From: Pegea sp. RAD2-039
Lineage: Eukaryota; Chordata; Thaliacea; Salpida; Salpidae
Assembly (NCBI GenBank): GCA_034620365.1
Contig: JAQGEQ010000084.1
Location: 2,480,001 to 2,544,000 of the forward strand
Direction: 5' to 3'
Length of the DNA: 64,000 nucleotides
A program made the position numbers and the translations under genes. A model generated the notes under the pieces. It saw nothing but the letters and a program-made list of their open reading frames with translations. It had not been told where the DNA came from and searched no databases. Below are positions 1 to 64,000 of this stretch, piece by piece. Each line of letters opens with the position of its first letter. Position 1 is the stretch's first letter.

Positions 1-196
1 TTAGAGTAAGTTTTTTAGATAGCTCTAGATAGCAAACAGCTGAATTCAGTTACATTAAACTGAAGCTTATAGCTAAATTACATTTTGATGCAAGGTAACT
101 ATCGGTTATTTTCAAATAATTTGAGTTTTAGTATCCTGTTTTCCATTTTATACTTTTAACTATTCAATAGATCTATAAAATATAATTTGTTTTTAG

Positions 197-1269
197 AGGT
201 ATTTGGTGCTTCTAGCGAAGAACCATGTGTAGAGAACTATTTTGGATGCTCAGCTTTTTCTGAACCAGAAGCACGTCACCGTGCTGAATACTTACTAAAA
301 AACAAAAACAGAATTAAGGCTTTTGTTACTTTTCACTCGTATGCACAAGTCATCATTTATCCCTATAACTACAACGTCTCTTTGAAACCCGATAACTTCC
401 AGATTCAGGTAAGTTCTTTTAATCACTAAGCAGATTTGCTTCATTTGAAGCTGTAGAGAAAGTATAATACCTTTTCTTATCATTCAAAAAACTAAATTGA
501 CTTGCAAAGTAATTTTTAATTCACTGCATCTATAACAAAGCTGTTGAAAGATGGATTCAACCGCAAATAGAAGAAGTATGTTTTAAAACAAAGCTAGAAG
601 TGTATTATAGATTATTCTAATAGGGTCTAAATTAAGCCTTAAAATATCCAATTAAATCTGAGTATTAGACAATATCTCATAAGTTTTCAAAGTAAAAATA
701 GTATAATCTCGACTTTTCGAATTATTAAACTTTCAACATTTGGCGAGGGATTCAAAATGAACTTTTAATAATCAGCAATTGAAAAATTAACCTTTTAATC
801 AAAATATTATTACTTTTTAAAGGATAATATTGCAAATGAGATGAGTAAGGCGATGTACACTATAAATGGAACAATATATGAGCATGGACAGGCTGCTACA
901 ATAATGTGTAAGTTACTAGCAAACAATTTTGTAGCATTCAAGAAGTTATACTTCAGTTTACGTTTGGTCTTAACATACTAGTTAACAAACTCCGAATAAA
1001 ATGTTCAAATTTATTAAAAATCTCCAAAAGTCTGTAAAACAGAATCAATTTTTTGATTCATTTTTTACATTTCAGATGAGGCATCTGGGATTTCTACGGA
1101 CTGGGTCCAATCAGTTTGCGGTATTGATATCAACTTTACTATCGAATTGAGAGATACAGGAAAATATGGATTTATTTTACCGGAAGATCAAATACTTCCA
1201 ACGGGAAAAGAAGCTCTCATAGGATTGCAGGTTCTTGCAGAGAATGTTAGATCACTTTATGGACTGTGA
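197..1269 (+). CDS. M14 zinc carboxypeptidase (carboxypeptidase A/B-like), 3' part only
   Basis: These are the C-terminal exons of a metallocarboxypeptidase, a secreted or digestive-type enzyme family that removes C-terminal residues from peptides. Three exons can be read: 197-408, 823-907 and 1076-1269 (TGA). The phases agree across both introns. Visible family landmarks are FHSYAQ (the third zinc-ligand His, followed by the substrate-site Ser-Tyr), the YEASG..TDW specificity loop, and ELRDTGKYGF, which carries the catalytic Glu and the Arg before it. The position equivalent to residue 255 of carboxypeptidase A reads Thr (…GISTDW). The acidic residue of carboxypeptidase B is absent, so a preference for basic side chains is unlikely. 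The first zinc ligands (HxxE) and any propeptide or signal peptide lie left of the window. Positions 1-196 are intron. I am confident of the family and less so of the subfamily. Confidence 0.9.
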
Positions 1270-3295
1270 TTATTATTTTTGTGAAAGAATAAAGACTATT
1301 TTTATTGGTTAACATTCACATCATTAATTATATTTGTCTTTTAGTTCAATAAAACTTGGTAAACAGATTTTTGGATAAGTTCAAACGTTTTTGCAAGCTA
1401 ATTGCTCAAAGTAGAATGTTTTTTTAACCTTTCTTCTAGTTTTAAGAACTTTACTAAGAAACTATAGAAAGCTATACATGTTATTTTTAATAATCAAGTT
1501 AGTTCTGTGAAATATTCCCTGTGTATCTTTGTTATATTTTTAATAAAATATTAATTAAATATTTTAACTGTCGTTGTTTATTCTTCAAACAATCATATTA
1601 TCAAATAGTAAAGCTTTGAACAGCGGTATTTATGCATATTTGATAGTCGTCAACTGAGGTTAAAATAATCTGACAATCAATTGTGTGGGTTCTTTTGGAG
1701 TTATTTTTAAATTAACATTGTTTACTAAATGAAAAATTGGTGCTAAAAAATTGCAAATATTTCTAATAGACTTTTGTTTACCTTTTATATTAACAGCTTT
1801 CTACTACTTTTGTAACTTGATTTTATTTATATTTAAAATGAGTTTATTCACTTCAATCAGAGATAGTTTCAAGATTCAATCTAACATCTTCTACATCTAT
1901 CAAATGATAATATTATATAAAATAACAAATTCATTTTAGTATATTTCATATATTTTTAGTTCGTTATTCTATTTTTTTATATAGTAAAAATACTTCTAAC
2001 ACTGAAATCAAACACCTGGAAAATTTATATCACTTAAAATATTAAATTTTTTTTTTATACCAAGGTGTACTAATAAAAGTCATTTTGTCATAATTTAACT
2101 GATTAAAGGCTTTAAAACATTAATAAAAGCTGATTTAATTTTTATACTTAAAAGTAAATTTAGATTATTAGTTTTTTTAAATTTATTATAAAGGTTTATT
2201 TTGCACAGAAAATTAAAACTAATAATAAATAAACAAACAATTTTCTATTTGTTCTTACAAAAAGTTAGTGCTAATATTGATTTATTTTATTATTTATACA
2301 AAGTAATCTTGTATTGAGTTTCATTGAAAGTTTAATCAAAGACTGTTCGTTAGAGACAAAATTCTTTTACATTAAATGTTTTTATTCTATAAATATAATT
2401 CTACAAATTCTATTAATAACAAAAACAAATAGATTTTAGTTCAAAGATTTAGGTTTTTGAAAAAATATATTCATATAAATAGATTTCAACTAAATAATTA
2501 ATTATTGTTGCAAAATAAACTACTTAAGAGGCACGTATTGAGATAACATGACCTTCAGTCAATGAATATTGACTAAACCATTCATAAAATTTTGACTTTT
2601 CTTATCTTTGAACAAATAATTATATTTGAATACTTGCTATTTAAATTTAGAAAGTTAAGTTCAATGTAAATAAAAGGCATTAAAAAGAAAATAAGTAAAT
2701 AAAAACTTGTTGTGCTTTCGATTTGTTGAAAAGAAACTAAGTCATATATTTAGAACAAATGTTTATACTGCATACACTTTAAAGCATCATACTTCTATGT
2801 GCTATTAATATACATTTTTGAAAAATGTCTTAATAATCCAAATAAAACGAACATAATCTTCTTAAGCTTGCAAAGCCTTTTATCGTTTATAAATACCTTT
2901 TTGATAATATTTAATAGCAAATAAAAACTAATTTGTTTAAAAAATTTGCTACTTTCAAGTTTGAGTTATAATTTAAAATAATTTTTAATGATAATATCAA
3001 ATATGAAAGAATAAGTTGCATATTAATAAAGAGGAATAATTATTCAATAAATTATTTGCAAGTTTCATCAAAATAACTCCAATAGTTTGAAAACATTATT
3101 TCTAAACTTGTACTTAGAAAAATTACAATTACCTGTTTTAGACATCAACATTTTTCTTTTGAAAATAATCTTTTAGCGAATGATACTACAAAGAATTTCA
3201 TCTATTTGGCTTAGCCTCTAAGCACAAAACAGTTGATGAAAAGAACTTGACAGCCATAAGTATAATACTACTTGTTTAAGAGACTTTATTATAGT
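1270..3295. other. AT-rich intergenic stretch
   Basis: This lies between the carboxypeptidase stop codon and the first SINE copy. Several AATAAA-like motifs follow the stop codon, near 1293, 1351 and 1543, and could serve as polyadenylation signals. I see no exon with family similarity and no clear repeat. The one short open frame here (1751-1939) is a hydrophobic low-complexity product of AT-rich DNA. Confidence 0.5.
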
Positions 3296-3299
3296 GAAA

Positions 3300-3545
3300 T
3301 ACCTTCTAATGACATAGAGGTCAACGGATTGTAGGTTTTCTGTAGCCTTTCCTTCGCTAAAAACAACCACAAGACACTACCATTATCTACCCGTAGTTGA
3401 GAAAGATACTTTTGAGCTGGATATTTAGCTTGTAGCTAGATATGCCGTGCTGTATCTTTGACGACGAGTTGTGATTCGATGTCACACATTCAAAGAACAC
3501 CGGGTTATTATCAGTAATTTGATTTAACCACTCATTAAGTCGCCA
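3300..3545 (-). repeat. tRNA-Ser-derived SINE, copy 1
   Basis: On the minus strand this begins with a tRNA-like head (about 3545 to 3462): AGTGGTTAA for the D-arm, then a long variable region, a T-arm-like CATCGAATCACA and the 3' acceptor-side CTCGTCGTC. A shared body follows, ending in CCGTTGACCTC…TGTCATTA near 3310. The same body recurs at about 10430-10750 and 18890-19035. The long variable arm and GTGGTTAA D-arm are those of a serine tRNA, probably GCT type. The copy is diverged and shows no obvious target-site duplication or simple tail. Confidence 0.65.
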
Positions 3546-4426
3546 ATGAATATTATAATATTTAGTAAAAGTCCAAGTTTTTTATCTAGTAAATGATAGA
3601 ACGTAACAGCTTATATTTTGGTTATGGAATATCAAAATCCATACTTAAAAATACCGTTTTGAAAAGTTGTAACTATTCAAACTTAGTTTTGTGGCTGGTT
3701 GTAGAATTTCCGACGATACTCGAAACAAAATAGTAGTATCGGATAATAAATAAGACTGACGATAAGTGAATATTAAAGCTGTTTCAATATCTTTAATGCT
3801 TATTTGTGTAAGAGTATGTTGAACTTCTGTAATCAAAAATTGTAATCGATTTTTTATAGTTTACAACTTCAAAAAACTTTTAAACAGTAATATTATACTA
3901 ATAAAATTAAAAAATTTTAAAATTTTATTTTTTGTTTAAAATGCGATTGATGTAAATAACTATAATTTTTGATACTGTAGTTTTTGATTATTTGACGAAC
4001 CATTTTTGTCAAAACCCAATTTAGCATAATCTGCTGCATTATTTTTGCTGAGTATTCAATTATCTACACGTTGAAAGATTTTTTATTTCAAGGTTAATCA
4101 ATTTAGAACTTGATTGTCAATCGTCTTCAAAAGTTTGTTCATTTTTGATAATCGGGAAGTAAATTACATTTAAATATAAATCTATTAACTTACTACATCT
4201 TTATTAAATATATTTATACTAAATATTTACTTATTTTTTAAATTCATTTTCATCAATTCTGTGCTTTAAATTCAATATCTTGTTTCGTTTAAAGTGTATC
4301 TGGTTATAAAAAAACACATTTTATAAATCAATTTCTTTATTTATCAAATTAAATTTTCAAAACTATTAAAATCTACAAAAATTTTATAGAATTAAAAAAA
4401 AACTATTTACTTTAATTAAATTTGCA
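3546..4426. other. AT-rich upstream region of the branching enzyme gene
   Basis: This holds the presumptive 5' flank of the branching-enzyme gene. I see no recognisable core promoter among the many A/T runs. One minus-strand open frame (3645-3836) has no family similarity and a composition typical of noncoding AT-rich DNA. Confidence 0.4.
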
Positions 4427-7400
4427 ATGGACTATTCAGATATTTCTAGTGACAAAATAAATAATATCAAAATACCCAAATTGGATGAGCTCTTTCAAAG
4501 AGATCCTTATTTAAAAGACTATGAAATAGATCTTAAAAAAAGGTCAGTAGTCATTGTATTTACAGATTTACAATTTCATAAACTTATATTATTTTTAAAA
4601 CCTTCATTATTGACTTTATTGTTTATTTATTTAAATGGCTGCAGATGACAAATTCTTTTATAGCAAACAATAAAAAAATAAGTTTAGCAGAAAGATAATT
4701 AAAAGATCTTAAATGTCTTAATTTAACATAATTAATATAGAAATAATATGAACACTGCAGAGCATAAGTAAAATATAAACTGTGAATAAAAAGTACAAAA
4801 TAAGTGAAGAAACCGGCTATATATAACTTGTTAAGGAAATTACTTAAATTATTAAGTAAAAACTTACCTTTTTACTTATGAATTAACTTTCATTTTTTAT
4901 TAAGATATTCTCTGTTTATTAACACCAAAAAAAGAATATCTGAATCTGAAGGCATGAATCAATTCACAGAATCTTATAAAAGTTTTGGTTTGAATGTAAA
5001 TGAAAATGGAGATATTTGTTGTAGAGAATGGATACCAACTGCTAAAAGTGTTTTCTTATTTGGAGAATTCAGTGAGTTTTTCTTTTAAAAATATTTTAAA
5101 TAAATTTTGTTGAATTTAATTTTAAAAATATTTTTTTAAGAACTACTTTTTTACAACAAATTATTATAATTTTTTTACATGATGTTTCCTTAATTTCTTT
5201 ACATAATTTTTACCTTTCACGTTTTATCTTTTAGACGGCTGGAACAAATTCGAGCATCCTTTTATTCTTGAAGGTTTTGGTAAATGGTTTTTATCGTTAC
5301 CTGCAAATGAAGATGGTACAAGCCAAATTGCTCATGGCTCTGAGTTAAAGGTAAGAAAAAAGCACCAAAACTTGATAATTCAAATGTTTATAGATTTTAT
5401 TGACATAATTTTTCATACAACAGTTGGTGATTGAAACATCTGATAGCAGAATTATTGAAAGAATTTCTCCTTGGGCTAGATATGTGATCCAAACAAAAGA
5501 TGATATTATATATAAATGGATATTTTGGAATCCACCAGTCAAGTATAAAGTATTTAAAATAATTTAAATTCAAAGTTTTCAAATAACCAGTGAAGTAAGC
5601 GAATTAATAAAATAGTTTTTCTTTCAAACAGAAGCTAACAACTTTATTCGATAAAATAGGAAAAACTACCAATTTTAGAAAGTTTGATTTCTATTTCAGC
5701 CATTTCATCAAATTCTTGGACCTACTAAAGAAAGTTTGAGGATTTATGAAGCGCACATTGGTATCTCTTCTAAGGAGCAAAAAGTAGCTTCATATGCTCA
5801 CTTTACTGATAACGTCCTTCCTTATATCAAAGATCTTGGCTACAACTGCATCCAGTTAATGGCAGTTATGGAACATGCATATTACGCAAGCTTTGGTTAT
5901 CAAATTACAAACTTTTTTGCAGTTTCAAGGTTTTGAAGTCATTTTTGTATCTACTATCTAACATTTATAAAATCTGATAGTCGTTATGGAAACCCTGAAG
6001 AGTTGAAGAAACTTATAGATGTGGCACATAGTATGAATATCAGAGTGATTCTTGATGTAGTTCATAGCCATGCATGTAAGAATGTTGCTGATGGCTTGAA
6101 TATGTTTGATGGAACCGATTCTTGCTACTTTCATTCAAACCCTCGCGGATATCATTCTTTATGGGATAGTCGACTTTTCAATTATTCGAAGTAAGACTTT
6201 TTATGTTTTTAAACTTTGTTAATTATTTACTTTATTTATTCCTTCAACTATTTTTGCTTTTAGCTGGGAAGTGTTACGTTTTCTACTTTCTAACTTGCGT
6301 TGGTTTGTAGAAGAATACAAATTTGATGGATTTAGATTTGACGGAGTGACTTCTATGCTTTATCATGACCATGGAATTGGTACAAATACAATTTTTATTT
6401 GCCAATATTTTCGTTCAATGATGTGTTACTAATAGGTCGAGGCTTTTCTGGAGGTTATCAAGAATATTTCGGATTTCACGTGGACTTAGAAGCAGTTGCT
6501 TATCTGATGCTAGCTTCAGATATGTTGAGGACTTATTATCCTCACATCACTCTCATATCAGAGGTTTGGAAATTTCAAGTTTAATTATAATGTAAATATT
6601 TGTGAACCAGGACGTGTCTGGTATGCCTGGCATGTGTCGACCCGTGGATGAAGGCGGTCTTGGCTTCGACTACCGATTAGCAATGGCCGTACCAGATATG
6701 TGGATCAAAGTAGGTTTAGTTTAAGCCAACAAACATTCAGCATCAAAATTACAGATGTTGAAAGAACAAAAAGATGAAGATTGGAATATGGGACATATCG
6801 TCCATATCCTAACTAATCGAAGATACGGTGAAAAGTGTATCACATACGCTGAAAGTCATGACCAGGTTTTTGAGGTGGTTTGTGGTCAGCATATCTTTTA
6901 ACTTTTAATTCCAGGCTCTTGTTGGTGACAAGTCGTTGGCATTTTGGTTAATGGACAAGGAAATGTACACAAATATGTCTGAAATGAGTCCTAAAACACC
7001 AGTAATTGACCGTGGACTTAGTCTACATAAACTTATTCGATTAATCACCTGTGGGTTGGGTGGAGAAGCTTATCTAAATTTTATTGGTGAGATTAGTCGT
7101 TAGAAATCCGCTTTTTTAACTTGAACTTTGTCACCAGGCAACGAGTTTGGACATCCAGAATGGTTGGACTTTCCGCGGCCGGGTAATAAGAACAGTTATT
7201 TGTATGCAAGGCGCCAGTTTAATTTAGTTTCTGACCAGCTACTGCGATACAAATTTCTGTGTAGGTTTGATTCAGAAATGAATAAATTGGAAAGTCAGTA
7301 CAAATGGCTAGATTCAGAACCGGTAATCAAGATGTCTTTTAAATTTCGATTCTTGATTTTGCAATTTACAGGCTTATGTTAGCCGAAAACATGAAAACGA

Positions 7401-7825
7401 TAAAGTCATCGTGTTCGAAAGATCTCAGCTCGTTTTCATATTCAGCTTTAACAGCTGTAAAAGTTTCACTGATTATCAAATAGGCATCAAAAGACCAGGA
7501 AGGTGATTTGATCTTTTTAAATCTTTCAACAAACTAATCGATCTGCTTGTAGATATCAAATAGTGTTGGATTCTGATAGAGATTATTTTGGAGGACATAA
7601 TCGTGTAGATAGTTCTACTATTTTCACATCATTTGAACTTCCCACAGATGGTAGAAATAACTCCATTAAAGTGAGAAAAAAATCGATTAAACTTTTTTTG
7701 TTTTTTAATATAAATAAATGTTATTTTAATAAACTCAAAAAGTGATTCATTCATCGTCAGTAATTTTAATTTTTCAGATTTATCTACCAAACCGTACAGC
7801 CTTGATTTTGAGAAAATGTGATTAA
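4427..7825 (+). CDS. GBE1: 1,4-alpha-glucan (glycogen) branching enzyme
   Basis: This cytosolic enzyme transfers alpha-1,4 glucan segments to alpha-1,6 branch points during glycogen synthesis. Exons: 4427-4542, 4905-5071, 5235-5350, 5424-5549, 5700-5929, 5981-6190, 6264-6379, 6436-6563, 6611-6709, 6755-6865, 6915-7086, 7138-7322, 7372-7502, 7553-7670 and 7778-7825. They total 2,073 nt, or 690 residues (human enzyme about 702). An N-terminal DPYLKDYE motif matches the family start. A CBM48 module (about residues 60-140, FGEFNGW) precedes the GH13 barrel with DVVHSH. The catalytic triad is present: Asp348 (FRFDG), Glu403 (SE|DVSG, split by an intron) and Asp472 (ESHDQ). The 55 and 69 residue spacings equal those of human GBE1. 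[13 protein letters not shown] and the C-terminal beta-domain are also intact. It appears functional; introns are mostly 45-60 nt. In exon 4 the donor after CCAGTCAAGTATAAA, rather than the earlier GT, keeps phase. Confidence 0.97.
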
Positions 7826-8042
7826 TATCATTTGATGTTCTTATATTAGCAAAATTATTCTATTTATACTTTGTTTTTTTATAATTAAATTGCTGTAAAA
7901 GTGAACTTTTTTCTTATACTATCTTAAATATTATTGCACTATAGTATAAATACTACCATATCACTTATATGTCAGCACAAATGATTATCAGATTTCAATT
8001 GTCTTTTTCACGTATCAACGCTTATATCAAAATAAAAATATT

Positions 8043-9454
8043 CTACAACAATTTTGTTTTCGATGAATTCAGAGCCCCCATTGCAACTGAATTATCTTTA
8101 ATTGGTATCAGAGCAGCTCCAATAACTCCAGGTTTGTGTTGTCTTACTAGATTGAAGGTTCCACATGCATTTAAAGTAGATTGAACTTCTAAACCAATTC
8201 CAATCTTTTTGAAATGAGAAGAAAGCTCACTTGGAAGTTTTTCATACTTTTCGCCAGTACCAATTACTATTAAATCTAAAGATTTGTAGAAAAGTTTAGT
8301 TTTTAGCAGATGTTGAACAACATTAAACTCTAATGTAGCATCACCTGCTAATTGAAGGTTTATTGAGTAACATATTTAATATTTAAAGTAAATTTTTACA
8401 GTCTTAAAAACAAAACTTACCTATTTTAGGGTAAACCATTTGAAATATTGATAAACTTTCTGCTGTAATTTCTTTCACGTCATTAACCTACAAAGTTAAA
8501 ACATTCAAAAGTTAAAAAAAAACTTTGAAATTATTCAAAGCTCACATTCCAACGAAAAGCAGTTTTATCTATGATGGCTAATGAACCTTTGATATGAAAC
8601 TTAGCAAATCTGAAGCCTCCATTACTACAACCCATCAGCATTAAAGGATGTCTATTTGGTGACCTTGATTCAATATCAACAGATGTAGAGTCTCCATCAT
8701 CAATATCATTAAAATCTAATCTCGAATTTTGATTGGTGACTCTATAAAAGTGAAGTTTGAATAGAAAGTGTTTTTATCAACTTTTTTGATTTTGTTAACT
8801 AGCATTCCAGCTTTAGTAGAGCTTTAGTCTCAAATAATAAGACATACAGATTAGTGTAAAGATTTACCCCAATAAAAATACTTGAATCAGATGTTGATCT
8901 TTTGAAATTTTTATAAAATATTGTTTGTAATCAAAACTGTACATTTATACTATTTGACAGCCAACAAAATAAAAAGTTTACAAGTTATACTTAGATAAAT
9001 TTAATAAAAAAGTATTTTAAAAAAACTTTAATTTCATTTAACAATTTTCAATTCAGCCAAATTTCGGTTCATATCAACATTATAAATGATTAAAGATGCC
9101 TTTTAATATCTAACTATAATAATTCTTAAGCCAATTTTTAACAGTTCTTATAACTACAACCATATGAATATTAAATGTGAACTCATGTCAAATTTAATTA
9201 ACATTTCTTTCAAGAATAATTAAAATACAAAATAATTCAATAGCTGGGCATAAAATATATTGAAGAAATTTAATAATACAATAGATAGCAAGTTGGTTGA
9301 ATTTATTTCAAAATAAAAATAATATTTCAAGGTTAATTATTATAAATAAAGTGCAAACTTACGAGTGATGAAGACTTTTTTCTAACGCTAATTGAACTGA
9401 ACAAAATTTGTGAAGACTTTTAAGCCTAGTAAAAGTATTAAATATTGAAGCCAT
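8043..9454 (-). CDS. NDUFAF3: NADH dehydrogenase [ubiquinone] 1 alpha subcomplex assembly factor 3
   Basis: This is a mitochondrial complex I assembly factor of the Mth938/DUF498 fold. Four exons on the minus strand: 9454-9363 (ATG), 8741-8546, 8487-8421 and 8344-8043 (TAG). They total 657 nt, or 218 residues. The N-terminus has Arg/Lys/Ser and no acidic residue for over 20 positions, which fits a mitochondrial presequence. Family landmarks are NGGFRFAKFHIKGS, the core Trp of FRWNV, LIVIGTGEKYE (the Mth938 nucleotide-fold-like strand), EVQSTLNACGTFNLV and GVIGAALIP, closely matching animal NDUFAF3. Residues about 35-52 form an acidic insert (DFNDIDDGDSTSVD) that I do not recall in vertebrate proteins. 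The gene is tail-to-tail with GBE1, 217 bp apart, so terminators and poly(A) signals must sit within that gap. Confidence 0.93.
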
Positions 9455-9882
9455 TTTACAAATTTCTAAACTTTATGTAATAACATTGTAGCTCAAAAGT
9501 TAGTTTTCGGAACTTATTTAGGGGATTTTATTTTTTAAATTAGTTGAAAAAAAGTTTATTTTAAATTTAACTTGAGTAATAAAAGTAAAATCTGTTGTTT
9601 AGATAAATACTAATCAAAATACTAAATAAAAAAAGTTATTTATACTTTTTGTAAAAAGTTTAAGTTACATTTTGTTAATTCTTTTTATGTATCATTAGAA
9701 AATTAAGAACTAATAGTTTGGCCGTATATACTACTTTTTAAATTGTTATTAAAAATGTTTACCTAATTGATCCCACTATCTAGTAAATATCTATTTAATA
9801 CGCTATCAGTAAGAAATATTTTAAATAAAAAACTTTTTCAGCATTACAGTATAGGATAAATTCTCACATTTTTTGCTGTCAG
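9455..9882. other. Putative NDUFAF3 promoter region
   Basis: This AT-rich gap lies between the NDUFAF3 start codon and an exon read on the opposite strand. If that exon belongs to a real gene, a bidirectional promoter is possible, but no first exon for it can be seen here. I see no diagnostic motif. Confidence 0.3.
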
Positions 9883-10079
9883 GTGCTGCTATCGTCTCCG
9901 CCTTAGCAGCAAAGAATATAATTTTCGTGAGCGCCTATTAGCAGAATCGCGATTGTGGCAACCAGATGTATTCTTTTTCTACCATCGCTATAAGACTATT
10001 ACAAATGTATGTTGGCTAACTATGTTTGTCGATATTTAATTAAACTTTGCAAATTGTGTAAATTCAGATAAAAGTCTAA
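9883..10079 (+). CDS. Unassigned terminal exon pair (orphan)
   Basis: After a strong acceptor (TTTTTTGCTGTCAG) there is a 124-nt exon, 9883-10006. Read in the frame that skips its first base it gives CCYRLRLSSKEYNFRERLLA… and then WQPDVFFFYHRYKTITN. A GTATG donor, a 61-nt intron and an AATTCAG acceptor lead to 10068-10079, which adds Ile-Lys-Val and TAA in phase. The exon is visibly less AT-rich than its flanks and is basic/aromatic, as real coding sequence often is. I find no start codon or phase-1 donor for an upstream exon between here and NDUFAF3, so it could be a remnant or have a distant 5' exon inside NDUFAF3 introns. I do not recognise the family. Confidence 0.4.
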
Positions 10080-10424
10080 AAAATCTTCCTACAGAGCTTC
10101 TCAAGAACACAGTATAACAAATTAAGCACAGAAGGTAACAATAGATTATAATGAAGAAAATTCCTATTAAACAACTACTTGAAATCTCCAGAAAAAATAC
10201 GATTAGCAAATACATTTGAAAAATATAAATATAACTGTCATTAGAGTTTTGTAGAAATGTCGTTGGAGTGATTGAAAATATCTTATTTTAGTTTACATCA
10301 CAACAAAAGATTGACAAATAAATTATTTTAGTCGAGCTGATTAGGCCAAAGAAGTAGATTTAAATTCCTTACTACCAGAGCTGAACTATTCCCACTTCTT
10401 TGGGTCGGTAACACGGCCCAGTAA

Positions 10425-10770
10425 ATTAAGATAGTGACATCGATGTCAAGAGATTGTCTCTCTACCCTTCAGGGATTAACCCTTAGCTTCTCTCGAAGCT
10501 TCTCACAAATGACCTGGGAACTTGAGTTCAACAGATTGTAGAATCTTTCTCTAGGTTCTCACAGAATCACAACTTCTTCTAAAGCAGCCAATAATAATAA
10601 TGGAAAAGAGAAAGTGTAATTGTTAAGCTGGGAAGACACCTTTTGCGCACGTGATGTAATATAACGCGACACGCCGCGTCTTTGACGACGAGAGATTTGA
10701 ACCACGTATTCAAAGCGCGATAGATTTGTAGCTAATAGACATCTTCATCTTTTCGCTGATAAGATACTAA
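10425..10770 (-). repeat. tRNA-Ser-derived SINE, copy 2
   Basis: On the minus strand the tRNA-like head spans about 10750-10684 (CTATCGCGCTTTGAATACGT, GGTTCAAATCTC, CTCGTCGTC). The shared body follows: AAGACGCGGCGTGT, CTTCCCAGCTTA and a terminal CTTGACATCGATGTCAC near 10430. It is the longest of the copies and contains CpG dinucleotides, unusual in this window. The adjoining 10330-10424 segment contains GGGTCGGTAACACGGCCCAG, possibly another repeat. Confidence 0.6.
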
Positions 10771-11481
10771 TTAGTGCTAAAAAATAATAATTTCTAAAAT
10801 AATTTTTTCCTCTATAACCAGTGAGTTTTTTCAGATAAAGGGTTTATTTAAACATTAAAACTTATTTAATAAAGATAATTACATAAAAAGTTTTTTATCA
10901 TTTTATTGAAACCAATTGCTATAAAAGAGCAAGATTTTGTTCTGGGATTACATTTCTTTCATTTTGATTAAATTTAATTCTCCACAAGTTTAAAAAATGT
11001 TCTCGATTACAATCCAGTAGTTGTTCAGTTGCGTCAATTTAAAATAATATTTTCTGTTTTATTTGACAATTTGAATATTTTGTTGCTTTTAAAAGAAATT
11101 CTTTTTTACTAAAAGATGAAAATTTGAATTATATTATCCGAAAAGAACTTTTTAAACCAAAGTTTTTCTATTATTATGTATTGATGAAGACGAAACCTGG
11201 TTTAACCTGATTAAGTTAGACTGATGTGAATTTAATCTTTTCTCAAATGAGATTATTTGTAACTAAACAAGTTTAAAACTTTCTAAGAAAAACTTCTACA
11301 GAAATCTTTTATATGAGTTAATTTTAATTTGTTCTTGATATCAAATTTTGAGACCACATAAATAAAATCATCCATGAAATTTAGATAGTTATTCCAATTA
11401 GTTTCATTTTCAGCTAAAAGATCTTATTTTGCTCAAATAAGCAATGCTAAAAGACAAATAAATAAATATATAGATGAAATG
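10771..11481. other. AT-rich intergenic stretch
   Basis: This is the region downstream of STARD7 (its 3' side). I see no coding exon. The sequence is A/T homopolymer-rich and stop-dense in all frames. Confidence 0.4.
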
Positions 11482-14400
11482 CTAATTGCTTTCTTGTGAT
11501 TGGCTAGTCGCATTTTCGCAATTCGAGAACACGGGTGTTGTTTGTATAATTTCTTGCAAATGCTTCGAAATATTTTCACAAGCCTTATAAACTTTATCCA
11601 AATATTCTGGTATCCCTGAAAAACAAATTAAAAAAGTGAAATTATTAGAAGATAAAAATAGTAGACCAACCAGTAGAAGTTATCCAAGATGTTAGACGAT
11701 TTGGTAAAGCAGTTTTTGGCTCATCACTATAAGTAAGGAGAAAGTCCATTCCCGGGTTATCAGCTTTGGTGTGAGGTTTGATAAAAATATGAGAGATATA
11801 AGTAGGAACACGAACATATTTTGTTTCTTCTTTACAACTAGGATGTTCAACCGATCTATTGAAATATCAAAACTATTTGATTAAAGTAGACTTGATGAGA
11901 CTTAAATTCAGATTAAACAAATGTAAAAAGCTTTTTGATTGGATAAAAGCTCAAAAAATTCTCAATTGAAGTTTATGTTTCGACCAATAAGAAAGCTTCT
12001 TTATCTACAATCGTGTTTATTAGCAGAGACAAATTTGTTCACCTTGACATGACTGCAAGTATTTTTCCTCCATCTAAAACCTAGAAGTATTAAAAAATAA
12101 GATCATAAAGGTGAAATAATTAAATAAATAAATATATATTTTAAGAATTATAAGTTAATTGAATTGAACAAACAGATATAGTTACTCACATCTTAATATA
12201 TCAATTTAATATTCATAAATTTGAAAAAAACTTCAGTAAGATATTCATATTATAAACAAAAATGTTTAAAATAGATGTTCCCAACATCCAGACCACTCAT
12301 AAATAAACAAGATCATGTGATAAGTTACTAGATGTTTCAAAATATGATAAAATGATGCAGCAAGACAAAATCAATTTTGGAGTAGACACCATTTTGAAAG
12401 AAGTTTTGGAATGAAACAAAAAAGAACCAAAATTTCAGCTGAATATATCATAATGTTGATTAGTAACTATCAGCAGAATAACTAAATATATTATGACGTC
12501 ATTTTAGTGGATCAATAAATGCTGGAAGATGAGCTTGTGAAGAATTTTTGATGAAGTTGTTGAATGTACAAAACAGTTAATTCAAGAAAAGGTGAAATTT
12601 AAAGAAGAGTTAAGATATATGATGTAAAGTTACTTCATATGAAGTCAAATCGATTTGGGTGAGATAGAATTTTAAAAGTAAGTAAATTAATCTCAACTTT
12701 TGAATAATTTGCTTCTAACTTTTCTAACTAAATATTACTTAATAATCAAATAAATTTGAGTATTTGTAAACTTTTGGATGAAAATGTTGCTAATAGTTTA
12801 AATATATCATTAAAACTATAATATCATGATTTCATTCGAATGTCAAATGTTTTAAAACCCAAGTCATCAAAAAAATTTGCACTTTTGAGTATTTTAGATG
12901 AACTTAAAAGATGAACAAAACAATAATTGTTTTGCTGAAGTATTTTCTTGACAAATTTAGCTTATATAAAGTTTATAGATACAATTTCATGTAAATTGTT
13001 GTTTAAATCGTTAAAATAAATCAAGAAATAAAAGAAAAGTAATTTAGGTAATTAGATAGACAAATATAACATCAGCTAGAAGCTTTTGTGTACAGAAAAT
13101 AGTTATTCTGAACAAAAATTAACGCAAGCTAGTTGTGATAACAACAAAACATTATTCAGCCAGAAAAAATTACTGCAATCACAAGAAAAGGTTTAGATAT
13201 CTGAAAATCGAAGACTTTTATAATATCCAAATTATTTACAATTTAAAAAACACAAAACTTTTCTAACAATAAGTTTTAGCGCGAAATAAAACCTAAAGAA
13301 ACAAATAGTTTTGATCAACTAAATCTTTTAAAAGACTTCTTTCAAAGATTATCTCTTCACCGCTTAATTTAGAAGATAATCGCTTAGTAGACTTTTAATA
13401 AACAAATTTCTTCTATTAAAATCTTTTAAAGTCAAATTTAAACATTATTAAACAATATTTTATCCAAATCTATATTCTTGTACTCAGTTTAAAAAGATGA
13501 AGAAAGAAAATAACTCTGAGATTGAAAGTCTGGAAATGGAATCAAAAAGCGATATTGCTTCAGAATCGACAAATATTGAAGATGATTCAATTGCTTTAAA
13601 ACCAAGTGCACATGCCGGTAGGCCAAGCTACAAAAAACAAAAGAAGAAAATCCCTGCAGAGGATAAAGATTATTTGAGTAGTTCCAAATTTAGTTTACTT
13701 TCTGATAAGACATCATATGCTCACCAGCAAGCAAAAAAAATGAAAGTCACTTTCAGTAAAAATGAAAAGAAAAAAAAGTCACCTTTATGTGAAGAGGAAG
13801 AATGGGAAAAGTATATGAAGAAAAATGGACTAAAACCCAGTCTAGGTGGTGCCCCCTCGCCCAGCAGCCGCGTCCCTTCTTTTATTGCTATGGTAAAAAC
13901 CGCTATTCGTGACTTGAAGCCATATAAGATGACACACAAGGAAGGAATAGCAAAGTAAGAAAATAACTTTTATTACATTAAAGAAAAATATTCACAAAAA
14001 TTTACTTTTAAAATTAAAAATAATTAAAGTTCTTTTATTTATAATAAAAACTTTGTTATAGATACATCGAAATAAGATACAGAGTAAAAAATTGCAAACT
14101 TTTAAAGTATGTCCTAAAATGGATGGTTGAAATGGATATTCTAAAAAAGAAGGGTTGCAATTTCAATTTTGTAAAAAAAAGGTGGGTTTACAATTAGTAA
14201 AAAGTAATTTTCTTCAAAGTGAAGACTCATCAGCAATTTTTCTACTGAAAATTGATATAAACTTTTAATGATAGAATGTTTATGGATAGTCAAAGTGTTG
14301 CTAGTTGTGATGAAACGACAGTTTCTAAACCAAAAAGAAAATGTCCTCCAAAACGAAAAACGTGTCCACCAAAAAGAAAAACATGCCGACCTAAACCAAA

Positions 14401-16480
14401 ATGTCCCCCAAAAAGAAAAACATGCCGACCAAAACCAAAATGTCCGCCAAAACGAAAAAAGTGTCGACCTGAACCAAAGTGTCCACCAAAACCAAAGTTA
14501 ATATTAGATATTTTTCGAAATTTATAATCATAACAAAACTTTTCGTCAGCAGAAAACTTAAGTGCTATTACAGGGCAAAAAGCAAGAAAACTAAACCAAA
14601 CAAATGTAAAAGTTCGAAACGACACGAAGGATGTGAACGGGTTCGTTGCAATTGCTACGAAAAGTTGAACTCAAAGAAGAACAGAATTAAACTGAAATCT
14701 AGATATGTGAAAAAGTGCGGGAAGATATACTTAGAGAGTGTTTACATCTAGACAAGATTAATGATAATCGAAGATAAAGTCAGAAGGAGAAGTGAATCTT
14801 ACCTTTGACCTCCTGACATAAACATATTCTCTTGGTTTGAGAGGATACTGTTAATAAATATCAAAATTACTAGTTAGTGATTTACAATTCGCATATTGTT
14901 TGTGAGAAATAAAAAATAATTATCTAAATTAATTATTATAATTATCATTATTTATAATCAATCTAATATTAAAGTTTTAAGACTTCTGAATTATTTGGGT
15001 GAACAAAAGTGATGCTAAACAATTAGTAGCAAAAAAACTTACAGGATAGGCAGTTATCCACCTAAGCACTTCTTCTTTTGTTTCTTTGTTTTGATCAACA
15101 ACATCAATTTCAATAACTAGTTTGTCCCATACTTTACGATAATTTAAATCAGTTTGAACAGTAAAAAAATCTTTTGCACAAATTTCCACATTTCGACCCA
15201 ACACTAAAATAAAACAAATTAATGGAAATAGAAGTATAAAAAGTTGACAAAAATGACAGTTTGTATTAAGTAATTACAAAAACTACTTTTAGAAGATAAA
15301 AAGAAAAACCTTTATAAATATAGCTATCAGTTTTTTTCTCGTAGACTTTCCAGATCTTAATAGTAGGAGTGTTTAAGATATTCTCCCACTCTTTAGGAAT
15401 TCTACTATCTAGAAAATATATTTTAAATTGGATGAATTACTCATTAGTAGCAAAATAATCTTTAAAACAATTAGAGATAGATACAATAACAAAAGTATAG
15501 AAATAAATATTCATAAAATCAATATTATCCTGATAAATTCTGAAACTAAAAAAGAAAATATTATTAATAAAAATATTGTTAAAACAAATTATTTTTACTA
15601 TTGCTTAGTAATCATAAGAAACAAACCTTTTAATGATAGTAATGATGATTTATCTTCTTTTATTGGACTTAATAAATCAATCTCATGGGCATAACTAAAA
15701 TATATAGAATAATATCATTATAATATAAATTATTATAATAAACATAATTTTACACAAAAAAATTTATAAAAATTATTATGAATGCTACTCAGTAAAAATT
15801 TGTTTTATTTATTTATTGCAATAAATGTGAAGGAGGGTACCTAAAGAGAGCACCTCTCGCTAACACACATTCTCACAGATTAGATTTTATATTACAAAAT
15901 AAACATTAAAATGACTTTATTAATATGAATTTAGAGACATAGCATACTAAAGAAAAAATTATTACATCAAAAATTTAATTTACCATGAAGCATTTTAAGA
16001 AGTTAAAAAATAATAAACTTTTGCTTTATTGGTTTTTAGTTAACAAATTTTATATAAAAGTTTAATAATAAAACAACTAAAAAGTAGAAAAGTATACCTT
16101 TTAATTTCATCATCACTAATTCCATCTTTTTCCCATGAAAATGTGCCTATTGTACTAGCAAATAAATAAACTATATTTGATTTTGGAATCTTCATTGACT
16201 TTAAAAGAGAAATATAGAGCCTTTGCCATGTATAAGATTTATAAAAATTGAAAGGATTCCTTGAACCAGTATTTGATCTTTTGGTTTGATATTGTCTATA
16301 TGATTTGAAAGATCGAAAATAATTTACAGATTTGTCACAAAAAGAAGAATATGAAATATAAAATGAACCAGCAGGTTTCTGAGTACACTTGGTAAAATTA
16401 CGAAACCAGTTTTTATAATCCATTCTTAGTTTAGTTGAACATTGTTTTGATAAGTTTGATATAAATGTCTGATAATTCAT
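11482..16480 (-). CDS. STARD7: StAR-related lipid transfer protein 7 (START domain)
   Basis: This is a phosphatidylcholine-transfer protein that supplies mitochondria. Eight exons on the minus strand: 16480-16098, 15694-15627, 15408-15310, 15203-15043, 14847-14803 (45 nt), 12080-12043 (38 nt), 11855-11671 and 11615-11482 (TAG). They total 1,113 nt and 370 residues, equal to the length I recall for human STARD7. The N-terminal exon is rich in Ser, Tyr, Lys and Arg, as expected of a mitochondrial import sequence, and ends FSWEKDGISDDEIKR. START-domain landmarks are KIWKVYEKKTDSYIYKV, DLNYRKVWDKLVIEIDVV, EVLRWITAYPYPLKPREYVY, SVEHPSC, DFLLTYSDEPKTALPNRLTS and SWITSTGIPEYLDKV. The start was taken at MNYQTF; an in-frame Met 25 codons upstream is possible. 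Intron 14802-12081 holds a complete gene on the opposite strand. Confidence 0.93.
12081..13496. other. Left part of the large STARD7 intron
   Basis: This is intronic AT-rich DNA that also serves as the presumptive 5' flank of the nested histone-like gene. It has one perfect TGACGTCA octamer near 12494. Just before the nested ATG a CTTGTACTCAG acceptor-like site sits 9 nt upstream, so a 5' untranslated exon or a trans-spliced leader could join there. Confidence 0.4.
13497..14751 (+). CDS. Linker-histone/protamine-like protein with Cys-rich repeat tail (nested gene)
   Basis: This is probably a DNA-compacting chromatin protein, perhaps of sperm. Four exons: 13497-13954, 14062-14181, 14275-14496 and 14553-14751 (TAG). 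They total 999 nt and 332 residues, in phase throughout. Residues 1-127 are acidic then lysine-rich. Residues about 128-193 form an H15 winged-helix domain: SFIAMVKTAIRDLKPYK, EGIAKYIEIRYRV, LKYVLKWMVEMDILKKKGCN. Residues about 210-266 are a tandem repeat of the type KRKCPP / KRKTCRPKPKCPP, with eight Cys spaced 6,6,5,6,5,6,5 residues apart. Residues 267-332 are Lys/Arg-rich with six more Cys. The fold assignment of the middle is strong; the role is inferred from composition (H1-type PL proteins and Cys-cross-linked protamines). It lies wholly inside a STARD7 intron, antisense to it. The short repeat could vary in copy number between individuals. Confidence 0.82.
15810..15880 (-). repeat. Solo 3' end of LINE family A
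   Basis: This is a 70-bp relic of the LINE 3' terminus in a STARD7 intron, reading on the minus strand TGTGAGAATGTGTGTTAGCG, then GAGAGGTGCTCTCTTTAGGT and ACCCTCCTTCACATTTATTG. The same block terminates the longer LINE copies at 18395-18460 and 43592-43657. It is a severely 5'-truncated insertion. Confidence 0.8.
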
Positions 16481-16559
16481 TTTTATTACATAGTAGCATT
16501 GACCTATAAAAATATCACAATATAACAGCCAAAAATATTTTGCACAAAACTTCACATTA

Positions 16560-17304
16560 ATGTACTAAAATTCTATAAAAAATGTATTTATAACTAACTG
16601 TTTTTAATCATTTAAAGTAATACAAGGTAAGTAAAATATTTTTATTAAAAAACAGGTAAATTTGAAAGTAGATATCAAAATAGTAAAAAGTAGTTAAACT
16701 AAAATATTTTTGAAAAGTATTGAATTTATTAAAAACAAGTTTTAAACAAAAACATATCAAAAATAGTTACATAAAAGTTAAAAAAATATATATCTGAAGT
16801 TTTCTTGTAACTAAAATATTATAAAACAAAATAAATAAAAATATTATTTACTACTGCTTATTACACAAGTTATCCAAAATTCAAATAAACGAATTAAATT
16901 TGTAAAATTGAAAAGAAATAATCATGCATCCCATAGATAATGTAAAAATGTTTTATATAAACTGTTGAGCTAATCTAATAAGTTCTGTGGCTTACTACAT
17001 ACAATTTGAAAAAAATGAAGAATTACAGCATATAAGCAACTTATTGAAACTGAGTAAAAGTCAAAAAAAGCAATTTTTATAAGATTTAATACAAAACATA
17101 ACGTGCACGACAATTATAAAGTCAAATAAAACATTTTATAACATTCGTTAGACTAAAAGTACCTTTTATACAATACTCGTACAGCTAATAAGCTAATATG
17201 TTTAGTAATAAAGTATCTTACATACGATTTAGACAATACTTTAGATAAAAAATATATAATAGTGATATTTTATTTAAAAATAAATCAACAACTTTATCTT
17301 AAAG
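16560..17304. other. AT-rich intergenic stretch upstream of STARD7
   Basis: This is the presumptive STARD7 promoter flank, extremely A/T-rich with no recognisable motif or exon. Confidence 0.35.
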
Positions 17305-18475
17305 TATTATGACAAATAGTTATCTACTCGTAGTCAAATCACCAGTGGTGTTCCTCAGGGTTACGTTCTGGGTCCCCTTCTCTTTTTAATTTTCATTGAA
17401 GACCTCATTAGAAGACTAGTAGCAGTAGATGATTTCAGTGTGTTTGTGTATGCAGATGACATCAAGCTATTATCTTGCAATCCTTCAAAACTTCAAACTG
17501 CACTACACACTGTAGAAAACTGGCCTATAAGCTGGCAGCTCAGAATCCAGTCCATAAAATCTGAAGTTATAACTTTCTCCCGTAAACCAGCTGCAAATTC
17601 CTTGAACCAATATTCCATCAATGGATCTATTATTAAACGAATATCTTCGGTCCTAGACCTTAGCATTACTCTACCATCTGACTTTAAGTGACACAATTAT
17701 GTTTCCAAAATCAACCAACCTTGTCTACCTCATTATAAAGACCTCTAATACTAAGGATCCATACTTCTTTATCAGTCTCTTCAAATTGTACGTATGTACA
17801 ATTCTTGAATACAAAGTCAGTGCATGGATGCCAAATCAAGTTGGTGATATCAAAAAAATTGAATTTGTTCAGGCAAGATTTATGAGATTGGTATGCAGTA
17901 GACTTTATACTAAATGTAATAATTATGAACATCGTCTCAGCTCCTAAAATTTAAGTACTTTGGAAATTCGACAGATTTAATACAACTCAATTCTTATTTT
18001 ATAAATTATCTATAATTTAATTGACGTTAAATTCGATAGTCCCTCTCTCAAGTTATATCAACTCAGATGACACAAAATACACCTTAGTAAGCCCATATCA
18101 CGTATTACTTCAATCAGAGGGAATTTCTCGTACTGCACAATTAGTACTTGAAACCAGCTGCCATCAGACATTGTCATGTCAGAATCACTCGTGTTGTTCA
18201 AACAGAAGTTATGATATTACCAACATTGCCATTTCTAAATTGTGATTTTCCCTTTTTTTATACTATTTACATTTTATGTAATTGTCACTGTTATACTGTA
18301 TGGGAATTACTAAACTGCCATGTGTTACATCTTTTTATTTCTATATTTCCAGCTTAATTATATATAATTGGTATTATTACATATTATATTAGTTGTTAGA
18401 GTGTGTGTTAGGGAGAAGTGGTATTTTTAGGTACTCTCCTTCGCGTTTATTGTAGTAATTAGATAGATAAAAAAA
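17305..18475 (+). mobile_element. Non-LTR retrotransposon family A, 5'-truncated and decayed
   Basis: This is a fragment of a CR1/Jockey-like LINE reverse transcriptase. SGVPQGYVLGPLLFL (RT motif region B) and VYADDIKLLS (catalytic YADD, about 17450-17480) are readable in one frame to about 17690. After a frame change come the thumb and C-terminal signature IKKIEFVQARFMRLVC (about 17850-17890) and a further broken stretch to about 18245. Several stops and frameshifts make it inactive. The 3' terminus (18395-18460) is the GTGTGTTAG…CTCTCCTTCG block followed by an A-rich tail at 18461-18484. The 5' portion (endonuclease, ORF1) is missing. Confidence 0.85.
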
Positions 18476-18689
18476 AAATAAAAGCACGTTAAAATATATT
18501 ATCAGCTTTAGTGTATACATTGTAAGCTATATTTTTCGTCCTTAGATAATTTGTAAAAACTACATTAAATCCTTAAATGACAGAAAATTAAACCAAAACA
18601 TTAAAAAATGCTAAAAATTTTGCTGAAAGTAATTCATACCACTCTGATTTGTAGAAGATATATTTCATCTATATATCTATTTTGTATCT

Positions 18690-18885
18690 ATCTATTAGCG
18701 ACAATATGAACAAGTGGTTAAGTCAGTTGACTGATTATCCATTATGCTTTGCACGTGTGGGTTAGAAACTTACTCTATCATTATTGTATTGAATACATCA
18801 TGTTGGTATATTACGCGCTGAGTACAGAAGAGCAGCGTGAGCTGAAATATCTCACTATTAGACCTAATATTTGATGAAACTACCG
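18690..18885 (+). repeat. tRNA-Ser-derived SINE head, copy 3a (sense)
   Basis: Positions 18699-18781 closely resemble a serine tRNA. AAGTGGTTAAG is the D-arm, TTGACTGATTATCCA the anticodon arm (apparently from ACTGCTAATCCA of tRNA-Ser-GCT), TTATGCTTTGCACGT the long variable arm and GTGGGTTAGAAAC the T-arm. The acceptor stem is decayed. It is followed by about 100 bp of body (GGTATATTACGCGCTGAG…) and then meets an oppositely oriented copy. Confidence 0.65.
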
Positions 18886-19055
18886 AGCGACCTAGGACAG
18901 TGACATTGAGGTCAACGGCTTGTAGATTTTTTTCTTCCACATCTTTTCCTTCTCTCGAAGGCTGTCGTTCTATTTACTCATAGCTGGGGAAGATACTATC
19001 GCACTGTATCTTCAGCGACGAGATGGGATTTAAGTTGAATAATTGTCACAATAGA
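18886..19055 (-). repeat. tRNA-Ser-derived SINE, copy 3b (antisense)
   Basis: The shared SINE body is seen in reverse: GACATTGAGGTCAACGGCTT at the left end, AGCTGGGGAAGATA, then CTGTATCTTCAGCGACGAG. Only the T-arm side of the tRNA head remains (GATGGGATTTAAG). With copy 3a it forms a tail-to-tail pair. Confidence 0.6.
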
Positions 19056-19399
19056 GACTTAAGAATTTTCTAAATTGTTTATTGATATACTGAAAGTGTA
19101 AATGATTTTATACAAAAATCATAACTAAAAAAACTTAGTTATTTTTTATAAATGACACTTTTCATTAACTTTATTATTATTATATTGCATCAATAGAATA
19201 CCTTGATCTTATTAGAATATACGATGTCATTGTATTTTCAACTTTATTTGAGAAAACAGTAAATCTATATGAAATAGATTTCATGTAAATTAACTTGTTG
19301 ATTTTAACTGAAATACTTACTTTATTATAGTTCAACTAAATCTTTTGTATATCTGAAATATACTTCTAACTCGAACGCAGCAATTTTTGCACATTTAGC

Positions 19400-20280
19400 A
19401 AAAGAACTGAAGATGCCGATGAACTAATTTTACTGTACATAATTTGAAACAAAAACCAGCCTAACAAAGACAAAAGTTGTAAGCCGAAGCGTTTGTTCCA
19501 CACCCAATCAGTACCAATGGCTGCGTCATTGAGGTTCTAGATTGTTTAGTATATCTCGGCTCAATAATAACATCATCAGTATCAATAGAAGCCGAGATCA
19601 ACAGCTGCATCGGTAAAGCATCTGAGTACATTTACACCGTTTACCTCTAGGGTCTGGAATAATCTATCGAAACCAAGGTTGCCATGTACAGAGCCTCTGC
19701 CTGCAGTGCGCTACTATACGCCAGTGATACTTGCACTTTGTCGAAGGCCAACGAATATAAACTTAATACTTTTCATTTTCGTTATCTTCATCGCATATTA
19801 CGTTTAACGTGGATACAAAGATCTCAAACAAGGAAGTCTTAAGGTGCACTGGTGTGATAACAATGTACAGCATGCTTAACAAGCAAAGGCTTCGCTGGCT
19901 GGGACACGTCCATCGGATGGATGACGGATGGATTCCAAATGATCTGTTGCATGGAGAGCCACCAAAAGGTAAACGCAATATTGGCCGTCCTTGTTTTCGC
20001 CTTAAAGATACTTGCAAGCTTGATAAGAAATCGCTCAACATCAATACCAGCAATAGGAAGATATTGCAGCAGATTGCTCTGAATAGCGCTTTCTACTCTG
20101 CAAACTAATGAAGGGTAGAAAAGGAAAACCAGTTTCTAAGAAAGAAGAAAAAAACCATTAAGAATTTTTTCTCTTGCATCTTAATGTATTTTGTTTTATT
20201 TTTTATACAATTACTCGAAGCACATTCCCCGAATGGTTGATCTCGGCCGAAGCAGGCCCTTATTATCATTATAATACTTT
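19400..20280 (+). mobile_element. Non-LTR retrotransposon family B, C-terminal fragment
   Basis: This is a second, unrelated LINE lineage. About 19525-19625 reads VIEVLDCLVYLGSIITSS with EAEINSCIGKASE, a post-RT signature of many invertebrate LINE proteins. About 19810-20010, after stops and frame changes, reads KEVLRCTGV…, LRWLGHVHRMDDG and GEPPKGKRNIGRPCFRLKD, the C-terminal signature. The 3' UTR ends in CTCGGCCGAAGCAGGCCCTT and a short TTATTATCATTAT tract near 20276. It is not functional. The family is not assigned further. Confidence 0.8.
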
Positions 20281-20746
20281 TAACTAAATCCTCATATTAA
20301 TGTTAACCTACAGTCCTTAAATTTTATGCAGTTATGTACTATACCGTCAAAGGCTAATTATTTGATTAACTACAATCCTTTTAGAATACGTACTTAATGT
20401 TTTAATGTGCCATCAAATTTAATGACTAGCTGACGTATTTCAAATTTATATTTATTAAAGCTAATCAAATTAATCCTTAACTACTTCAATAATTATATAC
20501 TGAACAAATTTTGTCCCTAAAATATTAAATGATTCCACACAAAAGTCATTTTTCGAAATGTAAATTTGAAATCCAACGTTAGATTATTCGGTTAAACAGC
20601 TAGATTTAACTGTATATAGTAAAACGCGCTTCACTTAAACTTATCAAGTGTTTATAAATACATTTTTCACCAAAAATTTGTCTATTTCATATTTTTATCA
20701 ACATTTTTATCTTAGGTATTGATTTAAAAATTTATCCTTTTGAAAT
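20281..20746. other. Upstream flank of TBC1D31
   Basis: This AT-rich presumptive promoter region has no recognisable motif. A CTTAGG acceptor-like site 33 nt before the ATG could join a 5' untranslated exon. Confidence 0.35.
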
Positions 20747-23700
20747 ATGCAAAACTATGATATATTTGGGCAACAATCTGGAAAAATTTGGCATAGAAAT
20801 CCAAATCCCTCTGATAACGGGTAAATTAATTTTTTAAAATTTATGATTAAAACCCTAAACTTTTATAGTAAATTTTTTAAATATCAGGTAACTAGATTTT
20901 TCATTTATAAATCTTCTAAGTAAATATAAATTTATAAAATATAAATTGTCTTACTTCTATGTTACTGGTAGTTACTTTTTATTATTTGTGAGAATGTGTG
21001 TTAGTGAGAGGTGCTCTCTTCAGGCACCCTCCTTCGCATTTATTGTAATAAATAAATACATTTTGAAAGTTTGCCTTTAATTTAAAGTTCTTACTTAAAA
21101 AGTTTAAAAATTATGTGAATTTTTCTTTAACTGAAAATTGAATTCTTAAAAAAATTGAATACAGATATCAATTGTAAGTGATGTGACATTTAGGATCAAA
21201 TCTTTCATGAAAAGATCATGAAGACCTAAATATATGATTGGCAGATATTTAAAATTTCAAAAAAATTTAAAAGAATTATTTTTTTCCATATTATTTTTAA
21301 TTTGTAGATAATTAGAAAGTTAGCAACAAAACTAATTGTTTATTTTGTGATATTAATTTAATTAAACTGAATTTTTTAAAGAAAACTGAATTTTAGAATA
21401 ATTGCTAAACTAAGAAAAATTTGAATGAAACAAAATTAAATTTTTTATTATGTTTGTTTGCAGATGTCTGATTGATTTATTTAAGAGATAGAATTTAAAC
21501 TTCTTATAATAGTTTTAAATCAATAACTTTAGACAATGGTTCAAAAAATTTGTTAAAATAGTTTCCCTCCATAAGATATAATTTTATATTTCATATAAAT
21601 GGGTTTTTTTTTATAAGTATACTTAATAGTTTAATTTCTTATAATTATACATTGCTTCTATGATTTTCTTCGAACTTACGATTAAAAGTAATATAAATAT
21701 TTAATGTTTAGAATTGCTTTTCAATTCAACCAATCAGGAAAAGGTAATGGAACTTGTCGAAGATTTCTTCATACTTGTTTTATGAAGCATAAGAATAAAG
21801 TTTTAGCAGCTGATCATGTAGGAGGGGTGTTTCTATTTGATTTTGAAAACAATAGGTCAGTTGTTGAGTCTGTAATAGATATTCAACTGAGTTTTCAAAA
21901 TGCAATCTAACAAATGTCAGTTACAAATTTCAATTGAAAAGTGTTGTCAATTGACAGATATACAAACATCAACCAATGTGGTCAATCTTGTACAGCAATT
22001 GCAGCTGGTTTAAAGAGAGGAAGTGAATATATGGTGGCACTTGCAGATTCTTCAGTTAAATGCTACTCTACTGGTTTGTCTCTACTTTAAGTTACCTACT
22101 TTTTATACTTTAGATGCTTTATGTTATGAAGCATCTTGCGAAAATGATTTTATATAAAACAGTTTTTATAGAAGGGTTTGAGAGTTGATTAGAATTATCA
22201 GATTTTAGTAATAGCAGTAATTAGTGACAAATCTTGATTTTTATCTATAAAATAGATTAAATAACTTTCTAGAGAATAAAGAGCTTGTTAGCTGGATGCG
22301 AGGGCATGAATCAGACGTTCATTCCATCTCAATTCATCCAAACGGTAGATTTGGGGCAACTACTTCAAGAAAGACAGCTCAATTATGGAATTTAGATACA
22401 TTTCAAAGACTTCGAAAGTTGAATGTTCGAATTGAAATTCCGATCTTAGAGGTAGCCTATGTGATTGGTGATCATTTTTCTAAAAACTAATACTTTGTGT
22501 CTTTTATGTTTCTAGATAATAAATCTTTTTTTGTTGTATACTTAGCTAGTAAATTACATTTTGAAAAGTAAATATTTTCTCCTTTTAGGTGATATTTTTA
22601 CCTACAAACAACATTATACTCACTTGTTTTATTGATGATACTATATTTGGTTGGGAAAATGAAACATTTGAATGGAAATTCAAACTAAATAATTACAAAA
22701 AACATGGAATAGGATACAAGGCATTTGCAGTAACCAGGTTGGCCCTCAAAATATTCACTTTTATTTTTTATCTACTTTTTAATGAACTCTTTAAGAGATG
22801 GTCTCACTTTAGTGGCTGGTGGCAAATCGCGACTTGTACATCTCTATTCGCTCGCAACTTTTGATCTTGTACAAATGATTAAATTACCGGATGAAGTACA
22901 TTCAGTTAAACAGCTTCATTTTCTGGCAGATAGCTTCGACCGTGGTTCGAATAAAGTAAATTTTTTCATCAAACTTTTTAATCGTGTTTCAAATCACAAA
23001 ATAAATTTAATAAACACAGAAAAAACATTTGTAAAAAATCCCTTTTCAGATCATGGGTGCTTTATGTGATGATGGTGTTGCTCGATATATCGACATAAGT
23101 ACTTGTCAGCAGGTATTTGAAATACGGCCCTCAAAAGTTGGGGACAAATTGACCAGTGTTTGCACAAGTATGGACAATTCGTCCAATTTTATTATCGGAA
23201 CCAGTTCTTCTGGATCGCTTCTTGTTTATGACGTAACAGTGCTGATGGCTGATTACGACAAAGTTAGTGAAAAAGTGACACCTTCAAGGTTGTTGTTTAA
23301 GAGATGGTTTACAAATTCAGCCACCTGGTCCAATAGTTAGGACTGTACGACTTTGTAGAAAGTCCTCTCAATTAGATGATGATGAGATGAGTGAACAAAG
23401 TCTTTCTCAACCTTCAAATATCTCTAGTGGTCGACTGACAGTAAAAAAGTATAAATATGAGGTGATATGCTGATATCTGTCATTGGAATTTTATTAAAAT
23501 TTTCATGAAATAGTTAAACGACTCGAAGCAAGAGTGGTTGTCGCTACCTCGGCTTCGAAACATCTTACGAGGAGCAGGAGTTTTTCCTGATCAGCACCGT
23601 TTCTTCATCTGGAGGAATTTGTTGAAACTACCCGAGAACCAATCAGCGTTCACCGCGCTCACCGACAAAGGCGAACATTTGGCGTTTGGTGCAGTTGAAC

Positions 23701-26164
23701 AGAAGTTTCCGATTAAAAGCATTCGACTTTCTCGAGTGATGCAGAGGTAGATGAAGATCAACATCCACTGATCCTCATCTTTCTATTATTTGTAGAATCC
23801 TTTCTGCCTTGAGCCATTGGTCAAAGATCTTTGCAGAAATCGACTACCTCCCTCTCGTGGTCTTCCCTTTCGTCAAACTCTTCCAGAATAACAGCTTGAT
23901 CTGTTTTGAAACCATTTCTACTTTCATAAGTTGGTCTTTCAGCACCATCTAACCATTCAGCAGCTTACTAACGAGATTTTACAGTGAACTGGTTCCAACA
24001 TTGGTTCGAATTCTTTCCTAACCCACCAGTCAATGTTCTTAGTATGGTTGAGAACTTGCTCGCTCATCACGATAAGGACTTGTTGCGTCATCTCATTCAG
24101 TGTGACGTCACTACACAGGTAGAGACGTGAGGCGATTGTAACCATGGTGACAAGCGGTAGTGACGTGGCAGGTGTACGCGTGGCCGCTGATGCAAACTAT
24201 CTTCTCGGAAGTGTTCTCGCGCAACGAGTGGATGCGATTATTTGATCACGTGTTCACAGCACATCCGGGTTTCTTCTACCACTTGGTAGCAGCATACTCG
24301 ATCTGTTGCAGATCAGCTCTGCTGAGGACCTCGCATCTCGCCGACTTCAAGGTACTGCTTCTATGTGGGCATCTTCCAGCGCTCACTATCCTTCTTTTAG
24401 TACTTCTATCACCATCGCAACGCACTCGATGTAAAAGTGGTGATCAGTGAAGCGTATCGGATGGCTAGTTGCACCCCGAAGCATATCGACCCACTGAAGT
24501 TGATGAGCGAATTCGAAGCGATGTCAAAGGGCGAGACTTATCCTATCTTCAACAAGTTCCCTCATTTCATCGTCGACTATCAGAGCAAAGAGCGTGAAAG
24601 GATAAGGAAAGAGGAGCTGGAGTATCTCCGTGAGAGGTTGTAATGTGATCACTAGAGGTCAGTAGTGAGTCAGATGATCCACAGACGAGTTACGGAGGAG
24701 CTAAAGGAGCGGATGACGTCAAGAAAGGAGGAGGAGCAGGCGTGGTATCAGCGACAGGAGATCTTAGACGAAGCTGAGAACGAAAGAAGAAGAATCTTAC
24801 TGGATGAAGAGAGCAAATTAGCAAATCAACGGAAGAAGTAAAGATGAGAGCAATTGTAGGGATCGGATGTTGATCTTAAGATCTTTTATAGACTAGCTGC
24901 AATGAAACGGGAACTAAAGACTCGAGAATTAGAGTTGTTGGATCGCGCGCGTATTCGATTCGTCAATCATCAGCAGCAGATGAGGAGTGCTGAGATCGGG
25001 CGCATTGAAGACGAGATCAGGCGTAAAGTGATGACGTCATCATCACTTGATAGCCATGACGTCATGTTTGGATGTGATTTCAGGCGTTCCAGCGCGACGA
25101 AGAGCGAGCGTCGGCGGTTGATGACGTCGACATCCGTGGACTTGAGCTGGAAATTCAAAGAGCTTCCCTGGAGCAGCAGGTTTGTTGTTGAATTTGAAAA
25201 AGATCTGTTGCTACTTGATGGAGTTTCAGATGGCAAAAGAGCAAGTAGAGCATGGTATAAGATTGAGGCAAGAGTTGGAGACTCGTCGTCATGCTGAAGA
25301 AAAAGAAAAAGATATGCAAATGAGAGGTGAAGATGACGAGGCGGATCTGGAAGCGATGCAGGTCTGTTTGAATATTTTGTGGGTCTTGAAATTAATCCAA
25401 GTGAATAGAAATATGAGAAAGATCTTGCCACTACTGAACTCAAGTTGAACGCTCTTAATCATCGTAACGACATCGTATCACGTCTCATGGATTATGACGT
25501 AGATCGCGAGAAGAATCTGGCAAAATCGCTGTCGAAGAGTATTAACAATCATCGCAAGCGTCAGGAGGTGGAAGAGAAGTTAGCAGAAGAAACAGAATTG
25601 AAAGTAAATGAGTTGAATGGAGTCGGATGTAATTTAAGAGGTTTTGATTACAGAGGGCTGAGGTGGGTCGTAGTAAAGAAAGGGTCCGATTTCTCGATGA
25701 GGTTCGGGAAGACTGTGATGATAGAAGAAAGACTTTGCTACAAGAAAGGAACTTGGAAGAGTGTCGTCAGCGGATTCGTGAAAGTGAGAACAAGTTGAGA
25801 GATCAATTGGAAACGATCAAGAGCAAAAGCACTCCGTTTGTTGCTAATGGTAACCAATCATTAATATGAGTTTCGTGATGATAAAATATCATCGTTAGAT
25901 CGTTCATCTTCGATCCTAGCAAGAGATGAAGATGTGACAACCGCTGTAAGCAACTTGAACGCGTTGAAAGAAATCGAGAAAGATCAGCATTCTATCAGTG
26001 GTACTTGTAAGTTTAAAGTGATCAACTAATCAACAAGAAATTAAAATGATGTGATAGGGACATATGATAATAGCCGGATGCAAATGAATGATGAAGAACA
26101 GGAAATGTTAAATCGCGCGAAGGATCTGCGGAAGAGGTTGCTCTCTCATCGGAAGCCTTGTTGA
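20747..26164 (+). CDS. TBC1D31: TBC1 domain family member 31 (WD40-TBC-coiled coil)
   Basis: This is a centriolar-satellite/ciliogenesis scaffold protein. Twenty-one exons: 20747-20820, 21712-21855, 21958-22073, 22273-22451, 22589-22737, 22796-22955, 23050-23262, 23321-23461, 23514-23746, 23796-23929, 23985-24118, 24172-24351, 24401-24636, 24685-24837, 24892-25027, 25084-25179, 25230-25361, 25409-25603, 25654-25849, 25899-26006 and 26058-26164. Total 3,216 nt, 1,071 residues (human about 1,066). The start SGKIWHR matches the human N-terminus. WD40 repeats occupy about residues 25-345 (VSWMRGHESDVHSI, TAQLWNLDTFQR). The Rab-GAP-like TBC domain is at about 395-690 (FFIWRNLLKLPENQ, FPFVKLFQNN, NWFQHWFEFFPNPP). 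A long coiled coil (about 700-1010) and the terminal NRAKDLRKRL helix follow. All junctions keep phase. Confidence 0.96.
20982..21058 (+). repeat. Solo 3' end of LINE family A (in TBC1D31 intron 1)
   Basis: The sense copy of the conserved LINE terminus reads GTGAGAATGTGTGTTAGTGA, then GAGGTGCTCTCTTCAGGCAC and CCTCCTTCGCATTTATTG. This is the best-preserved copy. GGTGC and GCACC flank TCTCTTCAG and can pair as a small hairpin. Confidence 0.8.
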
Positions 26165-27944
26165 GAAGGAACAGTAAAAAACTTCTGAAACATATTTGAG
26201 ACGTTTTTTGGAGTTGATTGGAATTTGGAACGGGAAACATCTTTTGGAGTTTGAAAGACTGCTTTTATTCCTTCACTGTTTTCTTTACACAAACTGTTTA
26301 TTTATAGAGTTTTAGTTTTATCGCCAATCTGATATGTTATGTTGAGTTAACCTGGGAATTCTTGGTGTTTGTTGTCTGTCAGATGATGAATCTGCAGAAG
26401 TTGAATGATCAGTTTTTGATGAAAAAAAGAGAAATTATGAGGAATAAATAAAAATGAATTTACCAAGTCGGTTGAATTTCGATAAAGGGCTTGCCATGGC
26501 GCTTGTTAACGAGTTCTTACTGTTTCAAGTTCAATTGTTATTACTTAGTCAGCTTGTTTACAAACCACATACCGGACCATTCTTCCACTGACACCTTGTG
26601 GTGATTTGTAAGGAAGGTGCCTCACAGACTGACAAGGAGATACTGAAATATTCGAATGTTTTATCAAGAATAATCAAACTAGTTATATGATTGAAAAGAT
26701 CATTGGGTCGCTAAAAGAGTTTAGGATCAGATTAATAAAGTCACTAGCAGATAGTAAAGATCTTGTGAAGTTTGAAGCAGTATCCCTATTTTTTCAATCG
26801 ATTATATACAAACTCTTCTAGTAGCATAATATCAACCTTGATTTGAAAAACTGTTTCGGATTTCGCGTAAATTTGAAACATTAAATGAAAAAATTAGTTG
26901 AATTAGTTTACCTGTAAAACTCTTCGACTATATATGTTGTAATAAAACATTTTGCTCAAATTGTTTGAAGAAAGTTAAAAAAATCGACTTTTTCATTTTT
27001 AAATCAAGGTTTTACTGTGATGAAAATTTTAGAACAAATCGTAAATAGGGAAAAGCAAATCTCTAGCTAAAAAGAAATTTGTTATTTTATTAAAAAACTT
27101 TTTCTATTTTTCAAATATTCGATTTATTTTAAAATATAAAAAAACATTTAGAAGATGTTTCAGGTTACTTAAAAATATCTCATAAACGATTGATTCTGAA
27201 AACCAAATATTCTTTGCATGACTAAACTAGAATAAGCTGACAAGAAGTATAGTTGGTAGCCGAAAACATCTTTTCAACACTAATAGTCTTACTCATTAGT
27301 TACATGCTGACAAGATATTACACGCAGCTGATAGTAGCATCATGCAATCAGACATTTTTGTGGAGTTCTTATTTTGTTTACGAAAGTAAACTTGCAACAA
27401 ACAAATATTTGAAAGATAAACGAAATTAAAAGCAAGATTAAGGAATATAAATCAAATCGGTGAGGGACAATTATCTTCTAAATAAATATTTTTTTTTGGC
27501 AACTAAATAAGATGTTTCTTTTTATTTAATAAAATTCTTGACATTAAGAGACGACAAATTGAAATATGAAAATGTTGGGGCAAAATAAGATGTTTTAAGA
27601 TTAAAGTTATTTTTGAAAAGTATTTTTGTTTTGTAATTCTTTAAAATATAACAAATTAGTTTTAGATATTTCAATCTTTTTACAAAAAGCTTCTTATAAA
27701 TAGAATTAAAAAAACGATATCTACTAAATAACAGCTTCTAATTAAATATGAAAAACTGTAAATAAGAACTTTCTTACTAATCTTGCCGTCGATGGGTTTT
27801 GGACTGATTGAAATTCTTGTTCTTCGTGAAAAGCTCTTAAAATGAAAATTCATCAATTTTCACCAATAAACAAGCTGTCTTTGAAGTGTTAACGTTTGCC
27901 ACTGTTTTTATCTCAACTATATTACTAAATGTCAAATTTCATTT
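26165..27944. other. Convergent intergenic region between TBC1D31 and the RNF212-like gene
   Basis: The 3' ends of two convergent genes face each other here. AATAAA occurs near 26443 (plus strand, a likely TBC1D31 polyadenylation signal). A less AT-rich patch at about 26470-26640 includes CTTGCCATGGCGCTTGTTAA and CACCTTGTGGTG, a 4-bp-stem palindrome. I cannot assign it. The remainder is A/T-rich with no exon. Confidence 0.4.
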
Positions 27945-30900
27945 TTATAGTTTGAATAAATAAACTGTAGAAACACTGAAATATGCAAAACTCACTGCTT
28001 CATTACTTCGTAATTCTTCAGTTCTTGAGTTTCTTCTTGGTCTACAATCATATAAACAATTAACATTCAAAAAACATCAGTTAGATATTTAAACATAAAA
28101 TTATGAAAAGAATTTACGTTGAATGCACGCTAGACAGCACGGAGCTATTAGCAGGATCTATAGTTCTTGGTGTACCTCTAGAAAGATTGCGTCGAAACTG
28201 CGATGCAAAATCAGCTGCAAATAATTCAGGTTTAAAGTCAGAATCACTAAGTGAAGAATAGATTTGAAAATCTAATACTTTTAATCTCTTTGTATAGATA
28301 AACGAAATGTAATAGAATATACGGCTCTTGAATTTCAAAAGAAGCCACTAAGCCAATTATAAGTACATTTCGTCATTGGACAACATAATACTTCAATGTA
28401 TAGTTAAAGTAGACAAATATTTTTATGCGGTAAGCAAATCACTGTGGTTTGTGTGAATGCACTCTTGTGAGGTCAAGCTTAATCAGAAGATTAATTGATA
28501 AGATATCAGAAGACGGTTGACAACAACCACTAGTATCAGCTGACGCTGTCTCGATAACTTTTTGTAAGAAGCTCACTTTGTAAAGGTAATTCTTTGGTGT
28601 AGTCAAAAAGTTTATTAAAAAATAGAAAGTTATTGTTGAGTACAAGATAAAATTTCAGTGAAAAATTGAAAAGAGAAGGTAGATAGAAGGCAGTTACATC
28701 AAATTGATTGATACAAAACTTTACTGTCATTCAGTTTGCTAATTTATTTATAAAAATGTTTAACTAAATATAAAAATTCACAAATTCAGTCGAAATTAAA
28801 GTATATAATTCGATTTAATAGATTTACTAAGATAAGGTTACAATTAATCAAACTCTTTTGATAAACTATGAAAGGAAAACACAGACGACCACCGGAATAA
28901 ACTATTTAGAAAAAGTTTTATTTATAACCAAACAAAGTGAGAGAAATCGAATTGATTTAGATAATCTGTTTGTGTTCATATCAACAAAATTACTCAAAAA
29001 TGTCAGCTTAAAAAGCAGCTCTACACAAATTATATTTATAATTTCAAACAAAAACTAAAAAAAAGAGTTTATGTAAGCAGATAAGCTTTTATATTTCTAT
29101 TAGTTGCTAAACATGAACGGAGCTTCTAATAGTTAGTTGACTATCTTGGTTAATCACAAGAAATTTTCTAAATACAGATAATTTCATGTTTATTATAAGA
29201 AAGGACAAATTTAAACATCTAATAAAAGTGAATGAAGAATTAAAATAAAATTGTTTAAAGATAACAGATGAGACATAATCTTTATTTGTTTATTATCATA
29301 CCAATAAACAATTATGATCAACTTTAATTGTGTTTTTGTTCGATTAGAATGTATGCAGTGAAGCTTACAAGCATTCACTAGTTTGGTATGTTTTAGAAGT
29401 TAAGTTTTGTTGATTGATATTCTGATTACTGCTAAACACAAAAACACAGGATTACTTACAAACATTTGAAAATGAATTGTAACAGACATCTTTGAAACTG
29501 GATTCAAAAATTAGAAAAACCAAAAAATTTAATAAAAAGTCATGTGTATCAAAGAGATAACTTCAAATCATCTTAGCTGTAGAATTAGAAAGTAAGATAT
29601 TTGGAAGATAAACTTCATGAAATATCAGATTGAGAACAAATTGAAATCCTTGTACCAGCCACAACTCAATTAAATCGAAATAGGCGAAAGCTGAAGTTTT
29701 TTCACTGAAGCAGAACATGAAAGTCTTTGATATAACTATTTATTTTTTTCTTGAAAATACTGTGATGAATGAGTATTTTTCAAGTATTTCAACTATTTAT
29801 TCCCCTTTTAATCATTTTTAAACAGCTACTTCTAGACAACGCCCGGTAAAGTAACTAATTTCTGCAAACAATAACCAGATTATTGTTGGTGTGTGTCAAC
29901 AAGTAAAGTTGAAAGAAACTAAAATAAAAGTCGAAATAAAACGTACAAAGTCTGAACAAGTGAACTGATTCAAAAACTTTACCAATCTATCTAACTAGAT
30001 TACCAAATCTCTTGGTAATAATCCGTAACATAAAATCTCTGTAGATGTAACATAAATCGATCCGTTTCTGCATTTGTAAAGATCAAAATTTCAGTTGAAA
30101 CTCGATTATACAAAGTCACGCAAAATTGATCTTCATAAAAGTCTTCGTTTAATTTATTTCAAACAATCTTAAAAAACTTGAATTTAAATTAAATAATTGA
30201 TGTAAGAAATATCAATTTACACTGAGATTGACAACAAAAACTCAAAATGTTCAGACATAATATTAGATGAACTAATGGTTCTTAGATATCATTAAACTGA
30301 AGAAGTCTTATAGATGATTAAACATCAGCAATTTCATTCAATTATTTCATGTAGAATATGAAAAAGGTAATTTAAGCAAAGTTAGTTTGCAAAGAAACTT
30401 TAAATAGATACAACTCAAACGTTGGGTGAAGTTATTTAGGATAATTTAGTAGGAAAACGTTGAGTATGAGTCATTAGTGAATGATTACAGCTGAAAGTTG
30501 AATCTTTCAACCAATTGTCATTAAATTTTTAAAAACTATGCCACTGAGTAAATAGAATTTTTTTTTTAAATTTGTGCAAGTTAGTAAGTTTATTTCTGTA
30601 AGTTAAAAATATTTCATAAACTTCAATTTATGCTAATTGATCTAATGTTGTTAAAGAACACAAATTAAAACAATAAAAAATATAAAACAAACAAACCACA
30701 AGAAGTTTTTTTAATATGATTTTTAATTTCAAGTAAGCAATTGTTTATTTAGTAGAAAATCTACTTTTATGTAAGATATCTAATTTGAATAATTTGAAAT
30801 TAACATATTTCTTTTGTTAAATTGTACTCTAAGAAGACTAACTAGTGGAAATTTTGAGGTTTTCAATAAAACTGAAACTGTTTTGATCTTAATGTTTCCA

Positions 30901-33900
30901 CCTCTTTCGAAATTAATGGATTGCGGATTAGGTGAGAAATAGTAAACCTAAGGTGGGCGATTATATTTCATTTTATCAGATCTTTGTCAGACCTCTTCAG
31001 CTTTTTCATCTAGTTCAACTTTATAAATTATTTGCACAAAAAATCAATTAGATTATCTTCTATATAGTCAACATTATAATTATTAATTAACATAAAATAT
31101 GCAGTCTTTTATCAGCCCGAAGTTTTTACTGTTTTGCACCAAATAAGTTCATTTGTTTACAGATAAGCATGTTAACTAGCAAGTCAGATTACTTTCAGCA
31201 ACAACTTTCATCAACCAACTACACATCTTGCTGTTGGTAATCAACTACCAATTTCTAAATATTATCAGCAAAAAAAAACAACTTAATTTTTTGCAAATAT
31301 TTCCCAATTAAGCGGCTTCAACCAGCATCAAAGTTCTTCAAGTTTTATTCGATAAGTAAATATGATATTTACGTTAGATATACAAACAAAAGAAGTTTAT
31401 TTTCATTAAAAAATACTTTTAAATTTTCACAAGATTGAATAATTGTATCATAAAATGAATTACATTTTAGAAATTAAAAATATCAATAACCGATTTTAAC
31501 TGACAAAACAGTTTTAGCTAAAATAAGAGGTTGCACCGAAGCTTTATACAAAGTTAAAAGCGGAACCTAATCCAGAGAATAAAACATTTTTGACTAAATA
31601 ATTTAATGGGTATTACTAAAAGCAGATATTGATGGAAATATTTCATCATTCTGAGTATAGAATGTGATCAGTGCATTTTGGCAGCTTGTTGAAAGATAAT
31701 TTGAATATTACAAACAAATTCTTCGATTAAATATTAAAAAAAAACGAAAATTTGAACAATAATGAACTTAAAAACTGTTTGTTCAAAAATGTTAAAGCTT
31801 ACTTTGAACATGGTAGTTCTGGAATTTGGTATATTTAAACACTCATTATACAACATAAAAAATTATAGAGCTCTAAATTACAGGATTATCTTTTAAGATA
31901 AGTAGTTTGAAATATAAAAAGAGACACACCTGGAGAAATTTTTGGAGCAGCCATTACATTAGAAGGTGATACCTCATCAAGCAGAGCTTTACTAAAAATA
32001 AATTTAAGTATGAAAGTATTTAAAGAAAAATGCTTAAAAGCTTACATAACTATTATGTTTGAAAAAGTTTAAGTTTTGAATAGAGTTAGAAATTGTAGAT
32101 AACAAGTTTATACAAAATGCAACGAATAAAAATCAAGTTAATGAATTAAATTAAAACTTTTTTTCAAACATCTAAAGAATAAAAGAGAGACTTTGAAAAC
32201 TACTAGCAGAAGTTTTTTTTTTCTCAATTAGAATAAAATTAAATTTTTTTTGGTGGTTTGCCGAACACTTACTCTCAAACAAATTTCTTTATGTAAATTT
32301 TCAAGAATAAACTAGATTTATCTATTTAACTATTCACATACATAATTACTATTCTTTTCAGATTTAAATGAACCTTTTAATATGTATAAAGTTAGACTTT
32401 ATAATTAAAATTATCATCTGAATGAATACTTACTTCTTATGTTCAAGCGTATTGACTAGTTCTTTTAATTTAGTATTTTCTTTTCTAAAAATTGCAAAAT
32501 AATTACTTCATCATTAACCTTTAAAAATTGAAGTAAAAATTTTCTGAATTTTTTTAATGATTAATGTATTTATAATTAAGAAAGTAAATTAGAAAATAAG
32601 TCATTAAACATGTAGAATAGAATTTTATAATAATTTTTTGATTGGCCTCATCATTATGAAACATAAATTTCATTATTTTTATATACAAACTTATTTTCAG
32701 ACTTTATTAGCAAAAATTGAATGTAATAAAACAAACAACTCTGCAAAATAACTGAGCAAACTCAAAAATAAGTAAGTAACTATAATATAAATGAATAAAC
32801 TATAACTTACTGAAATGATTTTAGTTTAACTTCATAGTCTTTAAAAATATCTGTCATCTAAAAAATCTGAATTTTAACTAAGTAGATAGTAAAATTGGTT
32901 ATTGAAGAATGCAAAGTAGACTTATAAAATTATTTCAAACAATTTCAAGATTTACTACAATCTAAACGAACAATAAATTACATAAGCAACTTTTTTTACA
33001 GCAATTATTTTAATATAAAACAAGATAAAACATAGAAAAACTCACATTCTTATTTTCTGCTTTTTGTAGCATAATCAGCTGATTGCTTTGAAACTTTCTA
33101 ATCTAATAAATTCAAAATGTAAAAAAAACTGTATTGCTTACTTTTCGATATGAAAGTTTTTAAAGAAAAATTGAAATACTTTTAATTTTAAAATCTTTTT
33201 CTATTAAAAGAAAGTTGTTAACAATAAAAACATAACATGTTGATTTAGATAACAGTTTTATAGCAAATAAAATGATTCATACATATTATAAAAAATATAC
33301 TTTTTGATAAATAAACAAACATCAAAGTATTGAAAACAATGAATGTGACTTTTAGATAAAAATAGCATTTAAACTGCTATAAAAATTTATTTTATGACAT
33401 TAAAAAGACAAATATAAAAAGAATTTATTTTGCACAAAATCAAAAGATAGCAGTTAAAAGAATACTTTTTTAAATTTGATATTTAAACATAACAGCTTTT
33501 TAAAGATATTAAGTCATCAACCTCAAATAAATGTTTGTTTGTGAAATTTTCAAAAATAACATATTAATGATATAAAAAATATTTTGACATTTTTATCAGT
33601 GTAATGGCTAATATTTTTGTAGACTAAAATTTACACAGAGAAATTACAAGATAAATTCAACTTACATCTTTGACTAGTTTCAAATTTTCCAAAGATACTT
33701 TTTCCAATAAATCGGGAGATTTAAAAAAGATAAAGATGTCCTTTCTGAGCTGATTTTATAATTTTTCATAATTATCAAAAAAAATCTGAATTTTCATTAC
33801 AAAATATTTCACAATTTTATATTTTGCTTTTCATAACGTAAATATGAAATTATAATTTTATTCAAATAATAGCTATATGATCTAATTTAATATGAGTTAT

Positions 33901-34653
33901 TTTATATAGCTTTAAACTTACTTTACTATCTACCATAGCATAAGTACACTTTTTTTGGCAAATAACACACACTGGATTGGTTGCTGAAAAAAACGATAAA
34001 CAAGCTTAAACAATCAAAATACTGTGATTAATTTCAAATTTGTTGGCTGTTTAAATCAAGTATTTACATCTATTTATAGCCAATATCAAATTGAAAACAA
34101 TAATTTGAAAATATTTTAGAAAAATATCTTTGGTTAGTTATTAATAATTATTTTTTAGAGAGCCATGTTTTTCTAAAAGTCTTTTTATAATTAGCTTATA
34201 GATTGCTTATTATAATTAACAATTATATCTTGATATAATGCTAGATCTAAGATCTACTAAATAGCTGATAAAGTTAGTCAAGTTTCATATTCTATTCAAG
34301 GGTTACGGAAGAATTTTTTTATTCTAAATAGATGTAAATCCTAATTTTTTTCTCATTAAGGACACAATCATTGAATACATCTAATTCCCGATGTACTAAT
34401 ATAATTTTTTAAAGAAAAATTAGCCTACCAACCAGGTGGTACTTTGCTGGGTGTATCTAAATTTTCTTGATATAAAACATTTAGTTGTAATTAATTATTA
34501 AAATGATAAAATGACAATAAATACTATGATTGAAAACTTACCTTTTTGCTCGCACTTTACACAATAAACATGTAAACAGTTTGTTATCAAAAATTTACAA
34601 AAGCTGATATCGGCTTTTTTATGACAATAATTACAATGTAACCACTGCTCCAT
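27945..34653 (-). CDS. RNF212: RNF212/ZIP3-like RING finger protein (meiotic recombination)
   Basis: The RNF212/Zip3/ZHP family are SUMO/ubiquitin ligases on synapsed chromosomes that stabilise crossover intermediates. Nine exons on the minus strand: 34653-34542, 33983-33922, 33749-33666, 33102-33046, 32857-32811, 32484-32434, 31991-31930, 28214-28118 and 28041-27945 (TAA). Total 669 nt and 222 residues, in phase throughout. The RING is C7-x2-C10…C26-x-H28-x2-C31-x2-C34…C43-x2-C46. It starts MEQWLHCNYC and contains NCLHVYCVKC and NPVCVICQKKC, the family layout. Residues about 57-145 are a coiled coil (KDIFIFFKSPDLLEK, RKFQSNQLIMLQKAE, ENTKLKELVNTLEHK). A Ser/Arg/Pro-rich tail follows (SRGTPRTIDP, TPRRNSRTEE). 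The last codons could alternatively splice at GCA|GTGAGT. Which paralogue (RNF212 or RNF212B) is uncertain. Confidence 0.85.
28215..31929. other. 3.7 kb intron of the RNF212-like gene
   Basis: This is the only long intron of that gene. It is AT-rich with no family-like exon. A minus-strand frame around 28439-28560 is open but has no acceptor of the right phase, so a skipped or alternative exon cannot be excluded. Confidence 0.4.
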
Positions 34654-37600
34654 TATTTTTGATAAATTGTCAACACTAAATCTTGAATTAATGTCTGTAA
34701 AGTTTATAAAAAAATAATTTTAGACCAATTTTATAAAAAAACAAAAAGTATTAAAAACAAATGTTTACTAAACCCTTTTAAATTAATTTTGTAATTAAAC
34801 CTTATAATCAGTGTTACCAATTTTTATTAGTAATTAATTTAAATTATAAATTTTATACTATTATATATTTTCAAAATTATTGTTGATTTAATGTGTCAAA
34901 ACAAATATAAATGTTTCATTTTAGAATTCTCTAACAGTTTTGAAATGTAGCTTAGCTTAATTTTCATAAAAACTGACGTTTGCCATAGTTTTCTTGGTTA
35001 ATCACATTTTGAATAACATTTTGGTTAATCATCCAGCTTTTGTAAATGAAATACTACAAAAGTTAACATTAAACTGTAATGATTAAATAACTTTAGTACC
35101 AAAATTATTCATTTAAAATGGTCGTTTTTATTTTTAAGTTTATCTACGCAGTTTCATTCTTCAAAAATTTGAAAAAAGAGCAATTAGATTTTGTGAAACT
35201 GTGCGCAATGCAACTATTTTCATTCGTTAAGTTACAATTAAATTTTAGAACCAAATTTATAAATTAATTTCAAAAATGTTGTCAACTCTGTTTGTCTCTA
35301 ATTTCTTTAAGTTAGTTACGTAAAAGTTCTCATGTCACAATTTCTAATCGTTTTAAACGTAACTTATTTAGTTTGCCAGATAGAATTAACTGTAAAAATT
35401 GATGCTGTGAAACCATTCATGATATAAAAATGCTCTTTTTAAAAAATTAATTGATATTCATGTGATTATTGTTACTTTTTACTTAAATGTAAGATAAAAC
35501 TTATGTAGAGCTAATAGTTTCATAAAAGATTAAAAATAAATCAGAGATTTTTTACCAATAATAATAATACATTTTATGAAACTAACTTAGAAACGTTTGA
35601 TTTGAAAAAGTATTTTTCTTCTAAGTAATAATGCATATTACTGTTGCGTAGGCTAAGCAATAATAATTTTTTTAATTGTAGACTGTAAGCTGAATATATA
35701 ATAACTCTTATATCAATAGAAATTATTTTTTTGTAATTGATAGTACTAAGACCATGTTTCCGATTTAAATTGATGTAACAAGCTGTGAAAATTAAAGTAT
35801 CATTAGTTAACACAATACAAATAAAAACTATTTCAGTTATAACCAAACCCTTAATTAAAAAATTCTTTACATCCTAGTTTAAAATTAATTGTTCGGCTTT
35901 AAAACAAATTTTAAAAGCAATATTTTGAATATATACAAGCAAGCATACTATGGTACATTTAAGCCTATTAAAAGTACTTTTTCTTTCAATTTTTTGAAGG
36001 CACATTAAAATACAATTCATTTAAGCAGCATGTTTTATTATTGAATAAGTTAACCCTGAGTACTTTTAACTACTAAAAGGGCTTCTTACTGGCTATAGAG
36101 TTTTAACTGGTTTAAAAGGCTAATTACTCTAAACAAACTTGTTATACCTTTATGCACTTTAAGCAATAGGCGATCCTAGAAAAGATAAACGACATAAAGA
36201 CTATAATAAATCTTGTTGAAGTAGAGGCAATGATATTCACATATAGAAAGTTTTTATTTAGTACCATTAACTAAGAATAAAACTAAAACAAACATGTCTT
36301 GTTTTAATTTGAAGTTTCTTTCACTTTCTTCAATTACAACTTCTGAAAACACTTAATGAATTAGGTGAGATTAAAATAAAGAATAAATTCTTTCATTATT
36401 TGGAGTTGCTTTTAAGATGCTTCTCATTAATATAACATTTTTAAGATTTTTGCACAATAGCTTTTTAATAGTGTTAACATGGTGTTAAAATTTTATAATT
36501 AAAATCAAATATTTGTTTCTTGAATGTATGCTTATAGATTGAAGATTAATTTCAAATATTTTTAAATGTTAAACTTTTTTATTATATTTTTCAAAAACTT
36601 TAAAGATAAACTCAAATAACTTTTGGTTATCTAAGAAATTGTCGATATGTTTGCTGTTCTTTAGCCTTACAAAAATAAAGTGATTTTTAGATAAACAAAA
36701 TTTAGAAACTTATTTCAAGTAAAATTTTTTATCTAAAAATTTGATCCAATTTAAAGAAAGTTAATAAACTAATTTTCAAAAATGCATTTTATTTTAATAG
36801 CTTACTCTTTCATTAATACTTTAATTCAAAATTTGTATAAAATGATAATTAGAAATGATTAGAAGGTAGACATATTAGCTTGTAAAAGTATTTTATCCTA
36901 TATTGATATGCTGTTAATTGCTTAAACTGATTTTATTTTTAAGGCAGACACACAAGAATGTAAAAATACACAGTAATGTTTGCATGGTTGCTTTGGCTTT
37001 AATGTTTAAGTGCTTGCAATGTTGTTTTATACTGCTAAAAGCGGCATGCGACAAAAAGCATTAGTGTGATGTGACACCAAACTATTAGGATTCAGGTTTG
37101 TTAAGTTATTTGTTTAAAAAAATAGAACTGGTGTCATTATTGGTTAAAAAATTAGTTGGTCACTAATGAAATAACGCAATACCAATAAATTTCAGTAAAT
37201 AATATTTCTATAAATATTTCTACTCATCAGATAAATTAAAAATTGTTGATTCTATTAAAAGAGTGATAATAATTGTTTGTAGTTTTTCAACTTTAAAATA
37301 ATTCAGCTTTATTTTACAAAATGAAAATCAGTTGTTTGTTAATTAAATTAAAAGAATTTAATCTTTTTGGGAAAAATAGAATTATTTTACAAAATTATTC
37401 ACTAGCTAAAATAATTTAAATGAAATTGTTAACTTTACATCAAGTTAAAGATCAATTCATTATTTAAGACATCGTTCTTTAATTAGTTTTATTTATCTAC
37501 ACAATTTTAACTCAGAAAAGTGTTCTATTGATAAAGCAATAAAGAAAGTTTCAAATAGTGAGATATAATATTAAGAAAAAGTTATATCTTATTTTATAGT

Positions 37601-40590
37601 TACTTATTTAAAGCGATTCTGCATAAAACTTATTACTTCTTACGTTAAACCTATTTAACTGAGTTCATTGCTTTACAACTTTTCCAGTTTTCTCAAGATG
37701 CTAACTTTGAGATTAAGTTTCATGTCTAAGAAAAAAGATTCTGATTTTGTTGTTAAAATTTTGCTTTCAGAAACTAAGTCTAAAAATTTAATATTAATAA
37801 ATTAATGATAAATTACATTAATAAAAGTTTTTTAATTAAAATTCAGATTGATTATCTACTAATTTAATAAGCTGCAATTGAATATCAAAATTGGTGAAAA
37901 ATAATTGGAATTATGAAAATATTTTCACCTGTAATTGAATTGTTTTTAAATTCATTCATGAAAACCTTAATATACTAAAGTTATTTCAGTCGTCTTCGAG
38001 TTTAAAGTTAACAGTTATTACAAGAGTTTATCTAACTTGGTATCAAAATAGATTTTTCTAAAAGCTTTTGCTCATGAAGAAATAAGATTTTTCACTTATC
38101 AAATAAGCTTTGAAAAAACGTTTATCATCCTTTTATGCAAAATCTTACTTTAATGTGCTTATAAATTTGTTTTTGTTGTTTAACAGATTTAAAAACACAC
38201 TAAAAAGTGAAAGCAATTATCTTATGATCATTATATACATCAAAAGATAGACAAGGAATGCTTAATAATGTCTTCATTTACATCGAACTTCATCTTGTAA
38301 TGAATCCAGAAGTCTTTCTGATGCTAATCACGAGTCTTTCAACGATAAAGATCAAACAATTTCTTTTGTTGATATTCAGCTAACTCTATTTGAAAATGAT
38401 TTAGAAAATTTTCAGTTTATGATAGAAATTGATGGAGATAGAAATCAGCTTTACTAAGTTTAGTGCTAATCATATTAATCATGCTAATAAACAGTTTTGA
38501 TTAAGAAATTTAAAAGTTTACATCTTATCGTATAGTAGTAAATTGATTGGTTTACATTTTTCATCTCAAATTTAATCAATAAAATAAGAAATTTGCTGAT
38601 ATAAGTCAAAAAGAAATATTTTCATTTATCTGTTTGTTAATCATCTAGATATTTGTACAAAAAAATTAAGTGAGAAATTTCAGATTTTTCTCGACAATTC
38701 GAAGCTCTATTATTTTGTTTCTAAAATTGAGAAAAAAGGGATTTTATTCTTGAATAACTGAGATGCTGAAAAGAAGAGAAAGTAAAAATAATTGAATTAA
38801 CTATTTCAGTTTGTATTAACTTCGACAAGAATGATGAAGCAGTGTTGAAAATTTGAAGCTTAGATTATTAAAGATTTAAAAAAAAACTTTTTAATCTGAA
38901 AATTATAGGCATTGAACTTGAAATGAAATAATTTAAAATCAAATACAAGAAAGATTATCTCTAAGAAGTTTTTGGTTTGATAAGTTTTATAAAAATAGAA
39001 ATACTGTTTGTTTCAAAGCAGCCTTAAACTATAATCTTTATTATGAATAAAAACGGCAATATTTGAATCATAAGCATTTATTCAATAATATAGATACATA
39101 TTTTTGATATTTTCAATAGAAACAAAAAATCTTGCTAGATTAAACCACTTAAATAGTAGTATTGTTGTGTACAATAATGGAAGAAGAAATTTCTGTAATC
39201 TGATGCATATGTTATATTACACAAATAATTTTGTAATCTTTTAATAACCATCAATTTACATCCGGGGTAGTAAGTGCACTACTTGTACCAAAAACATCTT
39301 TCCTGCATCTTCCTTTTATTCAATTACTGACAAACTCTAAATACTTTGATTCAGATTGACTGATAGAAGTTACTATCTTGTTTCATCTTCATTTATAATT
39401 GAAGGTCGGAAATTGCGATCAAATAATACAATTATGAATAAGCTCAGCTTAAGACACAGCTTAAGACCTCATATAATCTGAATTGTGTCATTTAAGACTG
39501 ACTGCATTAAACGATTGGAAATGAAAAAAAGATTGGAAACAACGGAGAGAAATAAGATTAATTTTTATATATCTTGTTTACTTATTTAATTTTAACTAAG
39601 TTCTTTTCCTCTGCTCTACTTTTAATATTATTAATTTTGATATTAACTTCATTCTTCCAAAAAAGCTTACAAAAGTTTTCTTCATATTAAATTCATTTAT
39701 TGACTCGAAAGCTAATTACAGATTCTCAAAACTTAGTTTTCCTCCCATGTTTTAATAACAATAAAAATGTTTATATTTCTTCCATTTGATGGAGCGTGAC
39801 AGCAGATTTATGGAAGTGGAAACATCTGCTAGTGCTGAATAGAAATCTGGGTCTTAAGGTGTGTATTTATGCTTAAGATAAAATAAACAAAAAGATCAGA
39901 AACCTGAAAAAAGGTTGTAAATGAAAACGCAAGTAAATTACACATTAAAAAAGTCTAGCTCAAAAAACATGCAATTTTTTCATTAAAAAAAGCTTTAGAG
40001 ATATCTTCAGATAAATACAACCGTTGGTGTTTCAGCTGTGAAATAACAAATGAACTGATATTCATCAAATTTCGTTGAACAAGTGAGAAGACTCCTGGTT
40101 TTTACATCGCTCTGACATTTATAATGTCTCATAAAATCATTAAACTTCAGTTTGACTAATTACCAAAGTCGAGTTGATTGAAATTCTGATCTACGGTCAA
40201 ACAGTGACGTCAGACTTGTAAAGATGTAACTTCATGTTTTAAAAGAGTGTAAGTAAAAATGAAATGTTTTATATTTTGGTGGCTCAATCATGAAATTCAT
40301 TCCGAAAGTGAATGGATTATACAAGGAATAAGCTTGCCAAATATTTGGAAAAGATTTTGAAATTCCGCAGCGATTTTCTATCAGCGTTAAAATTCAATTT
40401 GAAAAACAGATGAAAAAGTTTAAATAAATTTCTGACTTTATTTGTTAGTCATTAATTGCTTGGAAATTTTGGCCAGAATACTGCTGGGAACACTCCTCTA
40501 AAGTTATGAATAAAAAAGCTTTTAAAATTGTTTCCAACAAAAACTTGAGTTTATGATCAGGTTAATGGTAATGATTTTATACTTTGACAG
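34654..40590. other. Gene-poor AT-rich stretch
   Basis: About 6 kb of A/T-rich sequence with stops in all frames. It begins with the presumptive RNF212-like promoter. Only a 60-codon acidic open frame at 38278-38457 (listed separately) departs from background. No RNA gene or intact element is seen. Confidence 0.45.
38278..38457 (+). other. Short acidic open frame, possible exon
   Basis: The frame is open from after a TAA at 38276 to the TAA at 38455-38457 and reads HRTSSCNESRSLSDANHESF and then ISFVDIQLTLFENDLENFQF. Its Asp/Glu/Ser/Asn content and balanced codons differ from the Phe/Leu/Lys/Ile noise around it. There is no ATG in this frame, no strong acceptor and no similarity I recognise. 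It could be a terminal exon, a relic or chance. Confidence 0.2.
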
Positions 40591-40591
40591 T

Positions 40592-40676
40592 AAATTCAAA
40601 ATTCAAAATTCAGCATTCAAAATTCAAAATTCAAAATTCAGCATTCAAAATTCAAAATTCAGCATTCAGCATTCAC
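40592..40676. repeat. Minisatellite of ATTCAAA / ATTCAGC units
   Basis: A run of 7-bp units: ATTCAAA repeated and interspersed with ATTCAGC in a higher-order pattern of about 21-28 bp, ending ATTCAGCATTCAC. Just downstream, 40752-40778 contains CTTGAAGTTTGAAG repeats. Confidence 0.9.
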
Positions 40677-43591
40677 AACGGTTTAATGAACAAATTATTA
40701 ACAATAAATTTCTAGTTGATAATTTTGATTAATTATCTGAAACATGAATACAGCTTGAAGTTTGAAGCTTGAAGTTTGAGTTAATGACAGTTAACCGTCA
40801 GTTTGTTAACAACAGCAGGTAAGCCTCACTCTCGTTTAGAAAATTAATTCCTAAAGAAGACTGTCATGCATAGACGCATATCTAAAAGATCTACAAAACA
40901 GATGTAAAGGGTCCTAAAAAATAATCAGGTCATCTATCCCCTTGCTCAAAAATATTGCTGAGCTTGCGTTAGCGTCCGGGTGCACGCGACGCTCACACAT
41001 TCCTTCTCTCTTTTTTCTTACTCTCGAAAAAAACGGAACCCTCAGCTCATAGTAGCAGCTTCCAGTTACTACATGAGTCGGTTTACTGAAGCTAGCTGGT
41101 CAGTCTATCAACTCTGATATTTGTTTCTTTCAATGATTTTTATTTGAAATACTTTTTTGCTGTTGCATCGAGAATTTGTTTATTTTTAATGAGTCATTTT
41201 CAGTAAGTTTAAAAGTTGTTTTCTCATCGAGCTTTTAACAGCTTGTCGGCGGGCTCTGTAAGCCTCAGGCTCGGCTGAGCTTTATTTATTTTCTGTTAAG
41301 TAAAGTGCTTAACTATTAATGTACCCGTTTGTTGGCAAGCAGTCACAAATGCTTTCCAAAATATTCATCACAAGCTTTATTTAGGTGCAAGATAGGTTTA
41401 AGAGCGAGTACTTCCCACCAAAATTTTTTTAAATATTTTTTGTGACACCTTTAGACATTTTTAATCAATAGGATTTCTTCAGTTGAAGTAATTGATGTTT
41501 AACTGAATTATTTATTAATTGGTTTTTCTGAACTTTAATTTTTTCGCAACTAATAGAAAGTTGGTTGAAGGTTAGAGTCGTTCTCTAGAATTGCAGACAT
41601 TTTGAAATATTAAAAAACCGCAAATTAATTGATGATAAAGCGATTAAGATATATGCAACATAATAACAGAATCAAATCCAAAAAATAATTGTTTGTATTA
41701 TGAACTTTAATTATCTTTCTAATTTCTTCTTTTTATTAAATAAATATCAAAGCTGAACTTTGTTCTAAAACTTTCAAAAGTTTTCACAATAATAAATAAT
41801 AGAAGCAAATGATTTTTACCAAGGCAAGAGTATTTTAAAACAGTTGTAACTCTCAAAGGAGACAGAAATTTGAAAAAAAACCTTTCAAACATAGTGACGA
41901 GAAAGACATGTGAAGCTTGTACCAGCAGTACAATTGTTTCCACATAATACAACTGAAGAAAGTTTACTTATAAAGCAAAATGTAAAAGAACTCAGTCTAG
42001 TTAGATGGTTTTTATATCTAAAGTGATTAAACTATTTGTAAAACTTTTTTCTACTTGAAAACCAGTTTCTTTTCAATTTATTCTTTGTTTCAACGAAATC
42101 AAACAAGTAAGAGTCAGTAAAACAATTGCTTCTTTTTTAGCTTGCAGACCCTTTTTTATTTTGATTTCCTTTTTTATTCTGATTTTATGCTTAATTTAAA
42201 AAATATTTGGTTTTAATAAGATTTAAACTGTTATACTGTTCAACATTGATAGGATTTTTGTAGAGTAAATAAAAATCTTTTGGTATGCAACTGATGATGC
42301 TGCATCTGCATCATTAAAAGCTTCCGCAAGTCATGAAATAGTTTTTGATTACGTCATGAACTTTTGTTAACATTTTATCTACATAGTTTGAGCTGATCTT
42401 TATAATCCAGAATATCTCGAGTGTGAGAAAGATTTTAATGAACATTAATGACCTTTGGCGTATACAATTATTCTAATATCTATAATCAGCTCTTAAAAGA
42501 TCTGCTAATCCTACAATAAAAGACATAAAATATTAACATTTCCTTTTTTACTTATCTACAAAAATTAATGACTTTTTCGATTTCGATATTTTTGGAGTTA
42601 AAAGTAAAAAGAAGAAAAGCGTTTTTTAAAATCGAACATTTACTATTGCTAAGTAACTAAAGCTCAAACTGTTTACAGAAGTTATCAAGTCTTCTTTGTT
42701 CACGTGACTATTCTTTATGAAGCTAAAACTTTAGGACATTTAAACAATTTTTCTTGTGATCAAAAAATTATAATAAGTTAAATTTTATGTTAATCTTTTT
42801 AAAAATGTTAAAAGTTTAGTGAAGATAGTCCAAGAAGAACAAGCAATTGATGGTTTACATCAGCTAAATACTCTGCAGCATCTTTTAGCGGAAAGATCCA
42901 TTAAATAATATTGATACTTGAAAGCATTTTTATTTTAGTAGTAAAAACTTGAATTGTTATTCTAATTGTTGTTAGTTAATCTTGAAAAAAAACAATAATA
43001 TTCAGGAAAGTTACCAGAAAAACTATTGTGCTTTTTTAAGTGCGAAAAATTATATTTAAAGTTTTTTTTACTTTGAGTTAAACTTTGAAAATTATTAAAA
43101 ATTTTATTGTTTGAAACTTTGAATATGCAGCAAAAATTTTTGGAAATTATCTTTCATCATGAGATCTCACTGAAATACTCTCAAGTTTTTCAGACCAATG
43201 ATTTATTTGTTACTTCTAAATAAGCTCTCATTAGATATTAAATAAATCATATTTAATTGCCATAAAAGGTCAATATACTGAAGTTAATTATTTACAGAAC
43301 GTTTTAAATATAGATTTTGTATCAAGTCAAGGTATAAATTATATAATTATCTAAATACTTTTAAGTATTTTGTTGTTTAATCAATACCTAATGCTTTATT
43401 GAACTAATAAAAATATTTAAAATCCATCAGTTACTTTTTGTTTTTAAGATGAAGTCATCAGTGATGCTTTCATAATTAAACAAATTTGATAAAAATGTGT
43501 CTTGAAGAAACAAAGCGTCGACGTATAACACAATGAATTGTTGCAATCTCTTTATATTGGTTTTCTGACCATTTTCAGCAATCTTGCTTTT
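40677..43591. other. Gene-poor stretch with a GC-rich patch
   Basis: About 40940-41290 is locally much less AT-rich, with several CpGs (GCGTTAGCGTCCGGGTGCAC, GCGACGCTCACACATTCC) and a CTCAG/CTGAG inverted repeat near 41263-41280 (CCTCAGGCTCGGCTGAGC). It could be a promoter or first exon of a gene with a long first intron, or an old repeat. The rest is A/T-rich and empty. Confidence 0.4.
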
Positions 43592-44262
43592 TTATTATTA
43601 CAATAAATGCGAAGGAGGGTGCCTGAAAAGAGCACCTCTCCCAACATTCTCACAAATAATACTATCATATATAATCAGAGTATAAAGATAGAAAGCAAAC
43701 GATGTAACACATGACATTTCAATAGCCCCATACAATATAATAGTGAATAATTATATAGAATGTTTATGAAACGAAAAAGAGTTTACAGTTTAGAAACGAC
43801 AATTTTGGCAACATTACAACAGTTCAACTTGAACAGCACGAGTGATTCTGACATGACAATGTCTGATGCCATCTGGCTCTAAGTACTAATTGTGTGGTAT
43901 GAGAAAAATATACTCTAATTAAAGTACCAAGTGATATGATACTAAGGTGTGTGTGTCTCGTCTGAGTTGATATAACTTGAGGGAAGGAATAACGGAAAAA
44001 AGTATCAAATTAAAGGTCAATTAAATTGTGGAGAATTTTAAAAATAAGAATTAAGTCGTATTTAATTCGTCGAATTTCCAAAATATCTAAATTGAAGAAG
44101 CTAAGACGATGTTTATAACTATAGTATTTAATATTAAGTTTCCTACATACTAATCTCGTAAATGTTGCCTGAACAGACTCGAATTTTTTAATATCACTAA
44201 CTTGATATGGCATTCCATGCACTGACATTGTATTCAAGAATTGGACGTACGTACAATGTTAT
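43592..44262 (-). mobile_element. Non-LTR retrotransposon family A, second truncated copy
   Basis: This is the minus-strand copy of the element at 17305-18475. It encodes SDIKKFESVQATFTRLVC, the LNIKYYSYKHRLS stretch and LEIRRIKYDLILIFKILHNL (about 44240-44010). It then runs through the 3' UTR to the conserved terminal block at 43657-43592. The 5' end is truncated near 44262. It has fewer stops than the first copy in the shared part but is incomplete. Confidence 0.85.
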
Positions 44263-47200
44263 TATAATGTTTTTATGACCCCAAAGTTATTTTAATAAAT
44301 GTGGTTAACTTTATATTTAAGTAAATACTTGTCAACATAGAGTGATTACATATAAAAAAATGATTTTTACAAAGATTCGGTATCAATGATTTGCACTAAA
44401 AGAATAATTTCTGTAAAAAAACTGAACCATTTCTTGAATACTTCAAATTCTGAAGATATTTTAATAAAAATCTGTAGAAAAACTGAAGTTAAAAATAAGT
44501 TAGTTTCTTCAGTTGTATTTTTATTGATAAAACAAAATTTCTGAGTTTAAACAAAGTTTTTTTTAAGAAACATACAATTAAATTTTGTTATTGGCTGTAA
44601 AAAGCAAAAGACAGCAATCTCTGCTACCAAGCACAAGATATATCCTTGAGAAAAACTTTTTCAGACTTGTTTTAACAAATGTTGCTGTTAACTGGTTCAC
44701 TCCGAACAGCTTTCTATTAAACTTGCTTTTAATCAGCAAGAGAAGGAGACAGCTTTACAAGAAGTTCAAATCAAAACACTATGATATTAAAAGTTTGTTT
44801 TTACTTCAATACTTTGCTTTCAACATCGAAATATTTCTTTATAGATTTTTACGATATCAATTCAATGTAAAAGCTATTTTTAACAACACCGTATTTTTGT
44901 TTATAAATATTTATAAACAAGGATATTTACATAAAACATCTTTTTAGTAGTCATCAAGTTTTTTCAGTAAAATATTTTATTATTACTTTAACCTTTCTAT
45001 TAACGATTAATAATGTAAATATAAAACTTTTAATATCTAGAAAGACAGTTAGATTATATATAATTCTATTTTAGTTATTTTAAATTAATTAATAGTACTT
45101 ATGATTTTTATTGCTTTAAACCTAATTAAAATATCTTTTAGCTAGAGAACAGTTAACACATAAAAGTAAAAGTTATATTTATAAAAATGTAAAAGTATAA
45201 ACTTTTCTGAAAAGTCAAAATTAGATTCAAAGCTAGTTTGAGATAATTTTTCAACCACCGCTAATTACCAAATGATTTTCTTTTTAGTAATGAGATCTAC
45301 ATAGATTCAATAAAAAAGTTTCTATTTTGATAGAGATAGTTTCAAATCAATTTAAAATATATCAGAGAAAGTAAATTGGTGTTTTGGTAGATATTTTTTC
45401 GTTGTTCTAATAAATTGAATTGTCATTTTTTAAGGTTTGTTACGAATTCGTTTCGAATTGTAAAAATGTTAACAAAATTGTGTTTCTTATGCTATGGTAC
45501 AAATTATTTTATCAAAACTCTAAAAAATCTTTCTGAAAAATCTTTATAAAGATTGAAATAGAGAAAAAGGATTGATTGAATTTGTGAAAAAGCCGAATAT
45601 TTGTAACTTATGTAAGTAACAAATAGAAAATATTTCAAAATAATTCTTACCAATTTTATGATGGAATATTTTTTCTTCTATTTTTAAAAATATTTTCTTT
45701 TATTAGCAAATTGTCAAACAGTTCAAAGAAAAAAGACAAAAAGTCTTGTTATGCAAAAAAGATTTGAGTTTTTTATTGAAAGCATTTTACAAACTCAAAG
45801 AAACTTGTTACTTCATTAAAATGTTTTGTGTGACTATTTTTTTAGTATTTGTTGATCAAAGTGGTTTTATTTAAAGTGAATTTCTTATTCTTTTAACTTT
45901 CAAACGATTTTTATCAACAAATATTCCTTACATGTAATTGAAAGTATGAATTATTGACAATTTTAAAGGTTTCAGCGAAAAGTCTGCTAGTGAGTTAGCT
46001 TCAAATCTCTCAGTTTTTTTTTTCTATATTTTTACCGAATATCAAAAATCATTTATCAAAATTTTATTAGAAAATTATTACAGAATGTTTTTGAGAATTT
46101 GTGAAAATAGGAGTGGTTAAATTGAAGAACTTTTGCAAAGTATGCCAAGCGTTAAAAATTCTCTGTTTTTGTCGTATAACCCCCAGCAAAATTATTGCTT
46201 TCAAATAGCTTCAACATTTACAAATTTACAATTATAAAACTTTTAAAATTGAACAAATATTATTTATATTTATAAATTGATTATTAATTGTTTTGGGATA
46301 TTATTTATTTATATATTTAAAATTGGATTAATTACTCAAGATATATCTGAAAGATATAAATATATAATTTAACCAATTAAATATTTTCCTAATAACTAAC
46401 AGTCAAGTTGATTTTAGTCTAATAAAATATACAATAATTTTCAAAAAATTAAATTATCTGATTTGAAACCTTTTTTAGATTGTTTTAATATTTTACTGTT
46501 TTTTTATTTTTTGTCAAAAAAGTTTTGTTTTTAAATTGAAACATTTAAATATAATTAAAAATTGCAAATGTTTCAAATTGTAATTTTTTGAAGTTTTATT
46601 TAAAGATTCATAAATTATTTTGTAAAAGTATTTTCACTTTTAATGTATCTACAAACCTCTTAAAAGTTTACAAATTAAATAATGAATGAAACTTCAGTTA
46701 GTTTTCCATTTAGTAAGAAATATAGATGTTACTTGACAAGTTAGAGAAATAGAATTTCTTAAACTTTTGTAATTGAAAGCTATTAGGTAGGTATTTAAAA
46801 CGTGTGAAGAAATCATCTAAATAATATTTACTTAGGCGAAGTTTTTTGCGCTTCAATAAGACACCATAGACTTCTTTAAACTTTGAAATGGAAATTTGTG
46901 GTTTATAGTATATCATTAAGCACAAGGTTTTCAAGTTAGCAGTTTCAGCGTTTCATCATTCAAAATATTTTGCTGAAAGTCTGATTATAAAAAGAGCTAG
47001 TAGAAGTTTGCTGATAACTTTGAGTATAAACAAACATATTTGCAGCTAGTACATATTTTCAATAAAAACTCAATATTATTAGTTGATACATTAAATGAGT
47101 TGAAGTTGACGATAAAATCGTTTAAAACACCAATAAATCAACTTCATCAACCAAAATAGCTTATAGATGTCTGCGTTTGCATCAAAAGATTAATATCGAT

Positions 47201-49529
47201 TCTTCAAGTGAACATGCTAAGCTGAAAATTAAACTCTAATCACAATGATGTGATGATACAAGCAGGATTTCGATTTAGGTCTTGTAAGTTAGGCCTAAAG
47301 GTCATTGGTCATCAATGCAGTCACGTGATAGGTCAGAAGAGATCAGTAGATAAGCTGAAATTGGTAACACAGCTCGTAATCACTGAAGCGGAACTGAGCT
47401 TTCTTTCAAAGTACTTATTTAGGCGAAGCGAAAATTAACTTTAGGAGAAATTTATGTTAAAAATCTCGATAAAAACGACAACTATGATTATTTGAAGATA
47501 ACTCTAAACTTATTCGAGAAGATCGAGTTTTATATGATGATTTATATTTGGGTTTGCCTTAGTTTAATCTTTAGAACGTTTTATCTGTCTTTTTTAAGCT
47601 CATATAAAGTGATTGATTGGTTGAACTTGAATTAGAAAGGATTTAAAGATCAAGGGTTTAAAGATCAGGGTTTAAAGATCAGGAAACATTTTTTCATTTG
47701 TTACAAAGTTTTATATTTTATACTTCAATAGAATTTTCAAAATAGATCTTCATTTTTAAAGTTTTGTTTTGAAAATGTATTTTTATGGGAATTTGTAAAC
47801 AACAAAAATATAATTTATTAAATCTAGTAAGTGTTGGAACTTTATGTAAACATCACAGATAAGTTTGAAAAGTTTCTACTTTGATAATAATTATTATTTA
47901 TTATCAAACTTCAGAAACGAAAACATCAAACTTTGAACCTAAATTTGCAGAAAAAGCAAATTTTTGATGTTGTAATAAAAGTACAAAATGTTCACAAACC
48001 TTTCAGCTGAGAATAAAAAGTTTAGAAAGGTTTGCTAACTAGTTGTAACTTTCTTGTATTTCGAGTTTTTACATAAAATTTTCGAGAAATTTTCAAGATT
48101 TTTTATGTAATGTCAAATACTTGTTCAAATTGAAACATTTTTTGTAAACTTAATTATTTATGCTTGAAAATGATAACATACTTTCAAAAACTATTTTAGT
48201 GATTGTTTTTTTTTTTAAACAAATGTTTTAAACAGAAATTAAACAAAAAATACTTTTGCTTTTCATTTCAACTTTTTTGAAATTTATTCAAAATTTATGA
48301 AAATATGAAATTTTAAACTAAACTAATATTTATAAGTTAAAAAATTGTTAGTTTAGTATTTTTAAAATTTACAGGATTTTTTTACGGGGTTTTGTCATAT
48401 GTAGGTTTTGAAATACTTTAAGAAACAGTTTAAGAAAAAACCAGACTTAAAAAATCAAGTTTTTTACCAGTTTTTTTGATATTTTTTTATGAGTTTGATT
48501 TGAATAGAGTTATTATCTTAAAACAATTTGATCTTATCATCATAGATTAGTATCACCAAATATAAATTTATTTTCTGTCTTTATAATATTATGAAACTAA
48601 AAGTTATCAAACTAATGTTAGATGAAAATAATATTTTTCTGAAAAGCTAAAAAATATTTTTTAAAAACTTATTTATCAAAACATCAGGATATAGTCGGTC
48701 ACATTATCAGATTGTATCAAACATAACTAGTTAGAATACAATAAGTTATTTGTGAGCAAGTTAAGCGAAGTTGTTAACTAATTTTTAAATTATTTGTTTT
48801 TAAATTTAATTGTGTCAAAATACGATGGATTTTTATTTATTTTTTATTTAGTTTTTTGATACTATTTTAATAATGATAGCTTTTTCATAGTTTTTATATC
48901 TTGCTGAAAAGTGACAATCATTTGTTTATAAAGTTGTGTTGATAGTTTGTCAACCGAAAACTGATTTTATATTAAAAAATAGTTTCTGGTGTCTTGATGT
49001 AGATTATTGTTGGCAGATGAAAAATGTTTCCAAATACCTCACCTATAAAACTAAAAGTTTTCACTTAAAAAAAATATTTGGTGAAAATTAAATTCAAATG
49101 ATTTATGTAAATATTTACAACTAATAAACTATCAGAAAACTCCACGATTTTGTCAATCATTAACATCAAGAAAAAAATGTCTTTTCACCGAATTAGAAAA
49201 ATTTAAAAGTAATTCTCATAAGATGAGGTCTTTGTCAGATGCTTAAAGCAGTATTTGAGTCCTAAGAGCATTTGATCATTTACTAAAAGATTTATTTATA
49301 TGAATATGGATTGATTCTGCAAAAGTACGATTTTAAAGACTCAACTTTTACATCGACTAAATTGTATTTAAATTTTTACGGCCTGTACACGTTTTGAGTC
49401 AGTATTATACAAACCAAAGTGGTTACGGTGCTGTCAGATTGAATTTTTTTACAAACCAAACAAACTTTTTGTTAATTTTTAACATAATTTCTTGTAAATA
49501 AATTTGATAAATTTTCTATTTTTCTCGCA
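44263..49529. other. Gene-poor AT-rich stretch
   Basis: No coding exon is recognised. The open frame at 44585-44947 (120 codons) lacks an ATG and is Phe/Leu/Lys-rich as expected of AT-rich DNA. A small direct repeat lies at 47638-47682. Confidence 0.45.
47638..47682. repeat. Short tandem repeat, unit about 15-16 bp, three copies
   Basis: TTTAAAGATCAAGGG, TTTAAAGATCAGGG and TTTAAAGATCAGG follow each other directly. Confidence 0.85.
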
Positions 49530-49568
49530 GAACTTCGAAAACTTCAAATTTATATTTTATGTTTTGAA

Positions 49569-52500
49569 ATGATTAATCAGTGCTTCCCTTTTTACCAAGA
49601 AGTGGTTTTGATGCCACCTCCAGACCATCAAGCTCTTCCAGCAGGTTCTTTCTTCCATCATCAACCTATTCCACTTGAAATGGTCCACAACACTCCAGGG
49701 ATAACCATGCCACTTGTCCAGCAACTGCCCGCCAACTTTTTACCAGTTAGTGGCTTTTCCGACGCCTTGATGATTCAAGCAGCCCCGGGAATCCCCTCCG
49801 GGGTATCTGGATGCTTTCCCCATAATCAACAGCGCCAGATTTTAACTGTTCCGTCTCCTCTTCGTGTCCCGCAGATCACAGCGGGTACAAACGCCCCTCC
49901 GAATCTACTTACTGACCCCACCGCCCAACTATTGTGTCCTTTACCACAACGCAACCTTCAATCTGAGATCTATCAGAACCGACACAAGGTACTCTCTATT
50001 CAGCAGCAACATCCAAGATCAATATTGAGAGCAAAAAGACGATCTGGAGGAGGAAGTGATGTAACAGTGAAGACATTTCAGAAGAACGGTTTGTTCTCGT
50101 GATAAATTGTCAAATCGAAAGTCATGTTTGAAAATATTTAAATTTAGAAAACGAAAAAAACTTTTTGTATTCTGATTTCTCTAAATGTTTATTTTCGATT
50201 AATCAAGATAATGTAAATAGTTTCTGTTTATTTTTAAATTCTTTTTTTATTTACTAAAAAAAAGTTTGAAAATGAGCTGAAAATATTAAACTTTCAAAAC
50301 TAACTGGTTTTAAAATATCAAATTGTTGATAATTTGAATTATTAAAAGAAATCTTTGTTAACAGAAATAAGTAATAATAACAAATAGAATAATCAAGTTT
50401 TAACTGAAAATTTTAAATGATGAAATTAAATTATTTTATTTTTTAACAAGTGGAAAAAGTAATTAAAATTCTAAACAATCAAAACATCTTTAATCAAGTC
50501 TTGAAGTTGTTCTTATCGAATTACATTTCTAATAACCAACAATTTTTTAGGGTTTCCGTCGCTACTGGGTCATCCTGATTCTCGTGTCTTTGAAAGCAGT
50601 CTAGCGATGAAAAGATCATGTGAAGGAAAAGAAGATCATACATCAAGTAAGTGATTGATACATTTCTTTCAATATGTTGATGTCAATAACACGTGGTCAC
50701 TGATGCGTGAACAGCACTCTTTAATTACCTCACTAATTGTTGCGGTTACATCCACCAACTTATAGTAGACTTGAAGAAAGAAACGTTTATTGCAAATTCA
50801 TAAACTTTCAAACACTTGGCATATATTTAGAACAACTCAAAAGTCAGATAAAACTGCCAAGTTTTATGAATTTATTATTTTACCACTTCTATTTAAGTTG
50901 AGTTGCACTATCAGCATCTTTGGCAACTCTTTCATAAATCTTTTAGCTGTTAACTTTTTAATGCTTTAAGTAAGGCAAGTTATTGATTATTTTGGAGCTA
51001 GAATAAATATTGAATTATATTAAATGATAAGATACAGTTGGATAATTATTTCATCCAAACCATATTGATTTTAAATTGTCTATAAAATTTGATACTGTTC
51101 TTTAATTTATAGAGATCTAGCTGAGAAGAAACATTTAAATAGGATAAGAACAGTTTTTAAATGTTCTAAATCTGATATGAACTTGTTATCGTAATTTTAG
51201 TAAAATTTTTATATAAGTTGTTATGTAATAGTTTCAAAACCAAAGATGTTTTTAAAGATTAATTTCAAAGTTCAGTAAAATAATAATTTTATAAACACCT
51301 CGCCCTAACTTCAATTTTATCATTTATAAAAAGTTTTTTAAACATTTTAAGGGCTGAATATTTGTGAAATTACTAAAATAGAAATAAAATTATTTGAAAT
51401 TGTTCATTAGTTTAAAACTAAATTCTTTATTTTTTGAAAAAAAATTATTTAAAATAATAGTTCCTTATCATTATCATCAATAAATTTATAATCATAACAT
51501 CATTATATATTAACAAATATTATTCTATAACAGCTGTAAATCATATTATTATGTAAATAATTGGGTTTTATATATCTTTTTATGTGATTTTTTATGTTAT
51601 ATTTGATTAAACAGTGAAAACTTGGTTCTTTTCACACAAAATCAGAACATCCATCGAGTTGATAGAACTTTTGTAAAGATTTGAATACTGCATTCACAGA
51701 ATCTTTACATTAAACTAAGCATTGAGCAGAACTGATATTTTTATTGCTACGTCTTAAACTAAATTCATATTTTAAATCTTTGAATTTAACAACAGCTTAG
51801 AGATTAATCTGTTTAGCATTGAAAAGCAAAAGCTTTTAAAAACAACTGATTATATTAAATCGATTAATTTATTTTCATAATTGTACTTGGCTATCTTCAG
51901 AAGTTAGCAGGATTAGCAAAAATAACCAACTGTAGCCAACTCCAAAGTTAGTGATTGTCTCATTTCAAGTTTGTTTAAGTCATTTGTCATTTACGGATAG
52001 ATCTTTTAATGTCTTTATTTCCGGTTAATAGATTTAACGTTATTTTTGATTGATAAAAATCAAATAAGAAATTTATTATTATTCTGTCAAATAGAAAATT
52101 AAATTATTGACTATGACAGAGAATATTAAAAATAATCTTATTAATATATGTCTCTTTAAATAGATGTAGGCGGAAGAAGAAACATAATTTAATGAATATT
52201 TGCCCAAGTTAATTTCATTACAATTAAACTTCACTAGATTAAGCTCAACTTACTACGACAAAAGTGGTAGATATTAAAAATGCGCAGATTAAAAATTGTC
52301 TGAAGACATTTTAGTCTATATTTTAAAATAAAGTTTTTAAATCTTAAATTTTTTTGCTTGTATTCGTTATTATAAAATGAAAAAAATTTATTTCTATTTC
52401 TGTTATTTCTGATTAACTTCACCAAATATTTTTTTACAAATATTTTTACTGCAAATAAACAAACAAATTAATTGAACTAAATGCTTTTATGAAACTTCAA

Positions 52501-55500
52501 TTTATAGAAAATGTTGGGTTAAATCTTCAAGAAATGAGAAGATTACATTTTGTGTTTGAGAAATAAACTTAAAAAGTAGAAAGAATTGTTTGTTTCGCTG
52601 AATATAAAAATCAAATTATTTGTATAATTTTTTAAGGTTTAAAATAATTACATTATTTTTACTTTTCTAGCAAAATATGTTCACATTTTTTCCTCGGTTA
52701 TTTAACTAAAGTCGTTGATAAGGTTGTGATGGAAGAAAACATCTATTTGACTCATTTTAAGAAACTTATATTTAAAAAATTTTTTTAAATAAGTGAATTT
52801 TGTGAATCCTGAAACCAGTTTTGTTGATGAATAGCAAAGATTAGAAAGATGATGCTCCCGCTGAAGAAATAGTTTCCAAGTGTAAAAAAGCTTTAAACAA
52901 CAAAACTAAATCTTTACTCTTGACTTAAAAGCCAACAAACTGAAGCGACAGATGGCTTGGCATTCAGTAAGATAACAAATCTGAGATTAGTTTTTGTATA
53001 ACAGTCAGTTGAATACGAAATAAAATCCCATTTTATCTTTTTGTTATATTTTTGATATAAATAATAAATAGATTAAAACTGTTTACGTTTTATTGTTTGA
53101 ATGAAGAGTATACAACCTTTCCAGTTTTTAAATAAAATTGTTATCAAGTCATTCTTTGAAAACTTAACTAATATTTTTTAGCAAACATTTAGTCATCTGC
53201 TGCTTTCATTTTCCAAACTATCTACTCAAAATCAAAACTTGTCCAAGCTAAATTTACTTTGAAAGCATTTACCTCAAAGCAACAATTGAAGATTTCAAGG
53301 AGAACAAAGTATGGTAAAAAATAATTGATTTGTTTTGAGCAGCAGAATACCATTTGCAGTTTAGAAGTCTAAATAAGTAAAAGAACAAGGAAGGAAGAAT
53401 AAAAAGAAAAGAAAAATGAATTAAATACTCATACATCATTATAGATTAGAAAATAGCTTTAAATAGAAGATGAAATAACTTCACAACCTGACCTTTATTA
53501 CTACATAGCAAAAAAGAAAATAAAGAAATGATAATTGTGGAATACTAATGTCTAGTAAGCATAAAAACAATTAAGAATTTATTTAAGCAAGAAAAGTAAG
53601 TTAGAAGATACTTTGAAAAGATTCAATTTTGAGTATAATTTTCAGGTGATTTGAAAATGCTGAAAACTGTAAAACAGATGTTTTCTATAAACAGCAAAAT
53701 AATTGATTATAACTTTTATTAGATCTAATAATAAGGTTCTAGCTTTTACTTGAAAAAACGTTTTGTTAGGAAAGCTTTCTAACTACGATTATGTTTCTTA
53801 CTGAACATGTTACGAATCTATCCAAGGACTTTTTCTTGATCAATAGTAAACAGTTAACTTGTTATTGTTTTGATCATCTTCAAATTTCATTCATTAAAAT
53901 ATTTTCCAAATTTTCAACCACCTTTATTTGCATCGTTTCAAAACATTTTCTAATTTTATTATATTTTTTATACTTATGTACTTTTAAATCTAAAAGCCAT
54001 TTTGCTATCATAAATAATGCAACAAAATACCAAAAAACAACGCTAGTCAAAATTCGAAGACTCATAATTACTCTTCACGGCAATATTGGAAATGCTACCA
54101 GGAAAGCTTCCTTGTTTCTAGCTGAGTTTTCAACGAACTATTTCATTCATTTAGATAAATTTCCATAAATTTGTTGGAATTAAATTGTTTAAAACATAGA
54201 TTTACTTTTAAGTTGTTTTTGTTCTTTGAATCATTAAAGATAAGATATTGATTTAAGAAAAGAACGAATAGAATTTGATCTTATTTAAATTTTGTTATCT
54301 TAGTTTTTGAAATTATATCCAAAATATTTCAACTTTTTATAAAATCAATTAAAAGTTTATTCAGATAAAAACTTTGATGATTTAACTTGCAAGACTGCTG
54401 ATATTTCAAAAGTATTTCTATCAGAAAAAGAAAAATGTTAATTACAGGATGTAGTTGTCGTCCATAAATTATCAAAAATTTCGACGTAATTGAAAACAAT
54501 TTTTTGGTTTTTCTACTAATTTAAAGATGATGAAAGTTTGGTTTTTATCATAAAAGCATTTTAAGGAACCTTCTTTCGGTATATTTTGTTAAATGATGTT
54601 TTTGAAACTATCCGATAACCTTAAGTTAAAGTTTGTTTTATTTTTCCATCATAGTCAACTAAGCAAATGACATTGACTTGATGTGTTTGTTAATTAGATG
54701 CCTAAATTGAGAATATTTTCGTTCAAGTAGGTAATTAGCACTAAGTGTTTATTATTATAACCAAAACTCGATAATAATCTCAAATTAAAAATTTAAGAAT
54801 TATTTTTTGAGTAAAATTTTGATACAGAAACAAGATTTTCAAAACCACCTTTTTAATGAAGTAGAAATTTCAGACTTTTTGTGAAGAAGTTAAAATAATT
54901 AAATTTTTTTAATATTTTTTTTAACTAAAATTTGAAAATACTTTAAAAATTTTCATTTTTTATATTATGAGAAATATCACTCAGATGTCAAATTAATCTT
55001 TGAATTTTTTCTTCCATTAACAACTGAATGTTACTTTTAATGACGAATTTTTTATAAATTCAAACTTGATATTGATAAAATCAGTTGATGAAAACATCTT
55101 GTAATCACAAAGTTGTTATCTTTTCAATAACTCGAAGGACGTTTCTTCAAGTGACACCCCAGAATATAAACATTTCAAAAATTTAATAAAAGTTTCAACT
55201 ATTAGGGAATCGAACTTCAAGCTGATAAAATCCACTTTCGGTTGTGTATTTGCTTTTACAATACTAACTAATGGTAGCAGGAATTGTCAAGTAATTAAAA
55301 GCTTGACCAAAATGAGTTGAAAAAATAATAATTGATTTCAAATAAGGCTTGTGAGTGATATTATCAAATAAGTTGGTTTTTAATAACAACCTGTCAGATT
55401 AATGGAAAATTTGGCTTCATTCAGTTTTGGATTGATTGTAATCAGGTGATGTTGGTAAATATTAGAATATTTTTGAGTTTTCGCCAAACTGATATGAAAC

Positions 55501-57263
55501 AAAGAGCTGTAACCAAGTTGCATTGAACAAGTGTGCTTGCTGTTGGGTTTCAACTTATTTGCTGTTTGCTTCGGCAGTTAATCAAACCATGCCGGCCTCT
55601 AAACGAATAGCATATGACGAAGAAGGTGCATGCTGTGATGACGTATCAGCTCGCGATGAAAACCGAGGCTTCAGTCTAAATACACCTTTCATCGTCAAAT
55701 TAACCTCAGCGGTTGAATATTATTTTTCTGATTCTTCGTTATCGAAGAACTCATACTTACTGAAACAAGTGAGTCTCTACTTCTTCTTTAGTTTGCTTTA
55801 AATAACTGCTCTTCGAGATGACCTCATACGTCACATGACCTTCTAGCCTGTTTCGTGATCTTTATAAAATCGTTCTTCTGGTGTCACGTGATCATTTCTT
55901 CTTCGATTTGTAGATACAACAAAACAAAGACGGCTTCATCAGCATCAAACGTGTCATTGGATTAAAACGAATTAAAGCTTTAACACGTGACTTGAAGCTG
56001 GTTACCGAATGCATCAAACAATCGAATATCCTTGAACTTAGTAGCGATTTATCCATGGTTAACTTGATCTCTAGAGTCAATCATCTTCTAAATTCCTTCA
56101 TCTACAGATTAGACGCAAAGATCGATCACTTCCGAAGCATATAGAGACTCCACCTTTAGTGAGAAGTATCATCGCCATCAACTTGCCAATTACGTCTCCT
56201 ACAGTCGAATCAGTGACGTCATTATTCTCGCGGTTCGGGGACTTGATACAAGTTTGTGTGTTAAAACCTGGAATGGATTTACCCGTCTACTTGAACGACT
56301 ACAAGTCTGTGAGTTCAAATTCCAAGTTTATTTGTGATTTAGAAAAAGTTCTAGATCTGCCAACGTTTGAAAATTCAGAACTTTTTCAGATTCAAACTGT
56401 AAACATAAGTTGAAAATATGTGCAGAAAATACATAAATATACATTTCGTTTCGCTTCATTGCACTTGTGCTCACTCAAGCGAGACGAGATTTCGTTGAAA
56501 GCTTGTTAATTTATTTTTAAATTGTTTTCGTCCAATAATGTCATTCATCGCAATTAAATCATCACTAATATAAATCTCTGAATTTTTATTTTTTTTTAGT
56601 GGGTTCCTGATCTTGGTCAAGAGTATTGTGCCCTTGTTGAGTTTGAAACCCAAGAAAGCGCTCAAAACGCGTGCCGAGAAATTAATATGAAGAATCGGGA
56701 ACAAAAGACCTTTCGGGTCGCGCTCCTAAAGCCTGGGGCTCGATTACGTCGGACCTTGTATCGTAAATATAAAGGTGGGTTCGATATGAAAGCATCAATT
56801 TGGTTAAAAATCAATAAAATCTGAACCTTTATCTGTTTCAAACCTTTCAAACCTGTTGATGATAGTTAACTTTTGAACGAAGAACCACTTTCATCACCTT
56901 CAGCTCGATTTAATGTGAAAGAATGTATCAGTGAACGATAATGCGATTATCACAAAAACAGATTAGAAGTAGAGATAGGAATTTCAGTTTATTAATTTTT
57001 AATATGATCTTTCAGAAAAAGATGATGACGTTGACGATTCAAGTCTTATCTAGATTTGATATTTTGTTCAAAAGATGTGATCATATGTCTTTGAAATTCT
57101 TTGAGCTTAAAACTTATTTGTGATTTGATAAAGAAGTTGTTGAATATAAATTAAAAATTTGATGCAAAATAACTGAGTCTTCGATGATTTGATTCTTGCA
57201 GGTGATCCTGATATTGCCTCATCAAATCTGTTGGAAGACGTAAAGAAAGAACTTCTGGGATAA
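49569..57263 (+). CDS. LARP6: La-related protein 6-like RNA-binding protein
   Basis: LARP6 family proteins bind structured mRNA elements, such as collagen 5' stem-loops in vertebrates, and act in the cytoplasm. The model has seven exons: 49569-50088, 50551-50646, 55578-55768, 55914-56057, 56108-56308, 56600-56774 and 57202-57263 (TAA). They total 1,389 nt and 462 residues. The last five exons are secure. They hold the La motif (about residues 225-317: AVEYYFSDSSLSKNSYLLKQ, GFISIKRVIGLKRIKALTRD, ILELSSD) and an RRM (about 330-440: RSIIAINLP, VCVLKPGMDLP, EYCALVEFETQESA). The first two encode a Pro/Gln/His-rich region. Their attachment across a 4.9 kb intron rests on matching phase at both junctions and no competing start. 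A shorter protein could begin at ATG 55589. The frame is open back to an acceptor at 49531, so a further 5' exon is possible. I see no SUZ-C tail. Confidence 0.8.
50647..55577. other. 4.9 kb intron of the LARP6-like gene, or intergenic
   Basis: AT-rich with no exon recognised. The open frame at 53791-54168 (125 codons, with ATG) encodes a Phe/Ile/Leu/Thr-rich product without similarity and is probably chance. If the two 5' exons are not part of LARP6, this stretch is intergenic and holds the LARP6 promoter. Confidence 0.4.
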
Positions 57264-60200
57264 TGTCTTAAAGATGATCAAAACTCACGGATTAATTTTC
57301 ACAAGAACTTCCTTTCTTTTCTAAACAAACATTTATGAAAATTTTGTTGGTTTTCAACAACATCGTCTCATCCTAACAAATATTTGTCCATTTTTCTACA
57401 TGAGTTTGACAAACCATCAAACAAACTCACTAAACGCTTTTTTATTCTTTACATGGAATTGTGTTTCGTTACCAAAAAAAACTTTTATTTTCGATTAGAA
57501 ATTGTTTCTTTCAATTATTTCCTAATTATCACAGATTTCGTGAATCTTACCGTCGCAGTATTTACACATCCTTGTTTTCTTTATCTAGCCTTTACCTTGT
57601 TAGTCTGAACCTCTTGCCCAAATTTTTCATCTTCTCTTGACTGGTTTCTGTCTATTTTTTGTCTGTTGTCTTCTTGTAATAAGCTCAGCACTTAACTATT
57701 CAAATTTCTGTAGTGTCGCTCATTCGTAAGAAGGTTGAGTTGCTTTGTGACTGTTTTTTGTCTACCTTCTTTGGGACTTTTTGTTGAACCAACAGACCTT
57801 CACTGTTCAGTTTTGGTTTCGCGTTCTTGTCGCTTTTATGGAAATATTTTAACAAAAGATAGATGTTTGGATAAAAATCTGAAATTCAAAGTTCACCAAA
57901 CTGAAAATTATCTTCTGAAGACAATCATCTAAAATGACTTTTCTACCTTTAAGCCCTGTGTCTTTCTGGCTTAGAAATAAAATATTCTTTTTTCTTCGAT
58001 CTAATCACAAATTTTATTCCAATTATTTCGGCCATGGGTAAGATTAAATTTATTTTTGTTTTTTTTGCGTTTTCTTTTTATTTTTCAAAACAAACCAAAC
58101 ATTAAATAAAAATTTTGTTCAATACAACCAGTTTGTTCCTCTCGGGAAATACTTTCTTGTTTTCAGTAACAAACTACAAATTTAAATCGATTAAAACTCT
58201 CTTTTTAATAATAAAATTAATTTATTAATAGACTGCTTGTGTTTAGTTTCAAATGGTCGATATTTTATTAGGATAGAATTGGATTTCTTCATATTAATCT
58301 GTGCGAATTAAACCAATATCGATGTTCAGACTGTGAGTCTAGCTTCTATAAAATCCCCTTTTTAAAGTTTAATATGATGAAGATCTGTTAGTAAGATACA
58401 AAATAATTGAAACATTTTGAACATCCACAACCTCAGTATTTAGTAAATATTGTTTTCAAGATTAAATGTTTCTGTTTATCTTATATTTTGTTATTTAACT
58501 GTTTAACTTTCGCATACGTAACTAACTCAAATAAACAGAATTTGCTTTTGTTGGTTCTATTTCTTTGTTTTCTTTTAACTTATATTTCTTACTTTTTGCC
58601 TCAAAATAAACAAATAATGACGTAATGAATATTGAAAGTTTATGTAAGCTTTGCAGCATTTTAAGCAAGTCTAAGCATTCTTTGTTTACTACAAAGAACT
58701 TGTAGCAAAAAATGTCAATGAAATGTGAAAAAAATCGATTCTATAGATTCCAACTCGTTTTTTGAACTCGAAAATCAATAAACTTTTATAAAGTCGTTGA
58801 AAGTTGTTTCAAAGAATTTGAAGAAAAATAGATTTTTGAATATTTAATAATTCATCAGAAATTTAATAGAAGGTTATTGATTGGTGGAAATTAAATGTGT
58901 CACAACTCTATTACAGCTTATTCATTAGTATATTTTTTATTAACTAAACAATAGTAATTGCTAAGAACTTATTCCTTGTATCATCTATACTTGAAACAAT
59001 TCTATCAGATGATTTTACAAATTACATCTTAAATTTAAGTGTAAGTTTTGAAAATAATCAAAACTTTCAGACTTATATTTTGATAGAATGTTTGTAAAGT
59101 ATTAGCAATCTTGTGAAAATATTAGTTATAAATAGAACGAAGCAAGTTTAGATGATTGTAGAAATTAATAAGGTATTATCTCAATTAGAATAATCTACAA
59201 TTATCATTAGAGATAATTAAATATTATAAATTTAAATGTAACGCAAACGCTTTTGATTATACTGTAAGGAAGAACTTCTACTTTCAATGTTTTTTGGGTA
59301 CTTGCTGAATACAAATGGATAATTTTTTGAAGTATATTTATGTTTAATGAGTTTTTCATTTGTGTTTAGCAAAAAAAAATATTAATAAGAAAGTTTAGAG
59401 AGAAATTTATTCTTTTAAGTTCTTTAGATTTTGATTTATCTACTTTGTACCGAGATTAGACATCAGAATAAGTTTACGTCAAAAAATGTCAAAACGGAAA
59501 ACTTGGTAGTATACTTTCAAGAAATTAATTGAAAAGAAATGAATTGAACAAAGCTTTGTGTTGAGCTTGTGATTGGATGACTTGAAGATAACAGCGAAGG
59601 AATGAATTTAATCTAATTAAAGAAGCCACATAAGTGACTTATGAGCTGCTTTTCAAATGCAGTTAGTTGAAGAAACTAAAGTCATTATTAAAAGAGTAGA
59701 TAGTTTTTTTAACGTGAAATTTACAGCTTTTTAAAAGAATACAAATTATAAATAAAAGTGAATCTTAAATGAAGTATTTTTATAACTATATCGATAAACT
59801 AAGTTAGTTTTTATGAAAGTTGGTTGGCTTAATGCCAAACGATAAAGAGTATCCTCATGTCACAAGGTGATAGTGTTAAGGTAAAAGATTTTAAAAGGAT
59901 TATGCTGAGGACAAGGAGCGTAAAAAACAATAGACTGACTTCATACATCAAATCCCTTATTTAAGAGCTTCAGTTATTATTCAACCGACATAACGTCTGG
60001 TAATACTGACATAAAAACAAATAATTGGTTGATTGAATGCCAGTTAGCAATTCTAATGTCTGCTTCTTGCAGATATTGCCAACTTAACAAGCCTACTGTT
60101 GTTTTGATTTTAAGGTAGATGCCGTTTAGATTAATTTATAGCTTAAGTCTTTAGCTGAAGACTTAAGTAGTTTAGAAGATTTAAAAAGAATATTAAGGTT

Positions 60201-62944
60201 GAGATTTATTGTTACATTGAATAAAGAATCATTGTATTTAGATCTAGATCCTAAAATGATAGAGAATGAAGCGCTGAACATGTTGTTAAAAATCGATTGC
60301 TTCTTCAAAAGATAATTATTTGAGAATTTTTTAACTTTATGTTAAATCAATTTATGAAAAAAATTAAGAAACGAAATTTTATAAAAACAACTTAAATTAA
60401 ATTGTACCACGTTTTAAGAGGTGTAATCAATTAACATTAATCTCATATTTGTTTAACATCCGTTTTATAAAAGTTTAACAATATTTTTAGTAGTTGAATT
60501 ATTAAATGTTTAAAAGAATGCTTTTTATACATTATGGCTTTTAACAAGGACTGTTTGATATAAGATTCAGTTAAAATATAAATATCGAACCTTGAACTGA
60601 TTATTTGTAATGCTCTTTGTGATCAGTATTTAATTAAACACAGAAATTCTGTTTTGATATGTTTAATGAGAAACAATAAAATCTGCATTTCTGGTTAGAG
60701 AGTAGAAAAGTTTTTGTGAAACAGTTTGCTTGTTGATTTTGAAACTGTGAAAAACAATAAATTATTTATGAAGAGAAAATTGTGATAAGAATAAATTTAT
60801 ATTTGAAGTGATGCTTTAATTTGGAGTTTAGAAAAAAGTTTATTTTCAAGTTTTTTTACTGTTTGTTTTTCAATCAAAAAACTTTATTTACTTTTATCAT
60901 TTTCTCTTAATTCCCTTTAAGGTTTTCGAACAAACAATTTTTGTAAATTTCAGATTAGAAAAAATTAATTAAAAAAGCTTACAAGAAGAATTTGAATAGA
61001 AACTTTACAAGAGTCAACTATAATTATAAACTCATTAAAACATTTTCAAATGAATTGGTATAAAAAAGATGGTAGGCTGAAAAAATAAATAAGTTTGAGC
61101 TTTGAAATTATTTTATAAAAATTATCAAATCACGTGACACCAGAAAAATTATTTTTGAAATACTTTCTTTTTTGCTTAGTAACTTTCTCAAATGAGTATT
61201 TATTATGTATATGAGCTGCTTAAAGAGTTTAATTATCTGTACAGTCTTATGAAGATAACTATACAGTAATTTATCATTTTCGAATCAAACTCAGTGTGAC
61301 TCCTTAATTTTACAGAGGTTTCTGTAGCAAGCATCTATAATTTGATTATTGAGAAGAAAATATTTTTACTTCTCTTAGGTAAGTAGTCCTGATTTCAAAA
61401 CAGATTTATTTCAAACTAATTAGATGTAGCAGAGGTTATTCATTTTTACTTTTTGTCTGGATTATTATTTAAGAGAGACATATTGTAATAAAAAAGTTGC
61501 GAAAAAAACTACATTAAAATATTTGATAAATTACATCCATTAGCAGCTTATTCTATATTTAAAAAAACAAAACAAATGAAAGTTGTCTAGAGGGAATCCT
61601 TTTCAAAATTAATATTTTTTACTAAAACTTTGAAACACATTTATATCTCATAAAATATAAAAATACTTTTTCAACTGTGATGAAGATTAAAAAAAGCTTC
61701 TAATCTCTTTTTCAGATTTGAACGTAAAAACTCTCAATAATTTTATAATTTATCGTTACTTATTTGATTGTAAAATTTTAAGCTTTTAAAAACCTTACCA
61801 AGTAATCTTATAATTTATTTAAGATTTTTTTGTATTTTTTAATTCAATTTAATTATTTTATAATCAAACAATTATTTTTATCAGTAAAAAGTTTCTTGTT
61901 TTTCTACTTATGACTCAATGAAAAATTATCAAAAACTTCTGATCATTTTCTGATTATACTATTTTATTGACAATGAACTTTTACTTATCGGTCATTTACA
62001 TGAACACTGATCAAATAAACCACAAAAATTTACAATTTTTGAATTCTTTGAAGCATAAATAAACTCAAACATGAAGACAATGTTATCAAACAAATAAAAC
62101 CTTCTCATAAAAAACTTCAAGAATAAGTTTTTCTACAATATTTATCTTGTAAACAATGATACATACATATCTGTACAAGTTTATTGTTTGTAATTTTGCT
62201 AATAGTTTTTCTTTATTTTCAATTTATTTAAATAATTCACCTTTAAAAAAGTATCAACATTTATTTACAGATATAACAACATAAAACTTCTGTTGAATTA
62301 TCTTTAATACTAACTTGTAATAATAAATAATAAATCACAAAATTTTCAAAATATTTTGAGACAACTTTTTAGTTTAATCGAAGTTGTTAATAAGGTTATC
62401 GAGTTAAAAAAATATTTTTCGCTTTACTCAAAAATTGTAACTTTTTATTTTGTTCAAGTTTTAGATTTTTAAATAAAATGAAATTGAAAATGAAAAGTTG
62501 TTTAAGTTTTAGTGCTTAAAACAAAGTAAAAAAAAAAGATTATACTCAAGATGAAAGCAGAAAAATTCACACTTATGAATAAATAATTTCAAAACTAATA
62601 ATAAAAATTTATTCATTAAAAAAAGGATAAAAAAAAATTAGTAAATAATTTTCACTAGATTTTCTTTTATGGAATTTTTTTCAACAAATAAAAAAATATA
62701 TTTTTTCATAAAACTTTTTGAAACTTCTAATCTGTCAGATTTTCATTTAATTTTTCAAAAGAAGCATCCATAAGTCTTCTTGTTGATATCATTTTCAACT
62801 TCTATTTTTGTTATTAAGATTACAGAAGATACATAAAACCAGTTAAATTTGTAGTTTTGTGTCTCTTAGAAGTGTTGTCATAAAATTGAGTAACAAGGTC
62901 CTTCTACCCAGGTTATTTATGAACTCTTTCTCGTTGCAAATATA
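57264..62944. other. Gene-poor AT-rich stretch downstream of LARP6
   Basis: The first kilobase is probably 3' UTR and flank of LARP6 (AATAAA at 57976 and 58104). The C/T-rich strand from 57600 to 58600 has several short open frames without similarity. The rest is A/T-rich, with no recognisable gene, RNA or element. Confidence 0.45.
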
Positions 62945-63019
62945 TGTCCGCCTGGGATCGAAGCCAGGACCTCCCGTATGTTAGGTGGGCGTGATAACTG
63001 CTAACAACAGAGATGGACA
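62945..63019 (-). pseudogene. tRNA-Val(AAC)-like sequence, decayed
   Basis: Read on the minus strand, TGTCCAT and GCGGACA form an imperfect acceptor stem. TTAGCAGTTATCACG is the valine-type D-arm and CCACCTAACATACGG the anticodon arm with loop CTAACAT (anticodon AAC). GGTCCTGGCTTCGATCCCAGG is the T-arm with an 8-nt rather than 7-nt loop. Two A·C mismatches in the anticodon stem look like CpG decay of an original CCCGC/GCGGG. No CCA is encoded. It is either a tRNA pseudogene or the head of a tRNA-Val-derived SINE. A functional tRNA is unlikely. Confidence 0.7.
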
Positions 63020-64000
63020 TCTGTTGATGACATGATCATTTAAGATCTTGAGATGAATTTATGATAAACAGTTTGGGAATTTTTCATTTATATTTTTTTA
63101 TTTAATTCGTGAAGCAGCGGTTTCGAGATCTTGTAATTGATCCATTTTTATCTTTCAAATTTATCTTTAATTTCAAATTCTAAACTTTCTTTTTTCGAAA
63201 ATTTTTTAAAATCCTGAAATAATTTTTCATTTTTAGCTGATGTTCGAGACTTAAATTTTTAAGGTATTTTCAGATAGAAAAAATCAATAATAAATACGAA
63301 AAGTTCTTAGAATTGAAGACGAAGATACTTTATCATCGAAGCTAGACTGCAAGAACTATCCTCTAAACGTTTAGAAGTAGCTACTTAATAAATCATAAGA
63401 GTCAGACTTGATGTACAGCAGAAATGATTTATCTCTCAATATATTAAAGATTTATCTGTTGAGTTTTCATAAACTTTTAAATTAAAATAAGATCCTTAAG
63501 TTTGAAAAATTTATCAGCGAGTCGTTGTTATTGATCTAGAATCAATTTAATTTTTAAATTTACAAGAAAATATGTATTTTGCGATAAATTGTTTAAACTT
63601 CAAGATCTCGATTTAATGATCTTGTATATTGAGACTTTAAACTATCCTGAGTTTTATTTTTATCAACAATGTTCCTAACTAACGCAGTTAGAAAATGAGA
63701 TGAAGATGTCATAAAAGCAAACACTTTAGCTATTAATTAATAATTTAGAAACTCTTACATCAACTACTTATGTTAAACATGCATAGACAAATTTCATAAA
63801 GTCAAATATTCGTAGATGTTTAAATATTTATTAATATAAATTCTTAATAGACTTTTTAATATAATTAATACAATTTTTTAAAAGTTCTTAATTGAAATTA
63901 TAACCAGTATAAAAATAAATAATCAAATTAAAAAATATTAATTAATAAATTAATAGATCATTACCAGTATAAAAACAAATTATCAAATTAAGAAAATTAT
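63020..64000. other. AT-rich terminal stretch
   Basis: No gene seen. The last 100 bp contain a direct repeat of ACCAGTATAAAAA(C/T)AAAT (63902-63981). Confidence 0.45.

What the first reader, a model, noticed from the sequence alone, without database searches (positions are those of the whole stretch)
13497..14751. A linker-histone domain fused to a cysteine/proline/basic repeat: a possible hybrid H1-protamine
The sequence directly shows a four-exon, phase-consistent 332-residue protein: acidic/Lys-rich N-terminus, H15-type winged helix, then eight Cys in a regular 6,6,5,6,5,6,5 spacing set in KRKCPP / CRPKPK units, then a basic tail with six more Cys. Sperm PL-I proteins (H1-derived) are known to carry winged helices, and eutherian protamines are known to cross-link through Cys. 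I do not recall the two combined in one repeat-bearing protein. Inference: a sperm chromatin protein that compacts DNA and is locked by disulphides or zinc.
Basis: partly seen in the sequence, partly recalled or inferred. Interest (0 to 1): 0.78.

Follow-up and report, generated by a model that had tools for sequence, protein, structure and literature searches.

The report
Tunicate linker histone with cysteine repeats
A tunicate (sea-squirt group) genome encodes a histone-H1-like protein with a tail of regularly spaced cysteines, probably used to pack and lock DNA in sperm; the general kind is already known, but this family and its repeat look undescribed.

Summary
A near-full-length relative (P0001, 1313-base contig) reads through all three junctions. 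The genome is a tunicate's (CesA and GH6 stretches at one locus).

The protein belongs to a family found in Ciona savignyi and Clavelina: conserved winged helix, variable basic linker and, in 5 of 6 rows that extend past the winged helix, a C-terminal CxC beta-hairpin signature. The genome also holds five H1-like genes with very basic tails, three with Cys; these group, weakly, with Styela P1 protamine and not with the focal gene. So Cys-basic tails sit on two H1 branches.

Sperm packing is inferred; no expression data were available. H1-like sperm proteins with Cys are in print (Nasonia PL1, section read; Zhang 1999, citation seen only). Verdict: new variant of a known kind.

The parts
13497..13954 (+). 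Exon 1: N-terminal region (acidic/Lys-rich) and first part of the winged helix, to residue 152 plus two bases
   Evidence: Open frame, donor GTAAGA; colinear with P0001
14062..14181 (+). Exon 2: rest of the winged helix (helix 3 and strands)
   Evidence: Acceptor TTATAG, donor GTGGGT; colinear with P0001
14275..14496 (+). Exon 3: Cys/Pro/basic repeat exon
   Evidence: Acceptor GATAG, donor GTTAAT; colinear with P0001
14553..14751 (+). Exon 4: basic tail with six Cys, C-terminal signature, stop codon
   Evidence: Acceptor CAGCAG chosen by P0001, which has the extra residues
13857..14181 (+). Winged-helix domain, residues 121-193, split by the 107-base intron 1 (13955-14061)
   Evidence: PF00538 E 6.8e-4, below curated cut-off; predicted fold of P0001 matches H1/H5
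14342..14482 (+). Eight-Cys repeat, residues 216-262, CPPKRKT / CRPKPK units (39-base DNA unit)
14647..14748 (+). C-terminal signature, residues 299-332: CxC and predicted beta-hairpin, shared with Ciona, Clavelina and P0003

Best explanation
It is an H1-derived, PL-I-like sperm nuclear basic protein of a tunicate. The winged helix docks on DNA or nucleosomes; the extended Lys/Arg/Pro tail (net +42 after the winged helix) neutralises DNA; the regularly spaced cysteines tie neighbouring molecules together by disulphides late in spermatid maturation; the C-terminal CxC hairpin is a conserved docking or metal-binding piece. Shown: gene structure, sequence kinship of the winged helix with H1/H5, charge, Cys pattern, family, tunicate origin. 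Predicted only: the fold and the hairpin. Inferred: sperm expression, DNA compaction, cross-linking, role of the hairpin.
For: Winged helix of the H1/H5 kind. Of seven H5 DNA-contact residues (numbering recalled) four align with K: K69, R73, K40, K52. Basic tail, net +42. All 18 Cys kept in P0001 although the repeat differs there by substitutions and one extra seven-residue unit. The same tunicate genome has five more H1-like genes with very basic tails, three of them Cys-bearing, whose only named relative found is Styela P1 protamine. In Ciona robusta a highly expressed testis H1-like protein, TD02, is seen in late spermatid and sperm nuclei only (PMC11592721 section 3.2.4, read as a passage). 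Nasonia PL1 combines winged helix and Cys/Arg/Lys tail, and one of its peptides had been purified from sperm proteins (PMC13148410 section 11).
Against: No expression data. TD02 was not linked to this family by sequence. The winged helix is more conserved than expected of a sperm packing protein (46 of 73 identical between focal and Ciona). The relatives P0003, P0005 and P0006 are 568-718 aa long with extended N-terminal regions. pI is 10.0 against 11.7-12.0 for the Arg-rich P1-type proteins. The Cys-Pro repeat is missing in Ciona, Clavelina, P0003 and P0006. The gene is outside the P1 group. Three of seven H5 contact residues are not basic here (R42 to Y, R94 to N, K85 in a gap).
Confidence: 0.58

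Rival explanations
1. A specialised linker-histone variant of germ line, egg, embryo or soma that acts on nucleosomal chromatin, not a sperm packing protein. The Cys repeat is a recent, loosely constrained tail expansion.
For: High conservation of the winged helix and of the C-terminal signature; long N-terminal regions with CxC motifs in relatives; helix-3 basic residues kept; modest pI; the repeat is a DNA tandem repeat that varies in length.
Against: 18 of 18 Cys kept in P0001 (with 89% overall identity this is only weak evidence). Cys-basic tails also occur on the P1-type sisters.
Confidence: 0.28
2. The cysteines bind zinc (or another metal) and make a metal-stapled scaffold; disulphides play no part.
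For: Paired spacing of Cys and CxC motifs, also CxC..C clusters in the N-terminal regions of P0003, P0005, P0006 and P0007.
Against: Gaps of 5-6 with Pro after each Cys fit no zinc motif that I recall; no Pfam zinc family was hit at E<=1 or, for the relatives, at E<=0.1; the repeat is predicted disordered.
Confidence: 0.1
3. A pseudogene or a chance join of unrelated exons.
For: Only the missed Pfam cut-off.
Against: P0001 is colinear over the whole length (104 of 119 N-terminal, 69 of 73 winged-helix, 64 of 75 repeat and 59 of 64 tail positions identical); Ciona, Clavelina and P0003 share both the winged helix and the C-terminal signature.
Confidence: 0.02

Closest known systems
Tunicate H15 proteins without a function name: Ciona savignyi H2YWB6 (P0002) and Clavelina lepadiformis LOC143459347 (P0005)
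   Same: Winged helix (46 and 44 of 73 identical) and C-terminal CxC signature (18 of 34 each); basic linker
   Different: No Cys-Pro repeat: 5 and 4 tail Cys against 15; P0005 has a long extra N-terminal region
Styela montereyensis P1 protamine (Q7YXH7, P0010) and the five P1-like sisters in this genome (L013-L017)
   Same: H1 winged helix and basic tail; a PxPS motif before the winged helix in P1 and L017; Cys-basic words in L015, L016, L017
   Different: Separate branch of the winged-helix tree; P1 tail is Arg-led (48 R, 20 K) with no Cys; no C-terminal CxC signature seen in their sequences
Nasonia PL1 (LOC100116183)
   Same: Winged helix plus unstructured basic tail with several Cys, from a testis-expressed gene (PMC13148410 section 11)
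   Different: Insect, 216 aa; sequence not compared here
Cysteine-containing PL-I proteins (Zhang, Lewis, Ausio 1999)
   Same: By its title, H1-like sperm proteins with Cys
   Different: Paper not seen (reference in PMC11607694); number and place of Cys unknown to me
Chicken histone H5 / canonical H1
   Different: The focal protein lacks the GxGASGSF stretch and K85; the two canonical H1s measured (L001, L024) have no tail Cys
Eutherian protamines
   Same: Basic and Cys-containing; disulphides known there (passages of PMC12216123)
   Different: Protamines are small and Arg-rich without a winged helix (recalled); here Lys-led, with one

Membership tests
Linker histone (H1/H5) superfamily | H15 winged-helix domain | tested here: met
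Linker histone (H1/H5) superfamily | GxGASGSF-type stretch of canonical H1 (motif recalled) | tested here: not met
   Absent in focal and in the 5 relatives aligned; also absent in the P1-type proteins (alignment)
Linker histone (H1/H5) superfamily | Long basic C-terminal tail | tested here: met
   139 residues after the winged helix, 36% K+R, net +42
PL-I type sperm nuclear basic proteins | H1 winged helix joined to a basic, mostly disordered tail | tested here: met
PL-I type sperm nuclear basic proteins | Present in sperm nuclei or expressed in testis | not testable with these tools
   No expression or proteome data; TD02 of Ciona is not shown to be this gene
Tunicate P1 protamine (Styela P1) | Groups with Styela P1 in a winged-helix tree | tested here: inconclusive
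   Focal family separate (100/99), P1 group without it (73/80); 10 of 19 inner forks open
Protamine (P type) | Small, Arg-dominated protein without a globular domain (recalled) | tested here: not met
   332 aa, winged helix, tail 36 K and 14 R
Disulphide-locked sperm proteins | Cys oxidised between molecules in mature sperm | not testable with these tools
   Needs sperm and non-reducing gels or mass spectrometry

The most novel reading that the evidence does not exclude
A tunicate family of linker histones with a conserved C-terminal CxC beta-hairpin, without a function name in the records I retrieved, in which one lineage has grown a 13-residue Cys-Pro-basic repeat, while the same genome grew other Cys-basic words (CAPKRR, CKPKRR) on its P1-type sperm proteins. 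If so, one animal evolved cysteine-locked, H1-derived cross-linkers of sperm chromatin on two separate branches.
Probability: 0.35. Interest if true: 0.62.

Novelty: new variant of a known kind. Interest (0 to 1): 0.45.

Why it matters
Tunicates are one of the groups from which an origin of protamines from H1 has been argued (citations in PMC11607694). A genome with two H1-derived branches that both carry Cys-basic tails, beside Arg-rich sisters without tail Cys, would let one ask whether disulphide locking of sperm chromatin arises again and again from H1 tails, as in eutherian protamines. The conserved winged helix with a fixed C-terminal hairpin is the odder point: it predicts a partner or binding site that bulk packing proteins are not usually thought to need.

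Tried and rejected
A rotifer origin (my first guess from genome size and GC) was dropped after the CesA-GH6 locus and the Ciona, Clavelina and Styela relatives. COX1 as a species marker: no match in the assembly. The species was not determined. Matches of the KPKCAPK repeat on contig C121 are KPKSSPCDLKIKTEPKDD arrays, not relatives. Rfam (gathering thresholds) and tRNA scans of the window were empty. Foldseek gave no match at E<=0.001 for the mostly disordered model; its best was H5, E 0.015. The C-terminal hairpin was not searched alone against solved folds. Tunicate sperm-protein papers by Lewis and others 2004 and Saperas and Ausio 2013 are not held. dN/dS was not computed because I did not have the DNA of P0001.

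Full report
What is there. Exons 13497-13954, 14062-14181, 14275-14496 and 14553-14751, with GT-AG introns of 107, 93 and 56 bases, give a 332-residue protein with 18 cysteines. P0001 is 343 aa on a contig of 1313 bases (sources jgi and lgn) and is read without a break across all three junctions, so it is best taken as a spliced transcript of a close relative; an intronless copy is not excluded. Between the two, 104 of 119 N-terminal, 69 of 73 winged-helix, 64 of 75 repeat and 59 of 64 tail positions are identical, and 18 of 18 cysteines are kept. In its own genome the gene found no second copy: the four matches at E<=0.01 are its own exons (18 candidates scored, 325-aa version).

The repeat. 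Eight cysteines with gaps 6,6,5,6,5,6,5, each followed by PP or RP; none of 200,000 shuffles reached either pattern. In the DNA it is a 39-base unit, 3.3 copies at 87% matches, so the regularity by itself shows duplication, not function. P0001 has one more seven-residue unit, so the repeat still changes in length.

Whose genome. The assembly has 105.7 Mb in 387 contigs. One locus encodes a cellulose synthase stretch (PF03552, E 1.1e-7) and, 1.5 kb further on the same strand, a GH6 stretch (PF01341, E 1.8e-8). A paper's title gives CesA as present in all tunicate genomes but not in other animal genomes (PMC6523144, search listing only). The three relatives with an organism name, of 14 proteins retrieved, are all tunicates: Ciona savignyi, Clavelina lepadiformis and Styela montereyensis. 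The animal is therefore a tunicate.

The family. Two protein searches gave seven relatives in all (4; 7, the same 4 among them; one search scored only the 7988 candidates sharing most words, so more may exist). The winged helix is well conserved: 46 of 73 positions identical to Ciona, 44 to Clavelina, 40 to P0006, 38 to P0003. P0004 and P0007 end at the residue where exon 1 of the focal gene ends, which suggests a shared intron. In 5 of 6 rows that extend past the winged helix the last 34 residues follow C.C........NR.K...RY....GKIY....Y. (12 invariant positions); P0006 does not. The models of P0001 and of Clavelina P0005 both show a beta-hairpin there (built on the same seven sequences, so not independent). 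After the winged helix the relatives have 2-5 Cys, against 15 in the focal protein and 18 in P0001, so the Cys-Pro repeat is most simply a gain in the focal lineage.

The sisters. PF00538 has 29 hits in the genome. I read the seven lowest-scoring ones in six fetched stretches. Five are intact H1-like frames with very basic tails: L013 and L014 without tail Cys, L015, L016 and L017 with 14, 5 and 9. One is a decayed copy next to L015 and one, L018, looks like an ordinary H1. The two canonical H1s that I measured, L001 and L024, have no tail Cys. In a winged-helix tree of 22 rows the focal family is one branch (100/99), the P1-type proteins another (73/80) and H1s a third (84/85); 10 of 19 inner forks are open and L014 is a long branch, so the depth is not resolved. 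On that tree Cys-basic tails occur on two branches. A PxPS motif just before the winged helix is in 8 of 8 family members and in L017, P0009 and Styela P1; L016, L013 and P0008 have only PSA; L015, L014, P0011, P0012 and the H1-like P0013 and P0014 have none. It hints at kinship with P1 but is short.

How it probably works. In Ciona robusta the H1-like testis protein TD02 appears in nuclei of late spermatids and sperm, not earlier (PMC11592721, passage of section 3.2.4). The passages and reference list that I read do not say which gene TD02 is. By analogy the focal protein would bind DNA by its winged helix, neutralise it with its tail and be cross-linked by its cysteines as spermatids mature; each of these steps is inference. 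The conserved winged helix, the long N-terminal regions of relatives and the modest pI speak for a more particular role than bulk packing, and the main rival, a linker-histone variant with a drifting tail, is given 0.28.

Novelty. A winged helix with a basic, Cys-bearing tail is already described: Nasonia PL1 (PMC13148410, section 11 read). [quoted passage not shown] My literature searches (open-licence papers only, listings of at most 25 rows) showed nothing on this tunicate family or on a Cys-Pro repeat in an H1, but the two key tunicate papers are not held. I therefore file it as a new variant of a known kind.

Noticed in passing
L015 3455-4276 (G000:C11, about 95.0-95.8 kb): H1-like protein with a long KxKCAPKRRK repeat (14 tail Cys); about 1 kb upstream a decayed second copy of its winged helix with stops inside (C11:93925-94125).
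   Followed up: partly
L017 1785-2648 minus (G000:C11, about 1.86 Mb): H1-like protein with a very basic Arg/Lys tail (net +115) and nine tail Cys, pI 12: a stronger candidate for a bulk sperm packing protein than the focal gene.
   Followed up: partly
L050 (G000:C121:187500-197400): Neighbouring genes with open frames up to 1020 aa made of KPKSSPCDLKIKTEPKDD repeats, of unknown nature.
   Followed up: no
P0003, P0005, P0006, P0007 N-terminal regions: CxC..C clusters and repeated PxPS or FPSAG words in the long N-terminal regions of relatives, absent from the shortened focal protein; possible metal sites or processing signals.
   Followed up: no
window 17320-17688: Reverse transcriptase stretch (RVT_1, E 9.2e-16), probably a retroelement remnant.
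   Followed up: no
window 24001-26000: GC 0.451 with GC skew 0.213 in a window otherwise at 0.20-0.35; the one frame scanned there, 24860-25294, has no Pfam match at E<=0.01.
   Followed up: no
window 8046-8375 minus: Exon matching DUF498/DUF598 (PF04430, E 1.1e-13); I recall this family as including the mitochondrial assembly factor NDUFAF3.
   Followed up: no
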